64,000 bases of DNA, taken from Gammaproteobacteria bacterium. Lineage in GTDB: Bacteria > Pseudomonadota > Gammaproteobacteria > Xanthomonadales > Wenzhouxiangellaceae. The stretch is from positions 1 to 64,000 of the forward strand of contig JAHJQV010000005.1 in NCBI GenBank assembly GCA_018819105.1, written 5' to 3'. Positions 1-64,000 of the stretch are shown one piece after another (position 1 is the stretch's first letter; each line of letters opens with the position of its first letter). The position numbers and the translations under genes were made by a program. The notes under the pieces are model-generated. The model did no database searches and was not told the origin of the DNA. It was given only the letters and a program-made list of their open reading frames with translations.

Positions 1-137
1 ACCCGCATCTGCGGCGTTTCGCTCGGTCACGAATCCTCAACGTACTGTCAAGTACGCCTGCGGTTCGTTCGGTCGTGAAACACCACAGCTACAGGCACTG
101 GCAGCATCTCGCGACGTCGACTCATGAATAATGCGGG
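1..137. repeat. Non-coding left edge with two similar 16-bp segments
   Basis: I see no convincing gene here. Two imperfect direct copies of TTCGCTCGGTCACGAA lie at 18-33 and 64-79 (13 of 16 bases agree), separated by a short GTAC-rich dyad. This looks like a dispersed extragenic repeat of the kind common near gene ends. An open frame running to a stop at 129-131 is arginine-rich and not protein-like. Confidence 0.3.
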
Positions 138-306
138 CTAGCAGCCTGTCGGACTTAACGCTGATCTACTGCGGATAAGCCGGATAGGGCCAGCTTTCCC
201 GCTCTTTTGCGTTAAATAGTCGAACTATTTGCCTTAAAAGACCAGAAAAATCTGGCGCCAACCGGCTTGCCCTCGCGAGGATCGGATAAGTCCGACAGGC
301 TGCTAG
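138..306. mobile_element. MITE-like element with 20-bp perfect terminal inverted repeats
   Basis: The left end CTAGCAGCCTGTCGGACTTA (138-157) is repeated exactly and inverted at 287-306, giving a 169-bp unit with no coding capacity. The interior holds further dyads (AAATAGT-CGA-ACTATTT near 214-230 and CCAG-AAAAAT-CTGG near 242-255). The outermost CTAG is itself palindromic, so it may be a 4-bp target duplication rather than part of the repeat. The form fits a miniature inverted-repeat element moved by a transposase encoded elsewhere; the family cannot be assigned from this copy alone. Confidence 0.65.
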
Positions 307-332
307 ACAAAATCGTCTCACGTCTGTATAAA
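304..332 (+). promoter_or_regulatory. Candidate sigma-70 promoter for cas4-cas1
   Basis: TAGACA (304-309), a 17-bp spacer and TATAAA (327-332) match a sigma-70 promoter well. The first three bases of the -35 box are the last three of the MITE and the other three are flanking DNA, so the insertion may have built this promoter. It lies about 45 bp before the cas4-cas1 start. Confidence 0.45.
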
Positions 333-382
333 ACAAGTGAAGGAATGCCGCTGCGCCCAGCCAAGCTGTAAAGGAGGCATGC

Positions 383-2143
383 TTGATGACTGCAATCACA
401 TTCACAGCCACCGGCATGCAGGCCGAACTGCCGCTGCCGTTTCCGGAATTTGCCGGGGACCTGCCATTGCTGCCGGTACGCATGGTCAACGAGTACGAGT
501 ATTGCCCGCGGCTGGCCTATCTGGAATGGGTGCAGGGCGAATGGGCCGATTCTGGCGACACGGTAGAAGGCCGCTGGGTACATCGTCGGGTGGACAAATC
601 CGGCGGCAAGCTGCCCGCGCCTGCAGACGCTAAGGACAAGTCCGATGACGATACAGCGGTTGACGACAAACCCTATCAGGCCCGCGCCATCACCTTGTCG
701 TCCGCGCGTCTGGGCATCATCGCGAAAATGGATCTGATTGAAGGCGAGGGCAATGTGGTCACGCCGGTGGATTACAAGCGCGGCAAGCGCCCTCACGTCG
801 CCGCCGGTGCCTATCAGCCTGAACGTATCCAGGTTTGTGCACAGGGGCTGATCTTGCAGGAGCATGGTTACCATTGCGACGAAGGCGTGATTTATTTTGC
901 CGCGTCAAGGGAACGGGTCAGGGTGGTGTTTGATGAGGAACTGCGTCAGCAGACCCTGTCGGCCATCAACGGTCTGCGGCTGGCGGCGGCCTCCGGTCGC
1001 ATACCGCCGCCGCTGCAGGACAGCCCCAAATGTGCACGCTGTTCACTGGTGGGCATCTGTCTGCCCGACGAGATCAATCTGTTGCGTGGCACCGGCAACG
1101 TCAATCCGCGCCCCATGGCCACCGCTGAAAACAATGCCCGACCCCTGTATGTGCAGGCGCACAGTGCCAAGGTAGCGAAATCAGGTGAAATCCTCAAAGT
1201 CAGCATCAAGGACGAGCAGGTCGCCAGCGCCCGGCTGATCGATGTGTCGCAACTGGTGCTGCTAGGCAATGTCTACCTCACCACGCCCACGCTGCACGAG
1301 TTGATGCGGCGCGAAATCCCGGTCACCTGGTCATCCTATGGCGGTTGGTTTATGGGCCACAGCCAGGGTATCGGCCACAAGAATGTGGAATTGCGCACCG
1401 CCCAATACCAGGGCAGTTTCGACCCCCAGGTGTGTCTGCACATCGCCCGCGGTCTGGTACGCGCCAAGATTCAGAACAGCCGCACTCTGTTGCGGCGCAA
1501 CTGGCGCAGTAACGACGACCCATCAGCACATCTGCAACGGCTCAAGCGTTATGCCGACCTGACCGCTCGCGCGCAGGATCTGAATACCCTGCTGGGTTAT
1601 GAAGGTTCGGCCGCCAGCACTTATTTCAGTCAGTTCCGCAACATGATCAAGCAGGCTGACAACGACGAGTTCCAGTTTGACTTTATGCATCGCAACCGCC
1701 GCCCGCCCAGCGACCCGGTCAACGCCATGTTGTCGTTCGCCTACGCCATGCTCACCCGCCAATGGGCAGTGTCGCTGAGTGCGGTGGGGTTTGATCCCTA
1801 CCGGGGATTTTTTCATCAGCCCCGCTATGGTCGCGTCTCGCTGGCACTGGACATGATGGAACCCTTCCGCCCGCTGCTGGCCGATTCAGCCGTGCTCACC
1901 GCCATCAACAATGGCGAGGTTCGCCCCAGCGATTTCATTAGCGCAGCCGGCAGTGTCAATCTGGATCAAAGCGGTCGCAAACGCTTCATCGCCGCATTCG
2001 AGCGGCGTCTGGCGCAAGAAATCACCCACCCGCTGTTTGGTTACCGGGTCAGTTACCAGCGCCTGCTGGAGATCCAGGCCCGCCTGCTGGCACGCTACCT
2101 GCTCGGCGAAATCAGCAGCTACCCCAACTTCACCACCCGCTAG
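383..2143 (+). CDS. cas4-cas1: Fused CRISPR adaptation protein Cas4-Cas1
   Basis: A 586-residue fusion of the spacer-processing nuclease Cas4 with the integrase Cas1; with Cas2 it would trim prespacers and insert them at the leader end of the array. The Cas4 part (about 1-230) shows C41 and the C217/C220/C226 cluster, the usual 4Fe-4S ligands, and a RecB-type D130-Y-K132 motif. The Cas1 part (about 250-586) has E407 in YEG-x-AA, H478 in GFFHQP and D490/E493 in [11 protein letters not shown], the expected metal-binding residues. The start is set by AAGGAGG at 371-377. Cas2 follows after 11 bp and the array after that. Cas4-Cas1 fusions are typical of type I-G (formerly I-U) and also occur in type V-B; the repeat end ATTGAAGC favours type I. 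No effector genes are in view, so the subtype is inferred. Confidence 0.95.
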
Positions 2144-2154
2144 GAACAGCCAGC

Positions 2155-2448
2155 ATGAGTCAGGAACGCCTATACCTGGTCGCCTACGACATCAGCGAAC
2201 CCAAGCGCTGGCGGCGCGTGTTCAAACTGATGAACGGCTATGGCGAATGGCTGCAGTTGTCACTGTTCCAGTGCCGACTGGATGCTGCCCGCCATGCCGA
2301 ACTCATCGCCATGCTCGATGAGCTGATCCACCATCAGGATGACCACCTGTTGTGCATCGACCTGGGCCAGGCCGACAAGGTCGAACCCAAATTCATCAGC
2401 CTTGGCAAACGCTTTGCCGTGGTGGAAAAAGGCCCGATCATCGTCTGA
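2155..2448 (+). CDS. cas2: CRISPR-associated protein Cas2
   Basis: A 97-residue Cas2, the structural partner of Cas1 in the spacer-integration complex. It starts with the beta strand [16 protein letters not shown], which holds the conserved Asp of the ferredoxin-like fold, and has the normal family length. It lies 11 bp after cas4-cas1, so the two are almost certainly one transcript, and 349 bp before the first repeat. Orientation, spacing and the order cas4-cas1, cas2, array agree with a leader lying between cas2 and the array. Confidence 0.95.
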
Positions 2449-2797
2449 CAGCAACTCAACGATGCCAAAGACAGCAAACACAGGCCGCATATGCGCAGTG
2501 CATGCGGCAACCAGCTTGCGATGCAACGTAGCCATGCGCTAACATCAAGGCGTGCCGGATTGATTTGCTGCTTGCCAAAGGGCAAGTTTGCCATCCATGC
2601 CCGGCAACAGCGAGCGCTGCGGTGCTGCAAATAATCCCGGCAGCGCTCGCACTGCGGTTTACTCTTTAACAATCAGCATGATATGATCCCAGACAGCTTG
2701 TGTGACGTGAATAAAACCTGCTTGAAACCGAGCCAGCACTCAAGCGCTCGCAAACAGCCCGTACAGCCCAGTGCCCATGCGGGCTGCAGACCGGGCA
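2449..2797 (+). promoter_or_regulatory. CRISPR leader region
   Basis: This gene-free 349-bp stretch between cas2 and the first repeat is the expected leader, where new spacers would enter and array transcription would start. A weak promoter candidate is TTTACT (2658-2663) with TATGAT (2682-2687), 18 bp apart. The leader side is supported by the degenerate last base in the repeat at the opposite end (6245) and by repeats ending in ATTGAAGC, the usual crRNA 5' handle, when read on the + strand. Confidence 0.65.
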
Positions 2798-5700
2798 CCT
2801 TTCCCCGCTGACAAAGCGGGGCCTCATTGAAGCGACGTTGTTTTCAGAGGCAGTCTGGAACGTGTCAACCCTTTCCCCGCTGACAAAGCGGGGCCTCATT
2901 GAAGCATTGTAGCAGCAGGCTCGTCGCCTCTGGCATGTTGGCCTTTCCCCGCTGACAAAGCGGGGCCTCATTGAAGCCAGGTCGATCAGCTTTTCCATGA
3001 GCCTGCGGAAGTCTGCCTTTCCCCGCTGACAAAGCGGGGCCTCATTGAAGCACGATGTCAGGATGGCGAACCAGCGCACTGAACGCTGCCTTTCCCCGCT
3101 GACAAAGCGGGGCCTCATTGAAGCTTCTCCTTGTGCAGAGTCTGGTGCTCGTAGTCGATCCCTTTCCCCGCTGACAAAGCGGGGCCTCATTGAAGCAGAG
3201 AGAAAATCGACGCCCTGATCACACCGATCAGTCCTTTCCCCGCTGACAAAGCGGGGCCTCATTGAAGCATGACTGGCGTCTCACCGAGCCGTCTGCTGTC
3301 ACCTGCCTTTCCCCGCTGACAAAGCGGGGCCTCATTGAAGCATGTTGTCGATGGCGTCGTTCATGTCGGCCTTGATGCCTTTCCCCGCTGACAAAGCGGG
3401 GCCTCATTGAAGCGACTGTTGGCCAGCATCACCGATGCCAATGGTCTCGACCTTTCCCCGCTGACAAAGCGGGGCCTCATTGAAGCTGCTCTTTGCCAGC
3501 CAGGGCCAGCTGAAAACGTTGCCTTTCCCCGCTGACAAAGCGGGGCCTCATTGAAGCGTGGCCGGCATCGTGTTTGTCGATTCGTTGTACCGACCTTTCC
3601 CCGCTGACAAAGCGGGGCCTCATTGAAGCAAAGCGTGCGATCAGCGCATCGGCTTCAGCGGTTTGTTCCTTTCCCCGCTGACAAAGCGGGGCCTCATTGA
3701 AGCGCCTCGAGATATTGTCATTGGCAGAGACCAGCACGCCCCTTTCCCCGCTGACAAAGCGGGGCCTCATTGAAGCGCTGATCGCGGCAGTGGCAACCAC
3801 GCTGCCCTGCCAGCCTTTCCCCGCTGACAAAGCGGGGCCTCATTGAAGCGCCGGAGCCGTCCTGCCTGATGACCAGCTTGACCGCCTTTCCCCGCTGACA
3901 AAGCGGGGCCTCATTGAAGCGGCTTCCGTGGTGAGGAGGCCGGCACCGCACTGCGCCCTTTCCCCGCTGACAAAGCGGGGCCTCATTGAAGCGAGCATCG
4001 ATGTCAGTTATGTCAACTGGGCCAGCGAGCCTTTCCCCGCTGACAAAGCGGGGCCTCATTGAAGCACCTACCGGCTCTGCGGACTGCTGGGGCCTGGCTG
4101 GCCTTTCCCCGCTGACAAAGCGGGGCCTCATTGAAGCGAACTGGTCATGGCTGATGCCCATCTGGTTGCAGATCCTTTCCCCGCTGACAAAGCGGGGCCT
4201 CATTGAAGCGAGGCCAAGTGCCGCTGCAAACGGTGGATTGAGCTGCCCTTTCCCCGCTGACAAAGCGGGGCCTCATTGAAGCTACTGAGAATGGTGAATC
4301 CTGATGCCAGACAACAACATCCTTTCCCCGCTGACAAAGCGGGGCCTCATTGAAGCACAGTTTTTATGTAGTGTTTAATAAGTTGTTTAGTAGCCTTTCC
4401 CCGCTGACAAAGCGGGGCCTCATTGAAGCAGGCTGGTGCAGCGAGCAGCCAGGCAGAAGCCGGCAGCCTTTCCCCGCTGACAAAGCGGGGCCTCATTGAA
4501 GCTCCAGGCCGGCAAGCGCGTCATCCAAGCGTGGCCAGCGCCTTTCCCCGCTGACAAAGCGGGGCCTCATTGAAGCAGCGAGGGCCAGCGCTGGAACGAA
4601 CTGCTCAGCGTGCCTTTCCCCGCTGACAAAGCGGGGCCTCATTGAAGCTTTACCGACTACCATCTGCGCGCGAAGATACTCGAACCTTTCCCCGCTGACA
4701 AAGCGGGGCCTCATTGAAGCAGGGCGAAAGCTGGGTAGAGCGCGGACTGATCATTAGTCCTTTCCCCGCTGACAAAGCGGGGCCTCATTGAAGCCCCAGC
4801 TGCTGCACAACGCCTGCTACAACGTCGTGCCCTTTCCCCGCTGACAAAGCGGGGCCTCATTGAAGCATGTCTTCATATGGTATTACAGAGAACCTCATGC
4901 CGGCCTTTCCCCGCTGACAAAGCGGGGCCTCATTGAAGCGCAGCCTGCAAATCAGGCAGATATAGCGATCTAATCACCTTTCCCCGCTGACAAAGCGGGG
5001 CCTCATTGAAGCCATGAGCTTGCGGAAGTCTGGCGGGTAGGTGCCGGTCCTTTCCCCGCTGACAAAGCGGGGCCTCATTGAAGCAATTTGTACGTCAGCC
5101 ATTGTTACCGCCGGCGTTGGCCTTTCCCCGCTGACAAAGCGGGGCCTCATTGAAGCCTCGAATCGGCGCGCATCATCAGCAGTGATCTTTTCCCTTTCCC
5201 CGCTGACAAAGCGGGGCCTCATTGAAGCGTGTTCATTGACGATAATCTAGATAATTGCAAAGCCGCCGCCTTTCCCCGCTGACAAAGCGGGGCCTCATTG
5301 AAGCGGTTAAATGTCAATACATTTATTCAATGTTTTTACGCCCTTTCCCCGCTGACAAAGCGGGGCCTCATTGAAGCGGCTTCCGTGGTGAGGAGGCCGG
5401 CACCGCACTGCGCCCTTTCCCCGCTGACAAAGCGGGGCCTCATTGAAGCATTGCTGAGACATCGGATTGATACTTGAGATATTGCCCTTTCCCCGCTGAC
5501 AAAGCGGGGCCTCATTGAAGCTCTCTCACGACAGCATTATCTCTCACGACAGCATTCCTTTCCCCGCTGACAAAGCGGGGCCTCATTGAAGCGTCTTGAG
5601 CATGTTCCCAGTAATACACACGGTCCATCCTTTCCCCGCTGACAAAGCGGGGCCTCATTGAAGCTAGGGGCGGTCTGGCTGACAGCTGCACTAGCCTGGC

Positions 5701-6245
5701 AGCCTTTCCCCGCTGACAAAGCGGGGCCTCATTGAAGCCTCTGTGGCTGGCCGGGCTGCCACTTGGTTTCGGCCCCTTTCCCCGCTGACAAAGCGGGGCC
5801 TCATTGAAGCCAGATTCGCTGGGCGATTTTGCGCCAATCGTCGGAGACCCTTTCCCCGCTGACAAAGCGGGGCCTCATTGAAGCCAGTCAATGGCTGAAA
5901 CGTCGCCTCATACTGCTTGCCCTTTCCCCGCTGACAAAGCGGGGCCTCATTGAAGCATAACGCTTGTATATGGCCAAATCGTCTTGATATTCCCCTTTCC
6001 CCGCTGACAAAGCGGGGCCTCATTGAAGCGCAGCACCGCAGCACTGGATGAGCTGGGTGGATTGCCCTTTCCCCGCTGACAAAGCGGGGCCTCATTGAAG
6101 CTCCAGCGTCCATTCGCCATCGGCATCGCTTTTTATCCTTTCCCCGCTGACAAAGCGGGGCCTCATTGAAGCACGTTTATAAAACGATCAACGGATTGCC
6201 GCTTATGTACCTTTCCCCGCTGACAAAGCGGGGCCTCATTGAAGT
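2798..6245 (+). CRISPR. CRISPR array, 48 repeats of 36 bp and 47 spacers
   Basis: I count 48 copies of a 36-bp repeat beginning CCTTTCCCCGCTGACAAAGC and ending GGGGCCTCATTGAAGC, separated by 47 spacers of 35-40 bp. The repeat contains the stem CCCCGCT-GACA-AGCGGGG. I saw no mismatch in any repeat except the last base of the final one (T for C at 6245), which marks 6245 as the old, leader-distal end. Spacer 16 (3921-3956) and spacer 36 (5378-5413) are identical. Spacers 3 and 31 overlap by 20 bases with one mismatch. Spacer 38 is a tandem 18-mer. The near-perfect repeats suggest a well-maintained array; whether it is expressed or has effectors cannot be seen here. Confidence 0.98.
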
Positions 6246-6780
6246 CAAACAGGCTGCTTTCAGGCGAGCGGTAATGCATGAGCCACGAAGCGTGGGATGG
6301 GTTCGCGTGCAAGCACGCTCCTACAAGCTCAGCCTGGAGATTTGTTGCTGCAGGCTATCATTGAGGCTCGTCATGTTGCGTTATTTGAGATCTCTCCGCT
6401 GCGCAGCACTTGGTGCTGCTCCGGTCGAGATGAACTGTGCTTAATATGATGAAAGCCCGGGGATTTGCTCCACTCGATAACATTAGGCTGTCACCTGTCT
6501 CGCCACCACCATGTTGCTCACACTCCAGCCAATACGATGGATTCCGGCTCTCCGCTGCGCTGCGGCGCGGAATGACGGCTTTGTTTTGCGCATCGGGCAG
6601 GTTACATCGTCTTAGACTGCCGACAGGCCAAACCCCTGCCGTCATTCCGGAATCGCGCCAGCGATATCCGGAATTCATGTGCTACGTTGACCTCCTCGAC
6701 TCTCCATCGATGGCGCTCCAGGCAGGTTAAGCAAGAATAGGATGACAAGCTGGGGTTTTGGTTTAAGTGCGGCTGCATGC
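6246..6780. repeat. Intergenic region with inverted copies of an extragenic repeat
   Basis: No gene is recognisable between the array and the toxin-antitoxin pair. Two inverted copies of an element of the form GGATTCCGG...CGGAATGACGGC lie at 6539-6579 and 6638-6674; their outer 12 bases are exact inverted repeats, so the segment can fold into a long hairpin. A further stretch near 6301-6330 (TTCGCGTGCAAGCACGCTCC) is also dyad-like. These resemble dispersed repeats in many gammaproteobacterial intergenic regions. Confidence 0.45.
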
Positions 6781-6809
6781 TTGCAAGCAATATTCGGTAT
6801 CGGTATAGT
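6781..6809 (+). promoter_or_regulatory. Promoter of the vapB-vapC pair
   Basis: TTGCAA (6781-6786), a 17-bp spacer and TATAGT (6804-6809) form a good sigma-70 promoter about 30 bp upstream of the antitoxin start at 6841. It supports the 6841 start over a longer reading that would begin at 6742, before the promoter. Confidence 0.6.
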
Positions 6810-6840
6810 TTCTTACCATAATCTTACTTTAGCGCCGGGC

Positions 6841-7113
6841 ATGAACAAAACAAGACTTTCCAGCAAGGGACAGGTGATCATTCCCAAATCGCTGCGCGAC
6901 AGTCGCCACTGGCAGGTGGGTCAGGAATTGGAGGTGATTGATACCGTGGACGGGGTATTGCTGAAACCTGTGCGCGCTGTCAAACCGGCTGCGCTGGACG
7001 AATTGTATGGCTGTTTGCAGTATCCAGGCCCAGCCAGGTCGCTGGAAGATATGCAGAAGGCCATTGCAGAGGGTGTGACGCAGCAGAGTATCATCTCAGA
7101 TGATCAGCATTGA
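6841..7113 (+). CDS. vapB: AbrB/MazE-fold antitoxin (VapB type)
   Basis: A 90-residue DNA-binding antitoxin. The N-terminal swapped-hairpin domain, RLSSKGQVIIPKSLRD followed by GQELEVIDTVDGVLLKP, is the SpoVT/AbrB signature; the C-terminal part would wrap and inhibit the toxin. The start ATG is placed just after a good promoter. Its 3' end overlaps the toxin gene by 14 bp, which implies translational coupling. Such proteins usually repress their own operon together with the toxin. Names in this class vary (VapB, MazE, AbrB-like). Confidence 0.85.
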   Translation: MNKTRLSSKGQVIIPKSLRDSRHWQVGQELEVIDTVDGVLLKPVRAVKPAALDELYGCLQYPGPARSLEDMQKAIAEGVTQQSIISDDQH

Positions 7114-7486
7114 CACCAACGTGCTGGTGCGTTTGCTGACTGCAGACGATCAGGCTCAGGCCGGCAAAGCCCGACACCTGTTCGCCAACAATGACATCTT
7201 TATCACCAAAACGGTGATTCTGGAGACGGAATGGGTGTTGCGTTATGCCTATAGGTTTGCGTCCGCAAAGATCGCTGTTGCATTGATCAAGACTTTGGGT
7301 CAGTCAAACGTCAGGGTGGAAGCGGCGGAACAGATTGCGATGGCCGTTGAGCTGCTACAGCAAGGCATGGACTTTGCCGACGCTTTGCATCTGCTGGGCT
7401 CGGAAGATCATGCCTTTGCAACCTTCGACAAAAAACTGAAAAGTTGCGCCGATGCCGTTGCATGGCAGTCGGTGCGTTTGTTGTAG
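7100..7486 (+). CDS. vapC: PIN-domain ribonuclease toxin (VapC type)
   Basis: A 128-residue PIN-domain protein, normal length for VapC. The acidic metal-binding residues are visible in MISIDTNVLVRLL (first Asp), ILETEWVLRYAY (Glu), DFADALHLL (Asp) and FATFDKKL (last Asp). VapC proteins act as ribonucleases, often on tRNA or rRNA; the target here is unknown. It overlaps vapB by 14 bp. Its position between repeat-rich spacers directly after the CRISPR array fits a mobile or stabilising module. Confidence 0.9.
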   Translation: MISIDTNVLVRLLTADDQAQAGKARHLFANNDIFITKTVILETEWVLRYAYRFASAKIAVALIKTLGQSNVRVEAAEQIAMAVELLQQGMDFADALHLLGSEDHAFATFDKKLKSCADAVAWQSVRLL

Positions 7487-7782
7487 GCGTTTATGATTGC
7501 TGGGATTGTTGTGAAAAATGCCAGTGGGGACGCTGGCGCTCCAGAGCATGTAGGTCGGATAAGCGCAGCGCATCCGGTGGTCGTTAATGAATGCAGAGAT
7601 TATTGGACAAATGCCAGCGGGGACGCTGGCGCTGCACAGCGTTGATTTCAGCAATAATGCTGGCGCACTGAACCGCTAAAACCAGCGGGGAGACCAAGAC
7701 CACAAGCCATTGCAACAAGCCATCGCAAAAGGTGCAGCGCTCAACCCCTTATCGATGCAGGCTTATGGCCGAGTGTGCCAGC
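7487..7782. repeat. Extragenic palindromic repeats after vapC
   Basis: No gene is seen. Two near-identical 25-bp units lie at 7516-7540 and 7609-7633 (one mismatch). Each contains the hairpin GCCAGCG-GGGA-CGCTGGC. Between them is a second dyad, CGGAT-AAGCGCAGCGC-ATCCG, near 7556-7575. The arrangement is BIME-like. It lies between the convergent ends of vapC and crtC, where such palindromes could end or stabilise transcripts. Confidence 0.5.
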
Positions 7783-8751
7783 TTACCAGGGCCAGCGCGG
7801 CATGCGAAATGGTAGCATCAGTTGGGTGCTGGTTCTGATCAGGCGGCGGCAGTCCAGGTTTTCGTGCATGGCGAGGCGTGGCTGTCCCTGCAGGGTGGTG
7901 CGGATCAACGAGCGGGCGTAGAACGGGGCGCTTTCCAGCGTGCGCAGCAGTTCGGCCTGGCTGGTGTCGCTGCCGGTGCTGCGTGGCAGTCGCCAGAAGC
8001 TGGTTGGCAGCGTGGCATTGGTCGGTGCGGGCTGTTCGCTGATCTCGCCGTTGGCGTTGACATGCAGTGCCAGGCGGTGCTGACTGCCGTCGCGCAAGGT
8101 GCGGTTGTACAGAATCATGGCGTCATTCTGCTCAGCGTTGGTATCGGCGGTGCGGCACCAGTCCCAGTGCGCAAAGGCCTGCTCCAGCGGTTCGCTGCCG
8201 GCGTTGCTGTCGACGTAGGCGCGACCCTGCCACTGCTGTTGCGGTGCGCTGAGATCGACCTCGATGCTGGCCAGCGGAGCCAGTGGCCACCAGGCATGGC
8301 GCTGCTGCGTATCCAGCAGAAACTGCCGCGGTTGCGCCGGGCCCAGCTGGATGCGCAATTGCCCGCGCAAGCGGCGTGGCAGCGGCGCACAGCGTTCATC
8401 GATGTCGACGATGAGCTGGTCGTCGTGCCAGTGCAGCTTACTTGCGCCAATGCGCAGCCGCTGCGGCTCGCAGTGCAGTGCGGCATGGCCGCGCTCGGTC
8501 ATGGCCCAGCGCTTGCCGTGGCGTCCGTACACGGCGACATTCAGCGCCACGTGGTTGTCGGCATGTGCCCGCTGCCGTTTTCTGGCATGCCGGTAATAAG
8601 GCGAAAACACGCTGCCGCGAAAGGCGATCACGGTGATGGCCTGGCTGTGGTCGGCACTGGCGGCATCGATGTACCACCAGCGATAGCCAGGTGTCTGCAG
8701 CGGCAGATCAAAATGCGGGAAGCGCGTCGTCTCCGGTGGGAACAGCAGCAT
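7783..8751 (-). CDS. crtC: Carotenoid 1,2-hydratase (hydroxyneurosporene synthase) CrtC
   Basis: CrtC adds water across the terminal C1-C2 double bond of acyclic carotenoids such as neurosporene or lycopene, an early step of the spheroidene/spirilloxanthin pathway. The protein (322 residues from this start) carries the family's WWYIDAASADHSQAITVIAF and GSVFSPYY stretch near its N terminus and several Trp-rich strands. I chose the ATG at 8751 because it lies 2 bp after the crtD stop codon; a longer reading to 8871 would overlap crtD and add a low-complexity arginine-rich leader. It is the distal gene of a crtD-crtC operon transcribed away from crtE. Confidence 0.9.
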   Translation of the reverse strand: MLLFPPETTRFPHFDLPLQTPGYRWWYIDAASADHSQAITVIAFRGSVFSPYYRHARKRQRAHADNHVALNVAVYGRHGKRWAMTERGHAALHCEPQRLRIGASKLHWHDDQLIVDIDERCAPLPRRLRGQLRIQLGPAQPRQFLLDTQQRHAWWPLAPLASIEVDLSAPQQQWQGRAYVDSNAGSEPLEQAFAHWDWCRTADTNAEQNDAMILYNRTLRDGSQHRLALHVNANGEISEQPAPTNATLPTSFWRLPRSTGSDTSQAELLRTLESAPFYARSLIRTTLQGQPRLAMHENLDCRRLIRTSTQLMLPFRMPRWPW

Positions 8752-8753
8752 GC

Positions 8754-10322
8754 TCAGGTGCCGGCGCCACTGTCGGGCAGGCCACAGTCGCGCGCCACGG
8801 CCTCTGCCGCCAGTCGCCCGGAGATCGCCGCCATGGGAATGCCGGGGCCGGGGTGGACGCTGCCACCGCACAGATACAGGCCGGGGACTTTGGTGGCGCT
8901 GCCGGGGCGCAGAAACGCGGCACGCCAGCCATGCACGGCGCTGCCATACAGCGCCCCGCCGGAACCGGGAAAGCGCAGCGCGAAGTCCGCCGGGGTGGTG
9001 ATGCGCATGCTGGCGGTATCGCTGCGCAGCAGCAGATCACATTCCGCCAGCTGCGCCAGCATCTGCTCGGTCAGGCTCTGCTGCTGCCGGCGGCACTGTT
9101 CCATGCTCATGCCGGCCGGGGCATTCATCAGGCAGAACAGGCGCTCGCTGCCGTTGCTGCTGCCGGCGGCAGCATCGGCCTGTGCGGCCGGATTGCCGTC
9201 GCCGCGATCCTGCGCACAGACATAGATGGTGGCCGGGTTGGCGATGCTCTGGCGATGGAAGATGGCGCGAAACTCTGCCGCGTAGTCGTGGTTGAAAAAC
9301 ACATTGTGATGGGCCAGATCAAAACCCCTTGGTTTGCCCAGCATGGACCAGGTGAATGCCGACAGCGACGGCTTGCCGGTATGCAGGGATGCGGTGCCGG
9401 GAATGCCCAGCGGGCCGCGCAGACGGCGCTTTACCTGTTGGCCCAACTGGCCATTGAGCAGGGCGCGCGGATCGCAGTTGGCGATGACATGCCGGGCCGG
9501 TATGGTCTCGCCGCTGCTCAATCTGACTGCGCTGATGCCGCTGCGATTGATCTGGATGTCGTCGACCTCGGCGCGAAACTGAAAGGCCACGCTCAGCGCC
9601 GAGGCCAGTTCATGCATGGCCCTGGCCAACTGCTGCATGCCGTCTTGCAGGTACCAGACACCGGTTTGCTCCACGTGAGCAATCAGCATCAGTGTGGCCG
9701 GTGCCTGCCACGGCGAGGAGCCGGAATAGGTGGCATAGCGGGCAAACAGCTGGCGCAGGCGTGGATCGCGAAAATATTCCCCCAGCAGCTGCCACAGCGA
9801 ACGAAACGGGTTGACCCGCAGCAACTGCAGTTGCTGACGCAGGCTCAGCGCCGGCAGCAGTCCGGTCAGACCCGGTTGCGGACGGCGCATGAACTGCAGA
9901 TCAAGCAGGTCGTGCAGACGCTCGGCATCGGCACAGAAGCGCAGGTAGCCGCTGGCCTCGCGCTGATCGGCAAACTCGCGGATGGCACGCGCGCTGCGTT
10001 CGCGACTGGCATGCAGATCGAGTCGGGAGCCATCGCGCCAGCCGTGGCGGGCGAGCACTTTTGCCTGCTGCAACTGCACATGATCGCTGAGTCTGCTGTC
10101 GGCAGCCTGGAACAGCTCATCAAACACGTGCCGCATGGTCAGTACGGTGGGGCCGGAATCGATCGCCTGACCATCGATGTGGACACTGCGCAGTTTGCCG
10201 CCGGGCTCGCTGCGGCGTTCCAGCACCAGCACCGGGAGACCGCGACTGGCCAGGCTGATGGCGGCGCTGAGGCCGCCGATGCCGGCGCCGATGACAATCA
10301 CTGGGAGTTGCTTTTCTGCCAT
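8754..10322 (-). CDS. crtD: Hydroxyneurosporene/1-hydroxycarotenoid 3,4-desaturase CrtD
   Basis: CrtD introduces the 3,4 double bond into the hydroxylated carotenoid made by CrtC. The 522-residue flavoprotein begins with the dinucleotide-binding motif VIGAGIGGLSAAISLASRG and ends with the phytoene-desaturase-family signature LYLCGGSVHPGPGIPMAAIS. The conserved DSGPTVLTM is near residue 60. The alternative, a CrtI phytoene desaturase, is less likely because of the pairing with crtC and the divergent arrangement with crtE typical of purple-bacterial clusters. Its promoter candidate shares a PpsR/CrtJ-type site with crtE. Confidence 0.9.
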   Translation of the reverse strand: MAEKQLPVIVIGAGIGGLSAAISLASRGLPVLVLERRSEPGGKLRSVHIDGQAIDSGPTVLTMRHVFDELFQAADSRLSDHVQLQQAKVLARHGWRDGSRLDLHASRERSARAIREFADQREASGYLRFCADAERLHDLLDLQFMRRPQPGLTGLLPALSLRQQLQLLRVNPFRSLWQLLGEYFRDPRLRQLFARYATYSGSSPWQAPATLMLIAHVEQTGVWYLQDGMQQLARAMHELASALSVAFQFRAEVDDIQINRSGISAVRLSSGETIPARHVIANCDPRALLNGQLGQQVKRRLRGPLGIPGTASLHTGKPSLSAFTWSMLGKPRGFDLAHHNVFFNHDYAAEFRAIFHRQSIANPATIYVCAQDRGDGNPAAQADAAAGSSNGSERLFCLMNAPAGMSMEQCRRQQQSLTEQMLAQLAECDLLLRSDTASMRITTPADFALRFPGSGGALYGSAVHGWRAAFLRPGSATKVPGLYLCGGSVHPGPGIPMAAISGRLAAEAVARDCGLPDSGAGT

Positions 10323-10372
10323 GCTGCAGTCAGTCCGCGTCCATGCCTTGGGTGACTTCTTATGATAGAGGA

Positions 10373-10409
10373 TTGACTTGCCTGTCGATAGTGTCTATTG
10401 TAAATGACA
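10373..10409. promoter_or_regulatory. Shared crtD/crtE control region with PpsR/CrtJ-type site
   Basis: TGT-N12-ACA at 10392-10409 is an exact match to the palindrome bound by PpsR/CrtJ, the oxygen- and light-responsive repressor of photosynthesis genes. For crtE, TTGACT (10373-10378), 17 bp and TATTGT (10396-10401) form a promoter. On the other strand TACAAT (10402-10397) is a candidate crtD -10 with TTGTCA about 15 bp upstream. Both -10 boxes lie inside the one palindrome, so one bound dimer could silence both directions. A second, imperfect TGA-N12-ACA lies at 10417-10434. Confidence 0.6.
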
Positions 10410-10483
10410 CTGAATGTGACAACCCAAGTTAACACTTTGCTGCGATGCCCGTCCAATGCACGCAGATTGTCGGAAGCGATGCC

Positions 10484-11377
10484 ATGATTGATCCAGCCCA
10501 ACGCATAGAACTTGCCATACAGAACACGCTGGAGCAGGGCAATGGCCGGCACTGTCCACCTTTGCTGACACAGGCGATCGAGCATGCGGTGATGCCGGGC
10601 GGTGCCCGCGTCAGACCGCGACTTTGTCTGGCCGTGGCCGCAGCCTGCGCCGGCGATGCAAACACGGCGCAGCAGGATGCCGTCATCGCCGATGCGGCGG
10701 CGGTGTCGATCGAGTTGCTGCACTGCGCCTCGTTGATCCACGATGATCTGCCCTGTTTTGATGATGCCAGCACGCGCCGCGGCAAACCGTCGGTGCATCT
10801 GGCCTATGGCGAACCGCTGGCGGTGCTCAGTGGCGATGCACTCATCGTCATGGCGTTCCAGGCGCTGGGACGGGGCGCTGCCACACAGCCACAGCGACTG
10901 GTTGCCCTGCTGGACATACTCGGCCGGGCCGTGGGTGCGCCGCATGGCATTGTCGCCGGTCAGGCCTGGGAATGTGAGCAGAATGTCGACCTGGCCCGGT
11001 ATCAGGATGCCAAGACCGGTTCACTGTTTGCCGCAGCCACCATGATGGGTGCCGCCGCTGCCGGTGCCGACCATCACGCCTGGGCGGCACTGGGCGACTG
11101 CATCGGCAGTGCCTATCAGATCGCCGACGACATTCTTGATGTCAGCGCCGATCCCACCGAACTGGGCAAGCCGGTGGGGCGGGACGAGTCACTGGGGCGG
11201 CCGAACGCGGTCGCCGAGTACGGCATGCAGGGCTCCACACGCAAGCTGCGCGAGCTGATTGATGGTGCCATTGCCACCATCCCCGCCTGCCCGGGCCGTG
11301 CGCGTCTGTGCGAGGTGATCGCCGTCGAGTCGCAACGTTTCATGTCGCATGCCCTGGATCGCGCCACCGCTGCCTGA
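10484..11377 (+). CDS. crtE: Geranylgeranyl diphosphate synthase CrtE
   Basis: CrtE makes the C20 precursor for carotenoids and for the bacteriochlorophyll tail. Both aspartate-rich prenyl-synthase motifs are present: HDDLPCFDDASTRRGK and QIADDILDV, plus GGARVRPRL near the N terminus. I chose the ATG at 10484 because GGAAG lies 7 bp before it and the start MIDPAQRIELAIQ matches the usual family N terminus; an in-frame ATG at 10445 has no ribosome site. It heads the crtE-crtF-bchCXYZ-puf superoperon. Confidence 0.92.
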   Translation: MIDPAQRIELAIQNTLEQGNGRHCPPLLTQAIEHAVMPGGARVRPRLCLAVAAACAGDANTAQQDAVIADAAAVSIELLHCASLIHDDLPCFDDASTRRGKPSVHLAYGEPLAVLSGDALIVMAFQALGRGAATQPQRLVALLDILGRAVGAPHGIVAGQAWECEQNVDLARYQDAKTGSLFAAATMMGAAAAGADHHAWAALGDCIGSAYQIADDILDVSADPTELGKPVGRDESLGRPNAVAEYGMQGSTRKLRELIDGAIATIPACPGRARLCEVIAVESQRFMSHALDRATAA

Positions 11378-11411
11378 GCGCTGACGCTGCAACAGCGGCC
11401 TTCAGCACGCT

Positions 11412-12635
11412 GTGCTGTCCTCACTCAAGAACAGGTCGAAAGACTGGCGCAACCGGCTTATCGCCGATCCCCGCTTCCAGCGTTTTGCCGCCCGTTACTG
11501 GCCGTTTCGCAGCGTCGCCCGACGCCGCGCAGTGCAGTTGTTCGACCTCTGTGCCGGTTTCATCTATGCGCAGGTGCTGTATGCCTGTGTACAGCTGGAA
11601 TTGCTGCCACAGCTGCAGGCAGGAGAGAAATCACTGCATGATCTGTTGCCCGGCAGCGGACTGCAGCCGGAGGCGTTACGGCGTCTGTTGCTGGCGGCGG
11701 TGGCGCTGGATCTGCTGGAGCAGCGGGCGACGGATCGATTTGCGCTGGGGCCGCAGGGCGCGGCCATGCTGGCCAATCCCGGCATCGCGGCGATGGTGCG
11801 GCATCACCGCTTTCTGTATCAGGATCTGGTTGATCCGCTGGCCCTGCTGCAGGGCAAGCAACGGCCCACCCGGTTGCAAAGCTTCTGGCGTTATGCCCTG
11901 GACAATGCCCTGCACAATGAGCTGGACATTGACATGGCCCGGAATGGTGACAAGGACGCGGACAAAGGCTCAGCTCGGGATCTGGATATGGATCACGCGC
12001 CTGCGGTCGGCAGCTCCGGGGCGCAGACCGATGATTACCAACTCTACAGCGAGCTCATGGCCGGCTCGCAGCACATGATCGCCGAGCAGGTGCTCAATGC
12101 CTACAACTTCTCCTCCCACCGCGCGCTGCTGGATGTGGGTGGCGGCCTGGGCGAGTTTCTGCGCCGGGTCGGCCAGCGTTATCCGGGTTTGCAGCTGGGC
12201 CTGTTTGATCTGCCGCCGGTGATCGAGACCGCCCGCCAGGGCTTTGCCGGTGACAAGCTGGTGCCACGCTGTTTTGCCGGCAACTTTCAGCACGATGCGC
12301 TGCCCTCTGGCTTTGATCTGATCTCGCTGGTGCGCGTGCTGCACGATCACGATGACGCGGTGGTGCAGCAACTGCTTGAACGGTGCGCGCAGGCGCTGCC
12401 GCCCGGCGGCCGGCTGCTGATTGCCGAACCGCTGGCCGCCACCCCCGGCGCCAAAGCCATGGGTGATGCCTACTTTGGCCTCTATCTGTTTGCCATGGGG
12501 CAGGGCAGGCCGCGTACTTTCAAGGAATATCAGGGGTTTCTGCAGCAGGCGGGCTTTTATCGCGTGCGTCGGGTGAAAACATCGATCCCGATGTTGTGCA
12601 GTCTGCTTATTGCAACGGTGAAGAAAAAGGTGTAA
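11412..12635 (+). CDS. crtF: Demethylspheroidene O-methyltransferase CrtF
   Basis: CrtF methylates the C1 hydroxyl group introduced by CrtC, using S-adenosylmethionine. The 407-residue protein has an N-terminal dimerisation/winged-helix part and a C-terminal class I fold with LLDVGGGLGEFLRRVGQRY as the SAM loop and VLHDHDD as the catalytic-region motif. The start is GTG at 11412. It carries an Asp-rich, low-complexity segment of about 35 residues between the two domains (DMARNGDKDADKGSARDLDM and on) that makes it longer than the roughly 370-residue purple-bacterial enzymes I recall. It lies 34 bp after crtE; its stop codon is embedded in the bchC regulatory site. Confidence 0.9.
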   Translation: MLSSLKNRSKDWRNRLIADPRFQRFAARYWPFRSVARRRAVQLFDLCAGFIYAQVLYACVQLELLPQLQAGEKSLHDLLPGSGLQPEALRRLLLAAVALDLLEQRATDRFALGPQGAAMLANPGIAAMVRHHRFLYQDLVDPLALLQGKQRPTRLQSFWRYALDNALHNELDIDMARNGDKDADKGSARDLDMDHAPAVGSSGAQTDDYQLYSELMAGSQHMIAEQVLNAYNFSSHRALLDVGGGLGEFLRRVGQRYPGLQLGLFDLPPVIETARQGFAGDKLVPRCFAGNFQHDALPSGFDLISLVRVLHDHDDAVVQQLLERCAQALPPGGRLLIAEPLAATPGAKAMGDAYFGLYLFAMGQGRPRTFKEYQGFLQQAGFYRVRRVKTSIPMLCSLLIATVKKKV

Positions 12636-12670
12636 ATTGAACTTGACAATTAAAACAGTAAGCGTAGACT
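12631..12670 (+). promoter_or_regulatory. bchC promoter with overlapping PpsR/CrtJ-type site
   Basis: TGT-N12-ACA spans 12631-12648. Its right half coincides with a perfect -35 box TTGACA (12643-12648); a -10 candidate TAGACT follows at 12665-12670, 16 bp away. A repressor bound here would block RNA polymerase directly, and the same layout is known for bchC of Rhodobacter. The site also covers the crtF stop codon. If this promoter is used, the mRNA would begin only a few bases before the annotated bchC start. Confidence 0.65.
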
Positions 12671-12678
12671 GACACTTA

Positions 12679-13665
12679 ATGAACATGAACGCCCATCAGC
12701 CAGGTATCGACCCAGCCAGCGAGCAGGCACTCAAGTGCACCGCTGTGGTCATGCAACAGCCCGGTGAGCTGGCGCTGCAGGACATTGCCCTGCCGCAGCC
12801 GGGTGCCGAGGATGTGGTGGTGGACATTGAATGGAGCGGCATCAGTACCGGCACCGAGCGACTGCTCTGGGAAGGCACCATGCAGCAGTTTCCGGGCATG
12901 GGCTATCCACTCGTGCCGGGTTACGAATCGGTGGGTCTGGTGACCCACGCCGGCAGCAATGTCGGCATTCCGGTAGGGACCAGGGTGTTTGTCTCCGGCG
13001 CGCGCTGCTACGGCGACATTCGCGGCCTGTTTGGTGGTGCCTCATCACGTGTGGTGGTGCCGGCCAGCAAGGTCATCTCGCTGCCGGAATCCATTCGCGA
13101 ACAGGGCGTCATGCTGGCACTGGCGGCAACCGCCTGCCACGCGCTGCGGCTGCCGGGACAACGTCCGGCAGAACTGATTATCGGTCATGGTGTGCTGGGG
13201 CGGCTGCTGGCCCGGCTGTGTCTTGCGTTTGGGCATGCCGCACCAGTGGTGTGGGAAATCGATCCGGCGCGCCGCACTGGTGACCACGACTACCCGGTGC
13301 TGGATCCGGCCGCGGACAGCGACGGCAAATACCTGTCCATCATCGATGCCAGCGGCGCTGGCCAATTGCTCGACACCATGATCGCCCGGCTCAAACCCGG
13401 TGGCGAAGTGGTGCTGGCAGGTTTTTACCACGACCGGCTGAGTTTTGATTTTGCCCCTGCTTTCATGCGCGAGGCGAGCATTCGCACCGCCGCCGAATGG
13501 CGTCCGGACGACCTGCAGCTGGTGCGCGACCTGCTGGATTCCGGTGATCTGGTCGTGGACGACCTGTTGACCCATCGACTTCCAGCACCACAGGCAGCCC
13601 AGGCCTATGCCACGGCATTTGCCGACCCTGCCTGTCTGAAAATGATTCTTGATTGGAGAAGCTGA
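12679..13665 (+). CDS. bchC: 3-hydroxyethyl bacteriochlorophyllide a dehydrogenase BchC
   Basis: BchC oxidises the C3 hydroxyethyl side chain to the acetyl group of bacteriochlorophyll a. The protein (328 residues) is a medium-chain dehydrogenase without the structural zinc loop: SGISTGTERLLWEG, GYPLVPGYESVG and the nucleotide-binding stretch ELIIGHGVLGRLLARL are typical. The N terminus before CTAVVMQQPGELALQDI is about 17 residues longer than in the Rhodobacter protein as I recall it, so the true start could be later; an ATG at 12685 is also in frame. It overlaps nothing and is followed by bchX after 2 bp. Confidence 0.9.
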   Translation: MNMNAHQPGIDPASEQALKCTAVVMQQPGELALQDIALPQPGAEDVVVDIEWSGISTGTERLLWEGTMQQFPGMGYPLVPGYESVGLVTHAGSNVGIPVGTRVFVSGARCYGDIRGLFGGASSRVVVPASKVISLPESIREQGVMLALAATACHALRLPGQRPAELIIGHGVLGRLLARLCLAFGHAAPVVWEIDPARRTGDHDYPVLDPAADSDGKYLSIIDASGAGQLLDTMIARLKPGGEVVLAGFYHDRLSFDFAPAFMREASIRTAAEWRPDDLQLVRDLLDSGDLVVDDLLTHRLPAPQAAQAYATAFADPACLKMILDWRS

Positions 13666-13667
13666 AT

Positions 13668-14705
13668 ATGTCTATCGCTGCGCTGAACCAGAAACAAGCC
13701 AACGGCAAGCCGCTCAACATCCAGGTGAAAATGACCGAGGATCTGCGCGCCGAGGCTTCTCAGGAGCCGGATGCGCCACCGGCAGCCGGTTCGGAAACCA
13801 AGCAGACCCAGATCATTGCCATTTACGGCAAAGGCGGTATCGGCAAAAGCTTCACCCTGTCCAACCTCTCCTACATGATGGCGCAGCAGGGCAAGAAAGT
13901 TCTGCTGATCGGCTGTGATCCCAAGAGTGACACCACCTCGCTGCTGTTCGGTGGCCGCAGCTGCCCGACCATTATCGATACCTCGTCCAGAAAGAAAGAA
14001 GCCGGTGAGGAAGTTGAGATCGGCGATGTCTGCTTTGTGCGCGATGGCGTCTATGCGATGGAGCTGGGCGGCCCGGAAGTGGGTCGTGGCTGCGGTGGAC
14101 GCGGCATCATCCACGGCTTCGAGCTGATGGAGAAACTCGGTTTCCACGAATGGGATTTCGATTACGTGCTGCTGGATTTTCTCGGCGACGTGGTCTGCGG
14201 TGGCTTTGGTCTGCCGATCGCCCGTGACATGTGCCAGAAGGTGATTGTGGTCGGTTCCAACGACCTGCAGTCCCTGTACGTGGCCAACAACGTCTGCTCT
14301 GCGGTGCAGTATTTCCGCAAGCTTGGCGGCAACGTTGGTGTTGCCGGTCTGGTCATCAACAAGGATGACGGCACCGGGGAAGCGCAGGCGTTTGCCAAAT
14401 CGGTGGGCATTCCGGTGCTGGCGGCGATTCCGCAGCATGAGGACATCCGCCGCAAGAGCGCCAATTACGAAATCATCGGCCGGCCGGACACGGCCTGGGC
14501 ATCGCTGTTCGAGGAACTGGCGACCAACGTCGGTGAGGCACCACCGGTGCTGCCGACGCCGCTGGATCAGGATGGCCTGCTGGGTCTGTTTGATGGTGGT
14601 GAGACCGGTCGCGAAGTGCCGCTGACGCCGGCCACACCGGCCGACATGTGCGGCGTCAACAGTATCCAGAAAGCTTCTCTTGAAGTGGTCTACGACAACG
14701 TTTGA
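13668..14705 (+). CDS. bchX: Chlorophyllide a reductase iron protein BchX
   Basis: BchX is the NifH-like, ATP-driven electron donor of chlorophyllide a oxidoreductase (BchXYZ), which reduces ring B and makes the bacteriochlorin. The P-loop YGKGGIGKSFTLSNLS, the switch region DPKSDTT and two conserved cysteines (GRGCGGRG and DVVCGGFG) that hold the intersubunit 4Fe-4S cluster are all present. The ATG at 13668 lies 9 bp after GGAG at 13655-13658; an upstream TTG in the same frame would sit inside bchC. Its C terminus, EVVYDNV, is echoed at the start of bchY. Confidence 0.95.
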   Translation: MSIAALNQKQANGKPLNIQVKMTEDLRAEASQEPDAPPAAGSETKQTQIIAIYGKGGIGKSFTLSNLSYMMAQQGKKVLLIGCDPKSDTTSLLFGGRSCPTIIDTSSRKKEAGEEVEIGDVCFVRDGVYAMELGGPEVGRGCGGRGIIHGFELMEKLGFHEWDFDYVLLDFLGDVVCGGFGLPIARDMCQKVIVVGSNDLQSLYVANNVCSAVQYFRKLGGNVGVAGLVINKDDGTGEAQAFAKSVGIPVLAAIPQHEDIRRKSANYEIIGRPDTAWASLFEELATNVGEAPPVLPTPLDQDGLLGLFDGGETGREVPLTPATPADMCGVNSIQKASLEVVYDNV

Positions 14706-14711
14706 TCAGAC

Positions 14712-16367
14712 ATGACGATGCCCAGCGACAATCTTGACAACAGCAGCACCGAAGTGGTCTACGACGACAGCGGTGCCGCCGTGATGGACAACGATGCCGT
14801 GTCGGCAGAGGCCGAATCGGCCTCAGCGTTGCATACCATCAATGTGCAACCGCCGCAGCCGACCACAGCGAAAACCGCCAGTCAGAGTCAGTCACAGGCC
14901 GAGGCCGATGGCTGCCATGGCGGCAAGCAGACCATGCAGGAAGCCGCCCGCAAGGCCGGCAAGAGCGAGATTCTCGACCGCTACGCCGAAGACTACCCGG
15001 TGGGTCCGCATGACCAGCCGCAAAGCATGTGCCCGGCGTTTGGTTCACTGCGGGTGGGTTTGCGCATGCGCCGCACCGCGACCATCCTGTCGGGTTCGGC
15101 CTGTTGTGTCTACGGCCTTACCTTTACCTCACATTTTTACGGTGCCAAGCGTACCGTCGGCTACGTGCCGTTCAACTCCGAAACGCTGGTCACCGGCAAG
15201 TTGTATGAAGACATCCGCGACGCCGTGCACAAGATGGCGGATCCGGAAAAATACGACGCCATCGTGGTGACCAATCTGTGCGTGCCAACCGCATCCGGCG
15301 TGCCCTTGCGCATGCTGCCGAAGCAGATCGATGGCGTGCGCATCATCGGCATCGATGTGCCGGGTTTTGGTGTGCCCACGCATGCGGAAGCCAAGGACAT
15401 TCTCGCTGGTGCCATGCTCAACTATGCCCGCACCGAGGCCGAGCAGGGCCCGGTGGCGGCTCCCAGAGACGGTGTTTCCGAACAGCCCACGGTGACCCTG
15501 CTGGGCGAAATGTTCCCGGTGGACCCGATGATCATCGGCGGCATGCTGGAGCATCTGGGTCTGAAAGCCGGACCGGTGGTGCCGACGCGCGAGTGGCGCG
15601 AACTGTATGCGGCGCTGGATGGCGCGGCAGTGGCGGCCATTCATCCCTTTTATACTGCCTCGATTAGAGAATTTGAAGCGGCCGGACGCCCGGTGATCGG
15701 CTCTGCGCCGGTCGGCTATGACGGCACTGCAGCGTGGCTGGAAAGCCTCGCCGAGGTGTGCAACATCCCGGCTGCCAAGCTGGATCTGGCCAAACAGCAG
15801 ATTCTGCCGGGCATCCGCCAGGCCTTGCAGGGCATGCCGATCAAAGGCCGCATCACCCTGTCCGGTTACGAAGGTTCCGAACTGCTGGTGGCCAGACTGC
15901 TGGTGGAAAGCGGTGCCGATCTGCGCTATGTGGGCACTGCCTGTCCGAAGACGCGCTGGTCCGAGGCCGATCGCGACTGGCTGCAGGCGCATGGTGTGAC
16001 AGTGAATTACCGCGCTTCGCTGGAACAGGATCTGGCGGCGATGCAGGAGTTCCAGCCGGACCTGGCCATCGGTACCACGCCGGTGGTACAAAAAGCCAAG
16101 GAGCTTGCGATCCCCGGCCTGTACTTCACCAATCTGATTTCCGCGCGTCCGCTGATGGGCGCAGCCGGTGCCGGATCGCTGGCCACAGTAATCAACGGTG
16201 CCATGCAGAACAAGACTCGCTTCGACATCATGCACGACTTCTTCGGTGATGTCGGCATGGGCGACAACGCCGGCATCTGGGAAGACATTCCGCAGGTGCG
16301 CAAGCAGTTCAAGGCTGCCAAAGGCGTCAACATCATCGCCGACTCCACTGCGGAGGAAGGTGTCTGA
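14712..16367 (+). CDS. bchY: Chlorophyllide a reductase subunit BchY
   Basis: BchY forms, with BchZ, the NifDK-like catalytic part of chlorophyllide a reductase. The 551-residue protein has the conserved [16 protein letters not shown] and [12 protein letters not shown] stretches with the cysteines that bind the 4Fe-4S cluster. The first 75 or so residues are a low-complexity extension rich in Ser, Gln and Ala, beginning [11 protein letters not shown], which resembles the end of BchX. It is 6 bp after bchX and overlaps bchZ by one base. Confidence 0.95.
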
Positions 16368-17812
16368 TGCTGGTACTTGATCACGATCGTGCAGGTGGCT
16401 ACTGGGGTGCAGTGTATGTGTTCACTGCGGTCAAGGGACTGCAGGTGATCATTGACGGCCCGGTTGGCTGCGAAAACCTGCCGGTCACCTCGGTGCTGCA
16501 TTACACCGACGGCCTGCCGCCGCATGAACTGCCGATCGTGGTCACCGGACTCAGCGAGCATGAAATGGGTCACGGCACCGAAGATGCCATGAAACGTGCG
16601 CATGAAGTGCTGGCCGGCGATCAGCCCAGTGTGGTCGTCACCGGCTCCATTGCCGAGATGATCGGTGGTGGCGTCACCCCGGAAGGCACCAGCATCAAGC
16701 GTTTTCTGCCCCGCACCATCGACGAGGACCAGTGGCAGAGCGCCAATCGCGCGATGTTCTGGCTGTGGAACGAGTTCGGGCTGAAACGCGGCAAGATGCC
16801 ACGGGCGAAAAAGCGCAAGGACGGTGACAAGCCACGCGTCAATATCATCGGTCCGTCCTATGGCTACTTCAATTCCGCGTCGGATCTGGCCGAGATCCGC
16901 CGCATCGTCGAAGGCATCGGTGCCGAGATCAACATGGTGTTCCCACTGGGCACCGATCTGGCCGACATTGCCAACCTGGTGAATGCCGATGCCAACATCT
17001 GCATGTACCGCGAATACGGCCGCATGCTGTGTGAGGCGCTGGACAAGCCCTACCTGCAGGCGCCGATCGGGCTGCACAGCACCACCAGCTTTCTGCGCAG
17101 TCTGGGCGAGATTCTGGGACTGGATCCGGAACCGTTCATTGCGCGCGAAAAGCACACCACGATCAAGCCGCTGTGGGATTTGTGGCGCTCGGTGACGCAG
17201 GACTTCTTTGCCACCGCCAACTTCGGCATCGTCGCCAACGACACCCACGCACGCGGTATCCGCAATTTCCTGGAAAACGATCTGGGGCTGCCGTGCGCCT
17301 TTGCTTTCTCGCGCCGTGCCGGCGTGAAACCCGACAACGAGGCGGTGATGGCCGCCATTGATGAGCACAAGCCGCTGATCGTGTTCGGCAGCTACAACGA
17401 GCGCATGTACCTGGCCGAGTCCAAGGCCGGTTCCATCTACATTCCGGCCTCGTTTCCCGGTGCCATCATCCGACGCCACACCGGCACCCCGTTCATGGGC
17501 TATTCCGGTGCCACCTATCTGGTGCAGGAAGTCTGCAATGCCCTGTTCGACGCCCTGTTCAACATTCTGCCGCTGGCAGGAGAAATGGATCAGGTGGAAC
17601 AGACGCCGACCCGGCTTGGCCGCTCACTGCCGTGGGATGCCGATGCCAGAGCGGCACTGGATGAAGTGGTCGAGGCGCAGCCGGTTCTGGTGCGCATCTC
17701 TGCGGCCAAGCGCATGCGCGATGCCATCGAGCGCATGACCGAAAACAGCGACGGCGAGCGGGTAACGCTGGCCATGGTGGAAAAATATCTGGCTCAGAGC
17801 AAAGCGGCATGA
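16367..17812 (+). CDS. bchZ: Chlorophyllide a reductase subunit BchZ
   Basis: The second catalytic subunit of chlorophyllide a reductase, homologous to NifK/BchB. Conserved features include [20 protein letters not shown] near residue 30, [10 protein letters not shown], the GPSYGYFN stretch and [13 protein letters not shown]. Length (481 residues) is normal. The start shares one base with the bchY stop (TGATG), indicating coupled translation. It is followed within 62 bp by pufQ, so pigment enzyme and photosystem genes form one transcript, as in other purple bacteria. Confidence 0.95.
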
Positions 17813-17873
17813 ACATGTCGTTGCGCCAACTGTGCCGCCCGTTCAATGACTCCTTGCTATGGAGAGTATGACG

Positions 17874-18110
17874 ATGAGCAGCAAAAGCAATTCCGGTTCC
17901 ATGCACATGATCAATCATCAGCAGGCTGATCGCGGTTATCAGCTGCTGTACTGGTGTTGCATGGGCATTTGCCTGCCGCTGGTGGTGCTGGCCAGACTGG
18001 CCGGCTGGCGCGGTGAGTCCTGGTCAGGATCAGCGGCACGCAAGCCATCCATGCTGCGGGATGCCAGGCGCAAGGCCAGAACCATTGCTGCCTACGTGTT
18101 CAATGTCTGA
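17874..18110 (+). CDS. pufQ: PufQ-like small membrane protein
   Basis: PufQ is needed for normal bacteriochlorophyll production in purple bacteria, though its biochemical role is unsettled. This 78-residue protein has one hydrophobic helix (LLYWCCMGICLPLVVLARLAG) and a basic tail with ARRKARTIAAYVFNV. The assignment rests mainly on position between bchZ and pufB, length and topology; sequence similarity across the family is low. I chose ATG 17874, 9 bp after GGAG at 17861-17864; in-frame ATGs at 17859 and 17868 are alternatives. Confidence 0.7.
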   Translation: MSSKSNSGSMHMINHQQADRGYQLLYWCCMGICLPLVVLARLAGWRGESWSGSAARKPSMLRDARRKARTIAAYVFNV

Positions 18111-18131
18111 ACACAAACAGTTCAATTTTAG

Positions 18132-18152
18132 CCATGACGGTAGGCGTCATGG
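18132..18152 (+). promoter_or_regulatory. Stem-loop between pufQ and pufB
   Basis: CCATGACG-GTAGG-CGTCATGG is a perfect 8-bp hairpin in the pufQ-pufB gap, followed by a smaller dyad CCCG-CCATA-CGGG. In known puf operons mRNA is cut between pufQ and pufB and stem-loops define the new 5' end; this hairpin would suit that role. No run of T follows, so it is not a terminator. Confidence 0.5.
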
Positions 18153-18221
18153 TGATCCCCGCCATACGGGATTGTTGGTATGGCAAAACGGCCGCAAGGC
18201 CATTTGGATGAGGAAAAGTGT

Positions 18222-18452
18222 ATGTCTGAGTTAGATCGTTCAGGCGGGTCCATGTCGGGACTGTCGGAGAATGAAGCTCAAGAGTTTCACAAACTCTTTA
18301 TGACAAGCTTCATCATATTCACGGTCATCGCCATCATTGCGCACTTCCTGGTGTGGCAGTGGCGTCCGTGGTTCCCAGGTGAAGGCGGATATGCCGCGGT
18401 GATCGATACCGCACAAGCAGTCTTGTCTCCAATTTCACAACTACTGTCATAG
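18222..18452 (+). CDS. pufB: Light-harvesting 1 beta subunit
   Basis: The beta polypeptide of the LH1 antenna surrounding the reaction centre. It has the [20 protein letters not shown] start, a single transmembrane helix with the bacteriochlorophyll-ligating His in [12 protein letters not shown], and the conserved WRPW end of that helix. The protein is 76 residues long; about 25 residues ([20 protein letters not shown] onward) follow WRPWF, more than in the classical beta chains I recall. The ATG at 18222 is preceded by GAGGAAAAG. pufA follows after 10 bp. Confidence 0.93.
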
Positions 18453-18462
18453 GAGTAAGATT

Positions 18463-18678
18463 ATGTGGCGTGTATGGATGATATTCGATCCGCGGAGAAC
18501 CCTGATCGCATTGTTTACGTTCCTGTTTGTACTGGCACTGGTGATTCACTTCATCCTGCTGAGCACAGACCGGTTCAACTGGATCGAGGGTCCGTCAAAA
18601 GCAGGTGGCATGGCTACAACCATCAGCCTGGATGCGGAAAAGTCTCAATCATTGGCTTCACTGGAGCCCTTGGTATAA
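18463..18678 (+). CDS. pufA: Light-harvesting 1 alpha subunit
   Basis: The alpha polypeptide of LH1, partner of PufB. The 71-residue chain opens [20 protein letters not shown], the typical alpha start, and contains [17 protein letters not shown] with the pigment-binding His and the W of the C-terminal hydrogen bond. An AGGAG lies 6-10 bp before the ATG. After the gene come two strong stem-loops, which in related operons keep the pufBA message more abundant than pufLM. Confidence 0.95.
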
Positions 18679-18694
18679 CTGAGGCGACCTGGCG

Positions 18695-18862
18695 ATGCTG
18701 ACAACGGACAGCTTGCAACCACGGGATGTCTCATCCCGTGATGCAGTCTGCCGTTGTCAGCATTATTTTCAAATGAATTTACAGAAGCCTCTGGTCTGCT
18801 CCACACAAGGCGGTCGCAATGTCCTGCGACGGCGCTTGCGCGCGGGTGGACCAAACCAGAGG
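18695..18862 (+). promoter_or_regulatory. Two large intercistronic stem-loops, pufA-pufL
   Basis: Hairpin 1: ATGCTGACAACGG (18695-18707) pairs exactly with 18751-18763, and inside it CACGGGATG-TCT-CATCCCGTG (18720-18740) is a second perfect 9-bp stem. Hairpin 2: 18788-18804 (CCTCTGGTCTGCTCCAC) pairs with 18846-18862 at 15 of 17 positions, with an inner GTCGCA/TGCGAC stem. Neither is followed by a U-run. They match in place the Rhodobacter pufA-pufL stem-loops that slow 3'-5' decay of the antenna mRNA and set the antenna to reaction-centre ratio. Confidence 0.7.
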
Positions 18863-18894
18863 TTTCTCATTGGCCCAGTCTGGAGGGTGTAATC

Positions 18895-19728
18895 ATGTCC
18901 ATGCTCAGTTTTGAGAGGAAATACCGGGTGCGTGGAGGGACTCTGATCGGAGGCGATTTATTCGACTTCTGGGTGGGCCCGTTCTACGTTGGATTTTTTG
19001 GTGTCACGACAGCGTTTTTTTCATTGCTCGGCATTGGTATGATCCTGTGGGGAGCATCCCAGGGGCCGACGTGGAACATCTGGCAAATCAGCATAGCGCC
19101 GCCGGACCTGTCTTATGGCCTGGCGTTTGCGCCATTGCTGGAAGGCGGGCTATGGCAGGTGATCACGGTGTGTGCCATCGGCGCGTTCGTGTCCTGGGCT
19201 TTGCGTGAGGTGGAAATCTGCCGCAAGCTGGGGATGAAACTGCACGTGCCGATTGCCTTTGGCGTGGCCATCTTTGCCTACGTCAGCCTGGTGGTGATCC
19301 GGCCCCTGCTGATGGGTGCCTGGGGACATGGTTTCCCGTACGGCATCATGAGTCATCTGGACTGGGTGTCGAACACCGGCTACCAGTACCTGCACTTTCA
19401 CTACAATCCGGCCCACATGCTGGCCGTGACCTTCTTTTTCACCACCACGCTGGCCCTGTCACTGCACGGTGCGGTGATCCTCTCCGTGGCCAACCCCGGT
19501 AAGGGTGAAGTGGTCAAGGGTGGTGAACATGAGAACTCGTTCTTCCGCGATTCGATCGGCTACTCCATCGGTTCGCTCGGCATCCATCGCCTGGGTCTGT
19601 TTCTGGCGCTGAGTGCAGGATTCTGGAGTGCGGTGTGCATCATCATCAGCGGCCCGTTCTGGACCCGGGGCTGGCCGGAATGGTGGAACTGGTGGCTGAA
19701 CTTGCCAGTATGGCCGGGAGCAAATTGA
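18895..19728 (+). CDS. pufL: Photosynthetic reaction centre L subunit
   Basis: PufL and PufM form the heterodimer that holds the special pair and quinones. The 277-residue protein begins [20 protein letters not shown], contains five membrane helices, and shows [20 protein letters not shown] with the special-pair ligand His and the downstream LHG iron ligand. The start at 18895 follows GGAGGG and leaves out an upstream reading (from 18754) that would lie in the stem-loop region. pufM begins one base after its stop. Confidence 0.97.
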
Positions 19729-19729
19729 C

Positions 19730-20704
19730 ATGGCTGATTATCAAAACATCTATACCTCTGTGCAGATTCACGGTCCGGTTGATCCGGGTGTGCCGTTGCC
19801 TGCTGACAGTACCTGGAAGCGTGACTTTCCGCCACGCATGAACTACTGGCTGGGCAAGATCGGTGATGCCCAGCTCGGTCCCATCTATCTGGGTGCCACC
19901 GGTGTCATGTCGCTGATCTTCGGCTTCATCGCCATCGAGATCATTGGCCTGAACATGCTGGCATCGGTGAACTGGAACTTTATCGAGTTCATCCGTCTGC
20001 TGCCATGGCTGGCGCTGGAGCCGCCGGCACCGGAATACGGGCTCAGTTTTCCGCCGCTGAATGACGGTGGCTGGTGGCTGATGGCGGGCTTTTTCCTCAC
20101 CGTGTCGATTCTGTTGTGGTGGGTGCGCATTTACCGTCGCGCCAGAGCCCACGGCATGGGCACCCATGTGGCCTGGGCCTTCATGGCTGCGATCTGGCTG
20201 TATCTGGTGCTGGGTTTCATCCGGCCGCTGATGATGGGCAGCTGGGCTGAGGCAGTGCCATTCGGTATCTTCCCGCATCTGGACTGGACCGCTGCGTTCT
20301 CGATTCGCTACGGCAACCTGTTCTACAATCCGTTCCACATGCTGTCGATTGCCTTCCTGTATGGCTCCACGCTGCTGTTTGCCATGCATGCCGGCACCAT
20401 TCTTGCCACCAGTGCATTCGGTGCTGAACGTGAAGTCGAGCAGATTGTTGACCGCGGTACCGGTGCCGAGCGTGGTGCCCTGTTCTGGCGCTGGACGATG
20501 GGCTTCAATGCCACCATCGAATCCATCCATCGCTGGGCCTGGTGGTTTGCTGTGCTGACTCCAATCACCGGTGGTATCGGAATATTGTTGACAGGTACGG
20601 TGGTGGACAACTGGTACATGTGGGGCATGGAACATGGCCTGGTGCCGCCATATCCTGAAACGACACCAGCGGTGGTTGATCCGGCGCTTGGTTCTGGAGG
20701 CTGA
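19730..20704 (+). CDS. pufM: Photosynthetic reaction centre M subunit
   Basis: The M subunit of the type II reaction centre, 324 residues with five membrane helices. Characteristic stretches include [33 protein letters not shown] and [20 protein letters not shown] with the special-pair His, followed by a His iron ligand. The gene lies 1 bp after pufL and 2 bp before pufC, so the three are co-translated. The C-terminal tail, rich in Pro and Ala, is slightly longer than in Rhodobacter as in many cytochrome-bearing centres. Confidence 0.97.
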
Positions 20705-20706
20705 CA

Positions 20707-21726
20707 ATGAAAAACAAGCATTCAATGCACAAACTGTTGCTGCCAGGCACCGCCCTGTTGGCTCTGCTGATGCTGACGGCGTGTGAACGTCCGCCGATTG
20801 ATGCCCAGCAGACCGGCTATCGCGGCACCGCCATGGCAGACATCAACAACCCGCGTACGGAAGTGAAAACGGCAGCGGCGAATCAGGTGCCTGATCCGTT
20901 GCCGCTGGCCCCTGCTGCCGGCCCCAAGGCCCGTGACATCTATCAGAATGTAGAAGTCCTGGGCGACCTGTCGGTCGGCCAGTTTGCCCGGGTCATGGCG
21001 GCCATGACGGCATGGGTTTCGCCGGAACAGGGTTGCAACTACTGCCACCTGGGTGAAAACCTGGCCTCGGATGATCTCTACACCAAGCGCGTATCCAGAC
21101 GCATGCTGCAGATGACCCAGGACATCAACAGCAACTGGGATCAGCACGTGGCCAACACCGGTGTGACCTGTTACACCTGTCATCGCGGCAACAACGTGCC
21201 GTCAGAAATCTGGTTCACCGGCGACAGCCCGGCGGCATCGGCCAGCATGGCCGGTTATACCGCCGGACAGAATGTGCCGGCACCGGCTGCCGCCTATGCG
21301 TCATTGCCGGCAGATCCGTTTACCGGTTATCTGACCCAGGGTGACGAACCGATCCGTGTACAGACCGGTGCCTTGTCCGACCAGGACAACTACATCACCA
21401 TTCAGCAGACCGAGAAGACCTATGGGCTGATGATGCACATGTCTGATTCACTCGGTGCCAACTGCACGCTGTGTCACAACAGCGCTTCGTGGGGCAACTG
21501 GTCAACCAGCAACCCGCAGCGCGTGACCGCATGGCATGGCATTCAGATGGTGAAGGCGCTGAATGAAAATTACCTCAGCCCGCTGCAGCCGGAATATCCG
21601 GATTATCGCCTCGGCAGCCTGGGTGATGCACCCAAGGCCAATTGCGCAACCTGTCACCAGGGCGTGCAGAAGCCGCTGTACGGCGTCAGCATGCTGCCAG
21701 ATTATCCCTCCCTGGCAGGGGACTGA
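20707..21726 (+). CDS. pufC: Tetraheme reaction-centre cytochrome c subunit
   Basis: PufC is the periplasmic, membrane-anchored cytochrome that re-reduces the special pair. The 339-residue protein has a lipoprotein signal ending LLMLTAC and four CxxCH heme sites (CNYCH, CYTCH, CTLCH and CATCH), arranged as two pairs as expected. It ends the puf operon and is followed by a terminator. A bound four-heme subunit is common in gammaproteobacterial phototrophs and absent from Rhodobacter capsulatus and R. sphaeroides. Confidence 0.97.
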   Translation: MKNKHSMHKLLLPGTALLALLMLTACERPPIDAQQTGYRGTAMADINNPRTEVKTAAANQVPDPLPLAPAAGPKARDIYQNVEVLGDLSVGQFARVMAAMTAWVSPEQGCNYCHLGENLASDDLYTKRVSRRMLQMTQDINSNWDQHVANTGVTCYTCHRGNNVPSEIWFTGDSPAASASMAGYTAGQNVPAPAAAYASLPADPFTGYLTQGDEPIRVQTGALSDQDNYITIQQTEKTYGLMMHMSDSLGANCTLCHNSASWGNWSTSNPQRVTAWHGIQMVKALNENYLSPLQPEYPDYRLGSLGDAPKANCATCHQGVQKPLYGVSMLPDYPSLAGD

Positions 21727-21780
21727 TCAGTCTGTGAGTGTTCAATAACAAGTCTTGGACAGTTATATTTGAAGTGATTG

Positions 21781-21807
21781 ACCCGGCCGCCATGGCCGGG
21801 TTTTTTT
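21781..21807 (+). terminator. Rho-independent terminator of the puf operon
   Basis: ACCCGGCC-GCCAT-GGCCGGGT followed by seven T residues. It closes the crt-bch-puf transcript just before the convergent metH gene. Confidence 0.9.
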
Positions 21808-21824
21808 GTCCGCCTGTGTCTGGA

Positions 21825-24800
21825 TTAAAGCAGCGTATCCAGCCACTGCTCGGCTGTGGCCAGCGACCAGCCTTTGCGATGGGCATAGTCTTCCAGTTGA
21901 TCGCGATCAATGCGACTGATGACAAAATAGCGGCTGTCGGGATGGCTGAAATAATAACCGCTGACTGAGGCCGCCGGCAGCATGGCCATGGATTCGGTCA
22001 GTTCGATGCCGATGCTGGCATCGGCACCCAGCAGCTGCATGATCTTGATTTTCTCGGTATGGTCGGGGCAGGCCGGGTAACCCGGTGCCGGCCGGATGCC
22101 GTGATACTGTTCTGCGATCAGCGCACTGCTGTCCAGCTGCTCGTCGCTGGCATAGCCCCAGTGCTGAGTGCGCACCTGTTGGTGCAGCCATTCGGCCAGC
22201 GCCTCGGCGAGGCGGTCGGCCAGCGCTTTGAGCATCAGCGCCCGGTAATCGTCGTGGGCCTGTTCGAAGGCCTGCACGTGCTGTTCGATACCGATGCCTG
22301 TGGTGACCGCAAACAGACCGATCCAGTCCTGCCCGCTGTCAACAGCGTCTGCAGGATCCGCACCAGCCTGGATGAAGTCGGCCAGTGACAGGTTCGGGTT
22401 GTCGTTGCGCTTGTCGTTCTGCTGGCGCAAAAAACACAGCCGTTGCTCACCCGCAGCGGTGCTCACCAGCACATCATCGCCATCACGCCGGGCCGGCAGC
22501 AGCCCGTATACCGCCTTCGCCTGCAGCCAGCGCTCATCGACAATCTGTTGCAGCATGCTCCTGGCGTCATCCAGCAGGGCGCGTGCCGCCGATCCCTTGT
22601 CGGGGTCTTGCAGCAGGTCGGGGTATTTGCCCTTGATCTGCCAACTGCTGAAAAACGGTGACCAGTCGATCAGCTCCACCAGCGCGGACAGGTCGACGTC
22701 ATCCAGCACATGCACGCCGGACTGCTGCGGCTGTGGCGGCCGGTACTGCTGCCAGTCGATGTTGGCGGCGCGCTCGCGGGCCTCGGTCAGGCTCAGCAAA
22801 TGCCTGGGCTGAGATTGCCGCTTGGCATGCAGTGCCCGCACACCAGCGTATTCCTTGCGCAGTGCCTGACTGAAATCATCGCACTGCTTGCCGATTAGTT
22901 TCTGCGCCACGCCCACTGCGCGCGAGGCATCTTTCACCCACACTGTCGGCGCATTCTGATAACACGGCTCGATCTTCAGGGCTGTGTGGGTGCGTGAGGT
23001 GGTGGCACCGCCGATCAGCAGCGGCAAATGCATTTGCTGCTCTTGCAGCAGGCCGGCAACCTGGCTCATTTCGCGCAGCGAGGGCGTGATCAGCCCGCTC
23101 AGGCCGATCATCGCCACCTGATGTTTTTTTGCCGCATCAATGATCTGCTGGCCCGGCACCATCACGCCCAGATCGATGACCTCGAAATTGTTGCAGGCGA
23201 GCACCACGCCGACAATGTTCTTGCCAATGTCGTGCACATCGCCCTTCACCGTGGCCATGAGAATCTTTGGTTTGTCGCTGGATTCGCCGCTGTCACGTTG
23301 CGCCTGCTCAATGTAGGGCAGCAGATGGGCCACCGCCTTTTTCATCACTCGGGCGCTTTTCACCACCTGCGGCAGAAACATGCGACCGGAGCCGAACAGG
23401 TCGCCGACCACGTTCATGCCATCCATCAGCGGGCCTTCGATCACCGCCAGTGCCGATGCCGAAGCCTGCCGCGCCTGTTCGGTGTCCTCGACCACATGGG
23501 CATCAATGCCATGCACCAGCGCATGCTGCAGGCGCTCGTGTACAGGCAGTTCGCGCCAGGACGGCCCGGCGTCGGCGTCACTGTTGTCCTCACCCAGATA
23601 GCCCTGGGCGATTTGCAGCAGGCGCTCGGCGGCATCTTCGCGGCGATCGAAAATGACATCCTCGATGGCCTCGCACAGCGCGGCGGGAATGTCGTCGTAC
23701 ACCGGCAGCGCGCCGGCGTTGACGATGGCCATGTCCATACCAGCGGCAATGGCGTGATACAAAAACACCGCATGCATGGCCTCACGCAGGGGCTGATTGC
23801 CGCGAAAGGAGAACGACAGGTTGCTGACGCCACCGGATATGTGACAGCGCGGATAGTGCTCGCGCAGCCAGCGCGTGGCCTCAATGAAATCCAGCGCGTA
23901 GCGGTTGTGCTCGGGGATGCCGGTGGCCACGGCAAAAATGTTGGGATCGAAGATGATGTCCTCGGCGGCAAAGCCCGCCGTGCCGGTGAGCAGATCAAAC
24001 GCGCGTGCGCAGATCTGCTGACGCCGTGCCAGCGTGTCGGCCTGACCCTGTTCGTCGAACGCCATCACCACCACGGCGGCACCATAGCGGCGTATCACCG
24101 CCGCCTGCTGCAGAAACGCCTGTTCGCCCTCTTTCAGGCTGATGGAGTTGACGATGCCTTTGCCCTGCAGATTCTGCAGTCCGCATTCAAGCACGGCAAA
24201 ATCCGAGGAGTCCAGCATCACCGGCACCCGTGCGATGTCGGGTTCGGCTGCGATCAGACGCAGAAAACGCTGCATGGCCGCGGCAGAATCCAGCAGACCT
24301 TCGTCCATGTTGACGTCAATGATCTGGGCGCCATTGTCGACCTGCTCGCGGGCAACCTCCAGTGCGGTCTCGTAATCGTCGTTTTCGATCAGCCGGCGAA
24401 AGCGTGCCGAGCCGGTGACATTGGTGCGCTCGCCGACGTTGACGAAGCCAAGCTCCGGCGTCAGCGTCAGCGCTTCCAGACCAGACAGTCTGGTCATGGC
24501 CTGATCCGCACAGGCGTCGTCAGCACCGGGTTGTCTGGGCGCGACACCCTTGAGCGTGTCAGCCACTGCCGCGATGTGCGCAGCCGTGGTGCCACAGCAG
24601 CCACCGGCCAGATTCAGCCAGCCGCGCTGACCGAACTCGCCCAGCCAGCGAGCCAGTTCAGCCGGGCTCTGATCGTATCCGCCCAGTTCGTTCGGCAGCC
24701 CGGCGTTGGGATAGGTGAACACCGGGCAATCGGCAATGGCAGCCAGTTCGCGCACGTGCGGGGCCAGTTCCTCTGCCCCCAGTGCGCAATTGAGGCCGAC

Positions 24801-25553
24801 GGCAAAAGGTTCGGCATGCCGCACCGAATGCCAGAATGCCGCCAGCGTCTGCCCGGACAGGGTTCTGCCGCTGGCATCGGTGATGGTGCCGGAGATCAGC
24901 AGCGGCACCCGGCTGCCGCGCTCAACGAACAGGTCCATACAGGCCTTGATGGCAGCCTTGCAGTTGAGCGTGTCGAACACGGTTTCGATGATCAGGCCGT
25001 CGACTCCGGCGTCCATCAGCGCTGCTGCGGCCTCGGTATAGGCGGCGTGCAGGGTGCAGAAATCGATGTTGCGATGGCCCGGATTGGTCACATCCGGCGA
25101 CAGCGAGGCGGTGCGGTTGGTCGGCCCCAGTGCACCCAGCACAAAGCGCGGCTGTGCTGGAGTTTTGTGACTCCACGCTTCGGCAGCTGTCCGGGCGAGT
25201 TCGGTGGCGGCGCGGTTGATCTCTGCCACCAGTGCCTCGCAGTGGTAATCGGCCTGCGAGATGGCGTTGGCGCTGAAGGTGTTGGTTTCGATGATGTCGG
25301 CACCGGCAGCCAGGTAGTCGTCGTGGATCTGCCGCACCAGCGCCGGTCGGGTCAGGCACAGCAACTCGTTGTTGCCGAACAGGTCACTGGCATGTTTGGC
25401 AAAGCGCTCGCCGCGATAATCGGCTTCGCTGAGATCGTGTTCCTGCAGCATGGTGCCCATGGCACCATCGATGACCAGCACGCGCTGCTGCAGCTGCTGC
25501 TGCAGACGCTTCACCTGCGGCGGGTTCTGCCACGGCAGTTGCTTGATACTCAT
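21825..25553 (-). CDS. metH: Cobalamin-dependent methionine synthase MetH
   Basis: MetH transfers a methyl group from methyltetrahydrofolate through cobalamin to homocysteine. The 1242 residues hold all four modules in order: homocysteine-binding (GAMGTMLQ start, GGCCGTT zinc motif), folate-binding ([12 protein letters not shown]), cobalamin-binding with the DVHDIGKN His ligand, and the C-terminal reactivation domain. It starts ATG at 25553, 31 bp after the SahR-like regulator on the same strand. Methionine recycling matters here because bacteriochlorophyll and carotenoid synthesis consume S-adenosylmethionine. A large antisense reading frame over the gene is a shadow. Confidence 0.97.
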
Positions 25554-25584
25554 AATCTGGTTGTGGCCGTGCTGATGACGGTGG

Positions 25585-26451
25585 TCAGTGTTTGCATGCG
25601 GTCAGTGTGAGTACGGTGAAATGCGGTGGTCTGGATTCGCGCGTGGCCTGCTTGACCTGTACCGACTGCAGTCCGGCCTGCTGCGCCATGCTGCTCAGTT
25701 CGCCGGCAGTAAAGCCATGATTGAGGTGATCGTAATTGGCCACGATCTGTTCGTGCGAATGCCGCTCCAGCGTGGCCAGCAGCAGCATGCCGCCAGGGCG
25801 CAGCACGCGCGCGGCCTCGGCAATGGCGTGCGCGGGCTCGCGCGAATAGGTCAGGGCATGCAGCATCAGCACGGTGTCGAAGCTGGCATCGTCCAGCGGC
25901 AGGGCGTGCATGTCGGCCTTGTGGTAGCTGACATTGTCAATCTCGCGGGTGCGCTGCTGACCGGCCTGAATCACCTTGTCGCTGCTGTCCACACAGACCA
26001 TGCTGCGCGATTGCGCGGCCAGCAGTTCGGCGGTAACCCCGTCACCGGCAGCAATGTCCAGCACATCGCCGAGATCCAGCAGGCGCATCAGTGCGCGCGC
26101 GGTGGTCTCCCAGGTGCGGCCGGGTGAGTAGTGTCGTTCCATGTCGCCGGCCACGCTGTCGGCCCAGTTGCGCTCCTTCGAGCGTTCGGCCAGCACCCGG
26201 TCAATGTGGTCCAGGTCCTGTTGCAGCAACGGGTCGTCGGTCTGTGCGGCCAGGGTGCGCCACAGCGCATGTGCCGATGATGACGGCTCGCCACTGGTGG
26301 CACGGTAATACACCGACACCCCGGCGCGGCGATCGCACACCAGCCCGGCTTCCTTGAGCCTGGCAAGATGGGTGGACACGCGCGGCTGCGCCAGATGGGT
26401 GATGGCCGCCAGCTCGGCAACACTCAGCTCCTCGGCTTCCAGCAGATGCAT
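25585..26451 (-). CDS. ArsR-family regulator fused to a SAM methyltransferase fold (SahR-like)
   Basis: The N terminus is an ArsR winged helix ([27 protein letters not shown]). From about residue 100 there is a class I methyltransferase fold with [18 protein letters not shown] and [13 protein letters not shown]. This two-domain architecture next to metH matches SahR, a proteobacterial repressor of the methionine cycle that senses S-adenosylhomocysteine. The listed ATG is the first standard start codon, but the frame is open 25 codons further upstream and reads IDLLQTNALCRLLADNTRVR, the missing first helices of the ArsR domain. The true start is therefore probably a rare codon (ATC at 26514, 8 bp after GAAGGA). 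Likely in one operon with metH. Confidence 0.85.
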
Positions 26452-26519
26452 CAGCCTGACCCTGGTGTTGTCGGCAAGCAGGCGGCACAGCGCATTGGTC
26501 TGCAGCAGGTCGATGACTA

Positions 26520-26574
26520 TATCCTTCTATCCTGATAGAAAGATAAGCCTAGCCGTCATTGCTGTCCGGGTCAA
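26520..26574 (-). promoter_or_regulatory. Promoter and dyad operator of the sahR-metH operon
   Basis: On the minus strand TTGACC (26574-26569), 17 bp and TAGGCT (26551-26546) form a promoter. Immediately downstream TATCCTTCTATC (26520-26531) and GATAGAAAGATA (26534-26545) form an inverted repeat matching at 11 of 12 positions around a 2-bp centre. It covers the expected transcription start and ends next to the ribosome-binding region, the classical place for an autorepressor of the ArsR family. Confidence 0.65.
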
Positions 26575-26688
26575 GCCTCTGCAGCGTGTGACCACTTCTG
26601 GCAGACCTGGTTTTTGCCTGCAGGCAGGCGACAGCAGGGGGGTGTTTGCGTTATCCTGTGCTGTCACCCGTCACATACAAGGTAAGGC

Positions 26689-27174
26689 ATGCAAGTCAAA
26701 GAAAACCACGTCGTGCAGATCGATTACACCCTGACCAACAACGAAGGTCAGGTGCTGGACAGCTCCAACGGCAAGCAACCGCTGGCCTATATACACGGCC
26801 ATGGCCAGATCATCCCCGGTCTGGAGCAGGCGCTGGAAGGCAAAGCGGCCGGCGACAAGCTGGATGTTACCATCCCGGCCGAGCAGGCCTACGGCGAGCA
26901 TCGCCCGGATCTGGTGCAACAGGTGCCGGCTTCCGCCTTTGCCGGCGTGGAAAAAGTCGAGCCCGGCATGCGCTTTCAGGCCGAGACCGATCAGGGACCG
27001 ATTCCGGTTACCGTGACCGCCGTCACCGACGAGGCTGTCACCGTCGACGCCAACCATGAACTGGCCGGTCAGGAGCTCAATTTCGCGGTCAAGATCGAGG
27101 CAGTGCGCGCAGCCACCGAAACCGAACTCGACCATGGTCATGTGCATGGCGCGGACGGACATCAGCAGCACTGA
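26689..27174 (+). CDS. slyD: FKBP-type peptidyl-prolyl isomerase SlyD
   Basis: SlyD is a cytoplasmic prolyl isomerase and chaperone that also binds nickel. The 161-residue protein shows the FKBP halves VQIDYTLTNNEGQVLDSS and GLEQALEGKAAGDKLDV flanking the insert-in-flap chaperone domain (GEHRPDLVQQVPASAF). The tail HGHVHGADGHQQH is a short histidine-rich metal-binding end. It is a stand-alone gene, divergent from sahR. Confidence 0.93.
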   Translation: MQVKENHVVQIDYTLTNNEGQVLDSSNGKQPLAYIHGHGQIIPGLEQALEGKAAGDKLDVTIPAEQAYGEHRPDLVQQVPASAFAGVEKVEPGMRFQAETDQGPIPVTVTAVTDEAVTVDANHELAGQELNFAVKIEAVRAATETELDHGHVHGADGHQQH

Positions 27175-27368
27175 GCCCGCCATGAACTCGACAGCAGCCA
27201 CCGCGTTGCCACCCGGATCTGCTGCGGACAAGCTCCAGAGCGGGCCTGGGTCGCGCAGGCCTGGGCCGAGCAGACTTGGGCCGCAGCAGGCTCAGGCATC
27301 ATGGTCTGCCGTTCAGGTCGAGTGTGACCCGGATTGAGCCCATTCAGTGACAGTGCAGCGACCGTTGC
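27175..27368. other. Gene-free spacer
   Basis: No gene is supported. The stretch near 27237-27300 has imperfect GCAGGCCTGGGCC-like repeats but no clean hairpin or T-run. Confidence 0.4.
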
Positions 27369-28067
27369 ATGATCATCGCAGGCAGTGACCGTTCCAAAGC
27401 CGGATGGCTGACGCTGGTGCTGGTCAATGACCAACTCAAGGCGCACCTGTTTGCTGACTTCAGCAAGCTGCTGCGCGCACTGCCGGCACTGGATGTACTG
27501 GTGGCCGACGTGCCGGTGGGGCTGCCGGAGAAATACCCGCGCCAGTGCGACAAACTGGCGCGGCAGGCCATCAAACCGCGCCACAACAGCGTGTTCATGA
27601 CGCCGTTGCGGCAGGTGCTGGACAGCGCCAGCCACGCCGAAGCCAATGCAAAGCATCGACAGCTGTCCGGTGTTGGCCTGTCGCAACAGGCTTACCACAT
27701 ACTGCCCGTGATCCGCGAGATCGATGCCGCCATCCAGGCCGGCAGCATCAGCACCGATGTGCTGCATGAAGGCCACCCGGAAGTCAGCTTCTGGGCCGCC
27801 AACGAGCATAAGGGCATACTGGATTACAAGAAAACCCCGGTGGGTCATTACTTCCGCCGCCGCCTGCTCGAACGCGAGTTCTGTAGCGACCATTTCCCCG
27901 CCATCCGCAAACAGTTCCCGCTCAAGCGCCAGGCCGCCGACGACGACATCCTCGATGCCCTGGCCATGCTGTGGACTGCACAACGCATAGCCACGGGCAG
28001 CGCCCAACGCATCCCGACAGCACCCGAACGCGATAAGACCGGCATCGACATGGCGATCTGGTACTGA
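27369..28067 (+). CDS. DUF429 family protein
   Basis: A 232-residue DUF429 protein; the family is predicted to have an RNase H-like nuclease fold but has no settled function. Visible family features are an N-terminal GSDRSKAGW, the acidic DVPVGLPEKYPRQCDKLAR, SVFMTPLRQVL, the GLSQQAYHI stretch and HPEVSFW. The start is ATG at 27369. It stands alone at the left edge of the defence island, after slyD and before hipBA. Its base composition is like the core genes, so it need not be part of the island. Confidence 0.85.
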   Translation: MIIAGSDRSKAGWLTLVLVNDQLKAHLFADFSKLLRALPALDVLVADVPVGLPEKYPRQCDKLARQAIKPRHNSVFMTPLRQVLDSASHAEANAKHRQLSGVGLSQQAYHILPVIREIDAAIQAGSISTDVLHEGHPEVSFWAANEHKGILDYKKTPVGHYFRRRLLEREFCSDHFPAIRKQFPLKRQAADDDILDALAMLWTAQRIATGSAQRIPTAPERDKTGIDMAIWY

Positions 28068-28159
28068 TGCGCAGGTGCTGATCCCGGGAGAATAATCCGC
28101 GCCCATCTGCGAAATCTGCCGACGATCGTACAGTTCCAAAGAGCCCGGCACCTCACAAC

Positions 28160-28338
28160 TCGTCATATATAACGAATAAGAGCAAAATCAGCAATATTAA
28201 TCGTCAGATATGGCGATAATGACTGATGCTATACATGTTCTTAGTGGTTTTCTCTGGGTATATACACTGATTTAAGTCGCCATATATGACGTATAATCTT
28301 GCTATTAAGCTTTATTTCGTCATATATTACGATATAAT
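28160..28338 (+). promoter_or_regulatory. hipBA promoter region with four HipB-type operators
   Basis: Four copies of a 16-bp palindrome close to TCGTCATATATGACGA lie at 28160-28175, 28201-28216, 28277-28292 and 28317-28332. The centres are 41, 76 and 40 bp apart, so the sites form two pairs about four helical turns apart. The last copy fills the spacer between TTTATT (28311-28316) and TATAAT (28333-28338), and the third lies just before another TATAAT (28292-28297). This is the layout of a multi-operator autorepressed antitoxin promoter. The rest of 28068-28370 is AT-rich and gene-free. Confidence 0.75.
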
Positions 28339-28370
28339 ATGAGCTTATCTTTGTTGTGGGGCGTGGCGGT

Positions 28371-28721
28371 ATGAAGTTTCAGGATCTACAACACGACGAA
28401 GCGATGCTGGAGGAACTGGGACGACGCTTGGCCCAACTCCGTATCGAAATGAATCTGACGCAGGCAGACCTGGCTCGGCAGGCTGGTGTCGGCAAGCGGA
28501 CGCTGGAAAGACTGGAGGCCGGGGAGACGACCCAGACCCGAACGCTGTTTCGCATCCTGCGCGAGCTGGATTTGCTTTCCAGGCTGGAAGCCATGTTGCC
28601 CGAACCCAAAGTGCGTCCAAGGCACGTCGCCAAAGAGGGCGGCAGGCTTCCGCAACGGGCGACAAAGACAAAGCCGAGCCATGTTGATGCCGGGGAGTGG
28701 AAATGGGGAGATGAGGAGTGA
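28371..28721 (+). CDS. hipB: HipB-type helix-turn-helix antitoxin
   Basis: A 116-residue Xre/Cro helix-turn-helix protein (LAQLRIEMNLTQADLARQAG, VGKRTLERLEAGE), expected to bind the four upstream operators and restrain HipA. The C-terminal half is basic (RPRHVAKEGGRLPQRATKTK). The ATG at 28371 is preferred; a GTG at 28356 is possible and would add five residues. Its end overlaps hipA by 4 bp, so the two are translated together. Confidence 0.9.
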   Translation: MKFQDLQHDEAMLEELGRRLAQLRIEMNLTQADLARQAGVGKRTLERLEAGETTQTRTLFRILRELDLLSRLEAMLPEPKVRPRHVAKEGGRLPQRATKTKPSHVDAGEWKWGDEE

Positions 28722-30025
28722 CCACGCAGGCCACGGTAAGCTTATGGGGTACCGATATCGGCTACGTTACCCTGGGCGACGATGAACAGATTGCTGAGTT
28801 TGAATACAACCGGGACTTCCTGCGCAGCGGCATCGAGATTGCGCCGATCTGTATGCCGCTGTCTACCAAGGTCTATCGGTTTCCTGAGCTCCCGTTGAAA
28901 TCCTTCCATGGGCTGCCCGGACTGCTGGCGGACTCGCTCCCCGACAAGTACGGCAACGCCATCATCGATACCTGGTTGGCAACAAGGGGGCGCAAAGCGG
29001 AATCGTTCAATGCTTTGGAACGGTTGTGCTACATCGGTAATCGGGGGATGGGGGCACTGGAATTCAAACCTGCAATGAGCAGCGGGCGCCCGAATACGTC
29101 CAGCATTCACGTGGCAGAGTTGGTCAAACTGGCCTCCGAGATTCTCACGCATCGTTCGTCGCTTGCGACTGTGTTTGAGCACCGTCAAAACGAACAGGCC
29201 GTGCGTGAAATTCTTCGCGTGGGCACTTCTGCGGGAGGAGCGCGAGCCAAAGCGCTGATTGCATGGAACCCTGCCACCAACGAAGTACGCTCGGGGCAGG
29301 TCAATGCCGGGGATGGGTTTGAATACTGGCTGATGAAGTTTGACGGAGTGAAGAACAACAGAGACAAGGAGCTGGATGATCCGGAAGGCTTCGGCGCGAT
29401 TGAATACGCCTATGCCAAAATGGCGCAGGACGCGGGTATCAACATGATGCCCTGTCGGCTGTTTGAAGAAGGAGGCCGCCGCCACTTCATGACCAAGCGA
29501 TTTGACCGCACTGATGACGGCGAAAAGATGCACATGCAGTCATTGGCCGCAGTGGCTCATTATGACTTCAATAGCGCCGGCGCGTATGGCTACGAACAAG
29601 CGATCATGGTCATGCGGGAGCTTGGGTTGGGACAAGATGCCATCGAACAACAATTCCGGCGCATGGTGTTCAACATCGTGGCGCGTAACCAGGATGATCA
29701 CGTCAAGAACATCGCATTCCTGATGAACCGGAAAGGTGAATGGTCTTTGTCTCCGGCATTTGACGTCATCTACAGTTTCAACCCGGAAGGTGACTGGACA
29801 TCGGCCCATCAAATGAGCTTGAACGGAAAGCGGGACAACTTCGCTCTGGCGGACTTTGAAGCCTGCGGAAAGCTTGCACGGCTCAAGCAGGGTGAGGCAA
29901 AAGCCATCGTCCACGAAGTGCAGGATGCGGTATCGCGATGGCGCGACTTCGCAGATGCGGTGGGGGTACACCCCGATCAGCGCGACAGGATCCAGCACGC
30001 CTTGCGGCTGGGTCCCTTCTCATGA
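28718..30025 (+). CDS. hipA: HipA-family serine/threonine kinase toxin
   Basis: HipA-type toxins phosphorylate a translation component (glutamyl-tRNA synthetase in E. coli) and slow growth. The 435-residue protein has the N-terminal HipA subdomain (GTDIGYVTLGDDEQIAEFEY), a Gly-rich loop GTSAGGARAKALIAW and the catalytic NQDDHVKNIAF with D326 as likely base, then SPAFDVI with the metal-binding Asp. The start is GTG, sharing GTGA with the hipB stop. The kinase motifs look intact. Substrate unknown. Confidence 0.93.
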   Translation: MTTQATVSLWGTDIGYVTLGDDEQIAEFEYNRDFLRSGIEIAPICMPLSTKVYRFPELPLKSFHGLPGLLADSLPDKYGNAIIDTWLATRGRKAESFNALERLCYIGNRGMGALEFKPAMSSGRPNTSSIHVAELVKLASEILTHRSSLATVFEHRQNEQAVREILRVGTSAGGARAKALIAWNPATNEVRSGQVNAGDGFEYWLMKFDGVKNNRDKELDDPEGFGAIEYAYAKMAQDAGINMMPCRLFEEGGRRHFMTKRFDRTDDGEKMHMQSLAAVAHYDFNSAGAYGYEQAIMVMRELGLGQDAIEQQFRRMVFNIVARNQDDHVKNIAFLMNRKGEWSLSPAFDVIYSFNPEGDWTSAHQMSLNGKRDNFALADFEACGKLARLKQGEAKAIVHEVQDAVSRWRDFADAVGVHPDQRDRIQHALRLGPFS

Positions 30026-30280
30026 AGCCGGGCGAGCACATCTGCCAAGCAGCCATATGGGTGCACTAAGCGCATCATCGTGGCATAATCGATTCAGGAG
30101 TGATCGTTGAGCATGGAAGCCTAAGGCAGATCATCAGGCAAAGCGGACTGGGGACAGTGTCAGGGATGAACGAGCAAGATCGAACAAGAACAAATCAACA
30201 ACACATCAGTTTATTGAACCTGTGTCAGTCGCCACTGGCTCATTCACTGCGCACTGAGCCTGCGAGCGGAAGTTGTACCG
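30026..30280. other. Gene-free spacer before the restriction operon
   Basis: No gene, hairpin terminator or clear promoter is seen. The sequence is more AT-rich toward 30160-30240; the hsdM promoter would be expected here but I cannot point to a good match. Confidence 0.35.
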
Positions 30281-31818
<1,538 letters not shown>

Positions 31819-31822
<4 letters not shown>

Positions 31823-32946
31823 GCGAGAACGACGACCTCCAGATCATCCAGAGCGACGCCGGACTCGTGGCCGACGTGCGGGCCATGATCGCGCAAACCC
31901 GCGAGGGGGTCGCCCGCACGGTCAATGCAGGCATGACCCTGCTCTACTGGCGTGTCGGCAAGCGCATCCAGACGGAAGTCCTTGGAAACGAGCGGGCTGA
32001 GTATGGAGATGAAATTGTCGCTACACTGTCGCGACAATTGGTTGAAGAGTTTGGGACAGGATTCTCGGAGAAGAGTCTCCGGCGCATGGTTCAATTCGCC
32101 GCCGTGTTCCCCGAAGCCGAGATTGTCGCTACGCTGTCGCGACAATTGAGCTGGTCCCACTTCAAAGAGATCATCCCCCTCAAAGACGACATCCAGCGCG
32201 ACTTCTACGCTGAAATGTGCCGGGTCGAGCGCTGGAGCGTCCGCACCCTGCGCAAAAAGATCGACTCCATGCTCTACGAGCGCACCGCAATCTCGAAGAA
32301 GCCCGAGGAAGTCGCCAGAGCCGAACTCGCCGCCCTTCGCAGCGAGGATCAGCTCACCCCCGACCTCGTCTTCCGCGATCCCTACATTCTTGACTTCCTC
32401 GGCCTCAAGGACCGCTACCTCGAAAAAGACCTCGAGGACGCCATTCTGCGTGAACTCGAAACCTTCCTCCTCGAGCTCGGCAGCAGCTTCGCCTTCCTCG
32501 GTCGCCAGACCCGTATCCAAATCGATTCAGACGACTTCTACCTCGACCTCCTCTTCTACCACCGCAGCCTGAAACGCCTCATCGCCATCGACCTCAAACT
32601 CGGCGACTTCAAAGCCGAATACAAAGGCCAGATGGAGCTCTACCTCCGCTGGCTCGCCAAACACGAGCAGCAACCCGGCGAGGACTCGCCCCTCGGCATC
32701 ATCCTCTGCGCCGGGAAAAAGACGGAACAAATCGAACTCCTCGAACTCGACCAGAGCGGCATCCACGTCGCGGAGTATCTGACGGCCCTGCCTCCACGAG
32801 AACTCCTCCAACAAAAACTCCACGCAGCCATCGAGATCTCGCGGGCACGGCTGGAGGCAAAGGACGACAGCGATCGCCAATCAGTTGTCCGAAAATCTCG
32901 GATAACTGCCGACGATGACTCCAAACCGAAGGGAGGCGGGAAATGA
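31819..32946 (+). CDS. DUF1016 (YhcG-type) PD-(D/E)xK nuclease family protein
   Basis: A 375-residue protein with the DUF1016 N-terminal domain (RTVNAGMTLLYWRVGKRI, FSEKSLRRMVQFA, LSWSHFKEI) and a C-terminal nuclease-like domain with DDFYLDLLFYHRSLKRLIAI followed by DLKLGDF, matching the D...(D/E)xK pattern. Genes of this family often sit inside type I restriction operons; the role is unsettled, a defence accessory being most likely. It overlaps hsdM and hsdS by 4 bp each. Two 27-bp copies of one sequence lie inside the gene (32014-32040 and 32122-32148), coding IVATLSRQL twice. Confidence 0.88.
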
Positions 32947-34208
32947 TGGACGGCAAACCATATCCACTTCCCGACTCGTGGACGGAATCGTCCATTGGGA
33001 AAGCCGTCGTCAAAACCAAGCAGCGCGATCCGCGAAAGAAACCCGACGAGGTGTTTCAATACGTCGATGTTTCAGCCGTCTCCAACACGTCGTTCAAAAT
33101 CACCGGTGCAGCGCCCACGCTTGGATCTGAAGCGCCAAGCCGAGCACGAAAAGCGATCGAGACTGACGACGTTCTCTTTGCAACGGTTCGCCCGACCCTC
33201 AAACGGATTGCACTGGTCCCGCCGGAACTCGACGGGGCGATTGCGAGCACCGGATATTGCGTATTGCGGTGTAACAATGCGAAAGCTGAACCGGGATTTC
33301 TCTACTCGTTTCTGATTACTGATCACTTTAATGCTCGGATGGTAGGTCTGGAACGAGGCGCAAGCTATCCAGCAGTGCGGGACTCCGACGTCAAAGATTC
33401 TTGGTTCCCACTACCCCCACTCCCCGAACAAAAGAAGATCGCGCACATCCTTTCGACGGTGCAGCGGGCGATCGAAGCGCAGGAGCGGATCATTCAGACC
33501 ACCACCGTGCTCAAAAAGGCCCTCATGCACAAGCTCTTCACCGAAGGCCTCCGCCACGAACCCCAAAAACAAACCGAAATCGGCCCTGTCCCCGAAAGCT
33601 GGGAAGTGGTGGAGCTTTCGGACGTCTGCCGGTTCCAAAGCGGTGGAACTCCATCAAAGAGGAATCCAGATTTCTGGCAGGGAACGATTCCATGGGTATC
33701 GCCGAAGGACATGAAGCGTCCACGACTCGATGACGTTACAGACCACATTTCACAGGAAGCCCTCGAAAGCGGAAGCAAACTCGCTCCCGCTGGTTCCGTC
33801 TTCGTAGTCGTGCGCGGAATGATTTTGGCAAAGACCGTTCCCGTCGCGCTCGCAGAAGTTCCCATGGCCATCAATCAAGACATGCGGGCGATCGTTCCGG
33901 GTCCAAAGCTCCGCTCCGACTTCCTGCTGTATGCCCTGGAGACGTTCCGGGGTGCCTTGTTCAAGAAGGTTGGCCGCTCTGGTCATGGAACGTGCACTCT
34001 GATGAGCCACGAGATTGCTGGTTTTAAGATACCGCTACCTGAACCTGAAACGCAGGAACTGGTCGCCACCGCGATTCAGAATCTTGAAACCAAGAAGGAG
34101 CTTCACGGATTGAAGCGCGACCGACTCCAAGACCTCTTCCGCACCCTCCTTCACGAACTGATGACCGCGAAGACCCGGGTCGGAGAGATCCAAATGAAAG
34201 CCAGCTGA
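32943..34208 (+). CDS. hsdS: Type I restriction-modification specificity subunit HsdS
   Basis: HsdS chooses the DNA site. The 421 residues show the normal two-half layout: target-recognition domain 1 (to about 170), the first conserved helix with PLPPLPEQKKIAHILSTVQR, target-recognition domain 2 starting at PVPESWEVVELSDVCRFQSG, and the second helix ending ELHGLKRDRLQDLFRTLLHE. The two halves are divergent, so the site should be bipartite and asymmetric. Codon use becomes more AT-rich than in hsdM. hamA follows after 2 bp. Confidence 0.93.
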   Translation: MMDGKPYPLPDSWTESSIGKAVVKTKQRDPRKKPDEVFQYVDVSAVSNTSFKITGAAPTLGSEAPSRARKAIETDDVLFATVRPTLKRIALVPPELDGAIASTGYCVLRCNNAKAEPGFLYSFLITDHFNARMVGLERGASYPAVRDSDVKDSWFPLPPLPEQKKIAHILSTVQRAIEAQERIIQTTTVLKKALMHKLFTEGLRHEPQKQTEIGPVPESWEVVELSDVCRFQSGGTPSKRNPDFWQGTIPWVSPKDMKRPRLDDVTDHISQEALESGSKLAPAGSVFVVVRGMILAKTVPVALAEVPMAINQDMRAIVPGPKLRSDFLLYALETFRGALFKKVGRSGHGTCTLMSHEIAGFKIPLPEPETQELVATAIQNLETKKELHGLKRDRLQDLFRTLLHELMTAKTRVGEIQMKAS

Positions 34209-34210
34209 AG

Positions 34211-35062
34211 ATGAGTGTATTCGACGACAAACCAGCTCCCTTTTTCGATCTCGTAGTTCACGATGTAGCGAGGTCACCTGGCTTAACGGCTGGTTCAACA
34301 GGCTACGAGAAAGGGGAATGGAGGAACGAAGCACTTGCGGAATACCTATTCGATTGGCTACCCGAATTTGCTCTTCAATACTCTGATCTGGAAGATCTAA
34401 ATTCGACAACGGCCCGTAAACTGCTCAAGAAGGCAGCGACCACTGTCTACACCACTGAAAAGTATCAACGCAGGGGAGAGTTTGGTGAGTTGCTTCTTCA
34501 TGCCATCCTCCGGGAGGTCTTTGATTCACAGCCGGCAATCAGCAAACTGTATTTCAAAACCTCGACGAATGAGACGGTCAAGGGCTTTGACGCCGTCCAC
34601 GTTGTTGAAAATGGCGAGGATCTTGAGCTTTGGTTGGGCGAGGTGAAGTTTCAGAAAGACGCCACCGATGCCATACGGAAGGTAACCAAAGAACTCGAAG
34701 AACATACCGATGGGGATTGGCTTCGAAGAGAGTTCATTCTGATCGACTCCAAAATTGATCCGAGGTGGAAGCACGCTTCGGCACTTCGCACTTTAATCAG
34801 CGAGCGAACTTCTCTTGATGTTATCTTTAAGCGCGCCTGCATTCCCGTGCTTCTGACCTACGAAAGTGAGACGGTTGAAGCCCATGCCGAAGTTTGTGAT
34901 GAGTTTAGGTCGGCACTACAAACTGAGCTAGAAGATGTGTATTCGCGATTTGCATCCAAAGATCTCCCACCCTTACGAATCCACCTGTTTTTGATTCCGC
35001 TTCACAAGAAGGAGGCATTGATTGACATCCTGCAAAACAAACTGGAGGGGCAACAGCGATGA
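34211..35062 (+). CDS. hamA: Hachiman defence protein HamA (DUF1837 nuclease)
   Basis: HamA is the nuclease effector of the Hachiman anti-phage system and is held by the helicase HamB. The 283-residue protein is of DUF1837 type. A PD-(D/E)xK-like core is readable: E90/E93 in RGEFGELLLHAILREVF, D127 in KGFDAVHV and E144-V-K146 in WLGEVKFQKD. It overlaps hamB by 4 bp (ATGA) and begins 2 bp after hsdS, so it is built into the restriction operon. Base composition is visibly more AT-rich than hsdM and hsdR on either side, pointing to separate acquisition. Confidence 0.88.
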   Translation: MSVFDDKPAPFFDLVVHDVARSPGLTAGSTGYEKGEWRNEALAEYLFDWLPEFALQYSDLEDLNSTTARKLLKKAATTVYTTEKYQRRGEFGELLLHAILREVFDSQPAISKLYFKTSTNETVKGFDAVHVVENGEDLELWLGEVKFQKDATDAIRKVTKELEEHTDGDWLRREFILIDSKIDPRWKHASALRTLISERTSLDVIFKRACIPVLLTYESETVEAHAEVCDEFRSALQTELEDVYSRFASKDLPPLRIHLFLIPLHKKEALIDILQNKLEGQQR

Positions 35063-37155
35063 GTTCTATCACTCCAGAAATGTTTTCAGATCGAGACTGG
35101 ATCGAAAAAAACAGGTTTAAAGCGCTTTCCGAAGTTTCGTGGCTCTTAGCTGAAAAGGAGAATGCTGGACGTGATGCCTTGATTCGTCTCTTGGAGCATC
35201 TAGACCTGCTCGACGAATGTAAATCGGTGATCGAAGCTTTGGTTCAACGTGCGGGGCTTTTTCCGTATCAGGGAGAGCGCTCGACCCTTTCAACAAGCGA
35301 ACTTCTAAATCTTGAATTTCACTCGGTGCAAGGAATGGACGATATTGTTCTTCATTCCGCTCAGGGCCAAGTTTATCGGGCGCTCGTCGACGGAGCCAAT
35401 GTCATTCTCAGTGCGCCGACAAGCTTCGGAAAGAGTCTCTTAATGGACGCGATGATCGCATCCCGCCGATACAATAACATTGTCGTCATCGTGCCAACAA
35501 TTGCGCTCATCGACGAAACCAGACGAAGGCTAGCGAAGAGGTTTTCAAAAGAATTCAAAATCGTCACGCATCCATCACAGCATACTGAAGAGAAGAACAT
35601 TTTCGTCCTAACCCAAGAGCGATTTCTTGAATTCGAAGAAATGCCTTTGCCTGAGTTTTTCGTGTTAGACGAATTTTATAAGCTTAGCCCCAACCGGGGA
35701 GACGATCGCACTTTTGTCCTCAATGAGGCATTCTACAAACTCTTCACATCGGGAGCGAAGTTTTTTCTTATCGGACCTAATATTCAGGATATCACCATCG
35801 ATGAGAAGGCTCTGAAATTTCGGTTTTTCAAAACCGATTTTGCCACGGTAGCGACGGAAGTTCGCCTCATTACCGAAGGTGACGAAACTGAGAATGCCAT
35901 CGCGATTTGCAAGGAGGTTAGTGACCCGACGCTGATCTATTGTAAGTCGCCAAAAAGCGCATACACACTCGCGCAAGCGCTTCTTGATGCGGGTATCAGT
36001 GCCCCCTCTGAGACTGCTTCGCAGTTTGCTGATTGGCTTCGGTCGAACTACCACCCTAAGTGGTTTCTCGCCGATCTTCTAGATGCCGGTATAGCCGTCC
36101 ACCATGGATCACTGCCTCGATCAGTCGCCTACCACCTGCTACGAAAGTTTAACGAGAGGGGCGTGAAGTTTCTTCTCTGCACATCGACAATCATTGAGGG
36201 AGTCAATACTTCAGCTAAAAACGTCATTATCTACGATAAAAAGATCGGGAATCAGAAGCCCATTGACCTTTTTACCTTCAATAATATCAAGGGGCGTGCA
36301 GGGCGGATGAAGCAACATTTTGTTGGGCATGTCTTTGTTCTGAACCACGAACCCCAACCTGAACTCCCCTTGGTGGACGTGCCTGCATTTACGCAGCCTG
36401 ACGATGCGCCTGAGTCGCTGTTGATTCAGATCGAGCAGAAGGACTTGTCTGAGCACTCTCTTGAGAAGCTGAAATACCTTTACGGCCAAGACATTCTCCC
36501 GATGGAGGTTATGCGTTCCAATTCTGGAATGGATCCGGGGCAGCAATTAAATTTGGCGTCTGAGATCACGTCCAATATTGCGAAGTATCACGCCGAGCTT
36601 TGCTGGTCCGGATTCCCGAGTTTACAGCAATTACACACGGTTTGCTCCCTGATTTTCGACTACCTAATGGGTGGGAAGGGGAAAGATGGAATTGGGAATA
36701 CGAATCACCTCTACATGAAAATGAAGACCTTGGTTCAGAAGAAGACCGTGTCAGCATTGGTTGCAGCCGAACTTGCATACAACAAGAATGCTACGCCTTC
36801 AGAAGCGCTGGAAACCGTGCTCAAATTTGTTCGTCAATGGGGTGAGTTTCACTTTCCAAGGTATTTGACGAGTCTCGATAAAATTCAAAAAAGCGTTTTC
36901 GAAAGAGCCGGGAAGAAGCCGGGAGACTATTCGGTATTTGGCTCCTCAGTGAAGCGTCTTTTCATGCCACTGAGCGCTACTGTTCTAGAAGAATACGGGC
37001 TTCCATTTCAGGTGACCCTACAAATTGAGAAGGCGAATCCTCTAGGCGATGAAGTCGATGAGATCCTTAAGAGCCTCCACGAAATCGACATCACGACAAT
37101 TGGATTGGAACCCATTGAGGTCGAAATGGCTGCCGACACAATAAACAATCTGTAG
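35059..37155 (+). CDS. hamB: Hachiman defence helicase HamB
   Basis: HamB is the superfamily 2 helicase partner of HamA, thought to sense DNA damage or invading DNA and release the nuclease. The 698 residues carry Walker A as SAPTSFGKSLLMDA (K125), a DExH-type box D204-E-F-Y207 in FFVLDEFYKL, a CTSTIIEGVN stretch and motif VI NIKGRAGRMKQH. The C-terminal third has no domain I recognise. AT-rich like hamA. It ends 9 bp before hsdR, so Hachiman is nested between hsdS and hsdR. Identification rests on the hamA pairing and helicase motifs. Confidence 0.88.
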   Translation: MSSITPEMFSDRDWIEKNRFKALSEVSWLLAEKENAGRDALIRLLEHLDLLDECKSVIEALVQRAGLFPYQGERSTLSTSELLNLEFHSVQGMDDIVLHSAQGQVYRALVDGANVILSAPTSFGKSLLMDAMIASRRYNNIVVIVPTIALIDETRRRLAKRFSKEFKIVTHPSQHTEEKNIFVLTQERFLEFEEMPLPEFFVLDEFYKLSPNRGDDRTFVLNEAFYKLFTSGAKFFLIGPNIQDITIDEKALKFRFFKTDFATVATEVRLITEGDETENAIAICKEVSDPTLIYCKSPKSAYTLAQALLDAGISAPSETASQFADWLRSNYHPKWFLADLLDAGIAVHHGSLPRSVAYHLLRKFNERGVKFLLCTSTIIEGVNTSAKNVIIYDKKIGNQKPIDLFTFNNIKGRAGRMKQHFVGHVFVLNHEPQPELPLVDVPAFTQPDDAPESLLIQIEQKDLSEHSLEKLKYLYGQDILPMEVMRSNSGMDPGQQLNLASEITSNIAKYHAELCWSGFPSLQQLHTVCSLIFDYLMGGKGKDGIGNTNHLYMKMKTLVQKKTVSALVAAELAYNKNATPSEALETVLKFVRQWGEFHFPRYLTSLDKIQKSVFERAGKKPGDYSVFGSSVKRLFMPLSATVLEEYGLPFQVTLQIEKANPLGDEVDEILKSLHEIDITTIGLEPIEVEMAADTINNL

Positions 37156-37164
37156 ACCTCTAGG

Positions 37165-40086
37165 ATGCCCACACCCGGAGAACACAAAACCGTCCAAGCC
37201 CGGATCCTCGAATACGCCGAGGCCATCGGATGGACCATTGTGTCCCGCGAGGAAGCCGAGCAGCGGCGCGGGTTTGATTCGGACGTGCCGCCCGCCGACC
37301 GCGCCAGGAACCATTCGCTCTTCTTCGATGACCTGCTCGACGCCAAGGTGAGGGAATTCAACCCGCGCTATGCCGAGGCCGGGGGCGCCTTGTTTGGGCA
37401 GTTTCGACATCTCCACACCGACATCCACGGCAATCGCGAATTCCTCGAACACCTCCGCAACCGGGGCAAATTCTTCGACCACGAGGAGAAGCGCGAGCGC
37501 GACCTGATCCTGATCGATTACGACGACCTGACGCGCAATGTTTACGAAGTGACGGAGGAGTGGGCCTTTCACAATGGCCACTACGACACGCGGGAGGATG
37601 TCGTCTTTCTCATCAACGGCATCCCGGTGCTGGTGATCGAGTGCAAGAACGCCAACAAGGACGAGGCGATTGCCCTGGGGGTGGACCAGATCCGCCGTTA
37701 CCACCGCGAGACGCCCGAGCTGTTCGTGTCGCAGCAGCTCTTCACTGCCACCGACGCCATCGGCTTTTCCTACGGGGTGACCTGGAACACGGTGCGGCGG
37801 AATATTTTCAACTGGAAGGACGAGGAGGTCGGCAAGCTGGAGGCCAAGGTGAAGAGCTTCTGCGCCATCCCGCAGGTGCTCGCCTTCCTGAAGGACTACA
37901 TCGTCTTTGCCGAGAAGGACGAGGAGTTGAACAAATACATCCTGCGCCAGCACCAAACCGGCGCGGTCGATTCCGCCGTCGGGCGGGCCCTGCAGCCGGA
38001 GCGCACACGCGGCCTTGTCTGGCACACCCAGGGCAGCGGCAAGACCTTCACCATGATCAAGACGGCGGAGCGGCTCTTCCGCGCGCCCGAGGCCGACAAG
38101 CCAACCGTCCTCCTCATGATCGACCGCAACGAGCTGGAGGACCAGATGCTCAAGAACCTCGCCGCGCTCGGCCTCGGCAATCTAGAGCACGCCGGCAGCA
38201 TCGCCCGGCTCAACCAGCTCCTGCAGGACGACTACCGGGGCATCATCGTGACGATGATCCACAAATTCCGCGACATGCCGGCGGATCTGAACACGCGCTC
38301 GAACATCTATGTCCTCATCGACGAAGCCCACCGCACCACCGGCGGCGACCTCGGCAACTTCCTCATGGCAGGCCTGCCGAACGCCACCTACCTCGGCTTC
38401 ACCGGCACCCCGGTGGACAAGACCGTCTACGGCAAGGGCACCTTCAAGACCTTCGGCTGCGAGGACGACCAGGGCTACCTGCACAAGTATTCCATCGCCG
38501 ACAGCATCGAGGACGGCACCACGCTGCCGCTCTACTACCAGCTCGCTCCCAACGAAATGCTCGTCCCGCACGAGACGCTGGACAAAGAGTTCCTCTCCCT
38601 CGCCGAAGCCGAGGGCGTGGCCGACATCGAGGAGCTCAACAAGATCCTCGAGCGGGCGGTGAACCTGAAGAACTTCCTCAAGGGCAAGGAACGCATCCAG
38701 AAGGTCGCGCAGTTCGTCGCCGAGCACTACCGCGAGAACGTCGAGCCGCTCGGCTACAAGGCCTTCCTCGTCGGCGTCGACCGCGAAGCCTGCGCCCACT
38801 ACAAGAAGGCGCTGGATCAGTTCCTGCCGCCCGAGTATTCCGAGGTGGTCTACACCGGCAGCAACAACGACTCCGCCCTGCTCAAGGCATTTCATCTCGA
38901 CCCGAAAAAGGAGCGGCAGATCCGCAAGAGCTTCGGCAAGCTCGACCAGCAACCGAAGATTCTTATTGTCACCGAGAAACTGCTCACCGGCTTCGACGCG
39001 CCCGTGCTGTACGCCATGTATCTCGACAAGCCGATGCGCGACCACACCCTGCTACAGGCGATCGCCCGGGTGAACCGGCCGTACGAAAACGAGGCCCAGG
39101 AGATGGTGAAGCCCCACGGCTTCGTCCTCGATTTCGTCGGTATCTTCGACAACCTGGAGAAGGCGCTCGCCTTCGATAGCGACGAAATCAACGCCATCGT
39201 CAAGGACCTGGCGCTGCTGAAGGGCCTTTTCCGCAACAAGATGGAGGAGCAGGCTCCGGCGTACCTGGGCCTGCTGCAACATGACTTCACCGATCGTGAT
39301 GTCGACATTCTGATCGAACATTTCCGCGACCCGGAGCGGCGCAAGGCATTTTTCAGGGAATACAAAGAAATCGAGATGCTCTACGAGATCATCTCGCCGG
39401 ACGCCGTCCTGCGCCCATTCATCAAGGATTACGGCACGCTGTCGGGCATCTACCAGGTGGTCCGCAAGGCCTACACGCGCACCGTGCAGGTCGACCGGGA
39501 ATTCCAGGCCAAGACCAACGCGCTTGTCCAGGAGCACATCGGGACCTACGGTGTGACCCGGCTGGATGATTACGTCGCCATCGACGCCGATACGATCGAG
39601 CTGATCAAGAGGAGGAGCGAAGGCGACGGCACCAAGGTCATCAACCTGGTCAAGAGCATCGAAAAGATCGCCGACGAGAACAGCGACGACCCCTTCCTGA
39701 TTGCCATGGCCGAGCGTGCCCGACTGGTGCAGGAGAAATTCGAGAATCGCCAGACCAGCACCTCCGACGCGCTGGCTGAACTACTGCGAGAAGTCGAAGG
39801 CAATGAGCAGCGCAAGAAGGACCAGGCCGAGAAATCCTTCGACGGCCTGACCTACTTCGTCTATCGAACCCTGCTGGATGCTGGAATCTCCAATGCCGAG
39901 GACGTCAGCAAGAAAGTCCGCCAGGCCTTTTCCGATTTCCCCAACTGGCAAAGAAGCGAGGCCGCCATGCGGGAATTGCGCAAGAAAGTCACATTCGCGA
40001 TCTACGCGGAAACCGACGACCTGGACGATGTGAGCCGCATCGTCGATGAATTGTTCTCCCTGCTGGCCCGCGCGAACCGGATATGA
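37165..40086 (+). CDS. hsdR: Type I restriction endonuclease subunit HsdR
   Basis: HsdR is the ATP-driven translocase and nuclease of the type I complex. The 973 residues start PTPGEHKTVQARILEYAEAI, then the nuclease core with VLVIECKNANKDEAI near 152, Walker A HTQGSGKTFTM near 289, DEAH in LIDEAHRTTGG near 385, GFTGTPVDK, and motif VI QAIARVNRP, followed by the HsdM/S-binding C-terminal region. Base composition matches hsdM, unlike the Hachiman genes just upstream. It overlaps the next gene by 4 bp. Confidence 0.95.
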   Translation: MPTPGEHKTVQARILEYAEAIGWTIVSREEAEQRRGFDSDVPPADRARNHSLFFDDLLDAKVREFNPRYAEAGGALFGQFRHLHTDIHGNREFLEHLRNRGKFFDHEEKRERDLILIDYDDLTRNVYEVTEEWAFHNGHYDTREDVVFLINGIPVLVIECKNANKDEAIALGVDQIRRYHRETPELFVSQQLFTATDAIGFSYGVTWNTVRRNIFNWKDEEVGKLEAKVKSFCAIPQVLAFLKDYIVFAEKDEELNKYILRQHQTGAVDSAVGRALQPERTRGLVWHTQGSGKTFTMIKTAERLFRAPEADKPTVLLMIDRNELEDQMLKNLAALGLGNLEHAGSIARLNQLLQDDYRGIIVTMIHKFRDMPADLNTRSNIYVLIDEAHRTTGGDLGNFLMAGLPNATYLGFTGTPVDKTVYGKGTFKTFGCEDDQGYLHKYSIADSIEDGTTLPLYYQLAPNEMLVPHETLDKEFLSLAEAEGVADIEELNKILERAVNLKNFLKGKERIQKVAQFVAEHYRENVEPLGYKAFLVGVDREACAHYKKALDQFLPPEYSEVVYTGSNNDSALLKAFHLDPKKERQIRKSFGKLDQQPKILIVTEKLLTGFDAPVLYAMYLDKPMRDHTLLQAIARVNRPYENEAQEMVKPHGFVLDFVGIFDNLEKALAFDSDEINAIVKDLALLKGLFRNKMEEQAPAYLGLLQHDFTDRDVDILIEHFRDPERRKAFFREYKEIEMLYEIISPDAVLRPFIKDYGTLSGIYQVVRKAYTRTVQVDREFQAKTNALVQEHIGTYGVTRLDDYVAIDADTIELIKRRSEGDGTKVINLVKSIEKIADENSDDPFLIAMAERARLVQEKFENRQTSTSDALAELLREVEGNEQRKKDQAEKSFDGLTYFVYRTLLDAGISNAEDVSKKVRQAFSDFPNWQRSEAAMRELRKKVTFAIYAETDDLDDVSRIVDELFSLLARANRI

Positions 40087-40415
40087 GCGCCACTCGCAGC
40101 GTTGCTCAGCAAAGCACCAGAACGGCATTCAAGAACCGCGTACGTCACTGGGCCGACAAGCTCGACGTCAAGATCGTCTGGCTGGGCGTGCGCCCGATGC
40201 GCAACAAATGGGCCTCATGCTCGACCAACTGCCACCTGAACTTCAACGACGACCTGCTCGACCTCGACGAAGCCCTCTGGGACTACGTCATCGTCCACGA
40301 ACTCCTGCACTTCTTCGTCCCGAATCACGGCAAACTCTGGAAAAGCCTGATGCGAGCCCACCTTGGAGAGTGGGAAAAACTGGAAACCCGACTCATAAAG
40401 GATGCTCGAAAATGA
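40083..40415 (+). CDS. M48/YgjP-like metallopeptidase linked to type I restriction
   Basis: A short (110-residue) zinc protein with the full active site: VHELLHFFVPNHGKLW contains HExxH and the third-ligand region seen in the YgjP (DUF45) family. It also has the WASCSTNCHLNFN stretch of that family, but only the C-terminal half of the usual length. Genes like this often follow hsdR. A role in processing a restriction subunit is possible but not shown. Its ATG sits in the hsdR stop, and its end overlaps the mrr fragment by 4 bp. Confidence 0.8.
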   Translation: MSATRSVAQQSTRTAFKNRVRHWADKLDVKIVWLGVRPMRNKWASCSTNCHLNFNDDLLDLDEALWDYVIVHELLHFFVPNHGKLWKSLMRAHLGEWEKLETRLIKDARK

Positions 40416-40597
40416 CCATACCCACCTGGGAAGACCTTGTTCGTCCTGTTCTGGAATACGCCTGCGAGCAACCAATCACTCGCCGATCTGCGGCAGCTCG
40501 GATGTTTGAAGTCATTCCGCTGACCGACGAAGAAAGAGGGGTTTCTGGACACCCCGAATACCTTGACATACCCATAAAAGGGTTTATCATACCCTAA
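40412..40597 (+). pseudogene. Truncated mrr-like gene (N-terminal domain only)
   Basis: The reading frame gives MTIPTWEDLVRPVLEYACEQ and continues with PITRRSAAARM for 61 residues. The first 45 or so residues align with the start of the intact Mrr at 41856 (CPTWDEFLRPLLELAVEKPI, MRRTAV), the winged-helix N-terminal domain of Mrr nucleases. The catalytic domain is missing; the frame runs into the promoter of the next gene. It begins in the ATGA overlap with the peptidase gene, so it was once part of the same operon. A small functional DNA-binding protein is possible but less likely. Confidence 0.7.
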
Positions 40598-40610
40598 ATG
40601 GGAATATCAG
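40563..40610 (+). promoter_or_regulatory. Promoter and tandem dyads before the nucleotidyltransferase gene
   Basis: TTGACA (40563-40568), 16 bp and TATCAT (40585-40590) form a strong promoter. Two related dyads overlap it: ACCCATAAAAGGGT inside the spacer and CCCTAAATGGG at the start codon. Repressor binding by the downstream HTH-containing protein would explain them. Transcription should begin at about 40597, almost on the ATG at 40598, so the message may be leaderless. Confidence 0.6.
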
Positions 40611-41233
40611 TTGAAGAATCTGCACAGAATGACTCGACTTCGGCGGTTGCCCTGGCCGATGCGCTTTTCACCAAGGTCCAGCAACGGGTCCTCGGGCTGC
40701 TGTTCGGCAATCCGGAGCGCAGTTTCTACGCCAATGAGATCATCGCCCTGGCGCAATCGGGAACCGGCGCGGTGCAGCGGGAACTGGCGCGTCTGCAGTC
40801 GTCCGGGCTGGTGACGGTGCAGCAGATCGGGCGGCAGAAGCATTACCAGGCCAATCGCGCCTCGCCGGTGTTCGAGGAGCTTCGCGGGCTGGTCATGAAA
40901 ACCGTCGGCCTTGCGGACGTCCTGCGCGCTGCATTAGCACCGCTCCGTGACCGGATCGTGGCGGCTTTCGTTTTCGGCTCGGTCGCCAAGGGCCAGGATT
41001 CAGCGGCCAGCGATATTGATCTGATGGTGGTCAGCGATGCGCTGAGCTACGCCGACCTGTTTGCAGCGCTGGAGCCGGCTGTGGAATCATTGGGGCGTCC
41101 GGTCAATCCAACGGTATACACGCGCGCGGAGCTGAAACGCCGAATTGACGAGGACAATGCCTTTATCGGCCGTGTGTTGGCACAGAACAAAATCTGGGTG
41201 ATTGGCAGCATCGATGACATCGAGTCTGGATAA
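40598..41233 (+). CDS. HTH-nucleotidyltransferase protein (MNT-type antitoxin)
   Basis: The 211-residue protein joins a winged helix (TKVQQRVLGLLFGNPERSFY, ALAQSGTGAVQRELARLQSS) to a DNA polymerase beta-type nucleotidyltransferase core with FVFGSVAKGQDSAASDIDLM, the GS...DxD motif of minimal nucleotidyltransferases. In related MNT-HEPN pairs the MNT protein AMPylates or otherwise blocks the HEPN toxin. The winged helix probably lets it repress its own promoter. No ribosome site precedes the ATG, consistent with a leaderless message. Overlaps the next gene by 20 bp. Confidence 0.82.
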   Translation: MGISVEESAQNDSTSAVALADALFTKVQQRVLGLLFGNPERSFYANEIIALAQSGTGAVQRELARLQSSGLVTVQQIGRQKHYQANRASPVFEELRGLVMKTVGLADVLRAALAPLRDRIVAAFVFGSVAKGQDSAASDIDLMVVSDALSYADLFAALEPAVESLGRPVNPTVYTRAELKRRIDEDNAFIGRVLAQNKIWVIGSIDDIESG

Positions 41234-41645
41234 TCTGGCCGGCCCGGGCAAACCGTTGGCAGCGGAACCGCCGGACCAGCGCGAGTTCGAGGGCCTCAAG
41301 CGCTCCGGGCTGGCTCGCCTGAACGATGTCGACATTGAGGGTCTGTCGCTGGAAGGCCGATTCGATCTGGCCTATAACGCCTCCCATGCGTTGTGCCTGG
41401 CTGCCCTACGCTGGCATGGATTCCGTGCCAATCATCGCTACATCGTATTTCAGGTGCTGCCGCAAACGCTTGGTCAGGGCCCCGAAGTCTGGCGGATTCT
41501 GGCCAAATGCCATGATGTGCGCAACCTCGGGGAATACGAGGGCAATCTGAATATCGACGAGCGGCTGGTTACGGATCTGATTTCGGCTTGTCAGGCGGTT
41601 GCTGATAAGGTGAGGCGTCTTGGAGACATTCCAGAACCAGGGTGA
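41214..41645 (+). CDS. HEPN-like protein, partner of the nucleotidyltransferase
   Basis: A 143-residue, mostly helical protein with RFDLAYNASHALCLAALRWH and CHDVRNLGEYEGN, resembling HEPN proteins that pair with MNT genes and act as ribonuclease toxins. The canonical RX4-6H motif is not obvious; the RNxxEY variant occupies the equivalent helix. The start ATG at 41214 overlaps the upstream gene by 20 bp; a TTG at 41202 is also in frame. I am confident in the pairing but less in the activity. Confidence 0.7.
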   Translation: MTSSLDNLAGPGKPLAAEPPDQREFEGLKRSGLARLNDVDIEGLSLEGRFDLAYNASHALCLAALRWHGFRANHRYIVFQVLPQTLGQGPEVWRILAKCHDVRNLGEYEGNLNIDERLVTDLISACQAVADKVRRLGDIPEPG

Positions 41646-41650
41646 GGCAT

Positions 41651-41838
41651 GAGCCAACCGGGGAACACAGAACTGTCCATGTCTGCCTTCTCGCCTGTGC
41701 CGAGTCATCGGCTGGTATGCTGCAACCAGAAGGAAAAGGTTGCATGGATGCCCACTCCAGGTGCCCGTGGATCGCGATGAGGTGTACAAGGAGATCTTCG
41801 AGCAGGCCGAGAATTTCAAGAAGTATCAGGCAAGTTGA
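41651..41838 (+). pseudogene. hsdR relic with large internal deletion
   Basis: The first part, EPTGEHRTVHVCLLACAESS, follows the N terminus of the intact HsdR (MPTPGEHKTVQARILEYAEA), and the DNA also aligns (GAACACA-AAC-GTCCA, then TCG...GCCGAG...CATCGG.TGG). A one-base loss near the GCCGAG block shifts the frame, which then reads IGW and continues open to VPVDRDEVYKEIFEQAENF and a stop at 41836-41838. That ending resembles the C terminus of some other HsdR proteins, from memory. Almost the whole middle of the gene is missing. It is thus the scar of a second type I restriction gene directly before mrr. Confidence 0.65.
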
Positions 41839-41855
41839 CCCAAGAGACAACAATC

Positions 41856-42791
41856 ATGCAAAACAATCCAGACCAGTGCCCCACTTGGGACGAGTTTCTC
41901 CGACCACTGCTCGAATTGGCAGTTGAAAAGCCTATCATGCGGCGTACAGCCGTCCAGACGATTGCTGACAAATACAATTTCTCGGAAGAGATCCGCAGTT
42001 CCAGTGTCAAAAGCGGGCAAACACGCATTCAAAACCGTGCAGGTTGGGCGATGAGTGCTTTGGTTAAAGCTAGGTTTATCGAGAAGCATCCCACTGAAAA
42101 ATACACATATCTGATCACAAGCAAAGGGCTGGACTATCTGAACAGGCATCAAGGACCGATCACTGATCAAGACTTGAAAAATGTAGAAGGTTATGAAGAA
42201 GCGTGGAGACGCGCCAGCGAACGCAAGCAGGAAGCTCGGGCATCGCAGGATGTCAACACCCCGATGAGCTCAGATGGCACGCCCGAAGAAACCATCGATG
42301 CAGCGATTGATGCGGTCGAGTCGAACCTGCAATCTGAGCTGCTTGAGCAACTCGCTTCGGTCGACCCTTATCGATTTGAACAAATTGTGATCGACCTGCT
42401 GTTTGCCATGGGCTATGGCGGCTCCCGCGAGGAGGCCGCGAAAGTGACCAAGAAGTCCAACGACGAGGGCATCGACGGCATCATCAACGAAGACCGCCTC
42501 GGACTTGATGTGATCTACGTGCAGGCCAAGCGCTGGCAGGGCAACATCGGCCGCAAGGAAATTCAGAGTTTTGTTGGCGCGCTGGCCGGCAAACAGGCGA
42601 ACAAGGGCGTGTTCATCACCACCAGCGATTTTGCGCAAAATGCATGGGATTACGCCCAGTCGGTCAGCCAGAAAGTCATACTGATCAACGGCCCACGTCT
42701 GGCCAATCTGATGATAGAACACAACATCGGCGTTTCCATTGTCCGCACCATCGCGCTCAAACGGCTGGATTCGGATTACTTTGGTGAATAG
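41856..42791 (+). CDS. mrr: Mrr-type restriction endonuclease
   Basis: Mrr enzymes cut DNA carrying foreign methylation. The 311 residues show the N-terminal winged helix (PTWDEFLRPLLELAVEKPIM, GWAMSALVKARFIEKHPTEK) and the C-terminal PD-(D/E)xK-like domain with DPYRFEQIVIDLLFAMGYGG, KSNDEGIDGIINEDRLGLD and VYVQAKRW-type QAK (here IYVQAKRWQGN). GKQANKGVFITTSDF is also typical. ATG 41856 is preferred over a TTG at 41835 that lies in the relic's stop region. It ends the defence island. Confidence 0.93.
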   Translation: MQNNPDQCPTWDEFLRPLLELAVEKPIMRRTAVQTIADKYNFSEEIRSSSVKSGQTRIQNRAGWAMSALVKARFIEKHPTEKYTYLITSKGLDYLNRHQGPITDQDLKNVEGYEEAWRRASERKQEARASQDVNTPMSSDGTPEETIDAAIDAVESNLQSELLEQLASVDPYRFEQIVIDLLFAMGYGGSREEAAKVTKKSNDEGIDGIINEDRLGLDVIYVQAKRWQGNIGRKEIQSFVGALAGKQANKGVFITTSDFAQNAWDYAQSVSQKVILINGPRLANLMIEHNIGVSIVRTIALKRLDSDYFGE

Positions 42792-42882
42792 CCTTGCCAG
42801 AATTTCTGGCCAGGGTACTGCATGCTACGCTGGCTTGGCCGGGATGCGATCCAGGCCTGGTGGCAGCTAAATCGATGGCAAC

Positions 42883-43413
42883 GTGCTGATCGCACTCAAC
42901 AAGCCCTACGGCGTGCTCTCACAGTTCAGTGGCGACGCCAGCACACTGGCTGAATATATTGATGTGCCGGGGGTGTATCCGGCCGGGCGTCTGGACAGGG
43001 ATTCCGAAGGTCTGCTGCTGCTCACCGATGACGGCGCGTTGCAGGCTCGCATCTCCTCACCCAGGTTCAAGCTGCCGAAAACCTATCTGGTGCTGGTCGA
43101 GCGTGTGCCGGACGAGGCTGCGCTGCAGCAACTGCGTGCCGGCGTGAAGCTGAACGACGGCATCACCCGAGCGGCGCAGGTGTCACGCAGCGATGCGCCG
43201 CACTGGCTGTGGCCGCGCGAGCCGCCGGTGCGCCTGCGCAAATCGGTGCAGGATGTCTGGCTGACGCTGACCATCCGTGAGGGACGCAATCGGCAGGTGC
43301 GACGCATGACTGCAGCCATCGGGCATCCCACGCTGCGGTTGATCCGGGTGCAGATCGGCGACTGGACACTGGACGATTTGCAGCCCGGTCAGTGGCGCGA
43401 GATCAAGCCCTGA
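42883..43413 (+). CDS. rluE: 23S rRNA pseudouridine synthase RluE
   Basis: RluE makes pseudouridine at position 2457 of E. coli 23S rRNA. The 176-residue protein has no S4 domain, as usual for RluE, and shows NKPYGVLSQF, the catalytic-Asp motif AGRLDRDSEGLLLLTDDG and EGRNRQVRRMTAAIGHPTLR. RsuA or RluF relatives are longer. The start is GTG at 42883. Monocistronic; marks return to core genes after the defence island. Confidence 0.88.
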   Translation: MLIALNKPYGVLSQFSGDASTLAEYIDVPGVYPAGRLDRDSEGLLLLTDDGALQARISSPRFKLPKTYLVLVERVPDEAALQQLRAGVKLNDGITRAAQVSRSDAPHWLWPREPPVRLRKSVQDVWLTLTIREGRNRQVRRMTAAIGHPTLRLIRVQIGDWTLDDLQPGQWREIKP

Positions 43414-43526
43414 CCTGGCTCACAGCCATGCCGTGACGCCGTGACGGAGTTGATCCGGCTTTGCTGTTACTATCTACTTCTACCAGCCAATCAATGGTCT
43501 TCTCACTCAACATGGAATTCACAGGC

Positions 43527-44279
43527 ATGTCTACACAAAACAACGGCATCAAGGACAAGGTCATTGTCATCACCGGCGCCAGCAGCGGCATCGGCGAGGC
43601 GGCGGCCAGGCGACTCGCTGCGGGTGGCGCGAAGCTGGTGCTGGCAGCGCGTCGCGAGGACCGCCTCAAGCAGTTGCGCGACGAACTCACCGGACAGGGC
43701 GCCACCGTGATTTATCACATCACCGACATCAGCGATCGCGATCAGGTCGAGGCGCTGGCGAAGGCTGCCCTGGATGCGTTCGGGCGCATTGATGTGCTGA
43801 TCAACAATGCCGGTCTGATGCCCTTGTCACCGCTGCACGAGATCAAGGTCGACGAATGGGAGCGCATGATCGACGTCAACATCAAGGGCGTAATGTACGG
43901 GATCGCAGCGGTGCTGCCGGTGATGCGCAAGCAACACAGCGGTCATGTCATCAACATTTCCTCGGTGGCCGGGCACAAGGTGTTTCCGGGGGGTGCGATT
44001 TACTGTGCCACCAAGTATGCCGTGCGTGCGCTGTCGGAAGGGCTGCGCATGGAGGGCGGTGCCGAGATTCGCTGCAGCAACATTTCACCCGGTGCGATCG
44101 CCACGGAACTGGCCAGCACGATCAGCTCGCCGGAAGTTGCCGAACGCATCAACGAGATGTATGACAAGGCCGCCATCGATGCCGACGCGGTGGCCAGGGC
44201 GATTGCGTACGTGATCGAGCAGCCTGACGATGTGGACATCAATGAGATCATTTTGCGACCGACCGCGCAGGAGCTGTGA
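43527..44279 (+). CDS. Short-chain dehydrogenase/reductase
   Basis: A 250-residue classical SDR oxidoreductase: [20 protein letters not shown] binds the cofactor, [11 protein letters not shown] is the structural NNAG, and ISSVAG plus YCATKYAV supply the catalytic Ser, Tyr and Lys. The arginine-containing AARREDRL after beta strand 2 suggests NADP(H). Substrate unknown. The ATG at 43527 gives the usual SDR N terminus; longer readings to 43461 add a Ser/Thr-rich leader. Confidence 0.9.
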
Positions 44280-44507
44280 TGCGCACGGTTTGTCCGTCAG
44301 ATCGACATTGGTGCTATATTGAAGCTGTCTGATCGATCCGGTCAGCCGGGCCAGGTCCTCGGCCCTGCAATGATCCACTGCTTGTATCGCCCCTGAGTTT
44401 CCGACAGCAGCGGTCGCTGACTGAATCGAACATATGACCGGCCTGGCAATGGCCATGTCGAAACTTGGTTTTTTTACCGTGATCTACCAGGATCAGGAGT
44501 GATTGTC
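44280..44507. other. Intergenic region upstream of a small lysine-rich gene
   Basis: No gene is seen. TTGTCC (44290-44295) and TATATT (44315-44320) are 19 bp apart and might drive the small gene at 44508, which would give it a long 5' leader of about 180 bases with a GGCC-rich dyad near 44440-44455. Confidence 0.3.
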
Positions 44508-44636
44508 ATGACCAAGGAACGCAAAAGCAACAAGGAAAGCAAGAAAAAAGCATTGTTGACGCCCAAGGAAAAGAAAGCCGCCAAGCACGCGCGTCAAGAG
44601 GCCAAGGGCTTCATGGGCGATCTGAAAAAGCATTAA
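44508..44636 (+). CDS. Small lysine-rich protein, function unknown
   Basis: A 42-codon gene starting MTKERKSNKESKKKALLTPK and ending GFMGDLKKH. AGGAG lies 8 bp before the ATG, and roughly a third of the residues are Lys or Arg. I recall similar short KES/PKEKK-type proteins in other gammaproteobacteria, annotated as hypothetical. The charge suggests nucleic-acid or ribosome contact, but nothing more can be said. Confidence 0.65.
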   Translation: MTKERKSNKESKKKALLTPKEKKAAKHARQEAKGFMGDLKKH

Positions 44637-44768
44637 CCAGCCCGGCCTGCGCAATCAATCGACGCGGGCAGTGAGGCTTCGCTGACAGCTTAACCCGGCA
44701 CATCTCCAACAGCCATGCTGTTGGTGGTGGAGTACAATGATGCCCTCATGATTTGATCGGGAACCACC

Positions 44769-45956
44769 ATGCGTACTGTCGTGTTCAAGCTGGCCTTGTC
44801 GAAGTTGTTGTGCTTGATGTTGTTGTGGCAGCCTTTGGCTGTGCTCGCCGATGCCGATGTGCACAGTGCAGTCGACGATGATTATTTTCCGTCACGACAC
44901 GAATGGCAGTCCCGACCGCCGTCTCAGCTGGGTTTTGATGCTGCACGACTGCAGCAGGCTGTGAGTGCAGTGCAGGCGATGGCCGTCACCGAGCCAAAAG
45001 ACATCGAGCAGATGCTCACCGATCGCTACGTCGGGGTGGAGCCGGGCTATCAGATACTCGGTCCGACCACGCCGCGCGAGGCCAGCAGCGGCATGATCAT
45101 CCGGCACGGTTACATCGCGGCACAATGGGGTGACATTGATCGTGTGGACATGACTTTCAGCGCGGTAAAAAGCTATCTGTCCACGCTGGCCGGGCTGGCC
45201 GTGCACGAGCGCCTGATCGCCTCGCTGCAGCAGCCGGTGGCGGAGCTGGTGCGCGATGGCAAATTCGACAGTAAACACAATGCGCCAATCACCTGGCAGC
45301 ACCTGTTGCAGCAGACTTCGGACTGGCAGGGCACCTTGTGGGATACCCCGGACTGGGCCGATCGCCCGGTTGGCGAAACGCTGGAACAGCAGCGCAACCG
45401 CGAGTTGCATGCGCCGGGCAGTTTTTTCAAATACAACGATGTGCGTGTGAACCTGCTTGCTTATGCATTGTTGCAGGTTTGGCGTGAGCCCTTGCCGGTG
45501 GTGCTGCGTGAACGGGTGATGGATCCGATTGGCGCCTCGCCGACCTGGCGCTGGCACGGCTACCGCAATTCCTGGGTCGAACTGGATGGGCAGAAAATGC
45601 AGTCGGTTTCCGGCGGCGGCCATTTTGGCGGCGGCCTGTTCATCAGCGCCCGCGATCATGCCCGCTATGGTCTGCTGTTTCTGCGTGATGGTGTCTGGGC
45701 CGGACAGCAGGTGCTGCCACCGGGCTGGACCAAGGCCGTGCGCAGCGCCAGCGAGGCAAAACCCGACTACGGCTACATGTGGTGGCTGAACACCGGACAG
45801 CAGGCCGTTCCGGCGGCTCCGGCCTCGGCGTACTATGCCGCCGGAGCCGGTGGCAATTACATTTACGTGGACGAGACACATGATCTGGTGGTGGTGCTGC
45901 GCTGGATCCCGTCGTTTGCCGAGGCCATGGCCGAGATTCTCGCTGCACTGCCATGA
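44769..45956 (+). CDS. Exported serine hydrolase, beta-lactamase class C fold
   Basis: A 395-residue protein with an N-terminal signal peptide (LLCLMLLWQPLAVLADA) and the penicillin-binding fold. S131-A-V-K134 is the SxxK active site in MTFSAVKSYLSTLAGLAV, KYNDVRVN gives the Tyr-x-Asn element and GAGGNYIYV replaces the usual KTG-like strand. Such proteins hydrolyse esters, peptides or lactams; true beta-lactamase activity cannot be inferred. The next gene overlaps by 4 bp, so it may be co-expressed with a methyltransferase. Confidence 0.85.
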   Translation: MRTVVFKLALSKLLCLMLLWQPLAVLADADVHSAVDDDYFPSRHEWQSRPPSQLGFDAARLQQAVSAVQAMAVTEPKDIEQMLTDRYVGVEPGYQILGPTTPREASSGMIIRHGYIAAQWGDIDRVDMTFSAVKSYLSTLAGLAVHERLIASLQQPVAELVRDGKFDSKHNAPITWQHLLQQTSDWQGTLWDTPDWADRPVGETLEQQRNRELHAPGSFFKYNDVRVNLLAYALLQVWREPLPVVLRERVMDPIGASPTWRWHGYRNSWVELDGQKMQSVSGGGHFGGGLFISARDHARYGLLFLRDGVWAGQQVLPPGWTKAVRSASEAKPDYGYMWWLNTGQQAVPAAPASAYYAAGAGGNYIYVDETHDLVVVLRWIPSFAEAMAEILAALP

Positions 45957-46684
45957 GTGAATCTGGACAGCAGCCGGCGCCGACTGCTGAAGCCTGGGTT
46001 GGCTTGAGTCTGGACGATCAGCGACAGATGCTGATCTCGCTGATCGGTTACGAATTCGGTGAGCAGCCGGAGCAGCATGTGGATGCCATTCGCGCCAGCC
46101 GCAGGCGCTACGCAGCGCGGTTTGTGCGCCAGGCTGGCATCAAAAAAAACCACCGGGTGCTGGAAATCGGCAGCGGCTGCGGGTTCGGCACCGGGCTGCT
46201 GGCAGAGCGCTCGGCTGCGGTCACTGCCTGTGACATCAGTCCGGCCTATCTCAGTTATGCCCGGCTGCAGTGCCAGCAGTATGACAACGTCCGCTTCTTG
46301 CAGATCGACAATCGCTCACTGCAGGCCATCGACGCCAACAGCATCGATGTGGTGATCTCGATATCGGTATTCATCCATCTCAACCTTTACGACATCTACT
46401 GGTATCTGCAGGAATGCCAGCGTGTGCTCCGCAGCGGTGGTCGTGTGTGTTTTGATTTTTCCGATGAGCACATGCTGTTTCAGTTCAGACCATGGCGGCG
46501 GCGGCGTCAGATGCTGCATGACCAGGCGTTTCTGGATCACAGCAAGGACTATCGACGCGATCACCGGCAGCTGTTCGCGCTGTTACAGTGGAACAGCGAG
46601 CAGGGCATCTGTCAGGTGGCCAGACAGTGTGGTTTCCGGCGTGTCAATCGCTACAGCACACGGCTGTTGTTCAGCAGGCTTTGA
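45953..46684 (+). CDS. Class I SAM-dependent methyltransferase
   Basis: A 243-residue methyltransferase with VLEIGSGCGFGTGLLAERSA as the SAM loop, TACDISPAYL for the acidic ribose contact and LQECQRVLRSGGRVCFDFSD as the post-core strand. Substrate unknown. It starts inside the stop of the serine hydrolase gene (ATGA) and ends just before a terminator. Confidence 0.85.
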   Translation: MSESGQQPAPTAEAWVGLSLDDQRQMLISLIGYEFGEQPEQHVDAIRASRRRYAARFVRQAGIKKNHRVLEIGSGCGFGTGLLAERSAAVTACDISPAYLSYARLQCQQYDNVRFLQIDNRSLQAIDANSIDVVISISVFIHLNLYDIYWYLQECQRVLRSGGRVCFDFSDEHMLFQFRPWRRRRQMLHDQAFLDHSKDYRRDHRQLFALLQWNSEQGICQVARQCGFRRVNRYSTRLLFSRL

Positions 46685-46707
46685 GCCTGCGTGTCGGCAA
46701 TGCCACA

Positions 46708-46743
46708 GACAAAAAAAACCGGAGCAGAGCTCCGGTTTTTTTG
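46708..46743. terminator. Bidirectional rho-independent terminator
   Basis: CCGGAG-CAGAG-CTCCGG (46719-46735) has an A-run before it and a T-run after it, so it can stop transcription from both the methyltransferase and the convergent secreted-protein gene. Confidence 0.85.
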
Positions 46744-46763
46744 TCCACATTTGCGGCTGGCGC

Positions 46764-49721
46764 TCAGAGCTCCGGTGTCTCAAAGCCGTCGGTAAAGAAC
46801 ACCTCCGGCAGACTCAGGTCTGGGCAAACGTTGTCGAAGAACGCCTGCAACAGCTCCTCACGCTCGGCGGCACTGCCGATGGCTGCCAGCGGAAAGCTGG
46901 TGAACAAGGTGTTGAAACCGGCATTGCCGGAGGCGGCATCGTTGCCGTTGTCGCCATCCAGCAGCAACTGACCGTCACCGGCAATGGTCAGGATATCGCT
47001 GAAGTCACTGAGCCCGGTGGCAGCATAGTTCAGTGTGTACGGGCCCAGTCCGGCTAGCGGGCCGGTACCGGTCACACTGGCATAATCGCCGCTGTCGCTG
47101 TCACCGTTGCTGAAGCCAAGATAGGTGGACATGAACGCGGTCTGGCCACGGTCAAACAGGTAATCCTGGCTGCTCATCAGCAGGCATTTGTTACCGCCGT
47201 TGAGGAAACTCGCCAGCGTGGCTTCAGCGGCAGCGCCGGGCCCGGCGGCACCTCCGAATTCATCACCGGTGAACCAGATCACGGCATCGTAGGCCAGCAT
47301 TTCCGCGCCGGGCTCGTTGTCGGAATTGCCGGTGTCGAACAGGTCGAACTGGATACCCAGGGCATTCAGGGCATCCACATAAATCTGCTGCACATCCGGA
47401 GCGTTGTCGTCGTCATCGACCAGCAGTACCGGCGGCAGATCGGCGGTGGTGAAAGTAAATGCCGCCGAGGCGCTGCCGATGCCACACGGATTGTTTGTGC
47501 TGACGCGCCAGTAGTGCTCGGTGAGCAGGTCCAGCGCTGTCGCGACCTGATGCGAGGTGTTGGTTTCGGTGGCCTGATAGACGACGTTGGCAAAGGCCGG
47601 GTCGGTGGCGATTTCCACCAGATAATCGGCAGCCTGGGGTACCGGATTCCAGCCCAGCAGCGGTGCCGGTGCCACGCCCACCTCGCCATCTGCAGGCAAA
47701 CTCAGGCCGGGGGCATCCGCGACCATGTTGAACACTTCGGCAACGACCACGGTGGTGCGATCATCCGCAGCGGCTGCGGTGCCGAGGATGGTGATCAGGT
47801 TGTCGCCCAGGGCGGCACTGTTGTCGATGCTGAGGCTGGCCACCGAACTGTTGCCGGGGATCACCGGATTGACGCTGAAGCTGCCGCTGACGCCGGTGGG
47901 CGGGGCCTGCAGGCTCAGTGTCACCGGGTTGATGAAATCATTGTTGCTGCCGACGTTGATGGTGACGTCCTGCAGATCATCGGGCGCACAGATCTGCTGT
48001 TGGGCATTGCCCGCGCTGAGAGTAAAGCCTGGTTCGCCGCAGGCATCAAAGCGGAACGAGCCAATCTGTGTGGACCACTGGCCACTCTGGTTGTGCTGGG
48101 CGGTGAACCAGAACCTGCAGCCGTCCACCGGGTCGACATTCAGTGAGGTGTAATCGCCGTAGCGGATGCTGCCGTTGGCAGCCGTGCCTTCGATGATGCT
48201 GACCTCACCCTGCGGCATGGTGCCGGGCGGATCGGCAATCGAGCGGCCGTTGTAGCGCATGCCCGGGAACACGTCGTCGGCCGTGCCGGCTCCACCGACG
48301 CCTACCACGTTGTAGCCAGCGGCAATGTTGCCGGTCTCATCCTGGGCCACGCTGGCCATCCAGCGGCTGATGCCGTCGTCTGCCGACACCGTGCCGTCCT
48401 GAGCCAGACTCCAGCCGCTGCCGGTGTTGTTCAGTTCGAACCAGCGCACGCCGCCGATGTCGGTGCCGGTGACATCGGTGACCATGTTGGCGACGATGGA
48501 CTGGCGGTCACCGAAGTTGCGGTATTGTGCGCGCCACATGATGGGCTGCAGCAGCGCGAACAGCGTGGTCCCGGAATTGGGCTGGGTCAGGCAACCGGAA
48601 AACACCAGATTGCAGAATTCCGAATCGAATTCGCTGACGCTGACATTGATCGGACCGGTAAAGCTGCTGTTACCGGGATTGTCAAAGTCGGTGACAAACT
48701 CGAACATCTCGATGATGTCGGAAGCCGGCAGATTGGCCGGGCCGTGAATTTCGGTATCGCGGTGGCGCATGAACAGTCCCGGGCTGCCCGCGGGCGGTGC
48801 GATGTCGCCGTCCCAGTCCACCGGCATGATGTGCTGGAAGCCGAAACCGGGCAGGCCGGTGCCCTGAAACACCTGTGCGGCACGCGCGGTGTTGCCGGCC
48901 AGCATGTTGACGCGATCCAGTGCATACTGGCGTGGACCTTCGTTGGCACCGATGTAATAGGCGTCCGGCCAGACGCCGTATTTCGGATAATCCGGCAGGC
49001 CGCCTGTGGCGGTGCCGAATTCGTACAGAAACCACTGACCGGTGGTCGGATCTGAAGTCTGTGACACATAGACACACAGAGAGCTACCGGTCATTTCACT
49101 GAGCACCCAGCGCCCTGGCGGATTGCCTGGGCCGTTGTCGGCGGTTTCGTCGAAATTGGCGATCGGGTCACCAATGCCGGTGCCACAGCCGGTGCCGGCA
49201 CCTGCGGCCAGATCGGCCAGATTGAACGGTGGAATGGCCTGGGTGCCGTCGGTCTTGTCCAGAATCAGCACTTCAATGGAACCGGCACCGCTGCCGGTGT
49301 TGATCATCTGGATGTAGTAGTCGTTGCCGACGTCGCCAACGGTGTCAGATGGATTCACGCCGCTGAAGCCAAGCCCGGCCTGATTGATCAGCAGGTTGCC
49401 AAAGCCGGCATCACCACCTAGCAGATCACCCTGGGCATTGCGGCTGGCTTCCAGCTGCCGGTCCAGCAGTGGATCCTGTCCGAAACCGCGCGGCTCACGC
49501 GGTGGAGGATTGAGGATTTTCTCCTGCTGCATCGGGATTTCCCTGATCGGGTCACCCGGCTGCCAGCGCTTGACCGGCGGCAATGAAGCCGGATCGATGT
49601 TGATGATGACCGGATCGACCGCACCGCCCAGGGTTTCGGCGCCGAAAATGGTGGTTTGGGCAAAGCACTGACCAGCGGTCAGCGCCAGCAGCAAGACGGT
49701 TGCTCGGGTGCATAGAGGCAT
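46764..49721 (-). CDS. Large secreted protein with C-terminal DGFE motif
   Basis: A 985-residue exported protein of unknown function. It has a signal peptide (ATVLLLALTAGQCFA), a long N-terminal region rich in Gly, Asn and Asp without a domain I recognise (about 50-560), a fibronectin III-like module (PLLGWNPVPQAADYLVEIAT) near 700, and a region starting VLLVDDDDNAPDVQQIYVDA that resembles a class I glutamine amidotransferase or ThuA-like fold without obvious catalytic residues. The protein ends VFFTDGFETPEL. The same FxDGFE pattern ends the FG-GAP protein at 53554. It is likely a surface or extracellular protein. Confidence 0.8.
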   Translation of the reverse strand: MPLCTRATVLLLALTAGQCFAQTTIFGAETLGGAVDPVIINIDPASLPPVKRWQPGDPIREIPMQQEKILNPPPREPRGFGQDPLLDRQLEASRNAQGDLLGGDAGFGNLLINQAGLGFSGVNPSDTVGDVGNDYYIQMINTGSGAGSIEVLILDKTDGTQAIPPFNLADLAAGAGTGCGTGIGDPIANFDETADNGPGNPPGRWVLSEMTGSSLCVYVSQTSDPTTGQWFLYEFGTATGGLPDYPKYGVWPDAYYIGANEGPRQYALDRVNMLAGNTARAAQVFQGTGLPGFGFQHIMPVDWDGDIAPPAGSPGLFMRHRDTEIHGPANLPASDIIEMFEFVTDFDNPGNSSFTGPINVSVSEFDSEFCNLVFSGCLTQPNSGTTLFALLQPIMWRAQYRNFGDRQSIVANMVTDVTGTDIGGVRWFELNNTGSGWSLAQDGTVSADDGISRWMASVAQDETGNIAAGYNVVGVGGAGTADDVFPGMRYNGRSIADPPGTMPQGEVSIIEGTAANGSIRYGDYTSLNVDPVDGCRFWFTAQHNQSGQWSTQIGSFRFDACGEPGFTLSAGNAQQQICAPDDLQDVTINVGSNNDFINPVTLSLQAPPTGVSGSFSVNPVIPGNSSVASLSIDNSAALGDNLITILGTAAAADDRTTVVVAEVFNMVADAPGLSLPADGEVGVAPAPLLGWNPVPQAADYLVEIATDPAFANVVYQATETNTSHQVATALDLLTEHYWRVSTNNPCGIGSASAAFTFTTADLPPVLLVDDDDNAPDVQQIYVDALNALGIQFDLFDTGNSDNEPGAEMLAYDAVIWFTGDEFGGAAGPGAAAEATLASFLNGGNKCLLMSSQDYLFDRGQTAFMSTYLGFSNGDSDSGDYASVTGTGPLAGLGPYTLNYAATGLSDFSDILTIAGDGQLLLDGDNGNDAASGNAGFNTLFTSFPLAAIGSAAEREELLQAFFDNVCPDLSLPEVFFTDGFETPEL

Positions 49722-49811
49722 GATGATTCTCTCTGACTTGTTGTTGTTTTATGCTGGGTTGGTATGGTTTGCAGGTAGTATGGACTGAATACTAGCAGAT
49801 TTTCTGCTCAC

Positions 49812-50681
49812 TTATTGCGGCTCGCCGAGGCGATCGCTGTTGTTGCTGATGACCATCTGGCCGGTGTCGCTTTGCAGCGCAAGCATGGGTGCAACATCGC
49901 TGGTGCGCATCAGCACATGACGCTGCCGGTACTGGCGGTTTTGCAGCAGGCGTGGGTCGTCGGTGGTCTTGCTGCTGCCGGAGACCATGTCAAAACCGAT
50001 TTCCACGCTCGGATAGTAGCTGATCAGTATGTCACCGGCGATGGTCTGGATACGGCCCCAGTCCGAGGCTGACTGTTTGCTGCGTGGCTTGAACTGGATC
50101 GCCACTTCGCCGTTGCGGGTCTGCACATCAATGCTGCCAGTACTGCTGAACCCGACCGGCTGATCCACTGCCTGCACCCGCAAGGGGTTGTCCAGCGTCT
50201 TGCCTGAGACTGCGCCGCGCTCGGCGACGATGGTTACGGCAAGTCCGGCCGGGATCATCAGCGCCACATCCACGCGGCCCTGCTGCACGCTGTCCGGTTG
50301 TTGCCCGTCCGGATAAACGATGCGCAGGCTGATCTGATCGTCGCTTTCATCCACCTGCAGATCAGCCACTTTGGGTGCGCTGCCGATCTTCTGCATGACC
50401 GCATGCAGCAGCACGCCTTTGCCGCCACTCTGGCGCAGGTTGATGTTGCCCCAGCGATTCTCCAGCAGCAGCCTGGTGCCTGGTTTTGGTTCGCCTTCCC
50501 AGTCGAAGCGTTGCAGCTCATAGGGCGGCGCGGCGTCGGTCGCGGCCAGGTCATCGCCGGCGCACACCGCGCTGCTGCACAGCAGTGCCAGCAGCAGGCT
50601 GGTCAGCTGCAGGCGGGCAGAGCGGGTGTCTGTGCGGGAACAGTGGTCTGGCCGTGGATGCATGGTGCTGAATTGAGACAT
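49812..50681 (-). CDS. Exported beta-strand-rich protein, DUF4097-like
   Basis: About 289 residues with a cleavable signal (LTSLLLALLCSSAVCAGD) followed by repeated short beta strands (LLLENRWGNINLRQSGGKGV, VAIQFKPRSKQ), the pattern of DUF4097-type adhesin-like beta helices. No catalytic motif is seen. The start is uncertain: ATG 50681 or 50663 both precede the signal peptide; a reading to 50858 adds a non-signal leader. Divergent from prfB. Confidence 0.65.
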   Translation of the reverse strand: MSQFSTMHPRPDHCSRTDTRSARLQLTSLLLALLCSSAVCAGDDLAATDAAPPYELQRFDWEGEPKPGTRLLLENRWGNINLRQSGGKGVLLHAVMQKIGSAPKVADLQVDESDDQISLRIVYPDGQQPDSVQQGRVDVALMIPAGLAVTIVAERGAVSGKTLDNPLRVQAVDQPVGFSSTGSIDVQTRNGEVAIQFKPRSKQSASDWGRIQTIAGDILISYYPSVEIGFDMVSGSSKTTDDPRLLQNRQYRQRHVLMRTSDVAPMLALQSDTGQMVISNNSDRLGEPQ

Positions 50682-50867
50682 GTAGGTAAAGTCGGGCAAT
50701 TGGACTGGCGCAAAGCTTAACATGTGCTGAGCAGGTCTTGCCCAGGCCATCGTGTCCTGCAGGGCAAACCCTGAATCTGTTTCGGGGCAGACGATATAAT
50801 GACATGTTGAACACGGCCACCAAGAACTTGGTCGTGATGACACACCGCAAAAGCACAAGGTAGCAAC

Positions 50868-51990
50868 ATGGAAACCGCAGGCATCAAAAGCACCATCAAC
50901 GATTTGCAGCAGCGCATCGACAAGCTACGGAGGTATCTTTGACTACGCTGGCAAATCCGAACAACTGGAAGAGATCAACCTGCAGCTGGAAAATCCGGAT
51001 GTCTGGAACGATCCCGAGCGCGCGCAGAAACTCAACAAGGATCGCGCAGCACTGGCCAGGGTGATCGAAACCATCGACCATACCAGTCAGCAGCTCGCTG
51101 ATGCCGAAGGTCTGATTGAGCTGGCAGCAGAAGAAGACGACGCCGAAACCCTGGCTACGGTTGTCGACGATGTGGCTGTGGTTGGCCGTGCCATCGAGCA
51201 ACTGGAGTTTCAGCGCATGTTTTCCGGCGAGGTGGATGCCAACCCCTGTTTTGTTGAAATCCAGGCCGGTTCCGGTGGCACCGAAGCGCAGGACTGGGCA
51301 GAAATGCTGTTGCGCATGTATCTGCGCTGGTTTGAGTCGCGCGGCTGGAAGCATGAGCTGATCGAAGCCTCGGCCGGCGACGTGGCCGGCATCAAGAGCG
51401 CCACCGTGCGTGTGGAAGGCGATTATGCCTATGGCTGGTGCCGCACCGAAAACGGCGTGCACCGGCTGGTGCGCAAGTCACCGTTTGATTCGGGCAACCG
51501 CCGCCACACCTCTTTTGCCGCCGTGTCGGTGTCACCGGAAATCGATGACGACATCGACATCGACATCAACCCGGCCGATCTGCGCATTGATGTTTATCGT
51601 GCCTCCGGCGCCGGTGGCCAGCACGTCAACCGCACCGAATCGGCGGTGCGCATCACGCACAATCCCACCGGCATTGTGGTGCAGTGCCAGAACGATCGCT
51701 CACAGCACAAGAACAAGGATTTTGCCATGAAGCAGCTGCGTGCCAAACTGTACGAGCGCGAGCTGGAAATGCGCCGCGCCGATGCGCAACTGCTGGAGGA
51801 CGCCAAGTCCGACATCGGCTGGGGCAGCCAGATTCGTTCCTATGTGCTGGATCAGTCTCGAATCAAGGATCTGCGCACCGGCGTGGAGACCGGCAACACT
51901 CAGGCCGTGCTGGATGGCGATCTGGATCCCTTTGTTACCGCCGCGCTGAAGCAGGGCGTGGAAGGCCCGGCCACAACGGCCGCCGGCTAA
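50868..51990 (+). CDS. prfB: Peptide chain release factor 2 with programmed +1 frameshift
   Basis: RF2 ends translation at UGA and UAA. Translation starts at ATG 50868 and meets an in-frame TGA at 50940-50942 (codon 25). Here the conserved signal is seen: a Shine-Dalgarno-like GGAGG just upstream and CTT-TGA-C, so the ribosome slips +1 and continues from 50941 to 51990. The main part has the SPF anticodon-like tripeptide in [12 protein letters not shown] and the GGQ catalytic motif in [14 protein letters not shown] conventional reading from an internal start would lose the N-terminal domain. lysS follows after 18 bp. Confidence 0.97.
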
Positions 51991-52008
51991 ACCGACACCG
52001 AGAAAGCC

Positions 52009-53544
52009 ATGAGCAAGCACGAGCAGAACGAACGAGACGCTGGCGCAACATCCGCGCATGCCGATGACAACCACATCATCGCCGAGCGCCGTGCCAAGCT
52101 GCAGGCCCTGCGAGACCAGGGCGTGGCCTGGCCGAACGATTTTCGTCCCGATACCACGGCGCAGGCACTGCAGCAGCGCTTCGCCGAGCACGACAACGAG
52201 CAGTTGGAACAGCTCGGTGAGCGCTTCTCTGTGGCCGGACGCATGCTGGCCAAACGGGTCATGGGCAAGGCCTCGTTTGTGCAACTGCAGGATCGCAGTG
52301 GCCGCATCCAGCTGTTTCTGCAGCGTGATGCGCTGGGTGAACAGCTGTACCAGGATTTCAAGCACTGGGATGTCGGTGACATCATCGGTGCCTCCGGCGA
52401 GGTATTCCGTACCCGCACCGGCGAGCTCTCGCTGCGCTGTGACCAGCTGCGCCTGCTGAGCAAGTCGCTGCGGCCGCTACCGGAAAAATTCCATGGTCTG
52501 ACCGACACCGAAACCCGCTACCGTCAGCGCTATGTGGATCTGATCGTCAACAGTGAGGTGCGCGATACCTTCATCACCCGCGCCCGCGTGATCAGCTACA
52601 TCCGCGATTTCATGGAAGCACCGGGACACGATTTTCTGGAAGTGGAAACGCCGATGATGCACCCGATTCCCGGCGGTGCCGTGGCGCGTCCTTTCATCAC
52701 CCATCACAATGCGCTGGACTGCGAGCTGTACCTGCGCGTGGCCCCCGAGTTGTATCTGAAGCGGCTGGTGGTCGGCGGGCTGGAGCGGGTCTACGAGATC
52801 AACCGCAATTTCCGCAACGAGGGTGTGTCCACCCGGCACAATCCCGAGTTCACCATGCTGGAATTCTACTGGGCGTATGCCGATTTCCACGATCTGATGG
52901 ATTTTACCGAGCAGATGCTGCGTGGTCTCAGCCAGCATGTGCTGGGCACCACCGCCATTGAGTATCAGGGCATGGCGATCGATTTCGCGCAGCCGTTCCA
53001 GCGCCTGGATCTGCTCGATGCGGTGCTGCAGGCGATCCCGCAGCTGACGCGAGAGCAGCATCGTGATCCGGCCCGGTTGCGGCAGATTGCCGATGAACTG
53101 GACATCAGGCACGCGCCGGAATGGGGCTGGGGCAAGCTGCTGCTTGAGCTGTTCGAGGCGAAAATCGAGCACACGCTGATCCAGCCTGCCTTCATCACCG
53201 GCTACCCGGCGGAAGTGTCGCCGCTGTCACGTGCCAGCGATGCCGATGCCGGGATCACCGACCGCTTCGAGCTGTTTATTGGCGGTCGCGAAATCGCCAA
53301 TGGCTTCTCCGAGCTGAACGACCCGGAAGACCAGGAGCGCCGCTTCCGTGCCCAGGTCAGCGCCCGGGATGCCGGCGACAGCGAGGCCATGCACTTCGAT
53401 GCCGACTACATTCGTGCACTGGAATACGGCATGCCGCCCACCGCCGGCGAGGGCATTGGCATTGACCGTCTGGTCATGCTGCTGACCAACAGTGCTTCAA
53501 TCCGTGATGTGCTGCTGTTCCCCTATCTGCGGCAGGAGACCTGA
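52009..53544 (+). CDS. lysS: Lysyl-tRNA synthetase, class II
   Basis: Charges tRNA-Lys. The 511 residues have an OB-fold anticodon-binding domain ([20 protein letters not shown]) and the class II core with motif 1 ([17 protein letters not shown]), motif 2 ([20 protein letters not shown]) and motif 3 ([13 protein letters not shown]). The prfB-lysS order is the widespread bacterial arrangement, and the two are likely co-transcribed. The secreted FG-GAP gene begins 9 bp after the stop. Confidence 0.97.
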
Positions 53545-53553
53545 GCAGCTTTC

Positions 53554-55146
53554 ATGCAGAGATACCGTGCCATGGCCGCCATGTTTGCAGGCATTGCCAT
53601 CACAGGTGTTGCCATCACAGATATTGTGCGTGCCGGCAGTCTGGTGCAGACCGCAGCACTTGCCGCTGCTGCGCCGATACAGTTTGCCGATGTGACCGTC
53701 AGTGCCGGCATCGCGCAGCCGCACACCGGCACTTATTTTATTACCGGACAGGCCTGGGGCGATGTCGACAACGATGGCTGGATTGACCTGTATCTGACCA
53801 CTGCTCAGGGTGCCAACACTTTGTATCGCAATCGTGGCGATGGCACTTTCGCTGTTTCTGCCTACGCAGACCAGGTTGCCCTGGCAGACCGCGACAGTGG
53901 TGGCGTCACCTTTGTTGATTTTGATAATGATGGCTGGCTGGATTTGCTGGTGCTCAATGATGGGCATGATGTGCTGCTCCGCAACACCGGATCAGGTTTT
54001 ATCGATGTCACTGCCAGCGTTGGGCTGGATGCACACCAGGGGCGTGGGGAATCCGCAGCCTGGGCCGATTTCAATCGTGATGGCTATCTTGATCTGTACA
54101 TCGTCAACTGGTTTGATGAAGATGAGAGCAATCCAAACCGCCAGGACAGACTGTATCTGAATCAGCAGGGTAAATCCTTTATTGACGTGTCCACTGTGCT
54201 GGACCCTGTCATCATGTCTCGGCCGGGGTTTGCCGCAGTGTTCGTGGACTTTGATCGTGACAGTGATCAGGATCTGTATGTGGTGAATGACAAGCTGTTC
54301 GGCAATGTACTCTGGCGCAATGATGGGCCCGGTTGCGGAGTCTGGTGCTTTACCGACGTATCTGCCATAACGGGAGCCCAGCGGCCCGCTTACGCCATGG
54401 GTGTCGCTGTCGCCGACTACGATCTCGACAGCGATTATGATCTGTATTTCTCCAGCATCGGTGAATCGATTCTGCTGCAGAATCAGCTCGATCAGGGACA
54501 GCCAGCATTCATTGACGTGGCAGCCGATACCGGTGTGTTCACCACCGCGGTGAGCTGGGGCACATTCTTTGCCGATTTTGACAACGACGGTCACGAAGAT
54601 CTTTATCTCGCCACTGCAAATGCTGATCCGGCACAGTCGGACCGCCTCTATCACAATCTGGGTCAGGGACAGTTTGCGGATGTTTCGGTTGCATCGGGCG
54701 CTTCCAATCCGTCCACCACCATCGGCGCTGCCTATGCCGATTATGACGGCGATGGCAGAATGGATTTTGTGGCGGGCAACTTCAATCAGGGTTACCGTTT
54801 GTATCGCAACATCAGCGAGTCAGCAGACCAGCACTGGCTGAGTGTGGACGTGGAGGCAGCGGGACGGTTTGATGCCGCCGCAGTGGGCACTGAAGTCGTG
54901 CTGTACCTGGACGATGGCGCCAACATCAGGCGCCATCGTCATCTGGGCTCCAGCATTGGTGGCAACCATCAGCCAGCATTACATTTCGGCCTTGGGCAGC
55001 GGCTCGTGACGCAACTGGAAGTCATCTGGCCAGATGGCAGCAAACAAACCCATGAAGTGACCGCGAACAATACCAGTCTGACGTATCGCTACAGTCCGGA
55101 ACAGGCCATTTTCAGTGATGGTTTTGAAGCGGCCACAATGCAGTGA
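53554..55146 (+). CDS. Secreted FG-GAP/VCBS repeat protein with UnbV/ASPIC domain
   Basis: A 530-residue exported protein. After an N-terminal hydrophobic signal (AMAAMFAGIAITGVAITDIV) come about seven repeats with calcium-binding DxDxDGxxDL loops, such as DVDNDGWIDLYL, DFDNDGWLDLLVL and DYDGDGRMDFVAG, forming a beta propeller. The C-terminal part (SSIGGNHQPALHFGLGQ, LEVIWPDGSKQTHEV) matches the UnbV/ASPIC domain seen in CRTAC1-like proteins. It ends AIFSDGFEAATMQ, sharing FxDGFE with the protein at 46764. Probably cell-surface or extracellular, function unknown. Confidence 0.85.
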   Translation: MQRYRAMAAMFAGIAITGVAITDIVRAGSLVQTAALAAAAPIQFADVTVSAGIAQPHTGTYFITGQAWGDVDNDGWIDLYLTTAQGANTLYRNRGDGTFAVSAYADQVALADRDSGGVTFVDFDNDGWLDLLVLNDGHDVLLRNTGSGFIDVTASVGLDAHQGRGESAAWADFNRDGYLDLYIVNWFDEDESNPNRQDRLYLNQQGKSFIDVSTVLDPVIMSRPGFAAVFVDFDRDSDQDLYVVNDKLFGNVLWRNDGPGCGVWCFTDVSAITGAQRPAYAMGVAVADYDLDSDYDLYFSSIGESILLQNQLDQGQPAFIDVAADTGVFTTAVSWGTFFADFDNDGHEDLYLATANADPAQSDRLYHNLGQGQFADVSVASGASNPSTTIGAAYADYDGDGRMDFVAGNFNQGYRLYRNISESADQHWLSVDVEAAGRFDAAAVGTEVVLYLDDGANIRRHRHLGSSIGGNHQPALHFGLGQRLVTQLEVIWPDGSKQTHEVTANNTSLTYRYSPEQAIFSDGFEAATMQ

Positions 55147-55265
55147 TTGTCAACAGATCGTTAACTGTGCTAGTCTAATGATGGTTGCTGCAAGCAAATG
55201 GATTGCGCTGGCAACATTGGTTACAGTGTTTTTCAACGTATGCGCATATGCGACGGGGTAATCTC

Positions 55266-56138
55266 ATGAATGATCTGACAAAACTTCTGCTGGCGCTGGC
55301 CATGTTTGCCGGCGTTGTGCAGGCACAAGAGCCCAAGGACCCGGCATCGTCTGGCCAGTCTGTGGCACCTTTGTTTGGCGTTGGCGGTGGGCCTGACGCT
55401 TTCGGCTACACCTTTACCGACTCATCGGCTGGCAACTGCGCCTTCCAGTTTATCGACATCAGCGCCACCGGCACCCAGGTGGTCAGTGGCGATGACGCCG
55501 GATCGGCACCAATAGCGCTGCAGGGGCCGTTCAATTTCTATGGAGATGACCTGACCGACATCGTCATGACCTCCAACGGAGCTCTGTCGACCGATCTGAC
55601 CGACACCGGCGGTGATCTGTCCAATGACTGTCCATTACCTGTTATACCTAGCACCAGCGGTGGTGCCAGAATCTATCCATTGCATGATGATCTGATTACC
55701 AACAATGGCCTGTTTGAATACTTTCCGGTATGTCCGCGACCGTCGGATCAGTTCCCCGCTGCCGATCTGGGCTGCCATGTATTCCATTATGACGAATCCA
55801 CACATTTTGGCGACACCGTGGCTTTTGACACACAGGTCATCCTGTATGACAACAGCTTTGAAATTGTCTTTCAGCATGATGACCGCAATCCGGAAGCGGG
55901 CAGTGGTTCCACCACCGGTATCCAGAACGCGGCCGCTGACATCGGCCTGACTTTTGCCTGTGATGCGGCTGCCAGCATTCCGGCAAACTCGGCCCAGTGT
56001 TTCAGGCACCCGACACCGGATGTTGCAGTGCTGCCACCACCACCGGCCGTGCCGACCATGACGACCTGGGGCATGATTGCCATGGCGCTGGCACTGATGG
56101 TGCTGGGCTCGCTGATCATGCGTCGCCGCGCCAACTGA
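55266..56138 (+). CDS. Exported protein with IPTL-CTERM-like sorting tail
   Basis: A 290-residue protein with a signal peptide (LLLALAMFAGVVQAQ), a beta-rich middle with paired cysteines, a Pro-rich linker (LPPPPAVP) and a C-terminal VPTMTTWGMIAMALALMVLG helix followed by MRRR. This Pro-x-x-x-x-WG, transmembrane helix, Arg cluster layout is the IPTL-CTERM sorting signal, thought to be handled by a dedicated exosortase-like system and linked to surface display. The start ATG at 55266 follows GGGG; a reading from 55185 is less likely. A terminator follows. Confidence 0.8.
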   Translation: MNDLTKLLLALAMFAGVVQAQEPKDPASSGQSVAPLFGVGGGPDAFGYTFTDSSAGNCAFQFIDISATGTQVVSGDDAGSAPIALQGPFNFYGDDLTDIVMTSNGALSTDLTDTGGDLSNDCPLPVIPSTSGGARIYPLHDDLITNNGLFEYFPVCPRPSDQFPAADLGCHVFHYDESTHFGDTVAFDTQVILYDNSFEIVFQHDDRNPEAGSGSTTGIQNAAADIGLTFACDAAASIPANSAQCFRHPTPDVAVLPPPPAVPTMTTWGMIAMALALMVLGSLIMRRRAN

Positions 56139-56163
56139 TTCCGAGTCATTCCGGTAACATCGA

Positions 56164-56192
56164 AGCCCCGCTGCTGGCGGGGCTTTTTTGTT
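56164..56192 (+). terminator. Rho-independent terminator
   Basis: AGCCCCGC-TGCT-GGCGGGGCT followed by TTTTTTG, ending the IPTL-CTERM gene transcript. Confidence 0.85.
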
Positions 56193-56251
56193 GGTGAACC
56201 ATGCTGTCCACAGATGGTATGATGCCGGTTTTCTGCTGTGATGAATCTTTC

Positions 56252-56830
56252 ATGAGCTGGATCAAGTCCATTCAACCGGCGCAGGCCGATGCGGCACTGG
56301 GCAAAACCTATCAGCGCGTGGTTGGTTCGCGCCAGCAGGTGGACAACGTGCTCGCCGTGCACGCGCTGCGACCTCAGACCCTGCAGGCGCACATGGGCCT
56401 GTACCAGGCGGTCATGCACCATGCTGATCTGCAACTGCCGTTGTGGATGCGTGAGGCGATCGGGGTGCTGGTCAGCCGGCTGAACCGCTGTGACTACTGT
56501 GTCGCCCATCATCGTTGCGGATTGAGCGCCGCAGTGGCCGATGCGCAGCATTTTGCCGCGCTGGATCAGGCCCTGGCGACACCGCGTCCTGGATTGCCGT
56601 TTTCGCCACCGCAACAGCTGGCACTGGAGTACGCGCGCAAGCTCACTGTAACGCCATCTGATGTCAGCGCAAAGGATGTCCAGATGCTGCGCGAAGCCGG
56701 CTTCAGCGACGGCGAAATTCTTGAGGTCAACCAGGTGGTGGCCTATTTCTGTTATGTCAATCGGGTGGTGCTGGGGCTTGGGGTTGAGCTGGAACCGCCA
56801 GCGGCAGCCACATCTCCGGCGCAAGCCTGA
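56252..56830 (+). CDS. AhpD/carboxymuconolactone decarboxylase family protein
   Basis: A 192-residue alkyl-hydroperoxidase-like protein. RCDYCVAHHRCGL carries the CxxC-x3-His motif of AhpD-type thiol peroxidases, in a helical core (LPLWMREAIGVLVSRLNR). Likely removes peroxides, though some members have other roles. The start at 56252 (MSWIKSIQPA) fits the family; an in-frame ATG at 56201 would add a stretch without similarity. It is 11 bp before tspO and probably co-transcribed; both relate to oxidative or porphyrin stress. Confidence 0.85.
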   Translation: MSWIKSIQPAQADAALGKTYQRVVGSRQQVDNVLAVHALRPQTLQAHMGLYQAVMHHADLQLPLWMREAIGVLVSRLNRCDYCVAHHRCGLSAAVADAQHFAALDQALATPRPGLPFSPPQQLALEYARKLTVTPSDVSAKDVQMLREAGFSDGEILEVNQVVAYFCYVNRVVLGLGVELEPPAAATSPAQA

Positions 56831-56841
56831 TCCCAGCGAGC

Positions 56842-57333
56842 ATGAACATGAGCAAATCCCTGCGTGACAAACTGATGTTGCTGTTCTTCGTCGTACTGGC
56901 GCTGGGGGTGGGCAGTGCTTCCGGTCGCTACTTCAGCGCCGGCGACTGGTACGATCACATCAACAAACCTTTCTTCAATCCGCCGGACTGGATTTTTGCA
57001 CCGGTCTGGACACTGCTGTTTCTGCTCATGGGCATTGCCGCCTGGCTGGTCTGGCGCGGTGCGGTGAGCCTGTTCCGTGACCGTGCACTGCTCTGGTGGG
57101 GAATACAGCTGGCGCTGAACGTGACCTGGAGCGCACTGTTTTTCGGACTGCACCGCACCGGTTGGGCAATGGCCGAACTGGCGCTGCTGTGGCTGGCCAT
57201 TCTGATGACGCTGTTGTACAGCTGGCGCGTCAACCGTGTGGCCGGCATGCTGTATGTGCCTTATCTGGCCTGGGTCAGCTTCGCCTGGGTTCTCAATGTG
57301 GCCATCTGGCGTCTCAATGGCGGCTGGTTTTGA
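56842..57333 (+). CDS. tspO: Tryptophan-rich sensory protein TspO
   Basis: A 163-residue membrane protein with five helices, the TspO/MBR family. KPFFNPPDWIFAPVWTLLFL is the family hallmark, and later ALNVTWSALFFGLH and YVPYLAWVSFAWVLN hold the conserved Trp and Asn residues. TspO binds porphyrins; in Rhodobacter sphaeroides it lowers photosynthesis gene expression in oxygen. That role is plausible here given the photosynthesis cluster, though the gene is 35 kb away. Follows the AhpD-like gene after 11 bp. Confidence 0.92.
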   Translation: MNMSKSLRDKLMLLFFVVLALGVGSASGRYFSAGDWYDHINKPFFNPPDWIFAPVWTLLFLLMGIAAWLVWRGAVSLFRDRALLWWGIQLALNVTWSALFFGLHRTGWAMAELALLWLAILMTLLYSWRVNRVAGMLYVPYLAWVSFAWVLNVAIWRLNGGWF

Positions 57334-57349
57334 CTGTTGGCTTGCCCGC

Positions 57350-57682
57350 TTACTTGACTTTGACAAGACCGAGCTGGATTCTGAGCGCACGCTCTATCTC
57401 AGTCAGTTCATGACGGTCGATGCTTCCCAGGCGCGTGCCCAGACGCTGTTTGGAGACGGTTGCGATCTGATCAGCCATGGCCTTGGCCAGTTTGCCATGG
57501 ATGTGAACATAGGCTTCGCATGGATACAGCCGATCAACATTGGAAGTCAACGGAACCATCTGAATGCGGTTCAGTGCTTTGTTCGCAGCGTTGTTGCTGG
57601 CGATGACAACAGGTCGGGTTTTTCTGATTTCCCCACCGATGGCTGGATCAAAACCAATACAGCACACTTCACCACAGCGCAT
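57350..57682 (-). CDS. mazF: MazF/PemK-family endoribonuclease toxin
   Basis: A 110-residue MazF/PemK-type toxin, an mRNA-cleaving SH3-like barrel. It starts MRCGEVCCIGFDPAIGGEIR and continues KTRPVVIASNNAAN, the conserved G-E-I-x-K-x-R-P-V-V core with the catalytic Arg. AYVHIHGKLAKAMADQIATV and LTEIERALRIQLGL complete the fold, so the gene looks intact. It starts 14 bp inside the end of the antitoxin gene. That antitoxin has a premature stop, so the toxin is either inactive by other means, poorly expressed, or neutralised from elsewhere. Confidence 0.88.
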   Translation of the reverse strand: MRCGEVCCIGFDPAIGGEIRKTRPVVIASNNAANKALNRIQMVPLTSNVDRLYPCEAYVHIHGKLAKAMADQIATVSKQRLGTRLGSIDRHELTEIERALRIQLGLVKVK

Positions 57683-57899
57683 GGTCTGGGGCAGTGAGGG
57701 TTTGTTCTGACCAGGCCAATGCTGCAGATTCTCGTTCGGAATCCTCGGCCATGGCTGTATAGGCGCTGAGCAATTCCTGCTCCAGCACATGCGGGCGAGC
57801 CAGATCTTCAAGAAATCTGCTTATGCGGCGTGGCCCTACATATTGTTAGAGACCAGCGTAGACTTTTTCAGAAATGGAAATGGTGAGCTTTTTCTGCAT
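57669..57899 (-). pseudogene. MazE-type antitoxin interrupted by an in-frame stop
   Basis: Read from ATG 57899 the sequence gives MQKKLTISISEKVYAGL, then TAA at 57848-57846 (codon 18), then continues in the same frame as QYVGPRRISRFLEDLARP and on to AEDSERESAALAWSEQTL, ending at a TGA at 57669. The whole 77-codon frame matches MazE-like antitoxins that precede this kind of toxin, where a Tyr is expected at codon 18 (TAC/TAT). The rest is undamaged, so the change is recent, or the read is wrong, or readthrough happens. A CATT-x-TACGTA-x-AATG dyad (57897-57912) at the start could be the operator. Confidence 0.8.
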
Positions 57900-57950
57900 T
57901 ATACGTACAATGCACGTGAAACAATTGCCTGTCAAATTTGGCAGTGAAGA

Positions 57951-58619
57951 TCAGCGTCCCAGTATGCTTTTCGCCGCCTTGATGGCGCTGGCATCGTCCG
58001 GCCGCTCGGGCACTGCCACACCACGCTGCACGGCTGGTCGCTGACCGACCCGCTGCAGCCAGCTGGACAGATACTGCAGCCCGTCCAGGCTCACGCCGCT
58101 CCAGTTGTGAATGCGTACCCAGGGCCAGGTGGCGATGTCGGCAATGCTGTAATCTCCGGCCAGGTAGTCGTGCTGGCGCAGATGTGAGTCCATCACTTCG
58201 TACAGACGGCGGGTCTCACGCTGATAGCGCTGAATCGCTGCCGGAATGTGTTGGGGAAAATAACGCGTAAACACATTGGCCTGGCCCTGCATGGGCCCGA
58301 CGCCACCCATCTGGAACATCAGCCACTGCATGACACGCGAACGCGCCTTGCGCTCGCCGGGCAGCAGGCGGCCGGTTTTTTCGGCCAGATAGATGAGGAT
58401 CGCCCCGGACTCGAACACGGCGAAATCGTCCGCATCGCGATCAACGATGGCGGGGATGCGGCCGTTCGGGTTGATCGCCAGAAAGGCTGCCGACTTCTGT
58501 TCCAGAGTGCCCAGATTGAGCGCATGCACACGGTAATCCAGCCCCAGTTCCTCCAGCATGATGGAGACTTTGTGACCATTGGGTGTGGCGGCGGTAAATA
58601 AATCAATCATGTCGATCAA
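57951..58619 (-). CDS. Glutathione S-transferase family protein (YfcG-like)
   Basis: A 222-residue GST. The thioredoxin-like domain has [20 protein letters not shown], where the TxNGxK pattern is typical of the YfcG/YghU (Nu) class, and [17 protein letters not shown] for glutathione binding. The helical domain includes [17 protein letters not shown], the N-capping motif. Likely a disulfide-bond reductase rather than a classic transferase. ATG at 58610 is an alternative start. Confidence 0.88.
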
Positions 58620-58661
58620 TCATGTTGGCGTTGTTCCTGGCTGAATACTGTGGGGCAAAGC

Positions 58662-59954
58662 TCAGTCGAGCATCTTGCCACCGACCATGACAAATTCTGG
58701 CTGTTGCAGCAGGCTCACATCCAGCAGCGGGTTGCCGTTGACGGCGATGATGTCGGCGGCAAAACCGGGCGCGATCTGACCCAGCGTTTCGCTTTGACTC
58801 AGCACGCTGGCGGCATGGACGGTGGCGGTCTGCAGTGCCTCGGCGGCGGGCATGCCGGCCTCGACCATGTACACGAACTCCTGCGCATTGTTGCCGTGGG
58901 CGGACACACCGGTGTCGGTGCCAAAGGCGATTTTGACACCGCTGCGGTAGGCCTTGGCAAAGGTCTCGGCAATCACCGGGCCAATGCGTGCTGCCTTGTC
59001 GCGCACCACTGGTGGAAAATAGCCTTCCTCCTTTGCCTTGGCGCCGACAAACATGCCGGCACTGATGGTGGGGACATACCAGGTGCCGCGCTGCTTCATC
59101 TCGGCGATGATCTCATCGGTCATGAAGGTGCCGTGCTCGACCGTGGTGATGCCGGCGCGTACCGCGCGCAGCATGCCGTCGGCACCATGCGCATGCGCGG
59201 CCACGTGCATGCCATAGTCATTGGCGGTGGCGACGATGGCGGCCAGTTCCTCGTCGGTGAACTGAGCGTTCTGGCCACTGCTGGCCAGGCTCAGCACGCC
59301 GCCGGTGGCGGTGATCTTGATCAGGTCCGAGCCATCCTTGTAGCGCTGGCGCACGGCTTCACGGGCATCGGCTGCGCTGTTGACCACGCCGTCGCGCGGC
59401 CCGGGGGTCTTGTAGTCATTCCATGGCATGCCATTGCTGTCGTCACCATGACCACCAGTGCTGGCGATGGTGTTGCCAGCGGCAAAGATTCGCGGCCCGG
59501 TGAGTTTGCCGCTGCGGATGGCATTGCGCAGGGCGATGGTGACGCGGCGGTTGTCGCCCAGGTCACGTACTGTGGTGAAGCCGGCAGCCAGGGTTTTGCG
59601 CGCGTTGCTGGCGGCATTGTAGGCGTAGTCGGCTTCGCTCCAGGTGAAGCGGTGAATGTAGGAACTGGGGCTGAGTTCATCGGACAGATGCACATGCAGA
59701 TCGATCAGTCCGGGCAGGCAGGTTTGTGCGCTCAGGTCGATGAGCTCGGTACCATCCGGGCGCTGTCTGGAGACGCTGCCGATGCGACCGTCCTCGATGT
59801 GCACAAAGCGTTCGCCCAGCAGTTTGCCGCTGGCGGCATCGAACAACTGGCCGCAATGCAACACGCTGGCATGCTGCTCGGCGTGTGTGGTCAGCGACAG
59901 CAGCAGGCAGAAGGCACCGCTGACGGTGGACAGCAATGATGGGGATGTGTGCAT
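58662..59954 (-). CDS. Exported amidohydrolase family metalloenzyme
   Basis: A 430-residue imidazolonepropionase/prolidase-like amidohydrolase. The signal peptide (LLSTVSGAFCLLLSLTTHA) sends it to the periplasm. Metal ligands are in LIDLHVHL (HxH), KITATGG with the bridging Lys, HAHG, TTVEHGTF and FGTDTG (final Asp). ATG 59954 is chosen because GGAG lies 9 bp before it; longer starts at 59969 and 60011 exist. Related enzymes cleave dipeptides such as Xaa-Pro. It is next to a DUF819 permease on the same strand, which could import the product. Confidence 0.88.
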   Translation of the reverse strand: MHTSPSLLSTVSGAFCLLLSLTTHAEQHASVLHCGQLFDAASGKLLGERFVHIEDGRIGSVSRQRPDGTELIDLSAQTCLPGLIDLHVHLSDELSPSSYIHRFTWSEADYAYNAASNARKTLAAGFTTVRDLGDNRRVTIALRNAIRSGKLTGPRIFAAGNTIASTGGHGDDSNGMPWNDYKTPGPRDGVVNSAADAREAVRQRYKDGSDLIKITATGGVLSLASSGQNAQFTDEELAAIVATANDYGMHVAAHAHGADGMLRAVRAGITTVEHGTFMTDEIIAEMKQRGTWYVPTISAGMFVGAKAKEEGYFPPVVRDKAARIGPVIAETFAKAYRSGVKIAFGTDTGVSAHGNNAQEFVYMVEAGMPAAEALQTATVHAASVLSQSETLGQIAPGFAADIIAVNGNPLLDVSLLQQPEFVMVGGKMLD

Positions 59955-60000
59955 GTTTGATCGCTCCATGTAAGGCCTGCAGTGTGACCAGCAACGTTGT

Positions 60001-61293
60001 CTATCCGGCACCGATCAGTTGACACAGGCGACCGGTGAGTATGGCCAGATAGTTGCCCACAGCATAACCGATCAGTGCCATCAGAATCGAGGCCGGCACC
60101 AGTGACTGGCGATGATGTGCCGCGACCACCGGTGCCGAGGCCGCGCCACCGATGTTGGCGGCCGAGGCGATGGCCAGCGTATGCACATCGACCCGGAACA
60201 GTTTCGCTCCAGCCAGAATGAATGCGCCATGGATGAAAATCCAGACGTAGGCCGCAGCCACGAACCAGCCGATTGCCCCGAGGTCGCTGTCGGCCAGGTT
60301 GGCATGCGCGCCAACGCTGGCAACAAACACGTAGATGATGGCCATGGCAATCGGTTGTGCGCCTGGCAGTCTGCTGGCGCGCGTGGTGGACAGCAGCAGG
60401 GTGATGCTGGTCACCAGCAGGATGACCCAGGTGCTTTCAGTGATCACGCGCTGGCCACCGAGACTGATTTCCGGCAATGCTGCGGCCAGCAATACACTGA
60501 CCCAGGTGGTGCTCAGCGCAATCACCGCCAGGTACAAAAGCTGCTGCATGCTGGGCGCATGATCGGTTTCGGCCACGGCCAGAGCGGCCTGCTCCATCTG
60601 TTCGACCCGACCTGCCGGCACCCTGGCCCAGCGGTTGAAGCGATCGGCAAAGGCGCGCGACCCCAGCAGCAGCGGCAGCCAGATGATGTACACCATGTTG
60701 TCGGCAATTGCTGCCATGGTCATGTGTTCGGGCTGACCTTCCAGAGCTGCCCAGGCGGCATTCATGTTGCCGGTGCCGCCGATCCAGCTGCCGCTGAGGG
60801 TGCCGAAGGCCGGCCACACCGAGGGATCCAGCACACCGATGCTGATGCCCAGGCTGTAAGCCGCCACGGCACCGACCATGACACCGACGCTGCCGATGAG
60901 CATGACGAACACACCTTTGCCCATGATGCGCACGGCACCGGCCACATCGACCTTGAGCAGCATCAGCGCAATGAACAAAGGCAGGCCGTAGGCGCGCAGG
61001 CCATCATAGGCCGGGCTGCTGAACGGGATCACGCCGGTATTGCTGAGGATGATCGGTGTGGCATAGATCCACAACAACGGCGGCAAATAGGCGAAGATGC
61101 GCCAGCCGCTGGCCTGTTCCAGCCAGAAATAAAACGCCGCGATCATCACCAGCGCGGTCATCACGCCCAGCGGGCTGACAATCTGCAGCGGTTGGCTGCC
61201 CTGACTGATGCGCATGACTATGACGCCGAGCAGAAACACGGCCAGGGCAATGGCAGCGGTGCTGCTGATCAGTGTTTGTTTGGACTTGGGCAT
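60001..61293 (-). CDS. DUF819 family membrane protein
   Basis: A 430-residue protein with about eleven hydrophobic helices, of the DUF819 (YjcL) family, presumed transporters. Characteristic stretches are SGSWIGGTGNMNAAWAALEG and AANIGGAASAPVVAAHH, two Gly/Ala-rich re-entrant-like segments in pseudo-symmetric positions. Substrate unknown; the amidohydrolase 46 bp downstream suggests a peptide or amino-acid derivative. Confidence 0.85.
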   Translation of the reverse strand: MPKSKQTLISSTAAIALAVFLLGVIVMRISQGSQPLQIVSPLGVMTALVMIAAFYFWLEQASGWRIFAYLPPLLWIYATPIILSNTGVIPFSSPAYDGLRAYGLPLFIALMLLKVDVAGAVRIMGKGVFVMLIGSVGVMVGAVAAYSLGISIGVLDPSVWPAFGTLSGSWIGGTGNMNAAWAALEGQPEHMTMAAIADNMVYIIWLPLLLGSRAFADRFNRWARVPAGRVEQMEQAALAVAETDHAPSMQQLLYLAVIALSTTWVSVLLAAALPEISLGGQRVITESTWVILLVTSITLLLSTTRASRLPGAQPIAMAIIYVFVASVGAHANLADSDLGAIGWFVAAAYVWIFIHGAFILAGAKLFRVDVHTLAIASAANIGGAASAPVVAAHHRQSLVPASILMALIGYAVGNYLAILTGRLCQLIGAG

Positions 61294-61362
61294 GGCTTGG
61301 CTATTTCCAGTGGGGCGATCAGACTCTACCTGATCCGAACCGGCAATGCCAGCGCCGGACGG

Positions 61363-62301
61363 TCAGATCTCGGCCACAATATCGCCCAGATTTCTACCGG
61401 TGTGTTCGTGATACCAGTCACTGATCAGGGCAAAGGCGATGGACTGCGGTATCGACAATAGCAATTGTCCCGATTGCAGCGACTGCTCAAACTCGTGCAG
61501 GTGCCACCAGCGTGCATCCGCCAGTTCTGCGCCCAGCCGAATCTGAGTGCTGCTGGCGGTGGTGCGAAAGCCGAGCATCAGCGAACCAGGAAACGGCCAC
61601 GGCTGGGAAGAGTGGTAATGAATCGTGTCCAGCACCACGCCGGCTTCTTCCATCACCTCACGACGCACGGCATCCTCGATGCTTTCTCCGGGTTCGACAA
61701 ACCCTGCCAGCGTCGAGTAACGCCGCTGCGGCCAATTTTCCTGGCGTCCAAGCAGGATGGCGTCGTCATGCTCGATCAGCGTGATCATGGCCGGATCAAT
61801 GCGCGGAAAGGTGATTTGCGCACAGGCGGGATTGCTGCAGTGCATGCGATGACCGCCATCCAGCTGTGTGTTGGGGCTGCCGCAGCTGCCGCAGAAACGG
61901 TGCCGCTGCTGCCAGTTGAACACGGCGATGGCATAGGCGATGATGCCGGCCTCATCGGCGCTGACGGTGCCTGCTGCGGTGCGCAGATCGACCCATTGGC
62001 CAGCCATGGCTGCCGCCAATCGTGCAGCCTCGCTGGCCTGTTGCAGCTGCACGGCAAACAGTGGCTGTTGCTGGCGCAGTCCCAGATAGCATGTGGTGCT
62101 GTCGGCGGGGGGCTGAGGCAGCAGCAGCATGGCGTGATCGGTTTTGCGCAACAGACAGCAGCGCTCGTGGATGAGCAGGAATCTGGCGTCGGCAGCCGCT
62201 GCCAGTGCGCTGATGCTGCCGGCGTCAGCACGCATCTCGGTCTGGCGGTCGATGATACAGGCGCTAAAGGCATTGCGCGCGGAGCGCTGGTAGTGATCCA
62301 T
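61363..62301 (-). CDS. nudC: NADH pyrophosphatase / RNA deNADding enzyme NudC
   Basis: NudC hydrolyses NADH and removes NAD caps from RNA. The 312-residue protein has the zinc ribbon CGSCGSPN...CSNPAC, the Nudix box GFVEPGESIEDAVRREVMEE and the NudC-specific SQPWPFPGSLMLGF. I place the start at ATG 62301 (MDHYQRSARNAF); the frame is open to 62415, but that would add a Pro/Ser-rich leader overlapping erpA. erpA is 43 bp upstream on the same strand. Confidence 0.92.
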   Translation of the reverse strand: MDHYQRSARNAFSACIIDRQTEMRADAGSISALAAAADARFLLIHERCCLLRKTDHAMLLLPQPPADSTTCYLGLRQQQPLFAVQLQQASEAARLAAAMAGQWVDLRTAAGTVSADEAGIIAYAIAVFNWQQRHRFCGSCGSPNTQLDGGHRMHCSNPACAQITFPRIDPAMITLIEHDDAILLGRQENWPQRRYSTLAGFVEPGESIEDAVRREVMEEAGVVLDTIHYHSSQPWPFPGSLMLGFRTTASSTQIRLGAELADARWWHLHEFEQSLQSGQLLLSIPQSIAFALISDWYHEHTGRNLGDIVAEI

Positions 62302-62344
62302 GCGCAAGATCAGCTGGCGGTTGGCAATGCTGCTTGCTGGCGGA

Positions 62345-62689
62345 TCAGATCGAGAATGACGAGCCGCAACCGCAGGTGGTGGTGGCGTTGGGGTTGTTGA
62401 TGACAAACTGGGCACCCTGCAGGCTTTCGCTGTAATCGACCACCGCGCCTTCCAGATAATGAATGCTCAGCGGATCGACCAGCAGGGTCACCCCATCGCG
62501 CTGGATGCGGATGTCGTCGTCGCTGACCTGATCGTCGAAGCTGAAGCCGTACTGGAACCCCGAGCAGCCACCGCCACTGATGTAGACGCGCAGTTTGAGG
62601 TCCGGGTTGCCTTCACCCAGCACCAGTTCCTGCACCTTGCGGGCAGCTGCTGAAGTCAATTCCATCGGTGGTGTGATCTCGGTTTGCAT
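62345..62689 (-). CDS. erpA: Iron-sulfur cluster insertion protein ErpA
   Basis: A-type carrier that delivers 4Fe-4S clusters to apoproteins. The 114 residues carry the three cysteines in [11 protein letters not shown] and [10 protein letters not shown]. The N terminus ([19 protein letters not shown]) fits ErpA more than IscA. A TATAAT box lies at 62724-62719 upstream; the -35 region overlaps the dyad TGCTG-GCG-CAGCA (62730-62742). Cluster supply is relevant here to BchX/BchY. Confidence 0.92.
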
Positions 62690-62748
62690 GCGGATTCCTG
62701 CTGGATGACTGCATTCAGATTATAACGCCTGCTGGCGCAGCATGAGAC

Positions 62749-62870
62749 AAAAAAAAGCGGCACAAGTGCCGCTAAGTAATGCTGATCCCGAAATGTTGTG
62801 GTTATAGGCCAATCCCCAGTGATGTGAAACGAATTTCACACATGTTATGACGCTATCACGTCGGTGTCAA
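62749..62870 (-). ncRNA. Candidate small RNA with own promoter and terminator
   Basis: On the minus strand TTGACA (62870-62865), exactly 17 bp and TAACAT (62847-62842) form a promoter. A perfect dyad TGTGAAA-TTCG-TTTCACA (62840-62823) sits at the start site. Downstream AGCGGCAC-TT-GTGCCGCT (62773-62756) with eight U residues is a strong terminator, giving a transcript of about 85-90 nt. No ORF with a start after the expected 5' end is seen. erpA has its own -10 box beyond the terminator, so this is either a separate small RNA or an attenuated leader of erpA. Confidence 0.5.
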
Positions 62871-62880
62871 TACTTCGCGC

Positions 62881-62910
62881 AAAAAAAACCCGATGCAAGG
62901 CATCGGGTCC
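62881..62910 (-). terminator. Terminator of the RRM protein gene
   Basis: Read on the minus strand, ACCCGATG-CCTTG-CATCGGGT followed by eight T residues, 27 bp after the RRM gene's stop. Confidence 0.88.
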
Positions 62911-62936
62911 GGATGTTCATCGGTGACGATGAGCAA

Positions 62937-63197
62937 TCAGCGACGCGGGCGGTCCTCACGCGGCCTGGCTTCGTTGACGGTCAATGGGCGACCATCCATG
63001 TCCTTGCCGTTGAGATCAGCGATGGCCGACTGGGCTTCACCGTTGTCACTCATTTCGACAAATCCGAAGCCTTTGCTGCGGCCGGTGAACTTGTCCTGGA
63101 TGACATTGGCAGAAGTGACGTTGCCGAACGGGGCAAACATTGCCTGCAAATCATCGTTGGTGGTACTGTATGGCAGATTGCCAACATAAATATTCAT
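62937..63197 (-). CDS. RRM-domain RNA-binding protein
   Basis: An 86-residue single RNA-recognition-motif protein of the bacterial/cyanobacterial Rbp type. RNP2 (NIYVGNLPY) and RNP1 (KGFGFVEM) are both intact, and the tail NEARPREDRPRR is a short basic extension. Such proteins bind RNA and are often cold-induced. It is monocistronic, with a rho-independent terminator after it. The region 63198-63430 beyond its start shows nothing else I can support. Confidence 0.92.
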   Translation of the reverse strand: MNIYVGNLPYSTTNDDLQAMFAPFGNVTSANVIQDKFTGRSKGFGFVEMSDNGEAQSAIADLNGKDMDGRPLTVNEARPREDRPRR

Positions 63198-63430
63198 AGT
63201 CTAAAGTCTCTATTAAAGGTCGGGTTGGGTGGAAAGCACCGAGGCAGGCCTTGGACTGTACGCCGGAATGAGGCTTGGAAGCCATAAAGACAGGGGACAG
63301 ACTGTGAAGCATATAGCATGCTCAAGCACAACAGCACAACATGTGTGCTCTACACCAGAGCACATTATAATCCAAACAGGCGCAAAACGCATTCACCCGC
63401 GAGACGGGTGATCACTGGAGCTGCAACAAG
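63198..63430. other. Divergent intergenic region between the RRM gene and lgt
   Basis: No gene is seen. It must hold the promoters of both genes, but no strong sigma-70 match stood out. A 5' leader for the RRM gene of the cold-shock kind is possible. Confidence 0.35.
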
Positions 63431-64000
63431 ATGGAAAATGCCTACCCGCTGCTGATCAATTTCAATCCGGTGGCGCTGGAACTCGGTCCGCTCAGGATTC
63501 ACTGGTATGGCCTGATGTACCTGGCTGCGTTTGCCTCATTCTGGGTGCTGGCCAGCCTGCGTGCCGATCGCCGTGACACGCCGGTGCGGCGTGAACAACT
63601 CAGCGATCTGCTGTTTTACGGCATGCTTGGTGTCATCATCGGTGGCCGGGTGGGTTACATGCTGGTCTACGGCACCCAGCAGTTGCTGGCCAACCCGCTC
63701 AGTCTGTTCAGGATCTGGGAAGGCGGCATGTCTTTTCATGGCGGCCTGATCGGGGTGATGATTGCCATCGCCTGGTACGCCAGCCGCCAGCGCCGTGGCT
63801 TTTTCGAGATCACCGATTTTGTCGTCCCGATGATCCCGCTGGGACTGATGTTCGGGCGCATCGGCAATTTTATCGGCGGGGAACTGTGGGGGCGATTCAC
63901 CGATGTCAGCTGGGGCATGCTGTTTCCCAAATCCATACCCGGGGTGGATGCATCCAGCCAGGCCTTCATGCAGGCTTACCTGGCCGGCGATTACAATGGG
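63431..64000 (+). CDS. lgt: Prolipoprotein diacylglyceryl transferase Lgt (partial, cut by window end)
   Basis: Lgt attaches diacylglycerol to the lipobox cysteine of prolipoproteins; PufC in this window would be one client. The 190 visible residues start MENAYPLLINFNPVALELGP and show IHWYGLMYLAAF and WEGGMSFHGGLIGVMIAI. The family signature GRIGNFIGGELWGR is near residue 146. The gene continues past 64000, so the C terminus is not seen. GGAG precedes the ATG by 12 bp. Confidence 0.95.
   Translation, partial: MENAYPLLINFNPVALELGPLRIHWYGLMYLAAFASFWVLASLRADRRDTPVRREQLSDLLFYGMLGVIIGGRVGYMLVYGTQQLLANPLSLFRIWEGGMSFHGGLIGVMIAIAWYASRQRRGFFEITDFVVPMIPLGLMFGRIGNFIGGELWGRFTDVSWGMLFPKSIPGVDASSQAFMQAYLAGDYNG

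Follow-up and report, generated by a model that had tools for sequence, protein, structure and literature searches.

An interrupted antitoxin gene upstream of an open MazF/PemK-family frame

The locus lies in a contig of a Gammaproteobacteria genome (JAHJQV010000005.1), the first 64,000 nucleotides of which were analyzed and are referred to here as the window. On the minus strand, a 76-codon gene for an RHH-type, MazE-like antitoxin (57669 to 57899) is followed by a 110-amino-acid MazF/PemK-family toxin frame (57350 to 57682), with an overlap of 14 nt (57669 to 57682). The pair is flanked by a glutathione S-transferase-like (GST) gene on the same strand (57951 to 58619) and by a TspO/MBR gene on the plus strand (56842 to 57333), both assigned by profile match and synteny. 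The antitoxin was recognized from its translation, from the family alignment, and from an NCBIfam MazE match that is weak for the window copy and stronger for its intact relatives.

Translated on the minus strand from 57899 to 57669, the 231-nt antitoxin frame reads MQKKLTISISEKVYAGL, an in-frame stop, QYVGPRRISRFLEDLARPHVLEQELLSAYTAMAEDSERESAALAWSEQTLTAPDHALW, and the terminal stop, in agreement with the first-pass annotation, which had placed a TAA at 57848 to 57846; this triplet is codon 18. The same annotation had put the toxin start 14 bp before the end of the antitoxin frame, an arrangement that proved to be identical in annotated relatives on five plasmids. Given that these relatives share both the 231-nt antitoxin and the 14-nt overlap, the frame and its length in the window are not accidental. 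Thus, the upstream position and the overlap expected of such an antitoxin are retained, but the gene is interrupted at codon 18 and is classified here as a pseudogene.

The family alignment revealed no frameshift in the antitoxin and departures from only 2 of 24 conserved sites, which argues that the stop is a recent lesion; the sequence 3′ of the stop is well conserved. In all likelihood the stop codon is genuine, and the rest of the antitoxin beyond this one interruption may still be of functional use. Tyrosine, named in the first-pass annotation for the position of the stop, is present in 9 of the 20 relatives, whereas the other 11 carry His (six) or Gln, Lys, Arg, Trp, or Cys (one each), and the relatives with the closest toxins mostly have His, Gln, or Lys. 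The ancestral residue is therefore uncertain. The interrupted gene is the single copy of this antitoxin family in the genome, with no second one found at E values up to 10. Among 60 related genomes, no DNA-level relatives of the operon were detected apart from the window itself, and a PADLOC run returned no match. A literature search for antitoxins with a premature stop next to an intact toxin found no matching report.

The toxin retains its catalytic residues and departs from the family at its N terminus

The toxin frame starts with ATG at 57682, is open to 57350, and matches the Pfam PemK_toxin profile (PF02452) with 75.2 bits against a cutoff of 23.1. The catalytic and RNA-contact residues of MazF are all present (G16, E18, R23, T46, D71, and Q72); in MazF proteins studied elsewhere, the equivalent Gly, Glu, Arg, and Thr have been shown to be important for activity (PMC8634880; PMC8086154). 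The description of the toxin as undamaged thus holds for its reading frame and catalytic residues, but not for its N-terminal strand, where R3C, W7C, and W8C replace invariant or nearly invariant residues: in place of the conserved RGE-(I/V)-W/aromatic motif, the window toxin reads RCGEVCC. When conserved sites are defined as positions conserved in ≥90% of the other family members, the toxin departs from 9 of 43, the highest number among 23 family members (0 to 7 in the others), and these three substitutions are the radical ones among the nine. L047 and L040, two family members whose sequences are isolated to a similar extent, have seven departures each, at most two of them radical.

A wider alignment covered 33 PemK homologs, including one E. 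coli MazF sequence. Cys is absent from positions 7 and 8 throughout, and in 29 of the homologs one of the two positions is aromatic or His; the 29 homologs in which position 3 aligns all have Arg there. As judged from the primary structure, the active site appears intact, unlike the N-terminal strand, and we infer that the three substitutions reduce toxin activity. An AlphaFold model of the toxin built from seven sequences was unusable (pLDDT, 38.7).

The antitoxin leader is short, and neither gene has a Shine-Dalgarno sequence

The region around the antitoxin start, which the first-pass annotation had not commented on, is abnormal as well. In many relatives, a pair of TACGTA-like cores with a spacing of about 11 bp precedes the antitoxin ATG, and 17 to 30 nt separate the nearer core from it. 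The window has a pair of operator-like cores with the same spacing on the minus strand, TACGTA (57902 to 57907) and, 11 nt upstream, CACGTG (57913 to 57918), but the nearer core is 8 nt from the ATG (≥17 nt in the relatives). The leader therefore looks shortened, as if a piece had been cut out.

Shine-Dalgarno sequences are absent from both the antitoxin (anti-Shine-Dalgarno energy, +0.6 kcal/mol) and the toxin (+0.4 kcal/mol), whereas in most relatives such a sequence precedes the antitoxin, the toxin, or both. Relatives without such sites exist: L010 and L049 have intact antitoxins, yet no Shine-Dalgarno sequence for the toxin, and L047 also lacks the antitoxin site. Translational coupling combined with a weak start is thus plausible, but not specific to the window copy. 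Because the toxin start lies inside the antitoxin gene and has no ribosome site of its own, its translation should rely on ribosomes that have come along the antitoxin frame; judging from this gene order, the stop at codon 18 would take away the ribosomes that couple the two genes. The scan for sigma-70-like promoters yielded none at 9/12, promoter and terminator scans gave nothing beyond chance level, and RNA folding of the operon start indicated no special structure (z = −0.06).

Relatives of the module

The locus is a known kind of module. The closest systems are plasmid modules of Acidithiobacillus, Limnohabitans, Azotobacter, Hydrogenophilus, and E. coli (NZ_AP025161, NZ_AP027057, NZ_CP066314, NZ_AP018559, and CP061001), in which a MazF/PemK toxin is paired with an RHH-type, MazE-like antitoxin. 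These share with the window copy the gene order, the 231-nt antitoxin, the 14-nt overlap, the TACGTA-type upstream repeats, and about 50% toxin identity; unlike the window copy, they have uninterrupted antitoxins, operators further from the ATG, and toxins with Arg-3 and Trp-7/Trp-8. The MazF-XF1863 family of Makarova et al. (2009), found mainly in proteobacteria and Chlorobi/Bacteroidetes, combines a small strand-helix-helix antitoxin with an adjoining MazF and is a lead by its description (PMC2701414). The closest solved structures are those of M. tuberculosis MazF9 (5hjz and 6kyt), which belongs to the same toxin family and aligns over the full length (E ≈ 1e-13); this likeness covers the toxin, and RCGEVC of the window toxin corresponds to RRGEIW in the solved chain.

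A remnant of the same module in a sister species

In the one same-genus genome that was compared, the GST and TspO genes occur in the same order, and the interval between them contains a 26-codon fragment of the toxin 3′ end (GKQDKAMSDHIATVSRQRLHKILGTI) with 17 of 26 residues identical to the window toxin (E = 2e-6 within the locus). About 454 bp are absent from the sister genome, namely, the whole antitoxin and the first half of the toxin, the GST and TspO genes forming the boundaries of the deletion. The stub (contig C65, 2156 to 2233), all 26 codons of which are family-like, is joined directly to the GST stop codon.

Between the window and the sister genome, the dS of the toxin fragment (1.16) equals that of the flanking genes (1.12 for GST and 1.32 for TspO), indicating that the window toxin and the stub descend from one module at the GST-TspO site. 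Within the limits set by a fragment of 26 codons, the residues kept (17 of 26) exceed the 12.4 expected for neutral change (P = 0.008), and the toxin was thus under selection for part of that time. Two genomes from a different genus of the family have the GST gene, with no trace of the module beside it.

The locus as a probable decaying chromosomal module

These observations make it probable that the locus is a vertically inherited, formerly selected chromosomal type II module, in which an RHH-type antitoxin precedes a MazF/PemK endoribonuclease, and that several independent lesions have brought it to an advanced but recent state of decay. The following are directly visible: the nonsense codon in the antitoxin, the shortened leader with its operator abutting the ATG, and the missing Shine-Dalgarno sequences of both genes. 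Three N-terminal toxin residues are lost as well, and most of the module is deleted in the sister species. Little toxin would be made, since ribosomes halting at codon 18 would not get as far as the toxin start in the overlap, and the toxin produced would be weakened; a cell with little and weakened toxin would not be killed and would need no replacement for the antitoxin. The stop is thus probably harmless, the toxin being neither well made nor fully active. For the loss of coupling, the loss of toxicity, and the order of events, this is the course that we infer. Speaking against decay, the toxin frame is full length and retains the catalytic residues, and the antitoxin is little changed apart from its stop.

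The first-pass annotation had treated the locus as a paradox, on the grounds that an unopposed toxin should be lethal. An open MazF frame next to an antitoxin interrupted by TAA is indeed present; the fully active, unopposed toxin is not borne out, considering the predicted loss of coupling, the damaged start region, the radical toxin changes, and the loss in the sister species. Most likely, the apparent unopposed toxin is an ordinary gene relic. Among the solutions then proposed, silencing or decay fits best, and no trans copy of this antitoxin was found on searching the genome. Base error, reinitiation, and readthrough are less likely possibilities, none of which is needed to explain the locus.

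The first of these, an error of base calling or assembly at a codon 18 that is in fact a sense codon in an intact antitoxin, would take a single base change, but we consider it unlikely: the leader lesion, the three substitutions to Cys, and the deletion in the sister species are independent of that base, and the flanking genes read cleanly.

Equally doubtful is internal initiation downstream of the stop, for example, at the in-frame TTG of codon 43 (57771 to 57773, minus strand), by which a C-terminal peptide of about 34 residues would neutralize the toxin and restore coupling, with the DNA-binding half alone being lost. The TTG at 57773 is preceded by a GGAG-type site with an anti-Shine-Dalgarno energy of −5.6 kcal/mol; however, 30% of codon shuffles produce a comparable site, and the relatives do not conserve the one at codon 43, which is probably there by chance. 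E. coli MazE residues 54 to 67, as a peptide, inhibit MazF in vitro (PMC12557383), and a Vitreoscilla filiformis plasmid (NZ_CP022424.1, 132719 to 132844) encodes an antitoxin, annotated as AbrB/MazE/SpoVT, whose C-terminal part matches only residues 35 to 76 of this antitoxin family. That gene adjoins a related MazF, in an apparent swap of the DNA-binding half, and the case suggests that the C-terminal half is separable as the toxin-binding part. Conversely, a peptide that lacks the dimerizing RHH part is likely to show weak binding and rapid degradation, and the good conservation after the stop, which would suit a functional peptide, is equally expected if the stop is young. The more specific proposal that the stop splits the two jobs of the antitoxin, with autorepression lost and the C-terminal peptide still neutralizing the toxin, is less probable again; if true, it would make this a MazF module whose control involves no antitoxin repressor.

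We give even less credence to a toxin that now acts as a stand-alone, differently controlled ribonuclease for which the antitoxin is dispensable. The intact frame and catalytic residues would fit such a role, and the solitary MazF-mx of Myxococcus provides a precedent (PMC2701414), but the sister species has lost the toxin, three conserved N-terminal residues are replaced, and the frame has no ribosome site of its own. Least probable of all is an antitoxin supplied by readthrough, TAA being generally a tight stop, or by an unrelated gene in trans. Other MazF loci of the genome (contigs C7, C49, and C14) do have AbrB-type or RHH-type antitoxins, and cross-neutralization has been reported between noncognate MazEF pairs (PMC10893535), but the antitoxins of these three loci belong to other families, and a second copy of this one is absent.

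If the locus is a decaying module, two comparable stages of chromosomal toxin-antitoxin decay can be seen at a single orthologous site, with point lesions and a toxin frame still open in the window copy and with a large deletion and a toxin stub in the sister species. A stop in an antitoxin gene next to an open toxin frame does not, then, necessarily point to a hidden antitoxin, as lost coupling and a weakened toxin can defuse the pair. The value of the case is in annotation, and specialists would not be surprised by it.

Other remnants and neighboring genes

Near the end of contig C14 of the same genome (71111 to 71245), an uninterrupted AbrB-type MazE frame precedes a MazF fragment that stop codons interrupt, another MazF locus in decay, here in the usual direction. 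A survey of E. coli genomes for broken copies of the antitoxin found two genomes with a match, one full and one a fragment, and was dropped as a measure of breakage rate. An E. coli plasmid (NZ_CP024822.1, 99963 to 100064) carries another remnant, a lone antitoxin fragment (residues 6 to 39) with no annotated gene. In the window itself, inspection of the open reading frame list by eye identified, on the plus strand, a long predicted repeat-containing (FG-GAP-like) protein (53554 to 55146) and, after it, a protein whose C terminus carries a sorting tail of the IPTL type (55185 to 56138).
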